A DNA stretch of 41,279 nt from a bacterium. GTDB lineage: Bacteria; T1Sed10-126. Location of the stretch: contig PWHN01000018.1 of the NCBI GenBank assembly GCA_003554945.1, positions 1 through 41,279 on the forward strand, written 5' to 3'. Below the pieces are notes generated by a model. The model saw only the letters and a program-made list of their open reading frames with translations, had not been told where the DNA came from and did no database searches. Shown here in pieces: positions 1-41,279 of the stretch. Position 1 is the stretch's first letter, and each line of letters starts with the position of its first letter. Made by a program: the position numbers and the translations under genes.

Positions 1-1513
1 CTCGATAATCAAAACGTGACTGGGAGGGAACCAGATACTGGCTCCAGAAACTGTTTATCCGGTCCCACAGTTCAGCCAGGGAAAGCGGACGGGGGCCATA
101 AATTCCAGCTGCCATTTCAACAAGTTCATCTAGCGCCGGTTTTGCCGCCTTCAATCCAGCCAGGCGGCGGGGATACAAATAAAAATCCCGCGGCTTTCTC
201 TTGTCCTCTTCGTCCTCCTCAATTTCCCAGCGGTTAATCCGTTCTTCAAGTGTTTCAATATAGCGATTAAAATCATCCTGCCAGCTATCTATATCCCCCG
301 ACCGGGCCCTGCTGGCACCAACCATCCCCGCCTGATAGATCAAAGAACGCCAGTGGGATTGGTTAAGCGGATAAACATCTTCTTCATAATCAAGATTCAA
401 TTTTCCAAGCAGACGAACCATCTCTTCCTGCCGAAGCGCCTGCTCCAGTGTTTTTAGCAGGAGAATAATATCAGGTCCATAGGGAAGCTCTCCCAGGGGA
501 AAACCCTCTCCTGGTTGAAGAGGTACTTCTACCGACGGTTCAAGAGTTTTGATTCTATGTTTGAACTGATCATATACAGGACGGGCCAGCTCAGATTCCG
601 GAACTAAGATACCGATTTTATGGGGAGGAATACCTTCGTCTAAAGCCTCCAAAGCCCATTGTATCGCCTGCTCGCGTTCCTTTTCCGGGGAAGCATATTC
701 TTCGAAACGAACGGAATCGTCACTGGCAGGGGGCGGTGTTGGGTTGTCCTGGCGCCGGTAAAAATATCTTTTTATATTATCCAGGGCCCGTGGCTCCTCC
801 GGTGCCGGAGGGGAAGAAGAGAATTCAGAAGCCGTTTTCAGCTCCAGAACCGGCCAGCCCGCTCGGCTGGCAACTTCTTCAAGGATTCCCTTTTCCCAGT
901 CTGCAGGATCATCCAGGATTACCAGTCCCGGGGGAACTGCTTCCGAAAGATTCTCTATTCCTGGGAGTTTATTCAATGCCCCGGCAGGTGATAATATTTT
1001 CCCACGTCCAAACCGGCTGCTCCAGCCCAAAAAATCTTCTGTTCTTTCCCATAATTTTCGTAAATCATTTGATCTGTCGTCCTTAACTTCTTTGAAGTTT
1101 TCAGGTCGAATGCCGGCTCTCTCACATTCGGAAAAAGCCTGCGCAAAGGCGCTTGCGTAGCCGTGTCCCCCTCGCAACTGGTGGGATTCAAAATAGGATA
1201 GTTGATCTTGTATGAATTGATCTGATCCCTGGATTAAAGCTTCCAGGGCCAGTTCCCGATGGCCGGGCTCGATCTTCAGTATTGATTTGTCCTGCCAGTT
1301 TAAAATCCGATGGGAAACATGGCGTGAAGTTATAATCTCCACTCCGGCAATCGCCTCGCTCTCGGCCAGCAGCAGTTCGCGAAGCCGACGCTTTAGTCCC
1401 CGGGCTTCCTGATTCAGCACAATCCACAGATTTGACAAAGGATCCTCCCTGAGCTCCTCTACCCTTTTATTTAATTTTTCATCAAGTTCGCTCAGAGAAA
1501 CATATTCAGCCAT
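1..1513 (-). CDS. AddB/PD-(D/E)XK-type helicase-nuclease, N-terminal part
   Basis: One frame stays open for 504 codons from an ATG at 1513 to the window edge, so the gene is partial at its C-terminus. No intact Walker A is seen at the N-terminus. The opening (NLWIVLNQEARGLKRRL, then GVEIITSRHV) matches the 'retrieve by name, right-ends' start common in the inactivated helicase domain of AddB-like proteins. The middle part, around residues 245-330 (FEEYASPEKEREQAIQWAL, then IPPHKIGILVPE), is the typical 'aspekEareia..l...g.p...IaVL' helicase-like segment. In the family this fold is followed by a C-terminal PD-(D/E)XK nuclease with an Fe-S cluster; that part lies outside the window. The likely role is DNA end processing in double-strand break repair, normally with an AddA partner, which is not visible here. 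The family assignment rests on motif recognition only. Confidence 0.6.
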   Translation of the reverse strand, partial: MAEYVSLSELDEKLNKRVEELREDPLSNLWIVLNQEARGLKRRLRELLLAESEAIAGVEIITSRHVSHRILNWQDKSILKIEPGHRELALEALIQGSDQFIQDQLSYFESHQLRGGHGYASAFAQAFSECERAGIRPENFKEVKDDRSNDLRKLWERTEDFLGWSSRFGRGKILSPAGALNKLPGIENLSEAVPPGLVILDDPADWEKGILEEVASRAGWPVLELKTASEFSSSPPAPEEPRALDNIKRYFYRRQDNPTPPPASDDSVRFEEYASPEKEREQAIQWALEALDEGIPPHKIGILVPESELARPVYDQFKHRIKTLEPSVEVPLQPGEGFPLGELPYGPDIILLLKTLEQALRQEEMVRLLGKLNLDYEEDVYPLNQSHWRSLIYQAGMVGASRARSGDIDSWQDDFNRYIETLEERINRWEIEEDEEDKRKPRDFYLYPRRLAGLKAAKPALDELVEMAAGIYGPRPLSLAELWDRINSFWSQYLVPSQSRFDYR

Positions 1514-1663
1514 TAGAAATCATCAGTCCCATGACAAATTGTGAAGCTACTGCTTCCAATCATAACCTACCGAAATAATTTTAAAACCGCATGGTGCCTG
1601 AGACGTAGAGCGTGAAGCTAAACGCAAAAAATCAAACCCTGAAAAAGGCGAAACAATAAAACC

Positions 1664-1757
1664 TGTTATGCCGGCCCTGCAGGCCTCAAAAAAAATCAAG
1701 CCCATTAACCCAGGGTTTACACCCTGGGCTGGTAATATGACGGCCTTTCAGGCCTTA
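1664..1757. repeat. REP-like composite palindromic element
   Basis: A central perfect palindrome-type hairpin (CCCAGGGTTTACACCCTGGG) is flanked on each side by a related half-palindrome: ATGCCGGCCCTGCAGGCCTC at 1669-1687 and ATGACGGCCTTTCAGGCCTT at 1737-1756. The alternating ATGnCGGCC...GGCC units and the CCCAGGG core resemble intergenic palindromic repeats seen in many environmental bacterial genomes. No coding capacity. Only one copy is present in this window, so repetition across the genome is inferred. Confidence 0.55.
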
Positions 1758-1895
1758 ACCCCAAAACCCGAATGACGATAAAAATACGGTCACATTTTCG
1801 ACTATGACAGTGCACTAGGCCGCGAATTTGCAACCCAAAATAGATCTCTTGGATACTGTTTTTGATCGGTTTGCGTTAATTACTCTGACCGGGAT

Positions 1896-1919
1896 GAAAC
1901 TGTTATATTTGACAGTTTC
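1896..1919 (-). terminator. Possible weak hairpin downstream of 1930 gene
   Basis: GAAACTGT and ACAGTTTC form an 8-bp perfect stem with an 8-nt AT-rich loop, 11 bases beyond the stop codon of the gene ending at 1930. There is no following U-tract and the stem is AT-rich, so termination is only a possibility. Confidence 0.25.
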
Positions 1920-1929
1920 TCTATATTTA

Positions 1930-2367
1930 TCAATTAAACAGTGGTGAATCCTGGAGGAACGGGTAGGCGGTCATGAACATGTCGCCCAGCCAGCCGGCTG
2001 CACCCAGAAAATAGAGAATAACCTGGAAGATCAGCAAGCCAAAGTTTAAAACTGCGTAAACTATACCGGCCATCATCCAGGCGGGCTGGTCGTCTTCCTC
2101 CTCTTCTTCATCACCGGTTTCTTCGGCCTCCCCGGTCGATTCCTTCCCGGATATTACCAGGGCGTAGAGCCCGATGTAGAGCCCAAAAGATATAATCAAA
2201 GTGATAGCCCAGAACCAACCGGTCGTCATCCCCGCCCAGGCAAGCTGACGGAGGCCGTAGGCGATAGAAATACCGACGTTGAACAGCGCAAAAACGAAAG
2301 CCAAAAGAAGCAAAATAAGAACTACCAGCAGCTTGGCCATCGGATTGCCATCGTCGTTGGTTGCCAA
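1930..2367 (-). CDS. Small integral membrane protein, function unknown
   Basis: About 145 residues with three or four hydrophobic segments: MAKLLVVLILLLLAFVFALF near the start, a second at WFWAITLIISFGLYIGLYAL, and one or two at the C-terminal end (AGIVYAVLNFGLLIFQVILY onward). A very acidic loop with a run of Glu and Asp (EEEEEDD) sits between them. No family is recognised. TTG at 2367 is chosen as the start because an AGGAGG Shine-Dalgarno at 2377-2382 lies 9 bases upstream; the TTG at 2376 would touch that site, and ATG at 2340 would be 36 bases away. The gene stands alone between two spacers. The acidic cytoplasmic or periplasmic loop is typical of the proteome in this window. Confidence 0.6.
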   Translation of the reverse strand: MATNDDGNPMAKLLVVLILLLLAFVFALFNVGISIAYGLRQLAWAGMTTGWFWAITLIISFGLYIGLYALVISGKESTGEAEETGDEEEEEDDQPAWMMAGIVYAVLNFGLLIFQVILYFLGAAGWLGDMFMTAYPFLQDSPLFN

Positions 2368-2385
2368 CTGGATCAACCTCCTATT

Positions 2386-2440
2386 GAGTGTGAAAGTTAG
2401 AAAGTTTGAAAGTTAAAAAGTTAGAAAATTGAAAACTCCA
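2386..2440. repeat. AAGTTA/GAAAGTT tandem microrepeat
   Basis: Just upstream of the 1930-2367 gene, the words GTGAAAGTTA, GAAAGTTTGAAAGTTA and AAAAGTTAGAAAATTGAAAA repeat with a period of about 8-10 bases. The motif is similar to the GTGTGAAA repeat at 15434-15468, which suggests a shared class of intergenic simple-sequence arrays. No gene is predicted here. Confidence 0.55.
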
Positions 2441-2472
2441 AAAGTTACCAAGGGAGAATATGGTAAAACCGT

Positions 2473-2832
2473 TTAGCATAGATAACTGAGGGCCCATTTT
2501 TTGACTCGTTTCCGCCATCGGGACCGGCAGTCAATATTTTCCGATATTTCAGTAATATTCGTTTCTTCTATCGTTAGCTCTTTAGTTTCATTTTTCTCTT
2601 CAAGAAAATAACCGGTCCGCTCAGCCTCGAGAGAGGTATACCCGCAAGGTGCAACATACCTGCCGCTACTCATCTTCACAAAAACATGTAAAATTTCTTT
2701 TTTGTCAGGTTCCTTAACCACCAACAACTCACGGCCGCAAGCGTCGTAGACGCCCAGTGCAATCTCAGCACAATTTAAGCTTGGAGCCTCTCTGATTTTT
2801 TGGAAAAAATGGCAGCTATCAGAAGTAGCCAT
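2473..2832 (-). CDS. Hypothetical protein, coupled to upstream orphan
   Basis: 119 residues, no signal peptide or membrane segment, cysteine-containing (five Cys), with an acidic middle and a basic, Trp-containing C-terminus (SRWRKRVKKWALSYLC). I do not recognise a family. It begins at ATG 2832, and that codon overlaps the stop of the upstream gene as TAATG, the classic translational-coupling arrangement. The pair is therefore probably one transcript and may act together. AT-rich codon choice compared with the flanking genes hints at a different origin, but this was not measured. Confidence 0.55.
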   Translation of the reverse strand: MATSDSCHFFQKIREAPSLNCAEIALGVYDACGRELLVVKEPDKKEILHVFVKMSSGRYVAPCGYTSLEAERTGYFLEEKNETKELTIEETNITEISENIDCRSRWRKRVKKWALSYLC

Positions 2833-3284
2833 TAACCTGACAACAGCTCCAGTTGTTCGGCGGTGTGTTCTTTTGTTTCTACCGGCGGCACGCCTTCCTC
2901 TTGTAGATTAGTTGCAAGTTCATTTGCCCAGTTTATGAAATAGCGGGCCTGTCCTTCCATTATTTCTGAGGGGATTTTTATAGTTTTATCGCCGGTTGAA
3001 TCGGGAAACAGTTCCTGCAAACGGTCCAGATAATAGATTGTCCTGGGGATGGAAAGTCCGAATTTATTTATCTTGAAACCAAGATTTTTAATGATTGTAG
3101 CCCCGTTTTCTTCTATTCGGAAAAACTCAATCGCTTCTATTCCCGGGAGAAAATGGTATAGATCATAATACACTTTTTTTACTCCGACGGGAAAATAAAA
3201 AACATGCTCGCGCTGCACGAGAGGATCAATCCATTCGTAGAAAGGCAGGTGATTGAAATACAACTCTTGGGGGATATTTTTCAT
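2832..3284 (-). CDS. Hypothetical protein, first gene of orphan pair
   Basis: 150 residues, soluble, rich in aromatic residues (NHLPFYEWIDPL, VYYDLYHFLPG), with no motif I can place in a known family. The start at ATG 3284 is supported by an AGGAG Shine-Dalgarno about 8 bases upstream. Its stop overlaps the start of the next gene (TAATG). Upstream lie a putative promoter and an 18-bp perfect palindrome, so the pair may carry its own regulator site. A two-gene coupled pair of small unknown proteins could be many things (toxin/immunity, phage remnant, metabolic); the sequence alone does not decide. Confidence 0.55.
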   Translation of the reverse strand: MKNIPQELYFNHLPFYEWIDPLVQREHVFYFPVGVKKVYYDLYHFLPGIEAIEFFRIEENGATIIKNLGFKINKFGLSIPRTIYYLDRLQELFPDSTGDKTIKIPSEIMEGQARYFINWANELATNLQEEGVPPVETKEHTAEQLELLSG

Positions 3285-3329
3285 TTTTGGAGCTCCTGGT
3301 TCAATAGTTTTTTGATCCTTGCCACTACT

Positions 3330-3359
3330 ATTTTAAATGGTGGTGGGTGAAATTTGTAA
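3330..3359 (-). promoter_or_regulatory. Putative promoter of orphan pair
   Basis: Reading on the minus strand, TTACAA (3354-3359) and TAAAAT (3330-3335) are separated by 18 bases and precede the AGGAG site and ATG of the 2832-3284 gene. The -10 match is good and the -35 match is poor. Confidence 0.3.
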
Positions 3360-3368
3360 GGGGATTAA

Positions 3369-3386
3369 CAAACTACATGTAGTTTG
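3369..3386. promoter_or_regulatory. 18-bp perfect palindrome, candidate operator
   Basis: CAAACTACATGTAGTTTG is a perfect 18-base palindrome without a loop, about 10 bases upstream of the putative -35 element of the orphan pair. This geometry fits a binding site for a dimeric transcription factor. No regulator gene is adjacent. Confidence 0.4.
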
Positions 3387-3403
3387 GGGGGAGATTAGGA
3401 GAA

Positions 3404-3587
3404 GAGCGAGCATGCGAGTAGGTGAGGATGCGAGCAGGCGAAAAACCGGCGATGGGGCGGTGGGGAGATGGGAGTTCGCGGGGCGCAGGGAGCGGGGAGC
3501 GGGGCGTAATGGCAGAACAGCGAGCTTGCGAGCATTCGAATAGGCGAACATTCGAACATTCGAGCAAGCGAAGATGCGAGCGAGCTA
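3404..3587. repeat. GCGAGC/GGCGAA word array in spacer 3285-3818
   Basis: The spacer between the orphan pair and the diguanylate cyclase gene carries many near-copies of 8-10 base words such as GCGAGCATGCGAGTAGG, GATGCGAGCAGGCGAA and GCGAACATTCGAACATTCGA. The same words recur in the compound repeats at 29075-29117 and 33904-33945. ORFs through this stretch are low-complexity Arg/Ala/Ser strings and are not genes. No other feature except the hairpin at 3714-3741 is seen in the spacer. Confidence 0.65.
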
Positions 3588-3713
3588 AATCAATCGGAAA
3601 CGATCACGAAGCGGAAGGACTACAAAAGAAATCAAAAAAAGTGTTTGATTTGTCTGAAACAGTGCACGTTAAACTCCTCGGCTGGAATGATCTCGGAAAA
3701 TTTTGAGGGCTTG

Positions 3714-3741
3714 CATTACGTCAAAATACTTTGACGTAATG
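3714..3741. repeat. Perfect 12-bp inverted repeat, 4-nt loop
   Basis: CATTACGTCAAA at 3714-3725 and TTTGACGTAATG at 3730-3741 are exact reverse complements around the loop ATAC. The site lies 78 bases beyond the diguanylate cyclase stop codon. It lacks a U-tract, so it could be a factor-dependent terminator, a processing or stability hairpin, or a binding site. Confidence 0.6.
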
Positions 3742-3818
3742 AACAAACGCTTTGAACCTATTTTTGGTTGGTAGGTGGAATAAATTGTGGGGATAAATAC
3801 CGGGGAGTTAGAGTTTAG

Positions 3819-5159
3819 TTATGGTTGGTTTTTATTTGATGGACCGACGATGCAGTTGCGGCCGCGGTCTTTTGCCTGGTAAAGCCGGCTGTCGGCCAGC
3901 TTCAGGGCGGCTTGCAGGTCATCTTTTATTTCAGCAACACCACCACTGACAGTGATTTGGAGAGATTGATCGTCAATCTCAAAAGTATAATCCGCAACTG
4001 TGGCACGCAGACGCTCCGCCATTCTCTGGGCCTCACGTCCACCAACTCCGGGAGCGAAAATGATAAATTCTTCGCCACCGTAACGAGCAAGATAATCCTC
4101 CTCTCGAACGCTGTCCTGCAATAGTTCAGCTAGGGCTTTGAGTACAGAATCGCCGACCGGATGTCCATAATTGTCGTTTATCTTTTTGAAGTGATCAATA
4201 TCAAACAGAATAAGTGCGCCGTCATCCCCCGCCGGTCCCGACATTTCCTTCTCAAGAGCATTTAGAAAGCCGCGCCGGTTGATAACACCGGTCAAATCAT
4301 CAAGCTGTGACAGAAAATAGTAACGCTCACGGCTGCTGGCAATCTGGTAAGTAAAAGAAGCAAGCAGCAGCACAATGACAGCCATGCTGAGAGCAAGATA
4401 AAGGGGATACTCCTCCTGGTAGTAACTGAGTAGTTCCTCGGAGAGATGAATTGATGAGATCGGCAGATCCAATTCTACGTCAAAGCTACGTGTCGGCTCA
4501 GCTGGTGGTTGATCTCCCCAACCGGTGACAACCGGTTCCTCCCCCGGCTCCTTAACCTCTATCCTCACGTAACTGTCTGCAGCCTCGGAACGCTCTACTT
4601 CCAACCAGATAACGCCGGGAAGATAAGGCAGACTGGTTTTGACAGCCAGCTCTAAAAAATCCGGGGCCGAATAGACTCCCAGCCGCTGAAATTCATCAAC
4701 CCCCGAACGAAAAAGCTTTAGCAGGTGCTCCTCACCGGCCAAAACAAAATGATCAATCGAGGGAAGCTCAGGTTCAGTTTCGATTAGTTCCCAAATTTTG
4801 GGAGCTAATTTTTTGCAATCCCAGACTGCCGGATCCAGATGTGGTTTGTCGACCATCTCCAGCCGCTCGTCGCGTTCATAATACAAACACCGGGGTGATA
4901 GCAATAGACCCTCTTCCTCAAACCCGGGAGGTACTGGGTCAAATTCCCGTGTCCTAAAATACTGGGTATCCTTAAGGATCTGCAGGTAATCCTGAACTCC
5001 ACGGCTAACCAGTAATGAAGTGAAACGGCCCTCTTCCAGAGCCCGCTCATAGGTGAGCTGATCAAGATATGTATAAATGCCAGCGGTTAACAAGCCACCA
5101 GCAATCAGGACAATTAAGAAAATTATCCAGGGCCGGACCCACCAATTTTTAGCAAACAT
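3819..5159 (-). CDS. Membrane-bound diguanylate cyclase (GGDEF)
   Basis: 446 residues. It makes the second messenger c-di-GMP from two GTP. A first membrane segment (about residues 10-32) and a second (about 252-275, LALSMAVIVLLLASFTYQI) enclose a sensor region of about 220 residues of unknown fold outside the cytoplasm. The GGDEF domain follows: DDLTGVINRRGF, the metal site FDIDHFKKINDNYGH, and an active GGEEF signature at 361-365. An RxxD inhibitory site (352-355) lies five residues before the signature, so product feedback inhibition is expected. No EAL or HD-GYP domain. The ATG start overlaps the stop of the outer-membrane protein gene as TGATG, which puts it in one operon with that gene and the OmpA-like lipoprotein gene. 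Signal unknown. Confidence 0.93.
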   Translation of the reverse strand: MFAKNWWVRPWIIFLIVLIAGGLLTAGIYTYLDQLTYERALEEGRFTSLLVSRGVQDYLQILKDTQYFRTREFDPVPPGFEEEGLLLSPRCLYYERDERLEMVDKPHLDPAVWDCKKLAPKIWELIETEPELPSIDHFVLAGEEHLLKLFRSGVDEFQRLGVYSAPDFLELAVKTSLPYLPGVIWLEVERSEAADSYVRIEVKEPGEEPVVTGWGDQPPAEPTRSFDVELDLPISSIHLSEELLSYYQEEYPLYLALSMAVIVLLLASFTYQIASSRERYYFLSQLDDLTGVINRRGFLNALEKEMSGPAGDDGALILFDIDHFKKINDNYGHPVGDSVLKALAELLQDSVREEDYLARYGGEEFIIFAPGVGGREAQRMAERLRATVADYTFEIDDQSLQITVSGGVAEIKDDLQAALKLADSRLYQAKDRGRNCIVGPSNKNQP

Positions 5160-5776
5160 CAGAAACGATAGCGAAAGCCGCCGGCGAGAAAGTTAGAGCC
5201 GCTGTCCTCGCTAATAAGACCAAATACACCCGAACGGTGATGTATTCGGACGAGGAACTCCCAACGGCTATCGACAGGGGGGGCAAAGGTAAACTCAGTC
5301 TGCATGAATAACAAAAACCGGTCGGCAGTATCATCGTCATTTTCCTCAACGGGTGGATGTTCGGCAGCAAAAGAGGGGCCAATACCGTGGGCCAGAGTGG
5401 TTTCCACCCAGTTGTCCCAGGGGAATGTCCACCAGCGAAAGGAAGCGGCAAAATTAGCCTCAAGATGGTCCTGTTCGCCAGAGTGGCGGGTAATATTCAT
5501 TTCATTTTCCAGGCTGAGATGTCTGTTTATCCGGTAAAATTCATGGGAAAAACCGACCGTCCAGAGGTAAGAACGCTGCAAATTAGTCTGGCCACTAAGG
5601 GTGATATTTCCATAAGTGCTGTCCGCCCACTTGGCGCCATAGGCAAAAATTGAGCGAGGGATACCGTCCTCAAGCAGGGGCTGATGAGCGGCATTTGCTC
5701 TGAGCGGGCGAAATAGCCCCCCAAAACAAAGAGATAGTAAGATAAGGATAAAGTAAAGCCAACCTGATATTTTCAT
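5159..5776 (-). CDS. Outer-membrane beta-barrel protein
   Basis: About 205 residues. A signal peptide (hydrophobic WLYFILILLSLCFGGLF, cleavage near ANA-AHQ) is followed by alternating amphipathic strands and a C-terminal strand ending in Phe (GGFRYRF), the usual signal for outer-membrane barrel assembly. Size and the C-terminal words HHRSGVFGL and GSNFLAGGF recall the acyloxyacyl hydrolase (PagL) group of lipid A deacylases, but the catalytic His-Ser arrangement cannot be confirmed by eye. ATG 5776 is preferred over the in-frame GTG at 5785 because the latter lacks ribosome-site spacing. The gene lies 30 bases after the OmpA-like gene and overlaps the diguanylate cyclase start. Confidence 0.7.
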   Translation of the reverse strand: MKISGWLYFILILLSLCFGGLFRPLRANAAHQPLLEDGIPRSIFAYGAKWADSTYGNITLSGQTNLQRSYLWTVGFSHEFYRINRHLSLENEMNITRHSGEQDHLEANFAASFRWWTFPWDNWVETTLAHGIGPSFAAEHPPVEENDDDTADRFLLFMQTEFTFAPPVDSRWEFLVRIHHRSGVFGLISEDSGSNFLAGGFRYRF

Positions 5777-5806
5777 TGGATACACTCACAAATAATCGGT
5801 CAGTTG

Positions 5807-6574
5807 CTACTCCCGGATTTCCTCGGCAGGCAGGACTTCCCGTTCAATTCCCGGCGGATAAAAGACAATTTCTACCCGTCTATTCTTAGCGCGCTCCTCT
5901 TCGGTCTGGTTGGAAGCGACGGGACGAAACTCGCCGTACCCACCGGCGAAAAACTGTTCAGAATCCAGGTCGTGTTCCTCAGTAAGATATTCAACGACGC
6001 TGACGGCGCGGGCGGCCGACAGATGCCAGTTGGAGGGAAACTGAGATTCGGGCAAAACAGGGACCGTACAGGTGTGGCCTTCTACGGCAACCATCCTATC
6101 CCGGTGTTCTGCAATTATGCCCGCGAGATCTTCAAGCGTCTGCCGAGATTCTGAACGAAGGCGGTGGTCGCCAAAATCAAAGAGAATTTCGGAATCGAGG
6201 GTAACAATTACATTTTCGCCTTCCAGACGGGCCTCAGCATCTTTAACCTCGGCAAGGCTCTCCTCAAGTTCTTTATTCTGCTCGCGAAGTTCCTCAAGTT
6301 GCTGCTGCTTTTCTTCCAGCTCTTCAAGCTCCTGGCGGGCCTGTTCGCGGTCTGCTTCGGCCGCCTCAAGTTGTTCCTGTTTATCAGCGAGTTCAGATTC
6401 CAGGTCCTCAATTCGCTCCTTCAGCTCATCACGTTCGCGAACAACTTCCTCGGGGTCTTCGTCAATGGATGGTTCCGCTTCTGGGGCGATAAGTCCACAG
6501 CCAGCGACAAAAAGTATCAAAAAGCCAATTAAGCCGAAAAACATTAACTTTTCGTAAATTTTGCTCTTATACAT
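5807..6574 (-). CDS. OmpA-family lipoprotein with coiled coil
   Basis: About 255 residues. A lipoprotein signal (lipobox VAGC) is followed by a long Glu/Gln-rich coiled coil (about residues 45-105), then a C-terminal OmpA/MotB-like peptidoglycan-binding domain starting at FDFGDHRLRSES. The usual loop after the GHT motif is longer and runs into WHLSAARAVSVVEYL, as in MotB-type members. NRRVEIVFYP near the end is the conserved closing strand with the Arg pair. It probably anchors the outer membrane to the cell wall. Start at ATG 6574 with AGGAG 8 bases upstream; the GTG at 6583 would overlap that site. First gene of an operon with a barrel protein and a diguanylate cyclase. Confidence 0.88.
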   Translation of the reverse strand: MYKSKIYEKLMFFGLIGFLILFVAGCGLIAPEAEPSIDEDPEEVVRERDELKERIEDLESELADKQEQLEAAEADREQARQELEELEEKQQQLEELREQNKELEESLAEVKDAEARLEGENVIVTLDSEILFDFGDHRLRSESRQTLEDLAGIIAEHRDRMVAVEGHTCTVPVLPESQFPSNWHLSAARAVSVVEYLTEEHDLDSEQFFAGGYGEFRPVASNQTEEERAKNRRVEIVFYPPGIEREVLPAEEIRE

Positions 6575-6615
6575 CTTGACCACTCCTGTTAGTGTTGGAT
6601 AAATGTTGATAGTAA

Positions 6616-6644
6616 TTTTACTATTTTTTCCGACTCAGGGCAAA
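6616..6644 (-). promoter_or_regulatory. Putative promoter of OmpA-OMP-cyclase operon
   Basis: On the minus strand TTGCCC (6639-6644) and TAAAAT (6616-6621) are 17 bases apart, about 40 bases before the lipoprotein start. The -10 hexamer sits inside the palindrome ATAGTAAAATTACTAT, which could serve as an operator. Confidence 0.4.
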
Positions 6645-6847
6645 TCCAATTTTCAGGGGGGGAAGCTTTTTCGAGCAGGAGTGGGGTGTAACGTCTCGAA
6701 TTTATTCCGGTGGACGTTTCTGGCAAGGGGTTAAGAAATCAGAGAACATTTTGATATACTGTTAAAGTAGAACAATTTCCCCCCTAAAAATCTCCGGATG
6801 AAGTCTGCTGATGGACTCATTATCTACGGATATTTGGGGGGAAACCA

Positions 6848-6866
6848 AGAGGAGGGAATTATCATT
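6848..6866 (+). promoter_or_regulatory. Strong RBS preceding ATT codon (HEAT gene start)
   Basis: AGAGGAGGG at 6848-6856 is followed after 7 bases by the in-frame codon ATT at 6864. The upstream ATG at 6798 has no Shine-Dalgarno site and would add a non-conserved-looking leader. The site therefore argues for ATT initiation. Confidence 0.4.
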
Positions 6867-7694
6867 GTAGCAAAAGAAGACGACACCCTGGAAAAGTTGG
6901 AGACTATTGGCTTGCATCCGTTTACAACACCATTTGACCCGATTGAAACGGTGATTGAAGGACTGTTTCACGTAGAAAATAAAATACGGGAGAGAGCCCT
7001 TGAACTGGCCGGGGTATTTAAAGCGCCTGAATTCATTGAGCCGCTGTTTCACCTGGCGGCGGGCGATACTGAGTTAGAGATAAGAGAGAGGGCGCTGGAA
7101 GCGCTAGGGCAGTTCATACACGAGGGAAAAATAAGTGACTTTCACCGGACGGACGACGGTTCCGAGGAAAAAGAGGATACAGGACGCACAAATAAAAACC
7201 AATTTCTGGCAATAAAAGAATTTATGCTGCGTTCAGCCGAAGCTGGCGACTGGCCGTCCGAACTACGAGTAAAAGCGTTAGTAGTGCTGGCGTCAGTAGA
7301 AGCGGAGGAAGCAAAGCGCTTAATTGATAAATTTTATTGCAGTGAGGACAACGTATTGACTGCCGGTGCAGTTGAAGCAATTTCCAGGCTTAGTGACGGC
7401 GACTGGCAGCAGATAGTCCTAAAGGAACTAAGCAGTTCATACGGTCCGGCAAGAAAAAGGGCGGCGGTGAACGCTGCGGGGTTACACGGGATAACCGAGG
7501 CTGGTCCTGAACTGATCAGATTATTAGAAAACTCAGATGATGAGGTTCTTAGACGTGCGGCGGCCGAAGCGATCGGACGGCTAAACTGGCCAGAAGGAGT
7601 AGAGCATTTAAAAAAATTCCAGGATGACAGAGACGATAAGGTGCAGAAGAAAGTGACGGAGAGTCTTGTGCGTATGGCCGGTGTGGAAGAGTAG
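6864..7694 (+). CDS. HEAT-repeat protein
   Basis: About 276 residues (298 if read from the ATG at 6798). Repeated helical pairs of about 30-40 residues carry HEAT/PBS-lyase-type signatures: IRERALELAGVF, IRERALEALGQF, LRVKALVVLASV, ARKRAAVNAAGLHG and VLRRAAAEAIGRL. Such solenoids mediate protein-protein binding; no enzymatic motif is seen. No signal peptide, so probably cytoplasmic. The ribosome-site argument for an ATT start at 6864 is given separately. It is the only plus-strand gene in the window. It is divergent from the OmpA-cyclase operon and convergent with the Mrp operon, with only 12 bases between the two stop codons, so mutual transcriptional interference is possible. Partner unknown. 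Confidence 0.8.
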   Translation: MVAKEDDTLEKLETIGLHPFTTPFDPIETVIEGLFHVENKIRERALELAGVFKAPEFIEPLFHLAAGDTELEIRERALEALGQFIHEGKISDFHRTDDGSEEKEDTGRTNKNQFLAIKEFMLRSAEAGDWPSELRVKALVVLASVEAEEAKRLIDKFYCSEDNVLTAGAVEAISRLSDGDWQQIVLKELSSSYGPARKRAAVNAAGLHGITEAGPELIRLLENSDDEVLRRAAAEAIGRLNWPEGVEHLKKFQDDRDDKVQKKVTESLVRMAGVEE

Positions 7695-7706
7695 CAGCCG
7701 GAGCGT

Positions 7707-8543
7707 CTAATCAGTCAAATGGCGACGACGGGACCGTTCGAGGAGAATTTTGTGAAGTTCTTCCTCATCTTCTGCCTGTTTCCACTGTTCAAGAAAATCA
7801 TCTTCGCGAACCATCGTAGCCAGCGCAGCCATTGAGCGGAGATAAAAGTGCCACTGATCCTGAGTTCCAACAAGGACAAAAATAGCGTGGACATGCGATT
7901 GTTCTTCTGAAAACCTAACCCCTTCTCTGGCGCGAACAACCAGCATTTCAAACATGTTTTGCCCCTCGACTATTACATGTGGGAAGGCCACTTCGGGGGC
8001 CAGAGCTGTGGTAGCCTCATTTTCCCGCTCAAGCAACATCCGTTCAAGTTCCCGCGGCCGCATCTTCAGTCGGGGGGCAAGCACCTTGGAAACCCGTTCA
8101 AGCAACTCTTCGTCGTCTATCGGCTCTTCGATTTCAAAGATCGGACAGGTTTCAAGGGTATGGTCAAAACGATCCTTTTTAAATTTTTCCCCTACTCGCA
8201 CGACATCGAGGAGCTCGTATTCAATCGTCCTGCCAATCAATCCTTCGGCAGTAATTCTTTCAACTCTTATCCCGGAGCTGTGGGCCCCACGTGCAATTGC
8301 ATGAGCAGCAGTAGGGGCTGATACAAAAATAAACAAAATTGTTAACAAAGACTGAGCGGCAACCGAAAACATACCGGTAAAGACTGCTATCCCGATAAGA
8401 ACCAGCGAGGAACCCATAGTCACAGCTTTAGTTGAAGACTGCAGTCGTGTGTAGACGTCAGGCAGGCGGACCAAGCCAAGACAGGAGACCAGATTAAAAA
8501 GTATGCCGATATTGATCAATATAATGCCAATGTATTCATTCAT
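7707..8543 (-). CDS. mrpG: MrpG antiporter subunit fused to PTS EIIA-like domain
   Basis: Residues 1-92 are a complete MrpG/MnhG (three membrane segments, conserved GLVRLPDVYTRLQSSTKA, then SAPTAAHAIARGA). MrpG proteins are usually about 100-120 residues long, but this one has 279. A linker is followed from about residue 140 by a domain matching PTS EIIA type 2 (fructose/mannitol and PtsN-like): ENEATTALAPEVAFPH, with the active-site His at about 190, then VHAIFVLVGTQDQWHFYLRS. The His suggests the domain can accept a phosphoryl group, or sense the PTS or nitrogen-PTS state, and so control the antiporter; this is inference. ATG 8543 overlaps the mrpF stop by 8 bases. Last gene of the Mrp operon. 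Confidence 0.88.
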   Translation of the reverse strand: MNEYIGIILINIGILFNLVSCLGLVRLPDVYTRLQSSTKAVTMGSSLVLIGIAVFTGMFSVAAQSLLTILFIFVSAPTAAHAIARGAHSSGIRVERITAEGLIGRTIEYELLDVVRVGEKFKKDRFDHTLETCPIFEIEEPIDDEELLERVSKVLAPRLKMRPRELERMLLERENEATTALAPEVAFPHVIVEGQNMFEMLVVRAREGVRFSEEQSHVHAIFVLVGTQDQWHFYLRSMAALATMVREDDFLEQWKQAEDEEELHKILLERSRRRHLTD

Positions 8544-8802
8544 CAAACTCTTTGCCCTCCAATTTTTTAGCCAGGGCGATACTACCTATAAAACTAAGTA
8601 ACGCCCAGGCGAGCGCCACTGACATGTAAAAATCCTCACGAGTAATTACCGTTAACATAGCGCAGACATTGACCAGAATAAAACCAAGGATATCAATCGC
8701 AACGATGCGGTCGGGAGCAGTAGGTCCTTTGATAACTCGAATCAAAGCCATAAAACTGGCTACTATCAAGAAGAAAAGTGAGAAAAATATTGCGATCTCC
8801 AT
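8536..8802 (-). CDS. mrpF: Mrp antiporter subunit F
   Basis: 88 residues with three membrane segments. The hallmark stretch IRVIKGPTAPDRIVAIDIL after the first helix is typical of MrpF/MnhF (consensus r...GPt..DRivAlD). It forms part of the membrane Mrp complex, which exchanges cytoplasmic Na+ for external protons. The stop overlaps mrpG by 8 bases, and it follows mrpE after 9 bases. Normal length for the family. Confidence 0.93.
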   Translation of the reverse strand: MEIAIFFSLFFLIVASFMALIRVIKGPTAPDRIVAIDILGFILVNVCAMLTVITREDFYMSVALAWALLSFIGSIALAKKLEGKEFDE

Positions 8803-8811
8803 TTTTATCCG

Positions 8812-9330
8812 TCAACCATCCTCAAAAATACGTTTTAAAAACCACTCAAATTTGCTGGATATTTGCTGCGTGGCCACTTCTTCGTCAATACTTTTCATCG
8901 ACAGCCAGTGGACATAGAGCACCCCGTCTTCCGTCGCTTCAACGGTAAGTGTTCCCGGGGTCAGGGTGATACAGTTGGCTAAAATAGTAAGCGCTGTTTC
9001 ACTTTTTAAATCTGATTGTACCTTGACTATTCCCGGTTTAATGGGCAGGTGGGGGCTAATAACATAATACATGACCTCGAAGTTGGCTTTGGCACAGTAA
9101 AAAATAAAGACGGGGATAAACAGAATAAGATAAAAAATACGACGAGGTTGAAAAAACATTACCGGTTTTTCGCTAAAATCTGAGGCGAAAAGAAGGGAAA
9201 CTCCAAGTGAGACTACAGCACCAAGCAAGACGCTCTGATAATCCCACCCCGGCTGCGGGCCGGGAAAGACGCCCACAAAAAGACTCCAGACCAAAAAGAC
9301 AAGCAAAAAAAGCACTAACCTTTTTCTCAC
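8812..9330 (-). CDS. mrpE: Mrp antiporter subunit E
   Basis: 172 residues. Two N-terminal membrane segments, then the MrpE-specific part: FYCAKANFEVMYYVISP, KPGIVKVQSDLKSE, and LANCITLTPGTLTVE, the most conserved motif of MnhE/MrpE. The C-terminus is soluble. The GTG start overlaps the mrpD stop as GTGA, which implies translational coupling. Role: subunit of the hetero-oligomeric Na+/H+ antiporter, needed for assembly or activity in characterised Mrp systems. Confidence 0.93.
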   Translation of the reverse strand: MRKRLVLFLLVFLVWSLFVGVFPGPQPGWDYQSVLLGAVVSLGVSLLFASDFSEKPVMFFQPRRIFYLILFIPVFIFYCAKANFEVMYYVISPHLPIKPGIVKVQSDLKSETALTILANCITLTPGTLTVEATEDGVLYVHWLSMKSIDEEVATQQISSKFEWFLKRIFEDG

Positions 9331-10901
9331 TGTTCTATGCCCCCGGTTTTCCGGTCGGAGTCACCGGCATCTTTGATTATTTTCTCCCACTCATTGATTT
9401 TTTCTTCATAGGGCCGTTCTTCAAGTAAACTAACGGCAGCCGAATCAAGATAAGCGGAGCGAAGCGGGGGCAAAATTAAAAAAGAGGCACTGACAACGAG
9501 AACAACAAGGAAGATCAACGACCCTTTCATCAGGAGAGTAACCGGACGCCGGGAGACCGGCGACTGCCCCTGAAGGGCACGGCTAATATAGCGGTAAAAG
9601 ACAGGGAGAGCGCCCAGGGTAGAAAAGACCAGCAATAAAGCAATGAAAGGAAAGCCGGCAGCCCAGGTTGCAGCGATAATTATAAATTTACTTATAAAAC
9701 CAGCGAAGGGTGGAATACCGGCTGCTGATGCGGATGCAATAGCAGAGACGCACCCAACCAGTGGCAGGTCAACAAAAATTCCCTGGCCGGCGTCACAGCA
9801 GTCCACATCAACAGTATTAAATTCAGCAGAACCCAGGGCAAGAAATAGCGAAGACATAAAAAAGGCGTGATTTAGCAGATGGAACAGACCGCCGACCAGC
9901 AACCAGATAGAAAGATTTAAGCTCTCCCCGCTACTGTAAACAATACCGCCAAGACCGACGGCCAGAAGCACGTAACCAACCTGGGAGATACTCTGATAGG
10001 AAAGAACACGACGAGGACGATCAGTTTTAGCTGAATAATATAGACCCAAAAATACGGAACAGAGACCGAGAAAAACCATGAGCCAGCAGAGCAGAGCGAC
10101 AACACCAAAGGCAGTAAAAACGGTTCGAGACATAGCATAAATACCAACAATAACTACCAGGGCAGAAGACATCATGGCAGAGACGCTGGCCGGCGCAGCG
10201 GAGAAAGCGTCAGGCTGCCAGACGTGCAGAGGAGCCTGAGCCGATTTATAGCCAAAACCAAGGACCAGTAAGAAACCTGCAAAGAAAGCCGGCGAACCAA
10301 TAAAAACCGGTTCAGTGAAATTTGAAAACCGGGCGGCAAGTTGAGCTATGTTGACAGTGCCCGTGATTGAATAGACAACAGCTATGCCGAGCAGAGTAAA
10401 GGCTGAGGCGACAGCACCAAGAACAGCATATTTAAGGGCAGCTTTTAACTCGTGCGGTGCACAGCCAAAGCCAACAAGAATATAAGAGGCTATTACTGCG
10501 ATTTCAACGTATACGTAGCGATTAAAAATATCGCCGCTTAAAACGGTGCCGTTCAGTCCCGCCCACAAAAGCAGAAAAAGAGCGTAAAAACGAATCCGGC
10601 TGGTGTATAGATCCATGTAAGATGCGGAATAAACAGAAACTGCAAAGCCAACGAGAGCAATCATCAGGAGCAACAAACGGCTCAGTCCGTCAAGAGAAAA
10701 ATTAATACCGAGGGGAAATATCCAGCCGCCTATTTCATAATAACCGGTGCCGGGAAGTAGAAGTATCGACGACAACAGAATAGAAATTGCTACGAGAACG
10801 AAAAAGAAGCTGGAAAATTTCAAAAAGCGGCCGGGCAGCAGGGCCAGTAAAAATCCACCGCCCAGGGGAAGGGCTACAACCAGCGGCAGCAGAAAATTCA
10901 T
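9327..10901 (-). CDS. mrpD: Mrp antiporter subunit D (ND2/4/5-like)
   Basis: 524 residues with about 14 membrane segments. It carries the proton-conducting antiporter fold shared with complex I subunits: a Lys/His-rich transport path with the conserved segments YVYVEIAVIASYILVGFG, YKSAQAPLHVWQPDAFSAAP and LLNHAFFMSSLFLALG. Length is near that of MrpD (about 490). It is the only ND2/4/5-type subunit seen in this operon, since no full MrpA is present. ATGA overlaps join it to mrpC upstream and mrpE downstream. It is expected to be one of the ion-translocating units in the cytoplasmic membrane. Confidence 0.93.
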   Translation of the reverse strand: MNFLLPLVVALPLGGGFLLALLPGRFLKFSSFFFVLVAISILLSSILLLPGTGYYEIGGWIFPLGINFSLDGLSRLLLLMIALVGFAVSVYSASYMDLYTSRIRFYALFLLLWAGLNGTVLSGDIFNRYVYVEIAVIASYILVGFGCAPHELKAALKYAVLGAVASAFTLLGIAVVYSITGTVNIAQLAARFSNFTEPVFIGSPAFFAGFLLVLGFGYKSAQAPLHVWQPDAFSAAPASVSAMMSSALVVIVGIYAMSRTVFTAFGVVALLCWLMVFLGLCSVFLGLYYSAKTDRPRRVLSYQSISQVGYVLLAVGLGGIVYSSGESLNLSIWLLVGGLFHLLNHAFFMSSLFLALGSAEFNTVDVDCCDAGQGIFVDLPLVGCVSAIASASAAGIPPFAGFISKFIIIAATWAAGFPFIALLLVFSTLGALPVFYRYISRALQGQSPVSRRPVTLLMKGSLIFLVVLVVSASFLILPPLRSAYLDSAAVSLLEERPYEEKINEWEKIIKDAGDSDRKTGGIEQ

Positions 10902-11263
10902 TCTTCGTCACTCTCCCTGGCAAAAAATATCTTATTGATATCATAAGTTCCATAGACATGGTGCAGTCGCAGTGAGATAACGACAAGCAGTGCGGTAAGA
11001 CTGACGCCTATAACGATAGAAGTTAAAACCATCGCCTGAGGCAGGGGGTCAACGGCCTGATCAGCAAATTCAGAAATTTCCGCCATACGAGCCGTAAAAA
11101 TTGGAGCAATTCCACCACTTCTATATCCGACGAGAATTAAAAAGAGATTGACAGCTGACTCGATAATCGAAATAGAAATAATAATCTTGATCAAATTCTT
11201 TCTTGTGAAAATACCAAATACCCCCACGAGAAGAAGAACCAGGGCTAAAATATAAGGCAGCAT
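10898..11263 (-). CDS. mrpC: Mrp antiporter subunit C (NuoK-like)
   Basis: 121 residues, three membrane segments. NuoK-like signatures are FGIFTRKNLIKIIISISIIE, with the buried Glu in helix 2, then AVNLFLILVGY and LPQAMVLTSIVIGVSLTAL. This matches MrpC/MnhC, which typically has 110-130 residues. The start overlaps the previous stop as TAATG. Together with MrpD it forms the complex I-like core of the antiporter. Confidence 0.93.
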   Translation of the reverse strand: MLPYILALVLLLVGVFGIFTRKNLIKIIISISIIESAVNLFLILVGYRSGGIAPIFTARMAEISEFADQAVDPLPQAMVLTSIVIGVSLTALLVVISLRLHHVYGTYDINKIFFARESDEE

Positions 11264-11739
11264 TATTTTTCCTCCAGGGATGAAAAGCCAACTTCACCTT
11301 CGCCAGATATGCGCAAAACACTGAGAAAGTAGAGAACAAGAAAAATTGAGCCGGCCACTTTCATGGCTATAGCCACGTTATTGATGATAATTGTGCCACC
11401 GCTGAACCACTCAAGAGGCTGTCCCGGCAGAAATTCCTGGATAAAATTAGCGAAGAAGACCCCGGAAACTCCAATCCCGGCGAGCCCAACCCCAAGAAAT
11501 AAAAGAGCCCCCAGGGCATCCAGCTCTTTTGCCACAGCATAAGGAATTTTGGAGAGCGCAGCCGGTTCGCCGCGGGCAAGCAAAATAAGAATAAAAGCAG
11601 CGGCGACCACTACCCCGCCAGGGAAACCGCCACCGGGAGAAAGATGGCCATAAAGGGCAAGATAAACCCCATATAGAAAAATAAAGGGAGCCATCCAGCG
11701 GGAAACCCTTTTGATTATTAAACTCCGATTATCCTCCAT
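11263..11739 (-). CDS. mrpB: Mrp antiporter subunit B (MnhB domain)
   Basis: 158 residues with four membrane segments and the MnhB signature ALYGHLSPGGGFPGGVVVAA. The C-terminal portion contains GGTIIINNVAIAMKVAGSIF, also diagnostic of the domain. In Bacillus-type systems MrpB is a separate small gene, as here. The start overlaps the upstream gene's stop by 11 bases, so the operon is tightly coupled. Confidence 0.93.
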   Translation of the reverse strand: MEDNRSLIIKRVSRWMAPFIFLYGVYLALYGHLSPGGGFPGGVVVAAAFILILLARGEPAALSKIPYAVAKELDALGALLFLGVGLAGIGVSGVFFANFIQEFLPGQPLEWFSGGTIIINNVAIAMKVAGSIFLVLYFLSVLRISGEGEVGFSSLEEK

Positions 11740-12277
11740 CCAACTGTTTCCTCCCTCGCATACGCAAAAGTGTCAATGCTCCAAGCACAGCGGTAAAAAT
11801 TACCGTAGCTTCACCGAGAGTATCGTAAATTCTGAAGTCAAGCAGAACGCTCATCACCTGGTTGGCGGAGCCGGTGAGATCCAGACCGCGCAATAAATAA
11901 TATATTGAAGGGGCGTCCTCAAACCTTTCCATAACAGGGGTCCCGAATTGTGGCATTTCAGCAAAGGAAAAGAAAACAAAAGTTGTAAGAAAAAGAACAG
12001 CGAGAAGTGCCAGAAAATAAGGTAGATAGCGCTGACGACCTTCGGTTTTAATCGAGCCAACGACCATAGTTGCCCGAATCAGGAGGACAAGGGTAATAAC
12101 TTCAACGACGACCTGGGTAATCGCCAGGTCGGGAGCCCGTAGAAGCAAGAAAGTACCGCTGCTGCCAAAACCGACCGCTCCCAGAGCAATAACGGCCGAG
12201 AGAAGCTCCTCAGTATAAAGAGCAACGACGGCGGCAATTATCATGAAACAGATGACTAATAATATTAAAATTTCCAG
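11729..12277 (-). CDS. MbhD/MbhE-like subunit (MrpA C-terminal equivalent)
   Basis: About 182 residues. The N-terminal half (EELLSAVIALGAVGFGSS, then RAPDLAITQVVVEVI) is the MbhD/DUF4040 domain. The C-terminal half (ANQVMSVLLDFRIYDTLGEA) is the MbhE-like part. In classical Mrp systems these two pieces form the C-terminal end of MrpA, so here they stand alone without the ND5-like portion, as in membrane-bound hydrogenase-type Mrp modules. The frame stays open above the ATG at 12244, and an extra hydrophobic segment (LEILILLVICFMI) begins at CTG 12277. A GGAGGAGGAC site lies about 8 bases upstream, so CTG initiation is likely. It follows the small lipoprotein gene after only two bases. Confidence 0.85.
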   Translation of the reverse strand: MEILILLVICFMIIAAVVALYTEELLSAVIALGAVGFGSSGTFLLLRAPDLAITQVVVEVITLVLLIRATMVVGSIKTEGRQRYLPYFLALLAVLFLTTFVFFSFAEMPQFGTPVMERFEDAPSIYYLLRGLDLTGSANQVMSVLLDFRIYDTLGEATVIFTAVLGALTLLRMRGRKQLDGG

Positions 12278-12279
12278 AG

Positions 12280-12558
12280 TTAGTCCTCCTCCATCAGCCG
12301 GTAAAACTCATCACGATACTGTTCAGCAAGCTGAGGTTCACTACTAATTCGCTGCATTTGTTCAGTAAATTCCTGCTGGGAGAGGTCGTGCTGTTTTAGT
12401 ATCTGCTCAGAATCGCCGGGATTTTGCTGGAGCTGGTATCCAATTTGAGCCAACCGCTCGGGGTCAGGGGTATCCGGCCCCGAACGCAAAACTGCACAAC
12501 CACCAAGAAATAGAGCTATAATAAAAAGGACAAACAACAGATAGGAATATTTTTTCAA
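12280..12558 (-). CDS. Small lipoprotein
   Basis: 92 residues. A short signal peptide with a clear lipobox (LGGC at about residues 18-21) is followed by a Gln/Glu-rich, probably helical mature part with no recognised domain. It is the gene before the Mrp cluster; the ribosome site of the first Mrp gene lies inside its last codons, so both are probably co-transcribed. An accessory role in the envelope near the antiporter is possible but unsupported. The start at ATG 12558 fits the signal peptide well. Confidence 0.75.
   Translation of the reverse strand: MKKYSYLLFVLFIIALFLGGCAVLRSGPDTPDPERLAQIGYQLQQNPGDSEQILKQHDLSQQEFTEQMQRISSEPQLAEQYRDEFYRLMEED
12281..12292 (-). promoter_or_regulatory. RBS that points to CTG start of MbhD-like gene
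   Basis: On the minus strand GGAGGAGGACTA lies directly before ACT-CTG, with CTG at 12277 in frame with the downstream ORF. No ATG, GTG or TTG occurs at workable distance. The first ATG (12244) is 33 bases farther on and would drop half of the first membrane helix. Confidence 0.5.
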
Positions 12559-12583
12559 AATGTCTCACCAAAATTGAAAAGAA

Positions 12584-13255
12584 TCAAAGTGAAGCAAGCG
12601 CCACCTCGGCCGCCTTGCGCCCAGAGAGCAGGCAGCCGTTAACCAGGTCCTGATCGGTTGGCGAATCCAGGACAGTCAAAGCTTGACGACCGGCCTGTAT
12701 CCAGCCTTCACTGCGACGCCCGGTGTTTAAAACCATTTTTTCAGAAAGATTTTCTGCTGGCCCGCGCAATTCTTCAGGTGCGGCGACGGGTTCAGTAATT
12801 ATAGCGTCAACCGATTCAAAAAAAAGCGATCGACGGTCAAAAAGCAATTCAAGTCTCATACGATCAACAGAGGAAGATATTTTTTCAAAGATTATTCCGG
12901 AAAGCAACTCTCCTCCCGCCTGAAAGTAAATATTGGTCAAATGTGTCACCAATTTTAGACGGGGTAACCAGAGGGAATTATCGGCCTGAACTTGATAGCC
13001 CGATTCAGCAAGCAACTCAAGGGCAGGATAAGATATGGATACGGGACCACTTTTCCAGGCCAGGCGCCCGCCGGGTGTATCGGATTCAGTCAATATGACA
13101 GTCTGAACACCCTGTTTCTGTAGAAAAAAACCGGCGGTCAAAGCAGCCACACCAGCTCCAAGCAGATAGACATCAGCGGTGGAAATTTGATCAAGCCAGG
13201 CGCCAAGCCGCTCGGATTCTTCAGCCGTAAGATCTTCGCTCTCAAATTCAAACAT
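12584..13255 (-). CDS. Thi4-like FAD-binding protein, divergent and short
   Basis: 223 residues. A Rossmann dinucleotide site (VYLLGAGVAALTAGFFL, GxGxxA at about 33-38) is followed by a second strand ending in an acidic residue (VILTESDTPGG). The C-terminus (NGCLLSGRKAAEVAL) closely resembles the end of Thi4-type thiazole synthases and archaeal ribulose-1,5-bisphosphate/thiazole biosynthesis homologues (GGMLLSGRKAA). The GGG-x-WGGG glycine-rich segment normally after the first fold is missing, and the protein is about 40 residues shorter than usual. It may have lost catalytic function or use another substrate. Located between galU and a lipoprotein gene, with a MITE-like element upstream. Confidence 0.6.
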   Translation of the reverse strand: MFEFESEDLTAEESERLGAWLDQISTADVYLLGAGVAALTAGFFLQKQGVQTVILTESDTPGGRLAWKSGPVSISYPALELLAESGYQVQADNSLWLPRLKLVTHLTNIYFQAGGELLSGIIFEKISSSVDRMRLELLFDRRSLFFESVDAIITEPVAAPEELRGPAENLSEKMVLNTGRRSEGWIQAGRQALTVLDSPTDQDLVNGCLLSGRKAAEVALASL

Positions 13256-13300
13256 TAATTATCGCCAACCAAATCAGTGTTTTGTCTATTCAGACGTCGT

Positions 13301-13381
13301 AATTACTCATCTATTCCTCTCCCTTTTTCACCCCCCTTTGTATTTCCCCCCGTCAAGGGGGGAAAGATAGGGTGAGTAGTT
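13301..13381. repeat. MITE-like element, copy 2 (AATTACTCATC ends)
   Basis: About 81 bp between galU and the Thi4-like gene. Ends AATTACTCATCTAT and ATAGGGTGAGTAGTT are imperfect inverted repeats. The interior holds CCCCCCTTTG...CCCCCC...GGGGGG, able to fold into a hairpin. The same ends occur as a perfect 12-bp pair at 35117-35246. No transposase is encoded. Confidence 0.6.
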
Positions 13382-13389
13382 GCCAGACA

Positions 13390-14178
13390 TCAATGACGGC
13401 GGAATACTTCGGCGCAGAAGTGCAGATACGACTCAGGTGTTCCGGTGTCAAAAATTTCGCCGTCAAGCCTGTAACCGCGGGCAGGTTTTTCAGCCAGCAA
13501 ACGCCGGTATATTGGAACGTCATCAATCTCTCCCTCGGAAATTTCTTCCCTACTTTGCCGGGCAATTTCAAAAAATCTTTCCGGCAGAAGTACCCGGGGC
13601 AGAACCCGCCAGACGGGCCAGTCCTCAGCAGCGTTTTCAAACTGCCCGGTTCCCTTCGCCTGTAGCCCGGTGATTCTAACAGAACCACTACCTTCTGGAG
13701 GAAGAGGGTCTACTGTTTCAAAACGACCCGAATTACCAAAATACTGTGCTTCTTCAAAAGTTACCTTTTTAATTGCAAAACTCAACTGCTTCTGGTTCTT
13801 ATTTCTTAAAAGTACCTTCACCCCGGAGCCGTCAAGAACAACGTTATCCGGTATGAGCAGAGCAACCTGGGGCGGACAACCGGCGGCCTCGTAACCGTAA
13901 AGGAGCGCATCGGCCAGCCCCCGCGGTCGCGGCTGATCGACCGCTTGAATTTCAAGACTGCGGTCAAAACGAGTTAGATAATCTTTAAGTGCCGAATCGT
14001 CTGGATTAACAATTACAAATACATTTTTTAAGCCTGCCGCTTCAACCTCGTCAAGAACAAAATGTATTAACGGTCTGTTACCAACGGGCAGCATCGATTT
14101 GGATACGTAACGTGTTATCGGACGCAGGCGCGTACCCAGCCCTGCCGCGGGGATGAGCGCGGGAATGGTGTCAGTCAC
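13390..14178 (-). CDS. galU: UTP-glucose-1-phosphate uridylyltransferase (GalU-type)
   Basis: About 262 residues. The nucleotidyltransferase opening [16 protein letters not shown] with [15 protein letters not shown] shows the sugar-nucleotide pyrophosphorylase signature. LLIPDNVVL marks the metal-binding Asp, and [12 protein letters not shown] near the end is the usual GalU ending. It makes UDP-glucose for cell-envelope sugars. A glucose-1-phosphate thymidylyltransferase is the alternative, but the KSMLPV wording favours GalU. GTG 14178 is chosen because it yields the usual short N-terminus and overlaps the cysE stop by 8 bases; a TTG farther upstream would overlap by 38 bases. Slightly shorter than the usual ~290 residues. 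Confidence 0.8.
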
Positions 14179-14818
14179 TTTGTTTCTGTTCTTCGAGTTC
14201 GTATTCAAGCTGGTCTATGCGTTCTTCCAGTTTATGAATAGTGTCATATATTGGATCAGTTAGATCGCTGTGATCTAACGAAACAGTCGCCACCCGCTCC
14301 CCTTCCCGACGGACAACGTGTCCGGGAACACCAACAACAGTTGAGTTTTCGGGCACCGAATCAACTACAACCGAGCCGGAACCAACCCGACTATTTTTCC
14401 CCACGGTAATGTTCCCCAGGACATTGGCGCCAGCGCCTACAACAGCACCTGACTCGACAGTCGGATGCCTTTTACCTCGCTCTTTACCTGTCCCCCCCAG
14501 AGTTACTCCCTGATATAAAGTTACGTTATCGCCAATAATAGCAGTTTCCCCGATAACCACACCCATCCCGTGGTCAATAAAAAAACCGCTACCTATTTGA
14601 GCGCCGGGATGAATTTCAATTCCAGTAAAAAAGCGTGCACAATGAGAAATAATCCGAGCAAGCAGACGAAGTTTTAACGTCGAATGCAAACAATGAGCAA
14701 GCCTGTGCATAAGCAGAGCATGCAGACCAGGATATGTGAGAAGGACCTCCAGTAAATTGCGGGCGGCAGGGTCCCGATCAAAAACTGCCCTGATGTCCTT
14801 GCAAATAGTTTTAAACAT
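14171..14818 (-). CDS. cysE: Serine O-acetyltransferase
   Basis: 215 residues. Catalyses serine plus acetyl-CoA to O-acetylserine, the first step of cysteine synthesis. The N-terminal helical part ([20 protein letters not shown]) leads into a left-handed beta-helix of hexapeptide repeats with the catalytic stretch [19 protein letters not shown] and [17 protein letters not shown]. The C-terminal 35 residues form an unusual acidic coiled-coil tail. The ATG start overlaps the preceding stop by one base (TAATG type), so it is coupled to the HAMP membrane protein. No cysteine synthase gene is visible nearby. Confidence 0.95.
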
Positions 14819-15261
14819 TAGCTGTTTTCCTCACCTTCAAACAGATCACGTAAATTAATAATGAAATTGTTTAATGAGCGAACCAACTGCTGATGGTAAT
14901 CACCCCGGCGAGTATAAATAAGGTCAAGGGAATCATTCTGACGCATGGCATTTAAATCTTCCTTGATCCGATAAATGGGTCCAACAACCTGGTTTGAAAA
15001 TCGCAAAGCAACCAGCAAAGACAGACACAACAACGCCATTACCCCAAGAAAAGCTAACAGAGAAATACGAAGCAATGAATTTGTAATTTCTGGCTGCATA
15101 CTCAACTGTTCGAGTATTCCGGCAGTATCCAAAAGATAAAACGCATACCAGCCGACACTACCAGCTAATATAAGCGTCAGTAGCACGGGAATCAGCACAA
15201 GAAGTAACATTCGTCCCTGGATTTGCCAGTCCACCACAAGTTTTTTTCGTCGATTTTTCAT
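14818..15261 (-). CDS. Two-helix membrane protein with HAMP-like domain, no output module
   Basis: 147 residues. Two membrane segments (about 17-45, [20 protein letters not shown], and 65-90, [21 protein letters not shown]) flank a short loop. The cytoplasmic part [19 protein letters not shown] has the HAMP start motif (..P(I/L)..l...l..) and ends after about 50 residues, without kinase, GGDEF or methyl-accepting domain. It probably acts as a signal relay that needs a separate partner, or as a stand-alone sensor. GGAGGCGG at about 11 bases upstream supports ATG 15261. First gene before cysE and galU. Confidence 0.7.
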
Positions 15262-15772
15262 TGTTCAACCGCCTCCAGTTAGAGGTGAATAAAGATTCAA
15301 CTGCAACTCTAAGCTTTCCCCCGGCAAAAAGGGGATTTTTTTAAATAACCTCAATTTTTTACAAAGTTTACCGAGTTTAGCGTCATAGAGCAAGAGTTTC
15401 TGTTACTTTACAGATCATACCGGTGAGTTTTAAGTGTGAAAGTGTGAAAGTGTGAAAGTGTGAAAGTTAAAACCGTTGTTGCGGGTTGGAATCTAAGAGC
15501 GAAAACCTGGAAACCGTAGTCTGTGAACATGAATTTCGGTTCGGGGGCCGGGGGGAGCGATGGGGCGAGTGGGTGATGGGGGGAGAGAAATTGAAGCTGG
15601 GATGCGATTTGGAGAAGGCCGGGAAAAGATAAAGCGAGTAATATTGACTGACAGAGCGAATGGTGATTCTATGAATTTTATAGAGGCAGAATAATTTTTG
15701 AGAAAGTTGAGAATAATACGCGGGTTTTATATAACAGGGGCGGTTGTATTAAGGAGAGCAAGATACAACAAT
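15262..15772. other. Spacer with tandem microrepeat
   Basis: 511 bases between the HAMP gene and flgJ. It contains the GTGTGAAA tandem array at 15434-15468, a GTTGTAT...ATACAAC stem (15743-15771) just beyond flgJ that may be a weak terminator, and G-rich sequence (15540-15600). No ORF is credible. Confidence 0.5.
15434..15468. repeat. GTGTGAAA tandem repeat, about 4 units
   Basis: Four near-perfect 8-base units GTGTGAAA (with GTGAAAGTTA at the end) run head to tail. Similar words occur at 2386-2440. Probably simple-sequence expansion in a spacer. Confidence 0.75.
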
Positions 15773-16159
15773 TTACTGATATTCGCCGGCGAACTGTTTA
15801 TATATTTCCTCAGAAATTCCAAAATTAGAGCTCTCGCTTATCAGTTCAGAATATTTCTGGTCAAGTTGTTCCCGGAAAACTTCTCCGCCGTGTCCCCCCT
15901 GGGTGAGTTCGTTTTCAGGAATAGTTTCCCGCATCTGTTTAATCAGCTCATGGATGAGCAACCCTTCCATCTGGTTGGCGGCTTTCTTAAGTTCTTCGTC
16001 ACGATTGCTCGAACCGCTCTCACCAGTAGCCTCGTCAAAAGAGCGCTCGGCCTCTTCAGCGAATGAACGCAGTTGTCTTTCGGTCTGTTGCAATTCTTCC
16101 TGATTTTGAGCCGTCACACCACTTTCCATGGCCCCCAGTTCAGGAGCTGAAGTGAGCAC
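15773..16159 (-). CDS. flgJ: Flagellar rod-binding protein (FlgJ N-domain)
   Basis: 128 residues. The C-terminal half (LKKAANQMEGLLIHELIKQMRE, then GGEVFREQLDQKYSELIS) is the rod-binding domain of FlgJ. No C-terminal muramidase domain is present, as in many non-enteric bacteria. It acts as a scaffold or cap for rod assembly. The GTG start at 16159 has GAGGTG about 8 bases upstream and lies 1 base beyond the flgI stop. Confidence 0.88.
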   Translation of the reverse strand: MLTSAPELGAMESGVTAQNQEELQQTERQLRSFAEEAERSFDEATGESGSSNRDEELKKAANQMEGLLIHELIKQMRETIPENELTQGGHGGEVFREQLDQKYSELISESSNFGISEEIYKQFAGEYQ

Positions 16160-16160
16160 T

Positions 16161-17189
16161 TCACATCACCTCTAAGGGGGCGTTCAGAGCGCCGGCACGA
16201 TTGAGTGCATCAAGGATAGAAATGACGTCATCGGTTGAGGCGCCAACAGCGTTTAGAGCGTCGACTATCTGATCGACGGTCGTAATTTCCGGCAGCACAA
16301 CGGTTTCGCCGTCCTCGGCTACATCGTCGTTATCAATTCGCAGCGAGATATTTCGATGGGTTATTGCAACGGGACGCACGGCAATATTATCGCCCATAAC
16401 AACGGTACCAGTGCGTTCATTAATCACAATGCGGCTTTCACGCGGAGGCTCCACCTCAAGGTTTTGGATCTGGGAAATAAAGCCAACCACGTCGTCAGTA
16501 AACTCCGCGGGTATCTGAACATTAATTGTATTAGCATTTTCAGCGTTAGCCGTCTGTGGTGAAAACTCCTCGTTTATAGCAGCAACTGCACGAGAGGCGG
16601 TGGTAAAGTTACCGTCGCGAAGCTGCACCTGGATTTGCCCGTCTTCGCCGACAAATTCAAACGGGACCTCCTGTTCGACAAGCGCCCCGTCGGGAACAGT
16701 AACCGTAGTGGGGTGAAGGTCATCGTCAGTTCCGCCTTTAGTAACCGCCCCCTGAGCCACCGCATAAACTTCGCCGTTAGGAGCCATCATTGGCGTCTCA
16801 ATCAAAACGCCACCGCTTAAATCGTCAGCGTCTCCGAGTGAGCTAACAGTTACGTCCAGCTTATCGCCTGACTGTTTAAAAGCAGGCAGGGTCGCGGTGA
16901 CCATAACGGCGGCAACATTATCCAGCCGCTCCGCCTCGGGGTCCTGAACGCTAATTCCGTGTTGTTCAAGCGCATTAGCTATTGAACGGTTAACAAAATC
17001 TATCCCGCCGTCACCTGTTCCGTCCAGACCAACCACAATGCCATAACCACGCAGTTGATTTTCCCGCACGCCACCAATTCTGGAGATACTCTCCAGCGGC
17101 ACACTGATCTGGGCAAGAAGCGGTTGAAATGTAAATATGGTAAGAATAATAACCGAAATTAACGTCGTTACTTTTTTAGAAATTTGCAC
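16161..17189 (-). CDS. flgI: Flagellar P-ring protein
   Basis: 342 residues, family length about 345-370. A signal peptide (VTTLISVIILTIFTFQPLLA) is followed by the signature RIGGVRENQLRGYGIVVGL-DGTGD. The VVMGDNIAVRPVAITH motif and the C-terminal TTVDQIVDALNAVGASTDDV are the usual FlgI end. It forms the P-ring around the rod in the peptidoglycan layer. Its presence requires an outer membrane and so supports a diderm cell. Follows flgH after 24 bases. Confidence 0.97.
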   Translation of the reverse strand: MQISKKVTTLISVIILTIFTFQPLLAQISVPLESISRIGGVRENQLRGYGIVVGLDGTGDGGIDFVNRSIANALEQHGISVQDPEAERLDNVAAVMVTATLPAFKQSGDKLDVTVSSLGDADDLSGGVLIETPMMAPNGEVYAVAQGAVTKGGTDDDLHPTTVTVPDGALVEQEVPFEFVGEDGQIQVQLRDGNFTTASRAVAAINEEFSPQTANAENANTINVQIPAEFTDDVVGFISQIQNLEVEPPRESRIVINERTGTVVMGDNIAVRPVAITHRNISLRIDNDDVAEDGETVVLPEITTVDQIVDALNAVGASTDDVISILDALNRAGALNAPLEVM

Positions 17190-17213
17190 CAGGAAATACC
17201 TCCCCTTACTTGA

Positions 17214-17864
17214 TTACCAGAAGAGAACATTTTTAACAAAAGTCCAGGAGCGGCCGAGCAACCCTTCCGGCTCACCGGACTGAAGGCCTAACTCGCCTTC
17301 GTAGGACATCTGAGCGTTAGCGATTCTATTCGATGGTATGGTGTTGTCGGGTTCAACGTCCTGCTGCCGGGCCTGGCCGGTAAAATTCAGAGTAGTTATT
17401 TCATCTTCGATTTTTACCTCGCGTGAGCCTTCCAGGTCAAGGGTACCGTTGTCGGAAACCGAAACAACTTCTACCGACATTTCTGCATTCAGAGTCCGCG
17501 AGACGTCAGCAGCTCGCCGGGAGTCATATTCAGAGCCGCCGGAAAACTCAGCACCAAAGAAAGGTAGCCATGAGACCATGTTGTTAACAAAGGTGGCGTC
17601 GTCTTCATCTTCGCCGGAAGAACCACCTATGCCTATGTTTTTTGCCCGGTCACGGCTGGAACCCGACTGAGCCATGGCATCTTCAGTTATGGCAATTTTT
17701 ACGAGGTCCCCTTCTGTCACAGCTATATCATCACCATATGGTGTATGCGCACGTGGACTATCCTCCCAGAGCGATGTAGCGTTCAATTCAACTGTTATTA
17801 GGCCAGTTATTAGAAAAGTTGTGATAATGAGCACCAGGTTTACTTTTAAAATTGATTTATTCAA
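17214..17864 (-). CDS. flgH: Flagellar L-ring protein, without lipobox cysteine
   Basis: 216 residues. The domain is recognisable from DLVKIAITEDAMAQSGSSRD, RTLNAEMSVEVVSVSDNGTLDLEGSREVKI and TVLNFTGQ-type words near the end (RANAQMSYEG equivalents NRIANAQMSYEG). The N-terminus is a plain signal peptide (VLIITTFLITGLITVELNA) and the protein contains no cysteine at all, whereas enteric FlgH is a lipoprotein. It builds the outer-membrane L-ring. The start overlaps flgA by 8 bases. Otherwise normal length. Confidence 0.93.
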   Translation of the reverse strand: MNKSILKVNLVLIITTFLITGLITVELNATSLWEDSPRAHTPYGDDIAVTEGDLVKIAITEDAMAQSGSSRDRAKNIGIGGSSGEDEDDATFVNNMVSWLPFFGAEFSGGSEYDSRRAADVSRTLNAEMSVEVVSVSDNGTLDLEGSREVKIEDEITTLNFTGQARQQDVEPDNTIPSNRIANAQMSYEGELGLQSGEPEGLLGRSWTFVKNVLFW

Positions 17865-18840
17865 CTACACGCACCTCCCTTTCACCTATAACTTCGGCAT
17901 AAACCTTGTCACCACTTGAGTCATTTTTAACGACAATCTTTTCTCCTTTGTAACCATCACTTTCAGCAGTTCCCCGGGCAGAGAGTGTCAAGCCGTTGAT
18001 TTGGTAGCGAATAGTAACCCTGGAACGTCTCTCAACCAGCGATGGACGATCAAGATGAGCGCCTCGAAGAACGGTTCCCTCAGAGAGACTACGATTTAAT
18101 TCCAGACCGATGGCTTCATCAACTTTCCTGATTAAATCGCCCCGTGAGCGCCTTATTTCTTTTTCTTTTACTTTAAGATTTTCCTCAGTAAGTTCCTCCC
18201 CGGACCGGATACGTTCAGCAGTGACAACCACCTCCGCAAAATCAGCTACCCGGGCACGAACGTTAAAGGTTTTTGTGACGTTACCCTCCTGTTCGACTAT
18301 AATTGTGTGACGGGTCGATGAATGAATATCGTGATAAGGGTTAGAGCGATCGAGACGGAATTGATAATCACCGGGCAATATTTCGATTGAGCCGGGCAAG
18401 TGCTCGATATTAACCTCGCCGTCGCCGTCGAGAGATACGCCTTCCTGGAGGATAGTTTTCACAGCTTCTCGGATTTCCTCACGTTCAATTGTTTGTGAGG
18501 GACGGCGAACTTCAGTTCTAATTTCACGTCCCGTAAAATCAGGGGGATCTTCTCCTGCCTGGCGGGCTCGCATCATCACTTGAGCACGGTTATAGAAGTC
18601 ACTGTCACCGGGGTCGGGGGCCTCCCCCAGAGTAAAATTGGACATTCCTTCGGGCAACTCTCCCTTAACGATGTCAGATATAGTGACAAGCGGCTGATCA
18701 ACAGTGACCTCAGACTTGAGCTCAATGGCGGCTGTTTCAGAATTGTAAGCGCCGGCCGGGGCAGGAACCCGGCCGGCGCATAGGATTAGTGCAAGTAACA
18801 CTAAACCGATGGATGGTCTATAGTAGTTACTCATTAGCAT
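17857..18840 (-). CDS. flgA: Flagellar P-ring assembly protein
   Basis: 327 residues. Signal peptide, then an N-terminal region, and a C-terminal SAF-type domain (VVVTAERIRSGEELTEENLKVKEKEI, then VDEAIGLELNRSLSEGTVL). The end (RSRVTIRYQINGLTLSARGTAES, GEKIVVKN) is diagnostic of FlgA. It is a periplasmic chaperone for FlgI. Starts with the TAATG overlap after flgG. The next genes are its client ring subunits. Confidence 0.93.
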   Translation of the reverse strand: MLMSNYYRPSIGLVLLALILCAGRVPAPAGAYNSETAAIELKSEVTVDQPLVTISDIVKGELPEGMSNFTLGEAPDPGDSDFYNRAQVMMRARQAGEDPPDFTGREIRTEVRRPSQTIEREEIREAVKTILQEGVSLDGDGEVNIEHLPGSIEILPGDYQFRLDRSNPYHDIHSSTRHTIIVEQEGNVTKTFNVRARVADFAEVVVTAERIRSGEELTEENLKVKEKEIRRSRGDLIRKVDEAIGLELNRSLSEGTVLRGAHLDRPSLVERRSRVTIRYQINGLTLSARGTAESDGYKGEKIVVKNDSSGDKVYAEVIGEREVRVVE

Positions 18841-19628
18841 TACTGCAGTAGTGTGGTCGCCCTTTCGAGCATACGATCGGACGTCCTGATAGTACGGTGG
18901 TTAAACTCATAACCACGCTGCTGGGCGATCAGATCGGTTAAAGCTTCAATAACATCAACATTTGATTTTTCTAACGTACCCTGTTCAATCTGGCCAATCC
19001 CATCACGTCCCGCAGTTCCAACGAATGGGTCACCAGAAGCAGGGGTCTCAGTAAACAAATTGGAGCCTTCTGCTTTCAAACCGGCCGGATTTACAAACCG
19101 TGCCAGCTCGATCTGACCTACGTTTTCAGGTTCTTCCTGCCCCGGCATATCCGCAGAAACGGTTCCATCACTACGAATAGTAACTTCAGTTGCCTCTTCC
19201 GGGATTTGTATCTGTGGTTCTAAATAATTACCTTCCGAGGTGACAATTTGTCCCTCACCGTCGACTTTGAACGAGCCGTCACGGGTGTAAGCAGTGGTGC
19301 CGTCAGGTTTCAGGACCTGAAAAAAGCCGTCACCTTTAATTGCCATGTCCATTGGGTTCTCAGTTGTCTCCATGTTTCCCTGTGTATAGACTTTTGCTGT
19401 TGAACCTGTGCCCACCCCCATACCTACGGAAATACCTGTCGGATGGTCGGTCGCTTCAGTAGAAGGAGCCCCCGGACTCTTCATGTAGTGATAATAGAGG
19501 TCCTCGAAATTAACCAGGTCCTTCTTAAAGCCGTTCGTGTTAACGTTAGCAAGATTGTTTGCTGTAACGTCAACATTTTTTTGCTGCGCCTTCATACCGG
19601 CGCCGCCAGTATATAAACTTCTAATCAT
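18840..19628 (-). CDS. flgG: Flagellar distal rod protein
   Basis: 262 residues, the usual length of FlgG. N-terminal IRSLYTGGAGMKAQQKNVDV and ANNLANVNTNGFKKD are the rod-protein helix and the characteristic ANNLANVNTxGFK motif. The C-terminal SNVDVIEALTDLIAQQRGYE and NHRTIRTSDRMLERAT are the conserved FlgG ending. It forms the distal rod that crosses the P and L rings. Confidence 0.97.
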   Translation of the reverse strand: MIRSLYTGGAGMKAQQKNVDVTANNLANVNTNGFKKDLVNFEDLYYHYMKSPGAPSTEATDHPTGISVGMGVGTGSTAKVYTQGNMETTENPMDMAIKGDGFFQVLKPDGTTAYTRDGSFKVDGEGQIVTSEGNYLEPQIQIPEEATEVTIRSDGTVSADMPGQEEPENVGQIELARFVNPAGLKAEGSNLFTETPASGDPFVGTAGRDGIGQIEQGTLEKSNVDVIEALTDLIAQQRGYEFNHRTIRTSDRMLERATTLLQ

Positions 19629-19709
19629 AATTACATCACCTCTTTATAAATTATCGTAATAAGTGCGGAAAAAATTTAACCCGCTTTGTCAGTTATAAAA
19701 TAAATCAAC

Positions 19710-20507
19710 TTAAGATCCAGCCACACGCTGAAACGATTGTCCCAGGGCCTCATTCTGTTGGCTTATCATCTGGCTGTTCATTTCATACAGTCGCTGGATT
19801 TCTATAGTGTTAATCAATTCTCTTATCGGATCAGTGTTGGATATTTCTTGAAACCCCTGCTGAATAGTAAAATCTGCACCAAGATCAGTATCTGTAATCG
19901 GCTGGGCTTCCCCATCGTCAACAAAAAAGTTCTCGCCCCGGTTTTGGAGCCTCTGAGGGTTTTCGAAACTGGTAATTTGAAGTCGATCCACAACCTCCCC
20001 GTCACCGTTAGTTATCGTCCCGTCACCGGCGACAGAAATACCTTCAACTTCGTCATCGACAGTAATTCTCCCCTCTTCGCCCAGCACGTAACGACCGTTA
20101 CCGGTCACCAGGCTCCCCTCCTCGTTCATGGTGAAAATACCGTCACGGGTGTAGTATTCTTCACCATCGTCACCTTCGACGGTGAAAAACCCATCGCCTG
20201 TTATTGCAAGATCCAGGGGATTCTCGGTTCTTTTAAGTTTTCCCTCTTCGAAATTGGTATAGGTCCCGTCACTGGCGACGCCGGTGTTAAGGTCTCCCAC
20301 CTGCGGACGCTGATCAATTGAACCCCGGGGGAGCTGAGTAACGTTGTCGTCCGTGCGAACGACCTCGTTTTCAGGGTAGGATTTTGAAACATAGATCTGT
20401 TCCCGAAAGCCGGGAGTATTAATATTGGCCAGATTATTGGTGGCGACGTCCATTCTCTCCTGGCTTACCACCATGCCGCTGGCCGAAGTGTATAAACCTC
20501 TAATCAT
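19710..20507 (-). CDS. flgF: Flagellar proximal rod protein (FlgF-like)
   Basis: 265 residues. IRGLYTSASGMVVSQERMDV and NNLANINTPGFREQ give the rod/hook signature; KRTENPLDLAITGDGFF lies in the domain Ct motif, and SNTDPIRELINTIEIQRLYE is the C-terminal helix. Sequence features differ from FlgG enough to call FlgF or the Bacillus FlhO/FlhP type. It follows murA with a TAA-ATG junction and precedes flgG after about 80 bases. The murA/flgF-G neighbourhood recalls the Bacillus murAA-flhO-flhP arrangement. Confidence 0.9.
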   Translation of the reverse strand: MIRGLYTSASGMVVSQERMDVATNNLANINTPGFREQIYVSKSYPENEVVRTDDNVTQLPRGSIDQRPQVGDLNTGVASDGTYTNFEEGKLKRTENPLDLAITGDGFFTVEGDDGEEYYTRDGIFTMNEEGSLVTGNGRYVLGEEGRITVDDEVEGISVAGDGTITNGDGEVVDRLQITSFENPQRLQNRGENFFVDDGEAQPITDTDLGADFTIQQGFQEISNTDPIRELINTIEIQRLYEMNSQMISQQNEALGQSFQRVAGS

Positions 20508-21770
20508 TTACGGTCCCTCCGCTTCTTGTCTCTCAAGTTTAGCGCCAAGATTTTTTAGCTTTTCTTCCAGTTTTTCATATCCACGATCAAGATGATATAT
20601 TCTTCTAACTTCGGTCTCCCCTTCAGCAGCCAGTCCGGCAAGGACAAGTGCGGCCGAGGCTCTCAAATCAGTCGCCATAACCGGCGCTCCCTCAAGTTTT
20701 TCCACCCCATGAATAGTTACCCAGTTGCCATCTATTTTAATATCGGCACCAAGCCGCTCAAGCTCAAGAACATGCATGAACCGATCTTCAAAGATTGTCT
20801 CTTTAACCGTCGACGTGCCACTGGACCGTGCAAGCATGGCTGTAAACTGAGCCTGCATATCGGTAGGGAAACCCGGGTAAGGCATAGTCACTATGTCTAC
20901 CGGCCGGGGGGGGAAGTTAGCTTTAAGATCTATCCAATTTTCTCCCACTTCTACTTCCATCCCGGATTGCTTTAATTTTTTTAATACCGAATGAAGCAAC
21001 CCCGGATCAGTTTTTACTGTCTTTACCTTCCCAACGGATATGGCTCCGGCCGTCAAATAGGTTCCCGTCTCTATACGGTCGGGAAGTATAGAATGAGTAA
21101 GACTATGTAACTTCTCCACCCCTTCAACCAGAATTCTATCCGTCCCCGCCCCTTCCACCCGCCCCCCCATTTTATTTATTGCCCGGGCCAGGTCTGCTAT
21201 TTCAGGTTCCCGGGCAGCATTTTCTATGACCGTCTCTCCCGACGCTAGGGAGGCAGCCATTAGAATATTTTCGGTCGCCCCCACTGACGGGAAATCGAGG
21301 GTAATCTCGGCTCCTTCAAGTCCCGAGGCGCAAGCATATATGGTCCCCTCTTGCAGTTTAATCTCTGCTCCCAGCGCCTCTAACCCCTCAAGGTGTAAGT
21401 TTATTGGGCGGGTCCCAATAGCACAGCCCCCGGGAAGCGATACCCTGGCCTCGCCCAGACGGGCTACAAGAGGACCTAAAACAAGAACCGAAGCACGCAT
21501 CTTTTTAACCAAATCGTAAGGTGCCTCGTTCTGGGTCAGTTCAGAAGTGTCTACTTCAACGGTGCCGTTGGTGTATTTTAACTGCGCCCCCAGCTCTTCA
21601 ATCAAACTGCACATCGTCACGACATCGCGGAGGCGGGGGACGTTATCTAAACGACAGTTGTCAGCGGCGAGCAGCGTCGCCGCCATTATCGGAAGGGCGG
21701 CATTTTTTGAGCCGCTTATTGGGACTTCGCCTTCTAACGGATAACCGCCTTCGATAACCAGTTTTTCCAT
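20508..21770 (-). CDS. murA: UDP-GlcNAc 1-carboxyvinyltransferase
   Basis: 420 residues, standard length. First committed step of peptidoglycan synthesis: transfers enolpyruvyl from phosphoenolpyruvate to UDP-GlcNAc. The substrate-binding GSKNAALPIMAA (Lys22, Asn23) and the catalytic-loop Cys116 in PGGCAIGTRPI are present, so fosfomycin sensitivity is expected in principle. The C-terminal DLRASAALVLAGLAA with HLDRGYEKLEEKL also match. GGAGT lies about 6 bases upstream of ATG 21770. First gene of the murA-flg operon. Confidence 0.97.
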   Translation of the reverse strand: MEKLVIEGGYPLEGEVPISGSKNAALPIMAATLLAADNCRLDNVPRLRDVVTMCSLIEELGAQLKYTNGTVEVDTSELTQNEAPYDLVKKMRASVLVLGPLVARLGEARVSLPGGCAIGTRPINLHLEGLEALGAEIKLQEGTIYACASGLEGAEITLDFPSVGATENILMAASLASGETVIENAAREPEIADLARAINKMGGRVEGAGTDRILVEGVEKLHSLTHSILPDRIETGTYLTAGAISVGKVKTVKTDPGLLHSVLKKLKQSGMEVEVGENWIDLKANFPPRPVDIVTMPYPGFPTDMQAQFTAMLARSSGTSTVKETIFEDRFMHVLELERLGADIKIDGNWVTIHGVEKLEGAPVMATDLRASAALVLAGLAAEGETEVRRIYHLDRGYEKLEEKLKNLGAKLERQEAEGP

Positions 21771-22092
21771 CGTGGAACTCCTTTGTTTGTTAGTTAGCTA
21801 GTTTGTTAGTTTGTTAGTTTGCTGGTTTGCTGGTTTGTTAGTTAATCATCAGGCTATTTTTGTAAACGCTGTTATTTCGCCTTCAATGCGGTCATTGCGG
21901 GCTTGGCCCGGAATAAAGAATACTGGCAACGAATATACTGTCGGTACAGTTTTTAGCCTGAGCTGGAAAATTAAAGGCGTGTGGTTTGTATGGCTGGCTC
22001 GTCCTTGTAGTATGTCTGATAATCCCTGATTGCCTTCAATCATATGTGTCGGGAGGTAAGGACAAAAAGTTAAGAAAGAAGTGTAAAAAAAG
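21771..22092. repeat. Spacer with TTAGTTTG microrepeat (21782-21845)
   Basis: The first 64 bases are a 4-8 base array (TTTGTTAGTTAGCTAGTTTG, then GTTTGCTGGTTTGC). The rest (21850-22092) holds a TCATTGCGGGCTTGGCCCGG-type segment (21890-21911) related to the dispersed 'ATGGATTCCGG' class and a possible promoter for murA (TTTACA-16-TAACTA at about 21843-21870, weak). No gene. Confidence 0.5.
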
Positions 22093-22896
22093 TTACAAAA
22101 ACAAGCGCATGAAACGGTCGCGATCCGACAGGTCGGTTAATATCTCATAGTTTTTCCAGTTCTGATTGTTGACGGTGGGCAATAATTTTTTGAAGAGGTC
22201 ACCGGTGCCCTCCAGCCAGAGCTCACCACCAGTTTTTAATTTGATCCGCGCCTGTTTTAAAAGCCGTCGATATAACCGGTGAGGTGATGCCGGCGGCACA
22301 AGAGACTGGCGGGGTTCGAAGTTTCTGACTGAATCTTCAAGGTCCTGTTTTTGCTTCACATAAGGCAGGTTGGCAAGAACAGCGGCTGGGCGGCAGGAGA
22401 GAGAACCAAGCAAATCACCGGCCAGCAGACTAAAATTTGAGCTGTTAATAGAACGATTATCAAGGGCAACCCGTATAGCGGGCAGAGAGTTGTCCACAGC
22501 GATAACAAAGCGATTAATTTTTTTTGATAGCCAGGTAGCAATAAAACCAGAACCGGTCCCACAATCAATAATTGGTCCCGGAGGAAGCGCGGAAATATGT
22601 TCAGAAAAGAGTCTCACCATGGTTTCGGTCTCCTGCCGCGGAATAAGAACGTCGGGAGTTATTTTAATCGTTATATCATCGACGTGACAGTGACCAAGGA
22701 TATATTCAAGGGGTTCGCCGGCCTGCCGACGACTAAAAATATCATCAGGTTTTAAGGGAGAGGGGATAAAACTGGTTTTAACAACCCCCCGGGAGGAGTC
22801 GTAATGACGTTTTAATTCAGCACGTTCCCAGGCGGGAAAGTCACTGAACCAGCTGGGAAATATCAGCTTCTTCTTCAATTTGCCGCAACTTTTCAA
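22093..22896 (-). CDS. prmC: Release factor glutamine methyltransferase
   Basis: About 267 residues from the TTG at 22896 (start uncertain). Methylates the Gln of the GGQ motif in RF1/RF2. The SAM-binding motif [15 protein letters not shown] is clear, and [11 protein letters not shown] is the typical PrmC entry motif. The catalytic NPPY appears as NLPY (ANLPYVKQ), a substitution seen in other methyltransferase families. The N-terminal helical domain is shorter than in Escherichia. It overlaps the prfA stop by about 55 bases, so translation is probably coupled to its substrate's gene. Confidence 0.85.
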
Positions 22897-23947
22897 GCCG
22901 ATCAGCTTCCTTAAGAGCTCCGATTAACTCGTCCAGTTGACCGTCCATAATCTCATCTAGTTTATGAAGGGTAAAGTTTATCCGATGATCGGTAACTCGA
23001 GATTGGGGATAATTGTAGGTACGAATTTTTTCGCTGCGATCACCACTGCCCACCTGCCGGCGACGGTTTTTCCGACGTTCAGCCTGTTGACGCGCCTTTT
23101 TTTCCTCGTAAACTCGAGAACGAAGAATTTTCATGGCACGAGCGCGGTTTTTATGTTGGGAACGTTCATCCTGACACTGAACGACAGTGCCGGTAGGTAG
23201 ATGGGTAATACGAACGGCAGAATCGGTCATATTAACGTGCTGACCGCCAGCACCACTGGCCCGAAATGTATCAATTTTTAGATCTTCTTCGGATATTTTG
23301 ATATCAATTTCCCGTGCTTCCGGAAGCACGGCCACAGTAGCGGCACTGGTATGTATGCGACCGCCGGATTCAGTCTCCGGCACCCTCTGAACGCGATGAA
23401 TCCCACTTTCAAACTGTAGGCGGCCGTAGGCGCCATTGCCCTCAATCATGGCGATAAGCTCTTTATAACCGCCGTGATCTGCTTCACTAACACTAACCAC
23501 TTCAGTGGTCCACCCCCTGTCGGAAGCGTAGCGTTTATACATACGAAACAGATCGGCGGCAAACAGAGCAGCTTCTTCGCCACCGGTTCCGGCACGTATC
23601 TCCAACACGAGGTTACGCTCAGCATCGGGGTCTTCGGGGATAAGCTGTTCTTTAAGGCGGGCGGTTAGCTCCTGCAGTTCTGTTTCAAGAATATCCGCTT
23701 CCTGCCGGGCCAGTTCAGCCATTTCGCCGGTCTCGGCCTCAACCAGCTCACGGCTTTCCTGCAGTTCTTCACGACACTGCTTGTAGTCGCGATAAGTTTT
23801 GACTATCGGTTTTATCTGCGAGTATTCCTGAGACAGTTCCTGAAAGCGACTCCCCGGGATATCCCCCGGATTGTTTAGCTGTTCTTCAAGCTGATGAAGC
23901 CGCAGCTCCAGCTCCTCGAGTTGATTTTCAAAAGAAAGGGCTCCAAT
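22841..23947 (-). CDS. prfA: Peptide chain release factor 1
   Basis: About 368 residues. It terminates translation at UAA/UAG. The PxT recognition motif is PET (about 190-192, in [15 protein letters not shown]), the switch region is present, and GGQ lies at about 234-236 (SGAGGQHVN). The first ATG (23722) would cut off the N-terminal helical domain ([17 protein letters not shown]), which is open above it. No ATG, GTG or TTG lies there in frame; the most upstream codon is ATT at 23947, overlapping the rpmE stop as TAATT. ATT initiation or translational coupling is proposed. Confidence 0.92.
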
Positions 23948-24225
23948 TACTCTTCGTCCTCGTCGCTTTCATCACTGCTCCCGGTCATGCTTCCATATTT
24001 ACGTTCAAACCGCTCCACACGGCCTTCAGTATCAACCAGCTTCTGCTCGCCGGTATAGAAGGGATGACTTGAAGAGGATATTTCCACTTCGTAAAGCGGA
24101 TACTCTTCGCCGTCGATAGTTGTGGTTTTGCTGGTCTCAACAGTGGATGAAATTAAAAACTTCTCGCCGGACGTCTGGTCTACAAATACTACGTCACGAT
24201 GTTTATCCTCAAGTTCAGTAACCAT
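23947..24225 (-). CDS. rpmE: 50S ribosomal protein L31, cysteine-free
   Basis: 92 residues. The closing stretch [27 protein letters not shown] identifies bL31. The zinc-binding Cys pairs of the classical form are replaced ([16 protein letters not shown]), giving a zinc-independent type, and the C-terminus carries an extra acidic tail (SDESDEDEE). Good start: GAGGTG about 8 bases before ATG 24225. It is followed by prfA and prmC, an order also found in Bacillus relatives. Confidence 0.93.
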
Positions 24226-24258
24226 TTCTCACACCTCTTTTAAAATTTAGCTTTTATG

Positions 24259-24287
24259 CTTATAGATTCTTTGAAGTTTTTTTGCAA
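24259..24287 (-). promoter_or_regulatory. Putative sigma-70-type promoter for rpmE-prfA-prmC
   Basis: On the minus strand TTGCAA (24282-24287) and TATAAG (24259-24264) are 17 bases apart, with an A-rich spacer and a start site about 25 bases before ATG 24225. Confidence 0.5.
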
Positions 24288-24318
24288 TAATTCACTTATA
24301 AAGCGCTTTTACCCGAAC

Positions 24319-24420
24319 TAATTAGAGCTTCTCCAAAAAGTTCCCTCTCCCCTGGCGAGAGAGGACCCGTCCCCCCTTTGTATTCCCCCCTTCAAGGGGG
24401 GAAAGCTTTTCGGTGAGGGT
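24319..24420. repeat. CCCTCTCCCC-type MITE-like element
   Basis: Left end TAATTAGAGCTTCTCC, then CCCTCTCCCCTGGCGAGAGAGG, then CCCCCCTTTGTATT...CCCCCCTTCAAGGGGGG, right end CTTTTCGGTGAGGG, which partly mirrors the left end. The left end recurs at 41151 with few differences. Confidence 0.6.
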
Positions 24421-24587
24421 TTGATTAGGGATAAATATTATACAGTAAAAAAAGGCTCCAGTCCAGCTAAAACGCAAGAACAATCAAAATCTTCCAGAAA
24501 ATGCCCCCGCGGCAAGCCTGAATTATTTATGACCAGATAATAAGCACTCTATTTTTACAATCTAATTGGAAATCTTTTGAAACTCAA

Positions 24588-24640
24588 GATGGATTCCGGC
24601 TCAGGGGCCGGAATGACGTCAAATTCAAAATTAATCCTAA
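24588..24640. repeat. ATGGATTCCGG-class intergenic repeat
   Basis: GATGGATTCCGGCTCAGGGG followed by CCGGAATGACGTCAAATTCA makes a short hairpin. A second copy is at 29138-29190. Words of this form are a widely met bacterial intergenic repeat. Confidence 0.6.
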
Positions 24641-24704
24641 CCCGCACCGGATACACTCGTTTGACCGATATGACAACCTTACATGCCAAAATAATTGTAA
24701 AAAC

Positions 24705-25586
24705 TCAACGTAGAACAATCGACAGAAGGCCAACAAAGACAATAGTGGCAGATAAGAAACGACGTTTTAAATCTTCCTCCGCAAAAATTAGACCACCACC
24801 CAGGACACTAAACAACATACCGGCCCGTTTTACGGCAATTACATAGGAAACCTGGACATCAGTTATTGCCATCATCTGAGCACCGGAGAGCAAAGCTTCA
24901 AGGAAACCGACGGCCAATATACCAAAAATGATCCACTTCCATACGGCAGTTTTTGCGGTAGTTTCACGGAGCCGGGGCCGTCGATAGAGAACAAAAGGAA
25001 GCAGAAGCAGAGCAAAAAGGACATGAAACCAGAAGGAATAAACAACGGGATCGGTGGCCCGGACGGCGAATTTATCGATATTGGCCTGAACACTCCAGAC
25101 GAGTGCGGTCATCAGGGCGTAGCGACAACCCCGGTCCTCAAGCAGAGCATAGAGAGGGCGCAGGCCGCTCATACCCGGCTTGCGGCTAAGAAAATAAGTA
25201 CCTATAACGACAGCAACTATGCCAATCAAACCCTGCAGATCGGGAAGTTCGGCCAGCATCAGCCAACTGGTTAAAATCATGAAAAATGGAGTCAACGAAA
25301 TAAGTGGCATAGCCAAAGATACATCGGTCAGTTCAATCGCTCTCACATAACCATAAAAGCCAAGTAAGTTTCCGGCGACAGCAAGGAAGAGGACAAGCGG
25401 GAAATGGCTTTCAAAGCTGTGGGGAGCCGTCATCCGTGAGAAAAAGAAAAGGAAGGGAACAGCCCCGGCCATCATCAACCAGAGTAGAAAAAGCGGATTT
25501 ACTTTCCGACGGGTCAGGTCCTTAATAAACAAGTTTTGAAAGGCATAGGATAAACTGGTTACAAGGGATAAAAACTGCCAGATGAT
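24705..25586 (-). CDS. EamA/DMT-family transporter
   Basis: About 293 residues, ten hydrophobic segments in two repeats of five, as in the drug/metabolite transporter superfamily. The EamA half-motif AIELTDVSLAMPLISLTPFF in the first half is mirrored by MAITDVQVSYVIAVKRAGML in the second. The substrate cannot be told. The frame stays open beyond the TTG at 25532 up to codons just after the spoVG stop, and an additional first helix (IIWQFLSLVTSLSYAF) is encoded there. The likely start is ATC at 25586 or 25583 with GAGG close by, a non-standard codon. Last gene after spoVG. Confidence 0.8.
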   Translation of the reverse strand: MIWQFLSLVTSLSYAFQNLFIKDLTRRKVNPLFLLWLMMAGAVPFLFFFSRMTAPHSFESHFPLVLFLAVAGNLLGFYGYVRAIELTDVSLAMPLISLTPFFMILTSWLMLAELPDLQGLIGIVAVVIGTYFLSRKPGMSGLRPLYALLEDRGCRYALMTALVWSVQANIDKFAVRATDPVVYSFWFHVLFALLLLPFVLYRRPRLRETTAKTAVWKWIIFGILAVGFLEALLSGAQMMAITDVQVSYVIAVKRAGMLFSVLGGGLIFAEEDLKRRFLSATIVFVGLLSIVLR

Positions 25587-25600
25587 AAGGACCTCGCTTT

Positions 25601-25891
25601 CTACTTATCCCCCCCGATTTGAATACGGTCACCGGGGTCGACATTTTCATTGTAAGTTTCTATCACTGCTTCACGGATTCTCCCCCGGCAATCGTTGTTG
25701 AGCGGGTGAGCGACATCGCGCAGCTCACCACGATACTCCTCGTTGGGCATCGCAACGATAATACCACTTCGTGCCTGAACAAGACGAACGTTATGAACCA
25801 CAAATTCGTCGTCAAAAACAATTGAGGCAAAGGCCAGAACCCTGTCCGCGTCCTCCCCCATCGGCTTGATGTCAACAGACGTTACTTCCAT
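25601..25891 (-). CDS. spoVG: SpoVG-family RNA/DNA-binding protein
   Basis: 96 residues. EVTSVDIKPMGEDADRVLAFASIVFDDEFVVHNVRL and IIVAMPNEEYRGELRDVAHPL are the compact SpoVG signature, with the C-terminal IREAVIETYNE helix. In other bacteria it is a regulator that binds nucleic acids; in spore formers it affects cortex formation, but sporulation is not implied here. GGAGG lies about 9 bases upstream of the ATG. Confidence 0.95.
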   Translation of the reverse strand: MEVTSVDIKPMGEDADRVLAFASIVFDDEFVVHNVRLVQARSGIIVAMPNEEYRGELRDVAHPLNNDCRGRIREAVIETYNENVDPGDRIQIGGDK

Positions 25892-25941
25892 TTTCAGCGC
25901 CTCCAGTCCTGCTGTGATATCGGTATCTGTAATAAGGCTCT

Positions 25942-26832
25942 TCAGTCAGGTTCTTCCTCTGTCTCTATTTTAACACCTCCAGCAAAATTTACTCGAAAAA
26001 TTTCTGCCGTTTCAAGTTTATTTTTTAATTCTTGTTCTGCCGGGCGGGCGATCTTCTCGTTTTCAAACAGAGCATAAATACCGCTGCCACTACCGGTTAA
26101 CCCAACCTGTCCAGAAAAATTTTCAAGCTCTTCACGTATAAACACAAGTTCCTCGTTCTCGGGGCCAATCAGAGGCCAGAAATCATTGGTCAGCGGCCAG
26201 CTTTTCCAGGCCATCTCCTCCCCCGGGTTAGCAGTGGTTAAATAAGACCGGTAATTTTTCCCCCTCTTCGTCAGCTTTGAGTATGCCATTTCCGTAGAAA
26301 CCGCTGTTTGAGGGACAACAATCAATGCCGCCCCTCGTTGTGACGTAAGGGGAATAAGCTGTTCACCAATTCCAGCCGCTTTGGCGGTCCCTCCCCGCAG
26401 AAAAAAAGGAACGTCAGCACCAAGTTCACGAGCAAGACGCCACTCAAACAGTTCCTCGTTAATATCAGCCCCCCAGAGTTTAACAGCCAGCATGATTATG
26501 CCAGCGGCATTTGCACTGCCACCGCCGAGCCCGGCCCCGGTTGGAATCTGCTTGTATAATTTTATCTTCAAAGGAGGTATTTTTACAACCTTCGACCGGA
26601 GAAAATCAAGCGCCTGCAGAACAAGATTGCTGGAATTTTCGGGCACAGCTACCGGGCCAGAGACTTCCAGTAAATCATCGCGCTCTCGGCCCGGACAGAC
26701 CTCGATTCTGTCATAGAGGGAGACAGCCTGAAAGATAGTCTCCAGCCCGTGATAACCGCACTCCAGCTTTCGGCCCACTCTAAGGCCAAGATTAAGCTTG
26801 GCCGGAGTCTTTAGCGTCGCTCGGAAAGCCAC
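25942..26832 (-). CDS. ispE: 4-diphosphocytidyl-2-C-methylerythritol kinase
   Basis: 296 residues. GHMP kinase of the non-mevalonate isoprenoid pathway: TPAKLNLGLRVGRKLECGYH at the N-terminus, the phosphate loop IPTGAGLGGGSANAAG, and VGLTGSGSGIYALFE in the C-terminal third. The Lys in PAKLNL and the catalytic Asp (RELGADVPFFL) are seen. Normal length. Located 49 bases before spoVG and 10 bases after the rpiB-upp fusion. Confidence 0.96.
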   Translation of the reverse strand: MAFRATLKTPAKLNLGLRVGRKLECGYHGLETIFQAVSLYDRIEVCPGRERDDLLEVSGPVAVPENSSNLVLQALDFLRSKVVKIPPLKIKLYKQIPTGAGLGGGSANAAGIIMLAVKLWGADINEELFEWRLARELGADVPFFLRGGTAKAAGIGEQLIPLTSQRGAALIVVPQTAVSTEMAYSKLTKRGKNYRSYLTTANPGEEMAWKSWPLTNDFWPLIGPENEELVFIREELENFSGQVGLTGSGSGIYALFENEKIARPAEQELKNKLETAEIFRVNFAGGVKIETEEEPD

Positions 26833-26842
26833 CTTTTAACTC

Positions 26843-27895
26843 TTACACCGTGCCAAAGAGGCGATCGCCGGCGTCACCGAGGCCGGGAAGAATATAACCG
26901 TCCTCGTTTAGCTTTTCATCTACGGATGCGGCATATATCGAAACGTCCGGATGGGCCTCCTTGACCGTTTCAACCCCTTCAGGGGCAGCGACCAGACAGA
27001 GAAATCTAAGATCGTCGGTGAAGCCTTTCTGCTTAAGCAGACTGATTGCTTTGGCCGCTGAGCCGCCGGTGGCGAGCATCGGATCCAGCAGCAGGACAAT
27101 ACAGTTGTCGAGATTTTCCGGAACCTTAAGATAATACTCAACCGGTTCGAGACTATCTTCGTCCCGGTAGAGACCAATATGTCCGACTTTTGCGGTTGGG
27201 ACCAACTTTAAAATAGGATCAACCATGCCAAGGCCGGCCCTCAAAATTGGAACAAGCAGAATTCGTTGCAGCATTTCACGCCCATGAGCCTCTGTCAGCG
27301 GCGTCTCTACCACCTGAGTATCGGTTGGACAGCTTCTTGTCGCCTCGTAAAACATCAGTCCGGTAAGTTCTCCGATCAGCTCCCGAAACTCTTTTTTGGT
27401 AGTGTTTTTATCCCGCAGTTGAGTCAGTTTGGTTTGCACCAGGGGGTGCTTTATCACCTGAATCCCGGGTTGGTCAATTTTATCTACCCTCTTTCTGTGC
27501 CGGCCTTCATCAAACTCCGTCTTCAGGAAAAGATCAACCATTTCTCGGGCTTCCTCAAACGTATTTTCACGTTCGCCCAGACAGAGACAGTTAATATTGT
27601 TGTGGCGGCGAGCGCTCTGGACATCCTGCATACGCACGCAGCGGGCGGCACGCACTCCCCGGGATCGATTGGCGACGATTGCCATGCCAATTCCACTGCC
27701 GCAAACAAGTATACCCCGTTTATCATCGGCCAGGGCCAGCTCCTGAACGACCTTCTGAGCAAAATCTGGATAGTCACTCGGATCAGATGAGCTGGCGCCA
27801 ACATCAGTCACTTTATAACCTTTCGAGTCCAGGTATTGCTTCAGTTTATTTTTATACTCATATCCGGCGTGATCGGCTCCGATTACGATTTCCAT
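26843..27895 (-). CDS. rpiB-upp: RpiB-Upp fusion (R5P isomerase B + uracil phosphoribosyltransferase)
   Basis: 350 residues in one frame. Residues 1-140 are complete ribose-5-phosphate isomerase B: IGADHAGYEYKN, active-site Cys65 in VCGSGIGMAIVANR, and RRHNNINCLCLGER with His98 and Asn99. Residues about 146-350 are complete uracil phosphoribosyltransferase: VIKHPLVQTKLTQLRD, VPILRAGLGMVDP, the PRPP loop LLDPMLATGGSA at 269-280, and the C-terminal GYILPGLGDAGDRLFGT. The fusion links R5P isomerisation to PRPP-dependent uracil salvage, although PRPP synthetase is a separate step. In B. subtilis rpiB (ywlF) and upp lie close together with ywlG and glyA between, so loss of those genes could have produced this protein. 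GAAATT precedes the start. Confidence 0.95.
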   Translation of the reverse strand: MEIVIGADHAGYEYKNKLKQYLDSKGYKVTDVGASSSDPSDYPDFAQKVVQELALADDKRGILVCGSGIGMAIVANRSRGVRAARCVRMQDVQSARRHNNINCLCLGERENTFEEAREMVDLFLKTEFDEGRHRKRVDKIDQPGIQVIKHPLVQTKLTQLRDKNTTKKEFRELIGELTGLMFYEATRSCPTDTQVVETPLTEAHGREMLQRILLVPILRAGLGMVDPILKLVPTAKVGHIGLYRDEDSLEPVEYYLKVPENLDNCIVLLLDPMLATGGSAAKAISLLKQKGFTDDLRFLCLVAAPEGVETVKEAHPDVSIYAASVDEKLNEDGYILPGLGDAGDRLFGTV

Positions 27896-27939
27896 AATTT
27901 CACCTCAAAAATCATGTTGGAATTAAATTTTATAAGTTC

Positions 27940-28386
27940 CTACTCATCCTGCAACAAATTCTTCAACTCTTCCAGCGCTGGTTTTAATTGCTGGTAAAGA
28001 CGGCGGTATGTCTCAATATCACTACCAAAAGGATCGCTGAGATCAACCCGGCTGTCCAGAAATTCATTCAAGGTGGAAACCTCTACCTGAGGGGGGACTT
28101 TACCGGTGAGAAAAGCCCGGTGTTTGTCAGTCATGCCCAGCAATAAATCGCCGGGTGAAAGGTTCAACTCGCCGACATGCTGCGCCCGGTGAGAACTTAT
28201 TGACTCAATACCGGCTTCACGCAGAACCTGCTCCGTCTCCGGAGTGGGAGGACTACCTGACCCGGCCATGATGCCCGCCGACTCCACCTCGATGTCAAGC
28301 TCCTCTTCTGAAAGTAAATCCCGCAAAAGATGCTCCGCCATCGGACTGCGACAGGTATTACCTGTACAGACAAAAATAACTTTCAT
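27940..28386 (-). CDS. ywlE: Low-molecular-weight protein phosphatase (YwlE-type)
   Basis: 148 residues. The P-loop VCTGNTCRSP with Thr at position 2 of the CX5R loop is the feature separating YwlE protein arginine phosphatases from tyrosine phosphatases. The general acid Asp lies in LSDPFGSDIETY. It likely reverses protein arginine phosphorylation; tyrosine phosphatase activity cannot be ruled out. The ATG overlaps the upstream stop (ATGA). Context is the conserved ywlC-ywlE-rpiB order of Bacillus relatives. Confidence 0.9.
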   Translation of the reverse strand: MKVIFVCTGNTCRSPMAEHLLRDLLSEEELDIEVESAGIMAGSGSPPTPETEQVLREAGIESISSHRAQHVGELNLSPGDLLLGMTDKHRAFLTGKVPPQVEVSTLNEFLDSRVDLSDPFGSDIETYRRLYQQLKPALEELKNLLQDE

Positions 28387-28997
28387 ACTATATCTTCCAC
28401 ACTTTCTACCAGTTGTTCTTCAGCAAGTTCTCCCTCGCGATAAATTTCCCATTTTTTTTCGGAGGCATTCCAGCCGGCAACGGTTGAAGGTTTCCCCAAG
28501 CCACGACTTTCACCGAGAACCAGGTCAACTTCACTCAGCAGGTGCGCGGAGACGTCTTCCAGACCGGCCGCTGCAGGAGAGCCGCTAAAATTTGCGCTGG
28601 TTCCAACAACTGGGCCCGTCTCTTCCAGCAATTCAAGAAGCGGCGCTAAATCTGGGACACGAAGGGCCACCTGTTCATCCCGAATAAGCCGGCTATCCAG
28701 TTCCCCCTGTTCTTTTAATTTCAGAACCATAGTCAGGTTTCCCGGCCAGTGGTCACGGGCTGCCGCTTGTTCAGCATGACCTAAATCCGTTAATTCCCGC
28801 ACCTGGTCAGCAGTGGCCAGGATTGGAAAAGATTTATTTTCCGAGCGACCTTTAATCTTAAATATACGATCTACAGCCTCACTGTTATAAACAGTGCAAC
28901 CAATCCCATAGACAGTATCGGTGGGATAAATGAACACCGCACCTGCGCGAATTTTTTTAACTATCTGCTCTTGTTTCCATTTTTCCAGTTTTTCCAT
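28383..28997 (-). CDS. tsaC: L-threonylcarbamoyladenylate synthase (TsaC/YrdC)
   Basis: About 204 residues from ATG 28997. Makes threonylcarbamoyl-AMP for t6A modification of tRNAs. AVFIYPTDTVYGIGC, FKIKGRSENKSFPIL (KxR-S motif) and GTSANFSGSPAA are the YrdC-fold signatures. The Sua5 C-terminal domain is missing, so it is TsaC-size (about 190-210). A longer reading frame to 29207 runs into the spacer repeat and lacks conserved sequence, so it is rejected. The AGGAG site lies about 11 bases before the ATG. mtaB farther along acts on t6A. Confidence 0.93.
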   Translation of the reverse strand: MEKLEKWKQEQIVKKIRAGAVFIYPTDTVYGIGCTVYNSEAVDRIFKIKGRSENKSFPILATADQVRELTDLGHAEQAAARDHWPGNLTMVLKLKEQGELDSRLIRDEQVALRVPDLAPLLELLEETGPVVGTSANFSGSPAAAGLEDVSAHLLSEVDLVLGESRGLGKPSTVAGWNASEKKWEIYREGELAEEQLVESVEDIV

Positions 28998-29036
28998 TAA
29001 ATTAATCACTCCTAAAAAACTGAAACCTGTTCTATT

Positions 29037-29190
29037 CCCCCCCTTTGTCTTTCCCTCCTTCAAGGGGGGAAAAGCTCGAAGAGGCGAGCTTGCGAGCAGG
29101 CGAAGAGGCGCAAGACCGAAAATCAAGATCAAGTTTAAGATGGATTCCGGATCGCGCTCCCTTCGGTCGCTTGTCCGGAATGACGTCAAG
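29037..29190. repeat. Compound repeat, copy A
   Basis: Three parts: C-run/G-run hairpin (CCCCCCCTTTGTCTTT...CAAGGGGGG, 29037-29074), GCGAGC-type array (29075-29117), and ATGGATTCCGG-type hairpin (29138-29190). The first two parts with GAAAATCAAGATCAAG behind them recur almost unchanged at 33868-33970, giving a duplicated block of about 100 bp. Confidence 0.75.
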
Positions 29191-29235
29191 TTCAAACTGA
29201 GTTCCAAGGCACCTGGTCGAATCTTTGCAAACCTG

Positions 29236-30054
29236 CTATTTTTTTAGTTCCAGCCCAAGTTTATATAACTCGCTTTTTGGTTTTGACGAAAACTTAGCCG
29301 CTATTCTTGCGGCGTCACTCATACTTAACCCGCGCTCAAGTAACTCGGCCAGGTATTCCTCGGGATTGACGTCATCAACTTCACCAGGATGAATAAGGGC
29401 AGTAAATTCACCCGGTGGTTGTGAAGCCTCCAGCTCTGCCAGTATTTCTTCCAGCGGGCCGCGCAGATACTGTTCAAATTTTTTTGTCATTTCCCGACCA
29501 ACAAATATAGTTCTATTGCCGAATAAATTCAACAATAATCTGAGCGTATCACAGATACGTTGAGGACTTTCAAAAAATATCACTGTGCCCTGATAATACT
29601 TTACTTCGAGCAGGCGGTCTCGTTTTCCTTTTGATTTTTTAGGCAAAAAACCAAGCGAAATAAATTCATCGCTGGGAAAACCGCTAACACTGAGAGCAGC
29701 GATGGGAGCACTCGGTCCGGGAACGGGTCTTACTTCGATGTCCGCCCGATGAGCCGCTCGCACCAGGTTATATCCGGGGTCGGCTATCAACGGTGTTCCC
29801 GAGTCGCTGAGCAGTGCCAGGTCAAGACCCCGCTTTAGCTTTTTGATCAGCTCGTCAGTTCTGGTCTCTTCAACCTCATCGTAATAGCTGTTCAAAGGAC
29901 GGCGGGGAAGATCCAGCAGCTCCCGCAACCGACCGGCTCGTCGGGTGTCTTCAACCACCCACTCATCAACGGCTTCTAAAACATCAAGAGCACGCAGTGT
30001 TACGTCCCGGCTGTTACCCAGCGGTGTCGCAACCACGTAAAGAATGCCAGCCAC
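29236..30054 (-). CDS. rsmI: 16S rRNA 2'-O-ribose C1402 methyltransferase
   Basis: 272 residues. Tetrapyrrole-methylase-fold SAM enzyme: VATPLGNSRDVTLRALDVL, VEDTRRAGRL, LLSDSGTPLIADPGYNLV, VPGPSAPIAALSVSGFP and FFESPQRI match the family's ordered motifs. Modifies C1402 of 16S rRNA near the P site. Starts 2 bases after the end of the TPR gene, so it is co-transcribed. Confidence 0.96.
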   Translation of the reverse strand: MAGILYVVATPLGNSRDVTLRALDVLEAVDEWVVEDTRRAGRLRELLDLPRRPLNSYYDEVEETRTDELIKKLKRGLDLALLSDSGTPLIADPGYNLVRAAHRADIEVRPVPGPSAPIAALSVSGFPSDEFISLGFLPKKSKGKRDRLLEVKYYQGTVIFFESPQRICDTLRLLLNLFGNRTIFVGREMTKKFEQYLRGPLEEILAELEASQPPGEFTALIHPGEVDDVNPEEYLAELLERGLSMSDAARIAAKFSSKPKSELYKLGLELKK

Positions 30055-30056
30055 TT

Positions 30057-32621
30057 TTATAGCTTTTCAAGCCGCTTCAGACGGGCGGCAGCGTCACGAA
30101 ACTCAACATCACCGGCCACAATCGTCTGGTAATGAGATTTGGCCTCAGCAGTCTGGCCCGCCCCCTCCGCCGCCCGGGCAAGCCAGTAGCGCAGGTTGCG
30201 GCGCTGATTGGAAGAAAGCTCTCGCGCATCGTATTCGAACTCCTCAATTCGTTTGTAGGCGGCTTCATGCATCTCCATTTTAACAAGACAACGAGCAACG
30301 TAACTCAATACCCGCGCCTGAAAATCTAAGCGGGTGTGCTTTATTTTTTGGAAAGTACTCAGAGCTTCCTCCAGCTTATCCTGACGATATTGCGCAACTC
30401 CAACACGAAATTGAACGTCGGGCTCAGCGCTGCGGCTGTTTTCTAATACTGTGCGATAAGTTGACTCCGCCTTTTCATACTCTTCGTCCGCCTCATAATC
30501 CCGCCCTATCTGCTTCAAACCGCTGATTGCACTGACATTGTCCTTTTGATAATTAAAGATTTTTTGATAACAATCCACGGCCTCGGCTCGCATATCCAAC
30601 TGCTGGTATATTCTGCCCAGTTTTTCCAACAAATCAAACTCATCACCCGCAAGCTCGCGTAATTTTTCATAATAAGGGAGAGCCTGCTCAAACTGACCCC
30701 TCTCAGCCAGTATATCAGCCAGACGACGGAGAAATTTACGTTGTTCTTCTTCGCTGAGCTGTCTCTCTATAATTTCCTTTAGAACATCCACTGTCCGCTC
30801 CCATCCACCGGGGATTTCTTCTGTCAACTCACATACAAACCGGAGACGATTTAAAGGCTGTTCGCTGAGATCACTCACCTTCTGCTCGTAAACTTCAAGC
30901 AAAAATTCAGCAATTGACTCTGGGTCCTGAAGCCCTCCCTCCTCCCGGGCGGTTGAGATAGTTGCCCGGTGGCGGTCCTGAATGTAACCGCTTTTCACTT
31001 GCTTCATCCACTGCCGTCCATATTTAGTCCATAAATTCCACTTCTCGCTCTCGGCGGCCAGCTTGATCACCTGCTGGTAGAGACGATTGTTCCGAGGCTG
31101 TAGTTTTAACAAGCGACCAAAGAGCTCCAGCGCTTCCTCTGTTTTTCCCTGTTCCAACTTTAATGCGGAGAGGAGTCGGGCCAGAACTGCTTTATCTTTT
31201 TGTTTGAGTTTTTCCCAGGCATTGTAAACTCCGGTCAGGATTTCTGACGCCCGGTCATTTTCTCCGGCATTGCGATATATTTGCGCCAGTTTTATTTTCT
31301 GCGACCGGGATAGCCCTTTTGCATTCTTAAAAGTTTCCAGTGCCTCTCTTATTTTGTTATCCTCCCCGGTCTGTTCAAGCGCAGTAATATATTTTTTGAA
31401 AGCATCATTTTCTAAAAATTCGACCTGACAGAGCCGGTCAAACACCAGAGCAGCCGCAGCGGTTTGATTAATACGCATCAGCAGTGATGTCAGCTTGACA
31501 CCAACCGACGTAATCAGCCGAGAGCCAAACAAAGGTCCAAACAAGAAAATTGTGCCAAGCACCAGGCCGAGAAGTAGAAAAACAGTAATAAAAATATCCA
31601 GGTTAAGACGGAACCAATTTTTCCAGGCCAGCCAGCTATCGGCATCAAACTCAGGAAATTGTCGTTCCAACAGTTTCAGGTTCTCATCTGTTTGCTCATA
31701 ATTACCGAGGCGATAGTTACTTCGCGCCAGTTCCTGGAAATACTCCGGATATGCTTCAAGAGAAAAAGCAAGGGCGTTTTCAAACCTGTCTTTTGCTTCT
31801 GAAAATTGATCGTCCAGATAATGTTGAATTCCCCTGATATAGAAAAGTCGTCCCATATAATTTCTGGTCGTTTCTTCATACCGCTCTACGTCAAAAAATT
31901 CGCTTCGTCCCTCATCTATTAGCTGATCAATTTCATTACTCGGAGTTTCCAGTGAAACTTCTTCAACCTGCTCCATCCAATTAAAAAACCGCTGCTCTCG
32001 CTGCAGATCAGCCAGCAGAGTTTCAAGTTCGGCATAATTCTCAAACTCATCCTGCTGTGCTTTAAGCAGCTCAATCGCTTCCCCCACCTTCCCCTCAGAG
32101 GCCAATCTGGCGGCTTCGTTACGCAGGGCGCTGAGCTCGGCTTCACGATCCAGCCGCACCCGCCGCAGGTAAGCAGACCGCGAGCGGTCTCGCCAGGTCC
32201 TCAGGCTTTCCTCTTTGTTCTCGTCTTCTACCTCTTCCAGAGCCTTTTCAAAAAATTCGAGTGCACGACGGTATTCTGCAATTTCGTAGGCAAGCAATCC
32301 AGCCGCCTGATAGACAGCCCGAGGAGATAATATTTCAAGTTCATCAGGAGAACGTTCCGCCAGTTGAGCAAGGTAATAAAAGGTTTCTTCGGGAGTTCCG
32401 GTCTCCTCTTCCAGGAGATACAGGTGATATAAAACCCCTTCATCGGCCGGGTCGGCCTCATACAGCTCTTCTAAAAGGTCACGTGCCGCGCCATATTCAC
32501 CGGCTTCATAAAGCTCAACAGCCGTGTCGTAGGTCGCCGCCAAAACAGCCGCCGGGAATAGACTCGTAACAGCAAATAATAAAATTACTATTAACTCAAT
32601 TTTCCAGGATTTCAATTTCAC
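30057..32621 (-). CDS. Membrane-spanning tetratricopeptide-repeat protein
   Basis: 854 residues. A signal peptide or N-terminal anchor (ELIVILLFAVTSLFPAAVLA) is followed by TPR-type helical pairs (DTAVELYEAGEYGAARDLL, EYRRALEFFEKALEEVE). A central membrane segment (about 345-375, NLDIFITVFLLLGLVLGTIF) is followed by about 480 residues of more TPRs (FEQALPYYEKLRELAG, MRAEAVDCYQKIFNYQKD, YEKAESTYRTVLENS). One half of the solenoid would lie outside and the other inside the cytoplasm, so the protein may connect envelope and cytoplasmic partners. No enzyme motif. GTG 32621 has GGAGG about 6 bases upstream and overlaps the Y-family gene by 26 bases. Confidence 0.85.
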   Translation of the reverse strand: MKLKSWKIELIVILLFAVTSLFPAAVLAATYDTAVELYEAGEYGAARDLLEELYEADPADEGVLYHLYLLEEETGTPEETFYYLAQLAERSPDELEILSPRAVYQAAGLLAYEIAEYRRALEFFEKALEEVEDENKEESLRTWRDRSRSAYLRRVRLDREAELSALRNEAARLASEGKVGEAIELLKAQQDEFENYAELETLLADLQREQRFFNWMEQVEEVSLETPSNEIDQLIDEGRSEFFDVERYEETTRNYMGRLFYIRGIQHYLDDQFSEAKDRFENALAFSLEAYPEYFQELARSNYRLGNYEQTDENLKLLERQFPEFDADSWLAWKNWFRLNLDIFITVFLLLGLVLGTIFLFGPLFGSRLITSVGVKLTSLLMRINQTAAAALVFDRLCQVEFLENDAFKKYITALEQTGEDNKIREALETFKNAKGLSRSQKIKLAQIYRNAGENDRASEILTGVYNAWEKLKQKDKAVLARLLSALKLEQGKTEEALELFGRLLKLQPRNNRLYQQVIKLAAESEKWNLWTKYGRQWMKQVKSGYIQDRHRATISTAREEGGLQDPESIAEFLLEVYEQKVSDLSEQPLNRLRFVCELTEEIPGGWERTVDVLKEIIERQLSEEEQRKFLRRLADILAERGQFEQALPYYEKLRELAGDEFDLLEKLGRIYQQLDMRAEAVDCYQKIFNYQKDNVSAISGLKQIGRDYEADEEYEKAESTYRTVLENSRSAEPDVQFRVGVAQYRQDKLEEALSTFQKIKHTRLDFQARVLSYVARCLVKMEMHEAAYKRIEEFEYDARELSSNQRRNLRYWLARAAEGAGQTAEAKSHYQTIVAGDVEFRDAAARLKRLEKL

Positions 32622-33633
32622 CGGGGACCTCCTGAAGATTTTTGTGATAATTTTCTATATCTGCGACAATTACGTCAAGTTCGACGGCAATAGACAACAC
32701 TGGACTAGTCAAAGCGACGTCAGCCAGGGCCTGGCCCAAAGCGAACTCAAATAGTTCCGGTTCATCGGTCGGTGTTGTAAACTCATGACTGCGAACCAGT
32801 TGTTTGTCCCCACTAAAGCGTAACCCCATGTAAAACCGGTAAGCGAGGCTGGCCGAATCCTTTAACCTTTCACTAAACTGGCTCATTACTGGCGCCAAAC
32901 GGCGGCAAATCGCCTCCTGATCTCGGGCATCGTCCGGAGGAATTGAGATTTCACGACTGAGAGAACGGGGCCGTGAAAAGACGCTCATGGGCCGTGGATC
33001 CATCCGACTGAACAACTTGTGCAAAAGCCGACTTCTACTACCCAGTAGTTTACGTCTCTCCGTTTCTTGCAAGTAATAAAGCTCCCCCATATTTTTTATT
33101 CCATGCTCCTCCAAAATGTCAATAAATTTTGAACCCAACCCCCACATTTCCTCGCGGCTGACAGAGTGGATGGTTTCCTCAAAATCATTTTCTGAAATTA
33201 TCTTAATATCCCCGGGTTTAAGCCGGTGTGAAACTATATAAGCAAGCCAGCCGTTCGGCGCCGCTCCGCCAATAAGAGGCAGACCGGACAAAATTTCACC
33301 GTCAAACCAGTCTTCCAAACGCTCCGGCGACTCTATTTCAACAAAAAAATCTCCCAGCTGCAGGTTTTCTATTAAGGGACTAAGTCGCTGAATTTCTTGT
33401 CGCAACTGCTGGTTTGTTTCAACCAGACTTTCGAGATCAAACCTGATCATATCGACAGCATCGGGTATATCTATTTCAGAAAGAAGCGCACCTGCTTTCA
33501 CTCCCAATTCACGAGCAGCTGTGTTTGCTGAAATTATTCTGCCTTCGTCCCTCACCACAGCCGGCACCGACCGAGAACCTCCGGTCTGCAAAACCCGAAC
33601 AATAAAGTTGGGCACGCGCAAGTTAACAATCAA
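32596..33633 (-). CDS. Y-family polymerase homologue, probably inactive
   Basis: About 345 residues. Y-family fold recognised from RSVPAVVRDEGRIISANTAA and ARELGVKAG near the start, the helix-hairpin-helix region MWGLGSKFIDILEEHGIKN, MGELYYLQETERRKLLG, and a little-finger-like C-terminal part (SREISIPPDD). The first catalytic site, normally DMDAFF, reads NLRVPNF, and the second (S-x-D-E) reads VEIES, so at least one metal-binding Asp is lost. This resembles ImuB-type catalytically dead members. TTG 33633 is preferred as start (AGGTGA just before it) over ATG 33678, whose Shine-Dalgarno touches the start codon and lies in a repeat. Overlaps the TPR gene. Confidence 0.7.
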   Translation of the reverse strand: MIVNLRVPNFIVRVLQTGGSRSVPAVVRDEGRIISANTAARELGVKAGALLSEIDIPDAVDMIRFDLESLVETNQQLRQEIQRLSPLIENLQLGDFFVEIESPERLEDWFDGEILSGLPLIGGAAPNGWLAYIVSHRLKPGDIKIISENDFEETIHSVSREEMWGLGSKFIDILEEHGIKNMGELYYLQETERRKLLGSRSRLLHKLFSRMDPRPMSVFSRPRSLSREISIPPDDARDQEAICRRLAPVMSQFSERLKDSASLAYRFYMGLRFSGDKQLVRSHEFTTPTDEPELFEFALGQALADVALTSPVLSIAVELDVIVADIENYHKNLQEVPGEIEILEN

Positions 33634-33678
33634 TCTTTTCACCTGCTTAAAACTGGAATGAAAAGCAGTCTTGAGCAT

Positions 33679-33755
33679 CCTCCAGAAAGCCCTCTCCCCT
33701 GGCGGTAGAGGGTTGGTCTGTATTCCCCCTGTTAATAGGGAACATTTTTTGGAGT
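33679..33755. repeat. CCCTCTCCCC-type MITE-like element
   Basis: CCTCCAGAAAGCCCTCTCCC at the left and GAACATTTTTTGGAGTG at the right are imperfect inverted ends. The interior carries CCCTCTCCCCTGG and a C-run. Related to the elements at 24319 and 41151. Confidence 0.5.
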
Positions 33756-33867
33756 GAACTCAGTGATAGTATAACAAATCTGCCAGTCTCTTGTTCAGAA
33801 CTTCCACCAATTTCAACATTGCCGGTACCGGATCAAGTCCGACATGACGTTGCATGACCCGCAATCT

Positions 33868-33970
33868 CCCCCCCTTGTCTTTCCCCCCTCCAAGGGGGAA
33901 AAGCTCGAAGAGGCGTGCTTGCGAGCTGGCGAAGAGGCGCAAGACCGAAAATCAAGATCAAGTTCAAGAA
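33868..33970. repeat. Compound repeat, copy B
   Basis: About 100 bp, matching 29037-29139 closely: the C-run/G-run hairpin, then AAAAGCTCGAAGAGGCG, GCTTGCGAGC, GGCGAAGAGGCGCAAGACCG and AAAATCAAGATCAAGTT. Copies differ at only a few positions by eye. Confidence 0.75.
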
Positions 33971-34119
33971 CATATACAAGATTATGAGCACTTAATGAAT
34001 TTGAATTAGCTTTCAGCTTTTGGCTTTGAGCTTTATGCTGGTGTTTCCCAGCCCCCTTGCCCGGAATGGCGTTGAAAAGTTTTGCGTCTTGATTAACCAC
34101 CCGGGCGTCATAATGGAGC

Positions 34120-35088
34120 CTACCGCCGGATTCTGCCCTCCATAACTGTGGTTGGTTTGGCGTAAAGTTTTTCCGGGATTCTTCCGGCGAGATAGGATTG
34201 GCGGCCTGCTCTGACGGCGTCGCGCAGCGCCGCCGCCATTAAGGGCGGCTGCTCCGCCCTGGCTATTGCACTGCTGACAAGTATAGCGTCCGCCCCCAAC
34301 TCCATAGCTTCAGCAGCGTCGGACGCCGAACCAATACCGGCGTCAACGATCATCGGCACATCTATCGCCTCACGGATAATTCGCAGGTTGTCCGGGTTAC
34401 TCAACCCACGACCGGAACCAATTGGCGACCCCAGCGGCATCACGGCGGGGCAGCCGACTTCAACTAACTTTTTGGCGGTTATTGGGTCGTCACTGGTATA
34501 AGGTAAAACAACAAAGCCCAGCCCCACAAGTTCTCGGGCCGCTTCCACCAGCTCGGTCGTATCGGGAAACATCGTCTCGTCGTCGCCAATCACCTCCAGT
34601 TTTACCCAGTTGGTATCCAGCGCCTCGCGACCCATCTTTGCCGTTATCACAGCTTCCTCAGCCGTGTAACAACCGGCGGTGTTAGGAAGCACTCGGACTT
34701 CCAGACGCTCAAGCAAGCTCATTAAATCTCCGCCAGCGCCACTATTTACGCGGCGCAGGCCAACTGTGACCATTTCGGTTTCTGAGACTTCAATGGACTG
34801 CTTCAGTTTCTTCAAGTTAGTATGACCACCGGTGCCAACGAATAAGCGGCTACCAAACGTCTCCCCCGCAATCTCCAGGTTATCACCGGTTCCTCCCTGA
34901 ATTGGTTGCACTATCTCAACCTCCTGGCCGCCCTCCAGCTGTCGCTCCCACTGATCGCGGGGCAAAACGTCACCATCAACTGCTACAGCCACGTGATTCC
35001 CTAACTCGTCCAGTTCTACTCTTAACAGTCCTTTAACGGTAAGTCCGTTTTTTACTTCCTTTTCTTTGCCGTTAACAGTTACTTGCAT
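34120..35088 (-). CDS. thiSG: ThiS-ThiG fusion, thiazole synthase
   Basis: 322 residues. The first 66 residues are ThiS (VTVNGKEKEVKNGLTVKGLL, ending VQPIQGG with Gly65-Gly66), and from about 70 the rest is ThiG. The ThiG part has FGSRLFVGTGGH, LPNTAGCYTAEEAV, Schiff-base Lys163 in NWVKLEVIGDD, VMPLGSPIGSGRGL and DAGIGSASDAAEAMELGADAI. ThiS normally ends in GG and donates sulfur as a terminal thiocarboxylate; here GG is internal, so either the protein is cleaved or the sulfur path differs. ATG 35088 has AGGTGA 9 bases upstream, better than ATG 35094. No TPP riboswitch is visible. Confidence 0.93.
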   Translation of the reverse strand: MQVTVNGKEKEVKNGLTVKGLLRVELDELGNHVAVAVDGDVLPRDQWERQLEGGQEVEIVQPIQGGTGDNLEIAGETFGSRLFVGTGGHTNLKKLKQSIEVSETEMVTVGLRRVNSGAGGDLMSLLERLEVRVLPNTAGCYTAEEAVITAKMGREALDTNWVKLEVIGDDETMFPDTTELVEAARELVGLGFVVLPYTSDDPITAKKLVEVGCPAVMPLGSPIGSGRGLSNPDNLRIIREAIDVPMIVDAGIGSASDAAEAMELGADAILVSSAIARAEQPPLMAAALRDAVRAGRQSYLAGRIPEKLYAKPTTVMEGRIRR

Positions 35089-35116
35089 TTTCATCTGTCA
35101 CCTGATTTTAAAAAGG

Positions 35117-35246
35117 TAACTACTCATCTTATCTTTCCCCTCCTTTAAGGGGGGGAACACAAAGGGGGGAAAGACGGTTTTTAAGACCTTCTTCCCCCTC
35201 ACCCTGGCCCTCTCCCTCCAGGGGAGAGGGAATGGATGAGTAGTTA
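35117..35246. repeat. MITE-like element, copy 1, perfect 12-bp terminal repeats
   Basis: 130 bp. TAACTACTCATC at 35117-35128 and GATGAGTAGTTA at 35235-35246 are exact inverted repeats. Inside are a C-run/G-run hairpin (35133-35172) and CCCTCACCCTGGCCCTCTCC. The element sits directly after the stop of one gene and 29 bases upstream of the next. No transposase. Confidence 0.75.
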
Positions 35247-35247
35247 T

Positions 35248-36210
35248 TTAAAAAGTTTCATCAATCTTTTTGAGCCCAATCCCGTTTGTCCCCCAGAAAC
35301 CAACGTATACCCCATTTTTTTCGAAAAATCCCTCCTGTGCTTCATTATTTAAATATCTGAGCGATCCCGAGTAGCTGTCGCCCCAGTAATAGACAAATTC
35401 CAGGGGAAGCGGCTTAACCTCAGCTTCATAAAGACCGGGGATCAATTCATAAAAACTGTGCAGGGCACCTAATAGCTCTCCACACTGGGTCAACTGATTC
35501 CCATCTGATTGGCTTTCAAACTGAGCTCGATATCTATCGTCCGCGAGCGGAAAAAGAGCCAGCTCTTCAGTTACCAGGAGATCGTCAAGTTTGCGCGGAA
35601 GCTTGGTCAAATCAAATTTAACCCGCCTCACAATTTCCCGGGCGGGAATATCTGAATAACCAGGACGTTCTAACTGCCTGGTAGCTACCGAGCCTGTGAA
35701 AATTATAACATCGGCGGCCTCGCTGTCAGTCAAGGCTCGCCCCGCCGCTGCGGTAGTTTGCTGCTTGTATTCAACCTCGTCTCTAAGCAATGGCAGCAAT
35801 TCTTCCGCCTCTATACAACAAATCTCGGTTTCTTCATATAACTGGCTCACAAAACCGGCCAGCATCGGTGCCCGCTTACGGACCTGTTTGCCCTGATAAG
35901 ACCCCTTGGTTTTATCCGAGGCTGCCCCTTTATTCCCCGAAACAGGTGCAATAAGATCTCTTCTGCCTTTTTTTAGGAGTTGGGACCAACCGTCAATATG
36001 GTCCAACTGACCGGCCAACTGCCCGGCTGGAAAGGCATTAAAATTTAACCCGTAGGACTCAGCAAAAAAATCTACCCGCCCAACAACAAGTGGCGACCGG
36101 CTGTTAAAGTCGACAGTATGCATTAGTTTGACCGGACCCACTTTTGACAACAGGAGGGCCAGGAAGGCGGCGCTGTAATCGTCTCCTACGACCAGATAAC
36201 TTGAGCTCAC
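35248..36210 (-). CDS. Unknown protein with Rossmann-like N-terminus
   Basis: 320 residues. Begins SSSYLVVGDDYSAAFLALLL, which looks like a beta-alpha start of a nucleotide-binding fold, but the usual GxGxxG is replaced by GDDYSAA. The C-terminal end (GVYVGFWGTNGIGLKKIDET) faintly recalls the closing region of amine-oxidase-type flavoproteins. Whether it is a degenerate flavoprotein or something unrelated is not decidable by eye. GTG 36210 has GGTGA 8 bases upstream. It follows the PDZ/M48-like gene after 8 bases and precedes thiSG across the MITE-like element, so a role in thiazole formation is only a guess. Confidence 0.5.
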   Translation of the reverse strand: MSSSYLVVGDDYSAAFLALLLSKVGPVKLMHTVDFNSRSPLVVGRVDFFAESYGLNFNAFPAGQLAGQLDHIDGWSQLLKKGRRDLIAPVSGNKGAASDKTKGSYQGKQVRKRAPMLAGFVSQLYEETEICCIEAEELLPLLRDEVEYKQQTTAAAGRALTDSEAADVIIFTGSVATRQLERPGYSDIPAREIVRRVKFDLTKLPRKLDDLLVTEELALFPLADDRYRAQFESQSDGNQLTQCGELLGALHSFYELIPGLYEAEVKPLPLEFVYYWGDSYSGSLRYLNNEAQEGFFEKNGVYVGFWGTNGIGLKKIDETF

Positions 36211-36218
36211 CTAACAGT

Positions 36219-37580
36219 TCACCAGGGCGGAGGCGACTCTTTACTACCGCGCTCGAAATGATCGGGGATTACGTCCAGCCAGTTTTCGAGTTTTTCTCTG
36301 ATCTGTCGCGGCTTAGGCCGCTGAAGCTGGAAAGCCATTCGGCGCGGATGGGGATGACGTATAATTTCTTCTTTATAATCAAGGTATTGACTGTATCCTT
36401 TATCCTCAATTCCAGCACGGTGTAAATAAACAAGCCCCAAAAAGAGCGCTCTTTTCTCCTCTTCAACATCATACCCCCGCTCCACTATTCCCCGGTAGGT
36501 TACCCGTAAATAAGCGGGAAGTCTCTGTTCCAGATCTTCAAGATGATCCAGGTCAATACCGCTGATTCTACCGGTTATTTGAGCAAAACCTCGCCGGAGT
36601 AAGTCAAACAGATACTCCTCGCCGGGCACCCCGGGCTGGTGCTGCAAATCCATGTGGCCTAATAAAGTTGCCAGCATATATTGACGCTGCTGTTCAAATT
36701 CTAAAAAATCCCATAACCCCCGTGAAATTATAATCTCCCCATCTGCTGTCCCGAGAGCATAAAACTTATCTGTATCCAGAAAAAAGATCTCCGGTTCAAT
36801 TTCCGTTCTTAATCGCTGAGGGAAAATAAGCTCTTTCATTTCTATTAATTTATCCGGCAAATCACGGATCAGACCGTATTCATCCTTTAACTCTTCGGTA
36901 ATCCCGGTCCCACCGGGAAGCTCATCATCCACTATACCTGTCACATCATCTTCCACTCCTTCGCCGGGAAAACAGAACGGACAGGGACGATATCCTTCTT
37001 CCCGAGCTTTTTCTGAGCTTTTTATGACTCGCCCGGTCTTGGTATCGGGTGAATGTGCATAATTTTTTCGATGATACAGTTCGCCATCAGGGTGTACTAT
37101 TACCGGATCTGGCTCTGCTTCATAGCGCACCGGATATTCAACTTCAAAACTAAATTTACGATAGGGACGGCGACCGCGAAAATCAAAAAATGGATCCTCA
37201 CGGCGACGTTTTAAATAGCTTGGTCGTAACTCGTATCCTTCAAATTTGAGCGTCTGTCCCACTTTTTCGTTAATCAGTTCATCTATCTCCGGCATGTAAT
37301 TAACACTTAAACCATCAATGTGAGTAATAACAGACTCTGCCTCCAGACCGGCCAGACCAACAGGCGACTCAACATCGACTTCAGTAACAATTAGCCCCCT
37401 CTCTTCCGGGTAGGGATGCTCGGGATCAAAGATTCGAAGAATTTTTAATGGATACCCATAAAAACCAGGTTCAACCGGTAGTATCTCCCTGTCTTGATCT
37501 ATTTCTTCGGCGACGGCCACAGCCGGCAGTAAAATTAAAGTTCCCAGGAAAATCACCAACAGCAATACTGTTTTTTTCAT
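36219..37580 (-). CDS. Secreted PDZ protein with degenerate M48-like domain
   Basis: 453 residues with a signal peptide (KTVLLLVIFLGTLILLPAVAVA). A PDZ-like segment (GLIVTEVDVESPVGLAGLEAESV, about 62-84) is followed by an Ada-type metal-binding-like stretch (HRKNYAHSPDT...SSEKAREEGYRPCPFC, Cys200 and Cys203). Next comes an M48-peptidase-like part: FYALGTADGEIIISRGLWDFL and ATLLGHMDLQHQPG. The zinc motif HExxH is replaced by HMDLQ (His309), so the active-site Glu and second His are missing and proteolysis is unlikely. A role as chaperone or binding protein outside the cytoplasm is possible. ATG 37580 keeps GGGG about 7 bases upstream, inside the last mtaB codons. Confidence 0.7.
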   Translation of the reverse strand: MKKTVLLLVIFLGTLILLPAVAVAEEIDQDREILPVEPGFYGYPLKILRIFDPEHPYPEERGLIVTEVDVESPVGLAGLEAESVITHIDGLSVNYMPEIDELINEKVGQTLKFEGYELRPSYLKRRREDPFFDFRGRRPYRKFSFEVEYPVRYEAEPDPVIVHPDGELYHRKNYAHSPDTKTGRVIKSSEKAREEGYRPCPFCFPGEGVEDDVTGIVDDELPGGTGITEELKDEYGLIRDLPDKLIEMKELIFPQRLRTEIEPEIFFLDTDKFYALGTADGEIIISRGLWDFLEFEQQRQYMLATLLGHMDLQHQPGVPGEEYLFDLLRRGFAQITGRISGIDLDHLEDLEQRLPAYLRVTYRGIVERGYDVEEEKRALFLGLVYLHRAGIEDKGYSQYLDYKEEIIRHPHPRRMAFQLQRPKPRQIREKLENWLDVIPDHFERGSKESPPPW

Positions 37581-37584
37581 CATA

Positions 37585-38847
37585 TTACCCCGTATAGTTA
37601 ATTTTATCTGCTCTAAGCTCGGCTCCTGCAGCTGAATGAACTCTGGCGCGGACTGCCTCCCCCCGCTGACAATCACCTTCTACCGTCGCCGGTAAATAGT
37701 GTTCCGTATAACCGCACCATTTTCCTTTGCTCTGCCCTTCTATAACAACTTCAACTTCTCTATCATTCCATTTGCGGGCAAATTTTTTCCTCAGGTCCGC
37801 CGCCACCCCGCGCAACTGCTCGCTTCTCTCCCTCTTAACCTTCGAATGCAGCTTGTCGTTTAGCTGCGCGGCTTCTGTTCCCGGGCGCTCACTATAACGA
37901 AAAACATGGGCGCGGGAAAGTCTCATATTTTTTAACAGATTTACTGTCTGCAAAAAGTCCTCCTCAGTCTCCCCCGGAAATCCGACCATTAAATCGGCAT
38001 TCAATGCAAAGCTGTCATCATAGCTGTCACATGTCTCTCTTATTTTCAATAAATCCTCACGGCGGTATTTACGTCCCATTCTGGCCAGGACATCATTTGA
38101 GCCGCTCTGAATCGGCAGGTAAAGGTAATTGCAAAAATTACTGCTGGTCGCGATTAAATCCAGCAGCTCCTCGCTGAGGTCCTGGGGTTCCAGCGAGCTC
38201 AGTCGAACACGAAAATTTGGAGCCAGCCTATCAATCTCCTGAAGTAGATCAAAAAGTGTTATCTCGGAAGTCAATCCCCGGCCGTAAAGTCCAAGGTGGA
38301 CTCCAGTTAAAACAACCTCGTTATAGTCGGCTTCCAGCCGCTTTAAATCCTCCAGGACTGCTTCTTTCTTTCGACTCCATAAATTTGTGCGAACGTGGGG
38401 AACGATGCAGTAGCTGCAGAACTCGCTGCAACCGTCCTGGATTTTGTAAAATTTTCTGGTCTTAAACCTGACTCCCTCTTTCTTGCCTCCATCCGGTGGA
38501 AAATCGCAGTAATGTTTGCGCAGATAAGCGGGCAGCTTTAACTTCTCATCACCCGGAAAATTAACGTCGACTTCCGGCAGCTTGTCTGACGTCTGTTCTC
38601 CCAGCAGGTTGGCGTAACAACCGGTAAAAATTATCTTCGCCCCGGGATTTTCTCGGCGCACCCGCCGCACCTGTTTTCGCAAACGGGCCGCCGCTGCTTT
38701 AGTTATACAGCAACTGTTAACCACATAAACGTCGGTTTTTTCATAATCTCCGACAAGGGTAAAGCCCTCCTCCAACAGCCGGCGCTGGAGCGTCTCACTT
38801 TCCGCCTGATTTAGCCGGCAGCCGAAAGTGTCCACGTTGACCTTCAT
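37585..38847 (-). CDS. mtaB: tRNA (N6-threonylcarbamoyladenosine(37)-C2)-methylthiotransferase
   Basis: About 420 residues. Radical SAM methylthiotransferase that adds methylthio to t6A37. An N-terminal MTTase domain (VDTFGCRLNQAESE, VNSCCITKAAAARLRKQ, IFTGCYANL) is followed by the radical-SAM CxxxCxxC in GCSEFCSYCIVPHVR, then a TRAM-like C-terminus. CRLNQAE and CCITKAA favour MtaB over MiaB. tsaC in the same window makes the upstream modification. ATG 38847 is chosen over the TTG at 38868 because the family starts at MKVNVDTFGC. Confidence 0.93.
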   Translation of the reverse strand: MKVNVDTFGCRLNQAESETLQRRLLEEGFTLVGDYEKTDVYVVNSCCITKAAAARLRKQVRRVRRENPGAKIIFTGCYANLLGEQTSDKLPEVDVNFPGDEKLKLPAYLRKHYCDFPPDGGKKEGVRFKTRKFYKIQDGCSEFCSYCIVPHVRTNLWSRKKEAVLEDLKRLEADYNEVVLTGVHLGLYGRGLTSEITLFDLLQEIDRLAPNFRVRLSSLEPQDLSEELLDLIATSSNFCNYLYLPIQSGSNDVLARMGRKYRREDLLKIRETCDSYDDSFALNADLMVGFPGETEEDFLQTVNLLKNMRLSRAHVFRYSERPGTEAAQLNDKLHSKVKRERSEQLRGVAADLRKKFARKWNDREVEVVIEGQSKGKWCGYTEHYLPATVEGDCQRGEAVRARVHSAAGAELRADKINYTG

Positions 38848-38937
38848 ATCTATTAGCCTACCGGTCAAAATCTGCTGAGGTGAAGATTAACACTATCCGG
38901 TGGCCACAATTCGTTCCGATTTTTAAGTGCAATAATT

Positions 38938-39993
38938 TCACCAGCTTATCGAAACTTCTCCCACTAAGCCCTCAAATTCGTGTTTGCCCTGGCTTCCCTC
39001 GAAGTTATCGTCCTGGTTTACATATTCCAGCTTCGCCAGCGTCAGCGGATTTATTTCGTAACCGACTCCTATCTGCAGCCGGTTCACCCGCCCTTCTTCC
39101 TCATACGCGAGGGCACCATATCTTGCGCCGCAGTGGCCAAGCTGACCAAGCCGGTGACGCCCTTCTACAGACCAGTAGTCAACTTCATCCTCCTCCAGCT
39201 CAAGCCGTCCAACGTGACCGTAAAATGAGAGCGGTATCTCATACGTCTCGAGGTCGTAGTCCAGGTCCGCCTGGTAGGCATCAATTTTACTCTCTTCGTC
39301 CAGAGGATTTGGCTCTAAATCCTTTATTAATCCGCCATAGGCCGCGGCTGAATTTCCCGAGTAAGCAAAGTTTGTCGTCTCACCGTTGTCATCCGTAGAA
39401 TGATCTACCCGGTAGTAGGAAACCGACCCCTGCAATCCCGGGAAAAGCCGGCGCCAGAGCTTGGCTGTGACGGCAAAACCACGGTCCTCTTCAAATCCTG
39501 CCCCCTCAATCCCGTTAGTTACTGAAGCGCTCCATCCAGTAAGCCCGTAAGCCCCGGACAGCTCGGCTCCTATCTGCTCTACAGCCGGGTCCACAAGGGC
39601 GTTACCAACCAGGTAGTTGTCCTGCACGTCGGCGTTACCCGAGCGATAGCGGCCCTGGTCGCCATAATTGATTTCAAATCGCCCGAGCCGCAAGTCAACG
39701 TCAGCAATAACTTCACGCTGATTAACAAACAGCTCGCTAATCTCTACTTCCTCAGCTTCTGAGGCTTCCAGAACAAGCTGACCCTCGAGCTCACGAATCA
39801 ACTCTGCCTTCAGCTCAAGATTAAATAACGTCTCCCCGAAACCGGCCTCCATATCAGCAGCCGCTCCTGTATCACCCTCGAGCACGTTCAACCGCTGAAC
39901 AGCGCTAACCTCGTAATCTAACCAGGCCCAGCCTGATGACGGTATCACAATTATAAACAGACAGAAAATAGTGCAAGCTATAACTTTTTTCAC
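38938..39993 (-). CDS. Porin-like outer-membrane beta-barrel protein
   Basis: 351 residues. Signal peptide (VIACTIFCLFIIVIPSSGWA) and then alternating strands with acidic loops (EASEAEEVEISELFV, DVDLRLGRFEINYG, AKLEYVNQDDNFEG). The C-terminal strand ends in Trp (GEVSISW), compatible with barrel insertion. No motif identifies the substrate. GTG 39993 has GGGAGG 8 bases upstream. It is the first gene before mtaB, but a gap of about 90 bases makes operon membership uncertain. Supports the diderm character of the cell. Confidence 0.8.
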   Translation of the reverse strand: MKKVIACTIFCLFIIVIPSSGWAWLDYEVSAVQRLNVLEGDTGAAADMEAGFGETLFNLELKAELIRELEGQLVLEASEAEEVEISELFVNQREVIADVDLRLGRFEINYGDQGRYRSGNADVQDNYLVGNALVDPAVEQIGAELSGAYGLTGWSASVTNGIEGAGFEEDRGFAVTAKLWRRLFPGLQGSVSYYRVDHSTDDNGETTNFAYSGNSAAAYGGLIKDLEPNPLDEESKIDAYQADLDYDLETYEIPLSFYGHVGRLELEEDEVDYWSVEGRHRLGQLGHCGARYGALAYEEEGRVNRLQIGVGYEINPLTLAKLEYVNQDDNFEGSQGKHEFEGLVGEVSISW

Positions 39994-40144
39994 TGCCTAT
40001 CCCTCCCGTAGCAGAAAACTTTTTCCTCTTTCATTTTGTTAAATAATAACATAATCTTCCCCTTGCTGCAGCGGCCTCTTTCTCAATTTTTGCATAGATT
40101 TTCTATGACTTATCGCTGGTTACCTTTGGCCATTCAATGCAAGG

Positions 40145-41098
40145 TCAAATAAACTCTCCATCGACCGACTGATCTATCTTGATATCAACCGGAATCTCCA
40201 TCTCCTCCATCCCCGGTGGCGCCTCCTCGCCGGGAATCATTCTCATTGTCCCTTCCGCTTCCATGACTCCCTCCCAGCCGAGCACCATGTGAGTATCTCT
40301 ATCGATGTAAACGGAGCCCGTATATTTACCGTCTAAATCGAAATCAATCGACATCTGCTCCCCCACGTCAAATATCGTTTCTTCGTCTTCGAGCGGCTTA
40401 ATGGAGGCTTCGTAGCTCAGTTCATGTCGGTCCGGATGTGCCTCGACATATGTCAGGGTGGATTCAATTAGCAGCGGTACCGGCTGGGGCATTTCAAATT
40501 CTGCTTCCCAGCTATCACCCAGGCTGACAGCCCCGGCGTCATAATAACCGGCCATCTCGGCCATCCAGCCCATCATTGCCTCCTCGTCAAACATTTCCTC
40601 AAACTGGGACCGCATTTCCATCGGGGCCTCTTCCATTAACTCGTCCATAACCGCGTCCCAACCGCTGATCGACCGGACCTCGCCGCTGCGCGTAGTGGTT
40701 ATTAAAATTTTCTTACCCACCAGAGCCGCCAGCGAACTCATCTCCTCGTCGCCCGTTTCCGGGTCACTCGAATCAAAACTTTTCTGTTCTTCCTGACCCA
40801 TTCCCACCATGTCCATTTCTGTAGCTACCCGAGTATATTCAAATTCAGAATCAATTTCCTCCTCGCGGACGTCAAGAACTCGCATGATGTATTCATACGT
40901 CTGCTTCTGGTTCATCGTCATCTCGCTGCCAAAAATTGTCTGGATCATGGTCATGTCCTGGACCAGACTGTAGTGAATTTCATCACCTACTTCAGGCTGC
41001 ATTTCAAAATCAACCGCCGGAGATTGCTCACCACAACCGATAAATAAAAAGCCAGCCAATATCAGGAGAACAAACTGCAAAATGCTTGATTTTCTCAT
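40145..41098 (-). CDS. Lipoprotein with DUF6263-like domain
   Basis: 317 residues. Signal peptide with a lipobox (FLFIGC). The mature part starts VDFEMQPEVGDEIHYSLVQD and is very rich in Met, Glu and Asp (for example MMGWMAEMAG). The opening, SGEVRSISGWD in the middle and DLDGKYTGSVYIDRDTHMVLG in the last third resemble DUF6263-type lipoproteins of unknown function. The high Met content is unusual. ATG 41098 has GGGTGA 7 bases upstream. Transcribed alone, about 150 bases before the porin gene. Confidence 0.75.
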   Translation of the reverse strand: MRKSSILQFVLLILAGFLFIGCGEQSPAVDFEMQPEVGDEIHYSLVQDMTMIQTIFGSEMTMNQKQTYEYIMRVLDVREEEIDSEFEYTRVATEMDMVGMGQEEQKSFDSSDPETGDEEMSSLAALVGKKILITTTRSGEVRSISGWDAVMDELMEEAPMEMRSQFEEMFDEEAMMGWMAEMAGYYDAGAVSLGDSWEAEFEMPQPVPLLIESTLTYVEAHPDRHELSYEASIKPLEDEETIFDVGEQMSIDFDLDGKYTGSVYIDRDTHMVLGWEGVMEAEGTMRMIPGEEAPPGMEEMEIPVDIKIDQSVDGEFI

Positions 41099-41150
41099 CT
41101 TTCATCACCCTTTCGATAAAATAATTGTGCCCGTTTAACATCCATTTGGT

Positions 41151-41279
41151 TAATTAGAGCCTCTCCGAAAAGTCCCCTCTCCCCTGGAGGGAGAGGGCTA
41201 GGGTGAGGGGGATAAAACGTCACAACCGTTGTTCGGCCTCTACGAGGCCTCTTCACCCCCACCTTAATCCTCCCCCCTC
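41151..41279. repeat. CCCTCTCCCC-type MITE-like element at window edge
   Basis: Begins TAATTAGAGCCTCTCCGAAA, then CCCCTCTCCCCTGGAGGGAG and GGGCTAGGGTGAGGGGG, followed by CACCCCCACCTTAATCCTCC at the edge. The left end matches 24319 with few changes. The element or cluster continues beyond the window. Confidence 0.6.

Follow-up and report, generated by a model that had tools for sequence, protein, structure and literature searches.

A PtsN-like EIIA domain fused to the antiporter subunit MrpG in an uncultured bacterium, and a possible phospho-switch on an Mrp complex

The fusion gene and its operon

The window, i.e. the whole stretch of DNA analysed (41,279 nucleotides), stems from an uncultured bacterium and harbors an mrp operon with the order MrpA(C)-B-C-D-E-F-G, which is closed by a gene encoding MrpG joined to an EIIA domain and adjoined by mrpF (Table 1). 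Aligned with solved MrpA chains, the first gene of the operon is restricted to residues ~641-818; in contrast to canonical group 1 or 2 Mrp, the window's mrp operon has no NuoL-like N-terminal MrpA part, while the equivalent of the essential MrpA residue Glu687, as read from the alignment, is kept. With respect to the missing NuoL-like half of MrpA, the operon resembles the membrane module of MBH; the subunits B, C, D, E, F and G as well as the C-terminal MrpA module of Mrp and MBH complexes are also present in the window. The C-terminal MrpA part likewise starts the fusion operons of two further loci (L160 and L159). In addition, the window genome encodes a second MrpG devoid of EIIA (locus L041, G000:C104:78000-92000), accompanied by a homologue of the Complex1_49kDa/NiFe-hydrogenase large subunit and a ferredoxin-like protein, so that this locus resembles an MBH-type complex. 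A gene for a HEAT-repeat protein (6798-7694, plus strand) converges on the fusion gene, and a similar gene occupies the same place in a sister genome. Elsewhere in the window, positions 1709-1755 (plus strand) match the Acido-Lenti-1 RNA (RF01687) at 45.9 bits, the gathering score being 37. A 16S rRNA match was not obtained for the window genome.

The fusion gene constitutes a single uninterrupted reading frame free of stops. Its product matches PhaG_MnhG_YufB (PF03334) at aa 9-88 (E=1.9e-22; 79.7 bits, gathering score 23.4) and PTS_EIIA_2 (PF00359) at aa 143-269 (E=1e-20; 74.6 bits, gathering score 27), which bears out an earlier sequence-only reading of the locus that had claimed a complete MrpG at the N-terminus and an EIIA type-2 domain at the C-terminus. 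Moreover, the MrpG part passes TIGR01300 with 82.9 bits (cut-off 63.1), while the protein fails the PtsN equivalog model TIGR01419 with 36.5 bits (cut-off 138.7). All tests made thus identify the fusion as an MrpG, while profile and predicted fold identify its C-terminal domain as an EIIA_2; the latter is predicted to work like PtsN, yet is not classed as a PtsN equivalog by the NCBI cut-off.

An AlphaFold model, built from an alignment of 42 rows, predicts three transmembrane helices in the MrpG part (2-26, 31-56 and 61-89) with moderate to low confidence. Positive charges are located between or near helices 1 and 2 (R26, R33, K39) as well as at and beyond the end of helix 3 (R85, R93), with none between helices 2 and 3, a pattern that fits a putative cytoplasmic C-terminus. 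The solved MrpG chains (6z16, 7qru) and the MBH module (6u8y, 6cfw) share a complete MrpG and the hinge proline with the fusion. In contrast to the 278-aa fusion, however, the solved MrpG chains comprise 119-133 aa and are therefore too short for an added domain of EIIA size. In A. flavithermus MrpG, the hinge proline Pro86 is invariant and essential for activity, and bends TMH3 at the cytoplasmic ferredoxin-fold domain of MrpE (PMC7419157, eLife 59407); the authors of the structure suggested gating at this contact of MrpG TMH3 and MrpE (PMC7419157). The cassette, consisting of linker and EIIA domain, starts ~15 residues past the equivalent proline of the fusion.

Table 1. Features of the mrp operon and the fusion gene in the window
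Feature	Position	Strand	Basis
mrpG-EIIA fusion gene	7707..8543	-	ATG at 8543, stop codon 7707-7709, 278 aa
MrpG part, aa 1-91	8271..8543	-	PF03334; AlphaFold helices; homologous to MrpG/MbhC of 6u8y, 6z16, 7qru
Linker, aa 92-120 (VERIT...EL)	8184..8270	-	conserved with APC-permease cassettes; low structural confidence
PtsN-like EIIA type-2 domain, aa 121-278	7710..8183	-	PF00359; pLDDT; 1a6j best fold match
Pro77, equivalent of the TMH3 hinge proline	8313..8315	-	aligns with Pro86 of A. flavithermus MrpG
Arg173, equivalent of PtsN Arg57	8025..8027	-	invariant in 84/84 aligned cassettes
His189, equivalent of phosphoacceptor His73 of E. coli PtsN	7977..7979	-	alignment
Tyr234, at the position of PtsN His120	7842..7844	-	alignment; Tyr in window and sister copies
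mrpF	8536..8802	-	PF04066
mrpE	8812..9330	-	PF01899
mrpD, sole large antiporter subunit found in the operon	9327..10901	-	PF00361
mrpC	10898..11263	-	PF00420
mrpB	11263..11739	-	PF04039
C-terminal MrpA module only (MbhD+MbhE-like)	11729..12244	-	Pfam and alignment to solved MrpA chains

Recurrence of the fusion and relatives of the cassette

The fusion recurs at 76% identity in a sister genome of the same phylum (GenBank PWOD01000095.1, isolate CSSed10_354m) and in two planctomycetes, namely Phycisphaerae T1Sed10_97 (PWDX01000200.1; 57% identity) and G088 of the same phylum as the former (50% identity). The order of the subunits is the same in all four fusion genomes wherever the contig is long enough. 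Since the fusion resides in one frame and is conserved in the sister as well as in the two planctomycetes, it is not the result of chance or of a sequencing join. Between window and sister, the MrpG part has a pN/pS of 0.18 and the cassette one of 0.26, with dS being saturated; judged from these sequences, both parts are under purifying selection. In G088, the N-terminus of an APC permease lies directly downstream of the mrpG-EIIA gene (L159 3-443, minus strand), where it is cut by the end of the contig. The sister genome originates from soda-lake sediment: CSSed10 designates a moderate-salinity soda-lake sediment dataset of a study that sampled Cock Soda Lake, while T1Sed designates a high-salinity dataset, with Tanatar-1 being a salt-saturated soda lake of the same study (PMC6146748). 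We read CS as Cock Soda Lake and T1 as Tanatar-1.

The domain is not a one-off: across many phyla, APC permeases and antiporters of the Kef/TrkA type carry the same ~185-aa cassette, a source that the sequence-only reading had not recognised. Residues ~93-275 including the linker match the C-termini of ~610-aa proteins from unrelated genomes at about 33-43% identity, so that the homology of linker plus EIIA to transporter-borne cassettes spans about 183 residues. The ~610-aa carriers tested are APC amino-acid permeases according to Pfam. These proteins, e.g. that of the Gemmatimonadota genome CP070758 (L059), have the linker and the EIIA cassette in common with the window fusion, though the cassette is borne by a ~430-aa amino-acid permease rather than by MrpG. 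Kef/CPA2 proteins with Na_H_Exchanger, TrkA and EIIA domains (L050, L114; Pfam) likewise combine a monovalent cation/proton antiporter with a C-terminal EIIA_2, but unlike the Mrp subunit fusion they consist of a single polypeptide with the TrkA domain in between. A further locus (L106) shows TrkA plus EIIA in the frame read (Pfam).

While a search of contigs with the single window protein gave no match, relatives were found with the cassette alignment as query, and a scan of the genomes of 84,980 species confirmed 395 of them. The best 79 of these 395 loci, which are distributed over many candidate phyla, comprise two MrpG fusions and two TrkA-type proteins, the rest being APC-type as called from the available upstream sequence, of which L102 has almost none. 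The MrpG-fused copies, four of the 84 cassettes in a tree, group in a single clade (100/100) that lies among the copies from APC permeases; the deeper branches of this tree are weakly supported and its outgroup has long end branches. The APC permease gene next to the fusion in G088 suggests that mrpG may have become joined to the 3' portion of an APC-EIIA gene located nearby.

The EIIA active site and its phosphate supply

For aa 121-276, the model attains block-mean pLDDT values of mostly 90-98 and yields the structure prediction that the sequence-only reading had called for, a confident PtsN-like fold. Because the linker (aa 91-119) is uncertain and poorly modelled, a contact of EIIA with Mrp is not seen. 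Foldseek against the PDB returned PtsN/EIIANtr first (1a6j, E. coli; E 5e-10, target TM 0.82), followed by the mannitol EIIA; cytoplasmic domains from SLC4 anion exchangers (band 3/AE2) were retrieved as well, with E values of about 2e-5 to 4e-4. A profile of the cassette matched PtsN among PDB sequences at E=1.8e-21. The domain is closest to PtsN, not SLC4, in both sequence and structure. Hence, the EIIA assignment stands insofar as the domain is a real EIIA_2, but its nearest relative is the regulatory PtsN/EIIANtr and not a sugar EIIA.

E. coli PtsN (1a6j) and the fusion domain share the EIIA type-2 fold and the equivalents of Arg57 and His73. The active-site histidine, which had been placed at about residue 190, is His189 and is invariant among the 84 aligned cassettes. 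Since the histidine count from the genome scan is biased by a search pattern that contained PH, conservation was recounted on copies found without it, and His189 is kept in every copy retrieved by whole-protein search without the PH pattern. At the position of Arg173, one divergent copy carries Ser. The second active-site residue differs: PtsN has His120, whereas the window lineage is devoid of an equivalent. Given that both planctomycete fusions and almost all of the remaining cassettes have His at this position, the loss of this residue among the fusions is specific to the window lineage. The phosphoacceptor histidine proposed earlier is confirmed. Moreover, nearly all cassettes have Val or Ile in place of the Gly that follows the active-site His in E. 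coli PtsN. The two outcomes that had been named beforehand as speaking against the fusion, a C-terminus unlike EIIA and a histidine not conserved in homologues with the same fusion, did not occur.

A search of the window genome for HPr and EI, which the sequence-only reading had recommended, revealed both, and in addition a separate EIIA, in one stretch (Pfam matches). This stretch putatively follows the order rpoN-hpf-EIIA-rapZ-yvcK-HPr-EI, in which rpoN, hpf, rapZ and yvcK are named by our own reading. No sugar permease of the PTS_EIIC family (PF02378) was found in a search for that family in three fusion genomes, the window genome included, and the EI-HPr pair therefore looks regulatory. 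EI, scored by its N-domain, and HPr are present or absent together in all 28 cassette genomes compared (both in 25, neither in 3). In a panel of 386 genomes, with cassette genomes compiled at E<=1e-20, HPr occurs in 50/52 cassette genomes versus 222/334 others (Fisher p=9e-7, with relatedness ignored and the panel genomes not being independent). The cassette genomes G030 (100% complete), G062 and G074 are devoid of EI and HPr but keep the histidine, as does G485, which is devoid of HPr; in the genera to which G030 and G485 belong, however, HPr does occur in further members.

A putative phospho-switch beside the MrpG hinge

The CPA1 antiporter YcgO of E. coli is bound at its cytoplasmic region by unphosphorylated PtsN, which inhibits K+/H+ antiport; the binding becomes weaker once PtsN is phosphorylated (PMC11808508). 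The position of hinge Pro77 near the cassette, together with this PtsN-YcgO precedent, is the reason for proposing a tethered PtsN-type switch. The proposed parallel to the PtsN control of K+ transport including YcgO (PMC11808508) lies in the action on a cation/proton antiporter; PtsN, however, is free and diffusible and acts on a CPA1 antiporter, whereas the fusion domain is a covalent part of a CPA3 (Mrp) subunit. We consider it fairly probable that the fusion tethers a PtsN-type phospho-switch to an Na+(K+)/H+ antiporter of the Mrp family, with phosphorylation, hinge contact and the effect on antiport being inferred. With the C-terminus of MrpG in the cytoplasm, HPr~P would phosphorylate His189, the phosphate being derived from PEP via EI. 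The phosphorylation state would then alter the packing of the domain on the MrpG TMH3/MrpE/MrpF region beside the hinge, and the altered packing would raise or lower antiport, so that pH and salt homeostasis would track PEP and with it the carbon, energy or nitrogen status. If PtsN-YcgO of E. coli is taken as the model, inhibition might be exerted by the unphosphorylated form, this sign being a guess. A broader proposal, held tentatively and with a confidence slightly short of even, is that the regulatory PTS of uncultured lineages may act via covalent PtsN-like cassettes on Mrp, Kef-type antiporters and amino-acid permeases, set by PEP status, the MrpG form gating the antiporter at the TMH3 hinge.

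The exchange of His120 for Tyr234 in window and sister, the replacement of Gly by Val/Ile and the few cassette genomes without EI/HPr argue against a phospho-switch. Two of these observations, the loss of the second histidine in the window lineage and the retention of His189 in genomes lacking EI or HPr, along with the retrieval of band 3/AE2 and related SLC4 cytoplasmic domains by the fold search, would fit an EIIA that, as an EIIA-like fold apparently does in SLC4 exchangers (band 3), serves as a phosphorylation-independent cytoplasmic domain for docking or dimerisation or as one responsive to pH or ions, with a histidine that is structural or pH-sensing. This is nevertheless unlikely in view of the retention of both His189 and Arg173 in essentially all copies, the strong association of the cassette with HPr, and a sequence and structure nearest to PtsN and not to SLC4.

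Less likely still is a signal in the reverse direction, where the membrane-bound EIIA would act as a sink or recruiter of HPr~P or as a competitor of free EIIA, so that the regulatory PTS would receive feedback from the ion gradient or from the state of Mrp instead of controlling Mrp. The free EIIA in the rpoN-EIIA-rapZ-HPr-EI stretch would indeed compete for the same HPr~P, but the occurrence of the cassette on three unrelated transporter families better fits a control of transport. The idea of an assembly or frameshift artefact, or of a decaying read-through without function, has become negligible: the fusion genomes are draft assemblies in many fragments, of which at least two genomes derive from metagenomes by their record titles and none is known from culture, but recurrence in four genomes at 50-76% identity with the same operon order, an intact frame and purifying selection on the cassette led us to reject it.

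E. coli offers the best-documented case of a regulatory PTS controlling ion transporters, which proceeds there via transient contacts of PtsN with the transporters. In the tethered phospho-switch favoured here, the natural fusion itself points to the antiporter subunit as the target and provides a one-protein system that links phosphorylation of one histidine to antiport and is amenable to testing; it suggests a direct coupling of a salt and pH pump to the energy or nutrient state of the cell. If true, no phospho-regulatory domain would have been reported for an Mrp complex before this one, as far as the open-licence literature shows, and the domain is placed beside a known hinge. Both halves are known, but their combination and a cassette common to three transporter families appear to be undescribed in that literature, in which no account of MrpG with EIIA, or of EIIA fused to permeases or antiporters, was found.

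A survey of 386 spread genomes yielded no MrpG-EIIA fusion beyond that of the sister genome and instead revealed another fusion, present in three genomes that belong to one family, in which MrpG is followed by a pair of CBS domains (L161 1680-2453, L162 1454-2170 and L163 1288-2004, all on the minus strand). The C-terminus of MrpG seems to have received regulatory domains on more than one occasion. The MrpG-CBS genes adjoin mrpF/E/D, and those of L162 and L163 are also located near hydrogenase-maturation-like genes.
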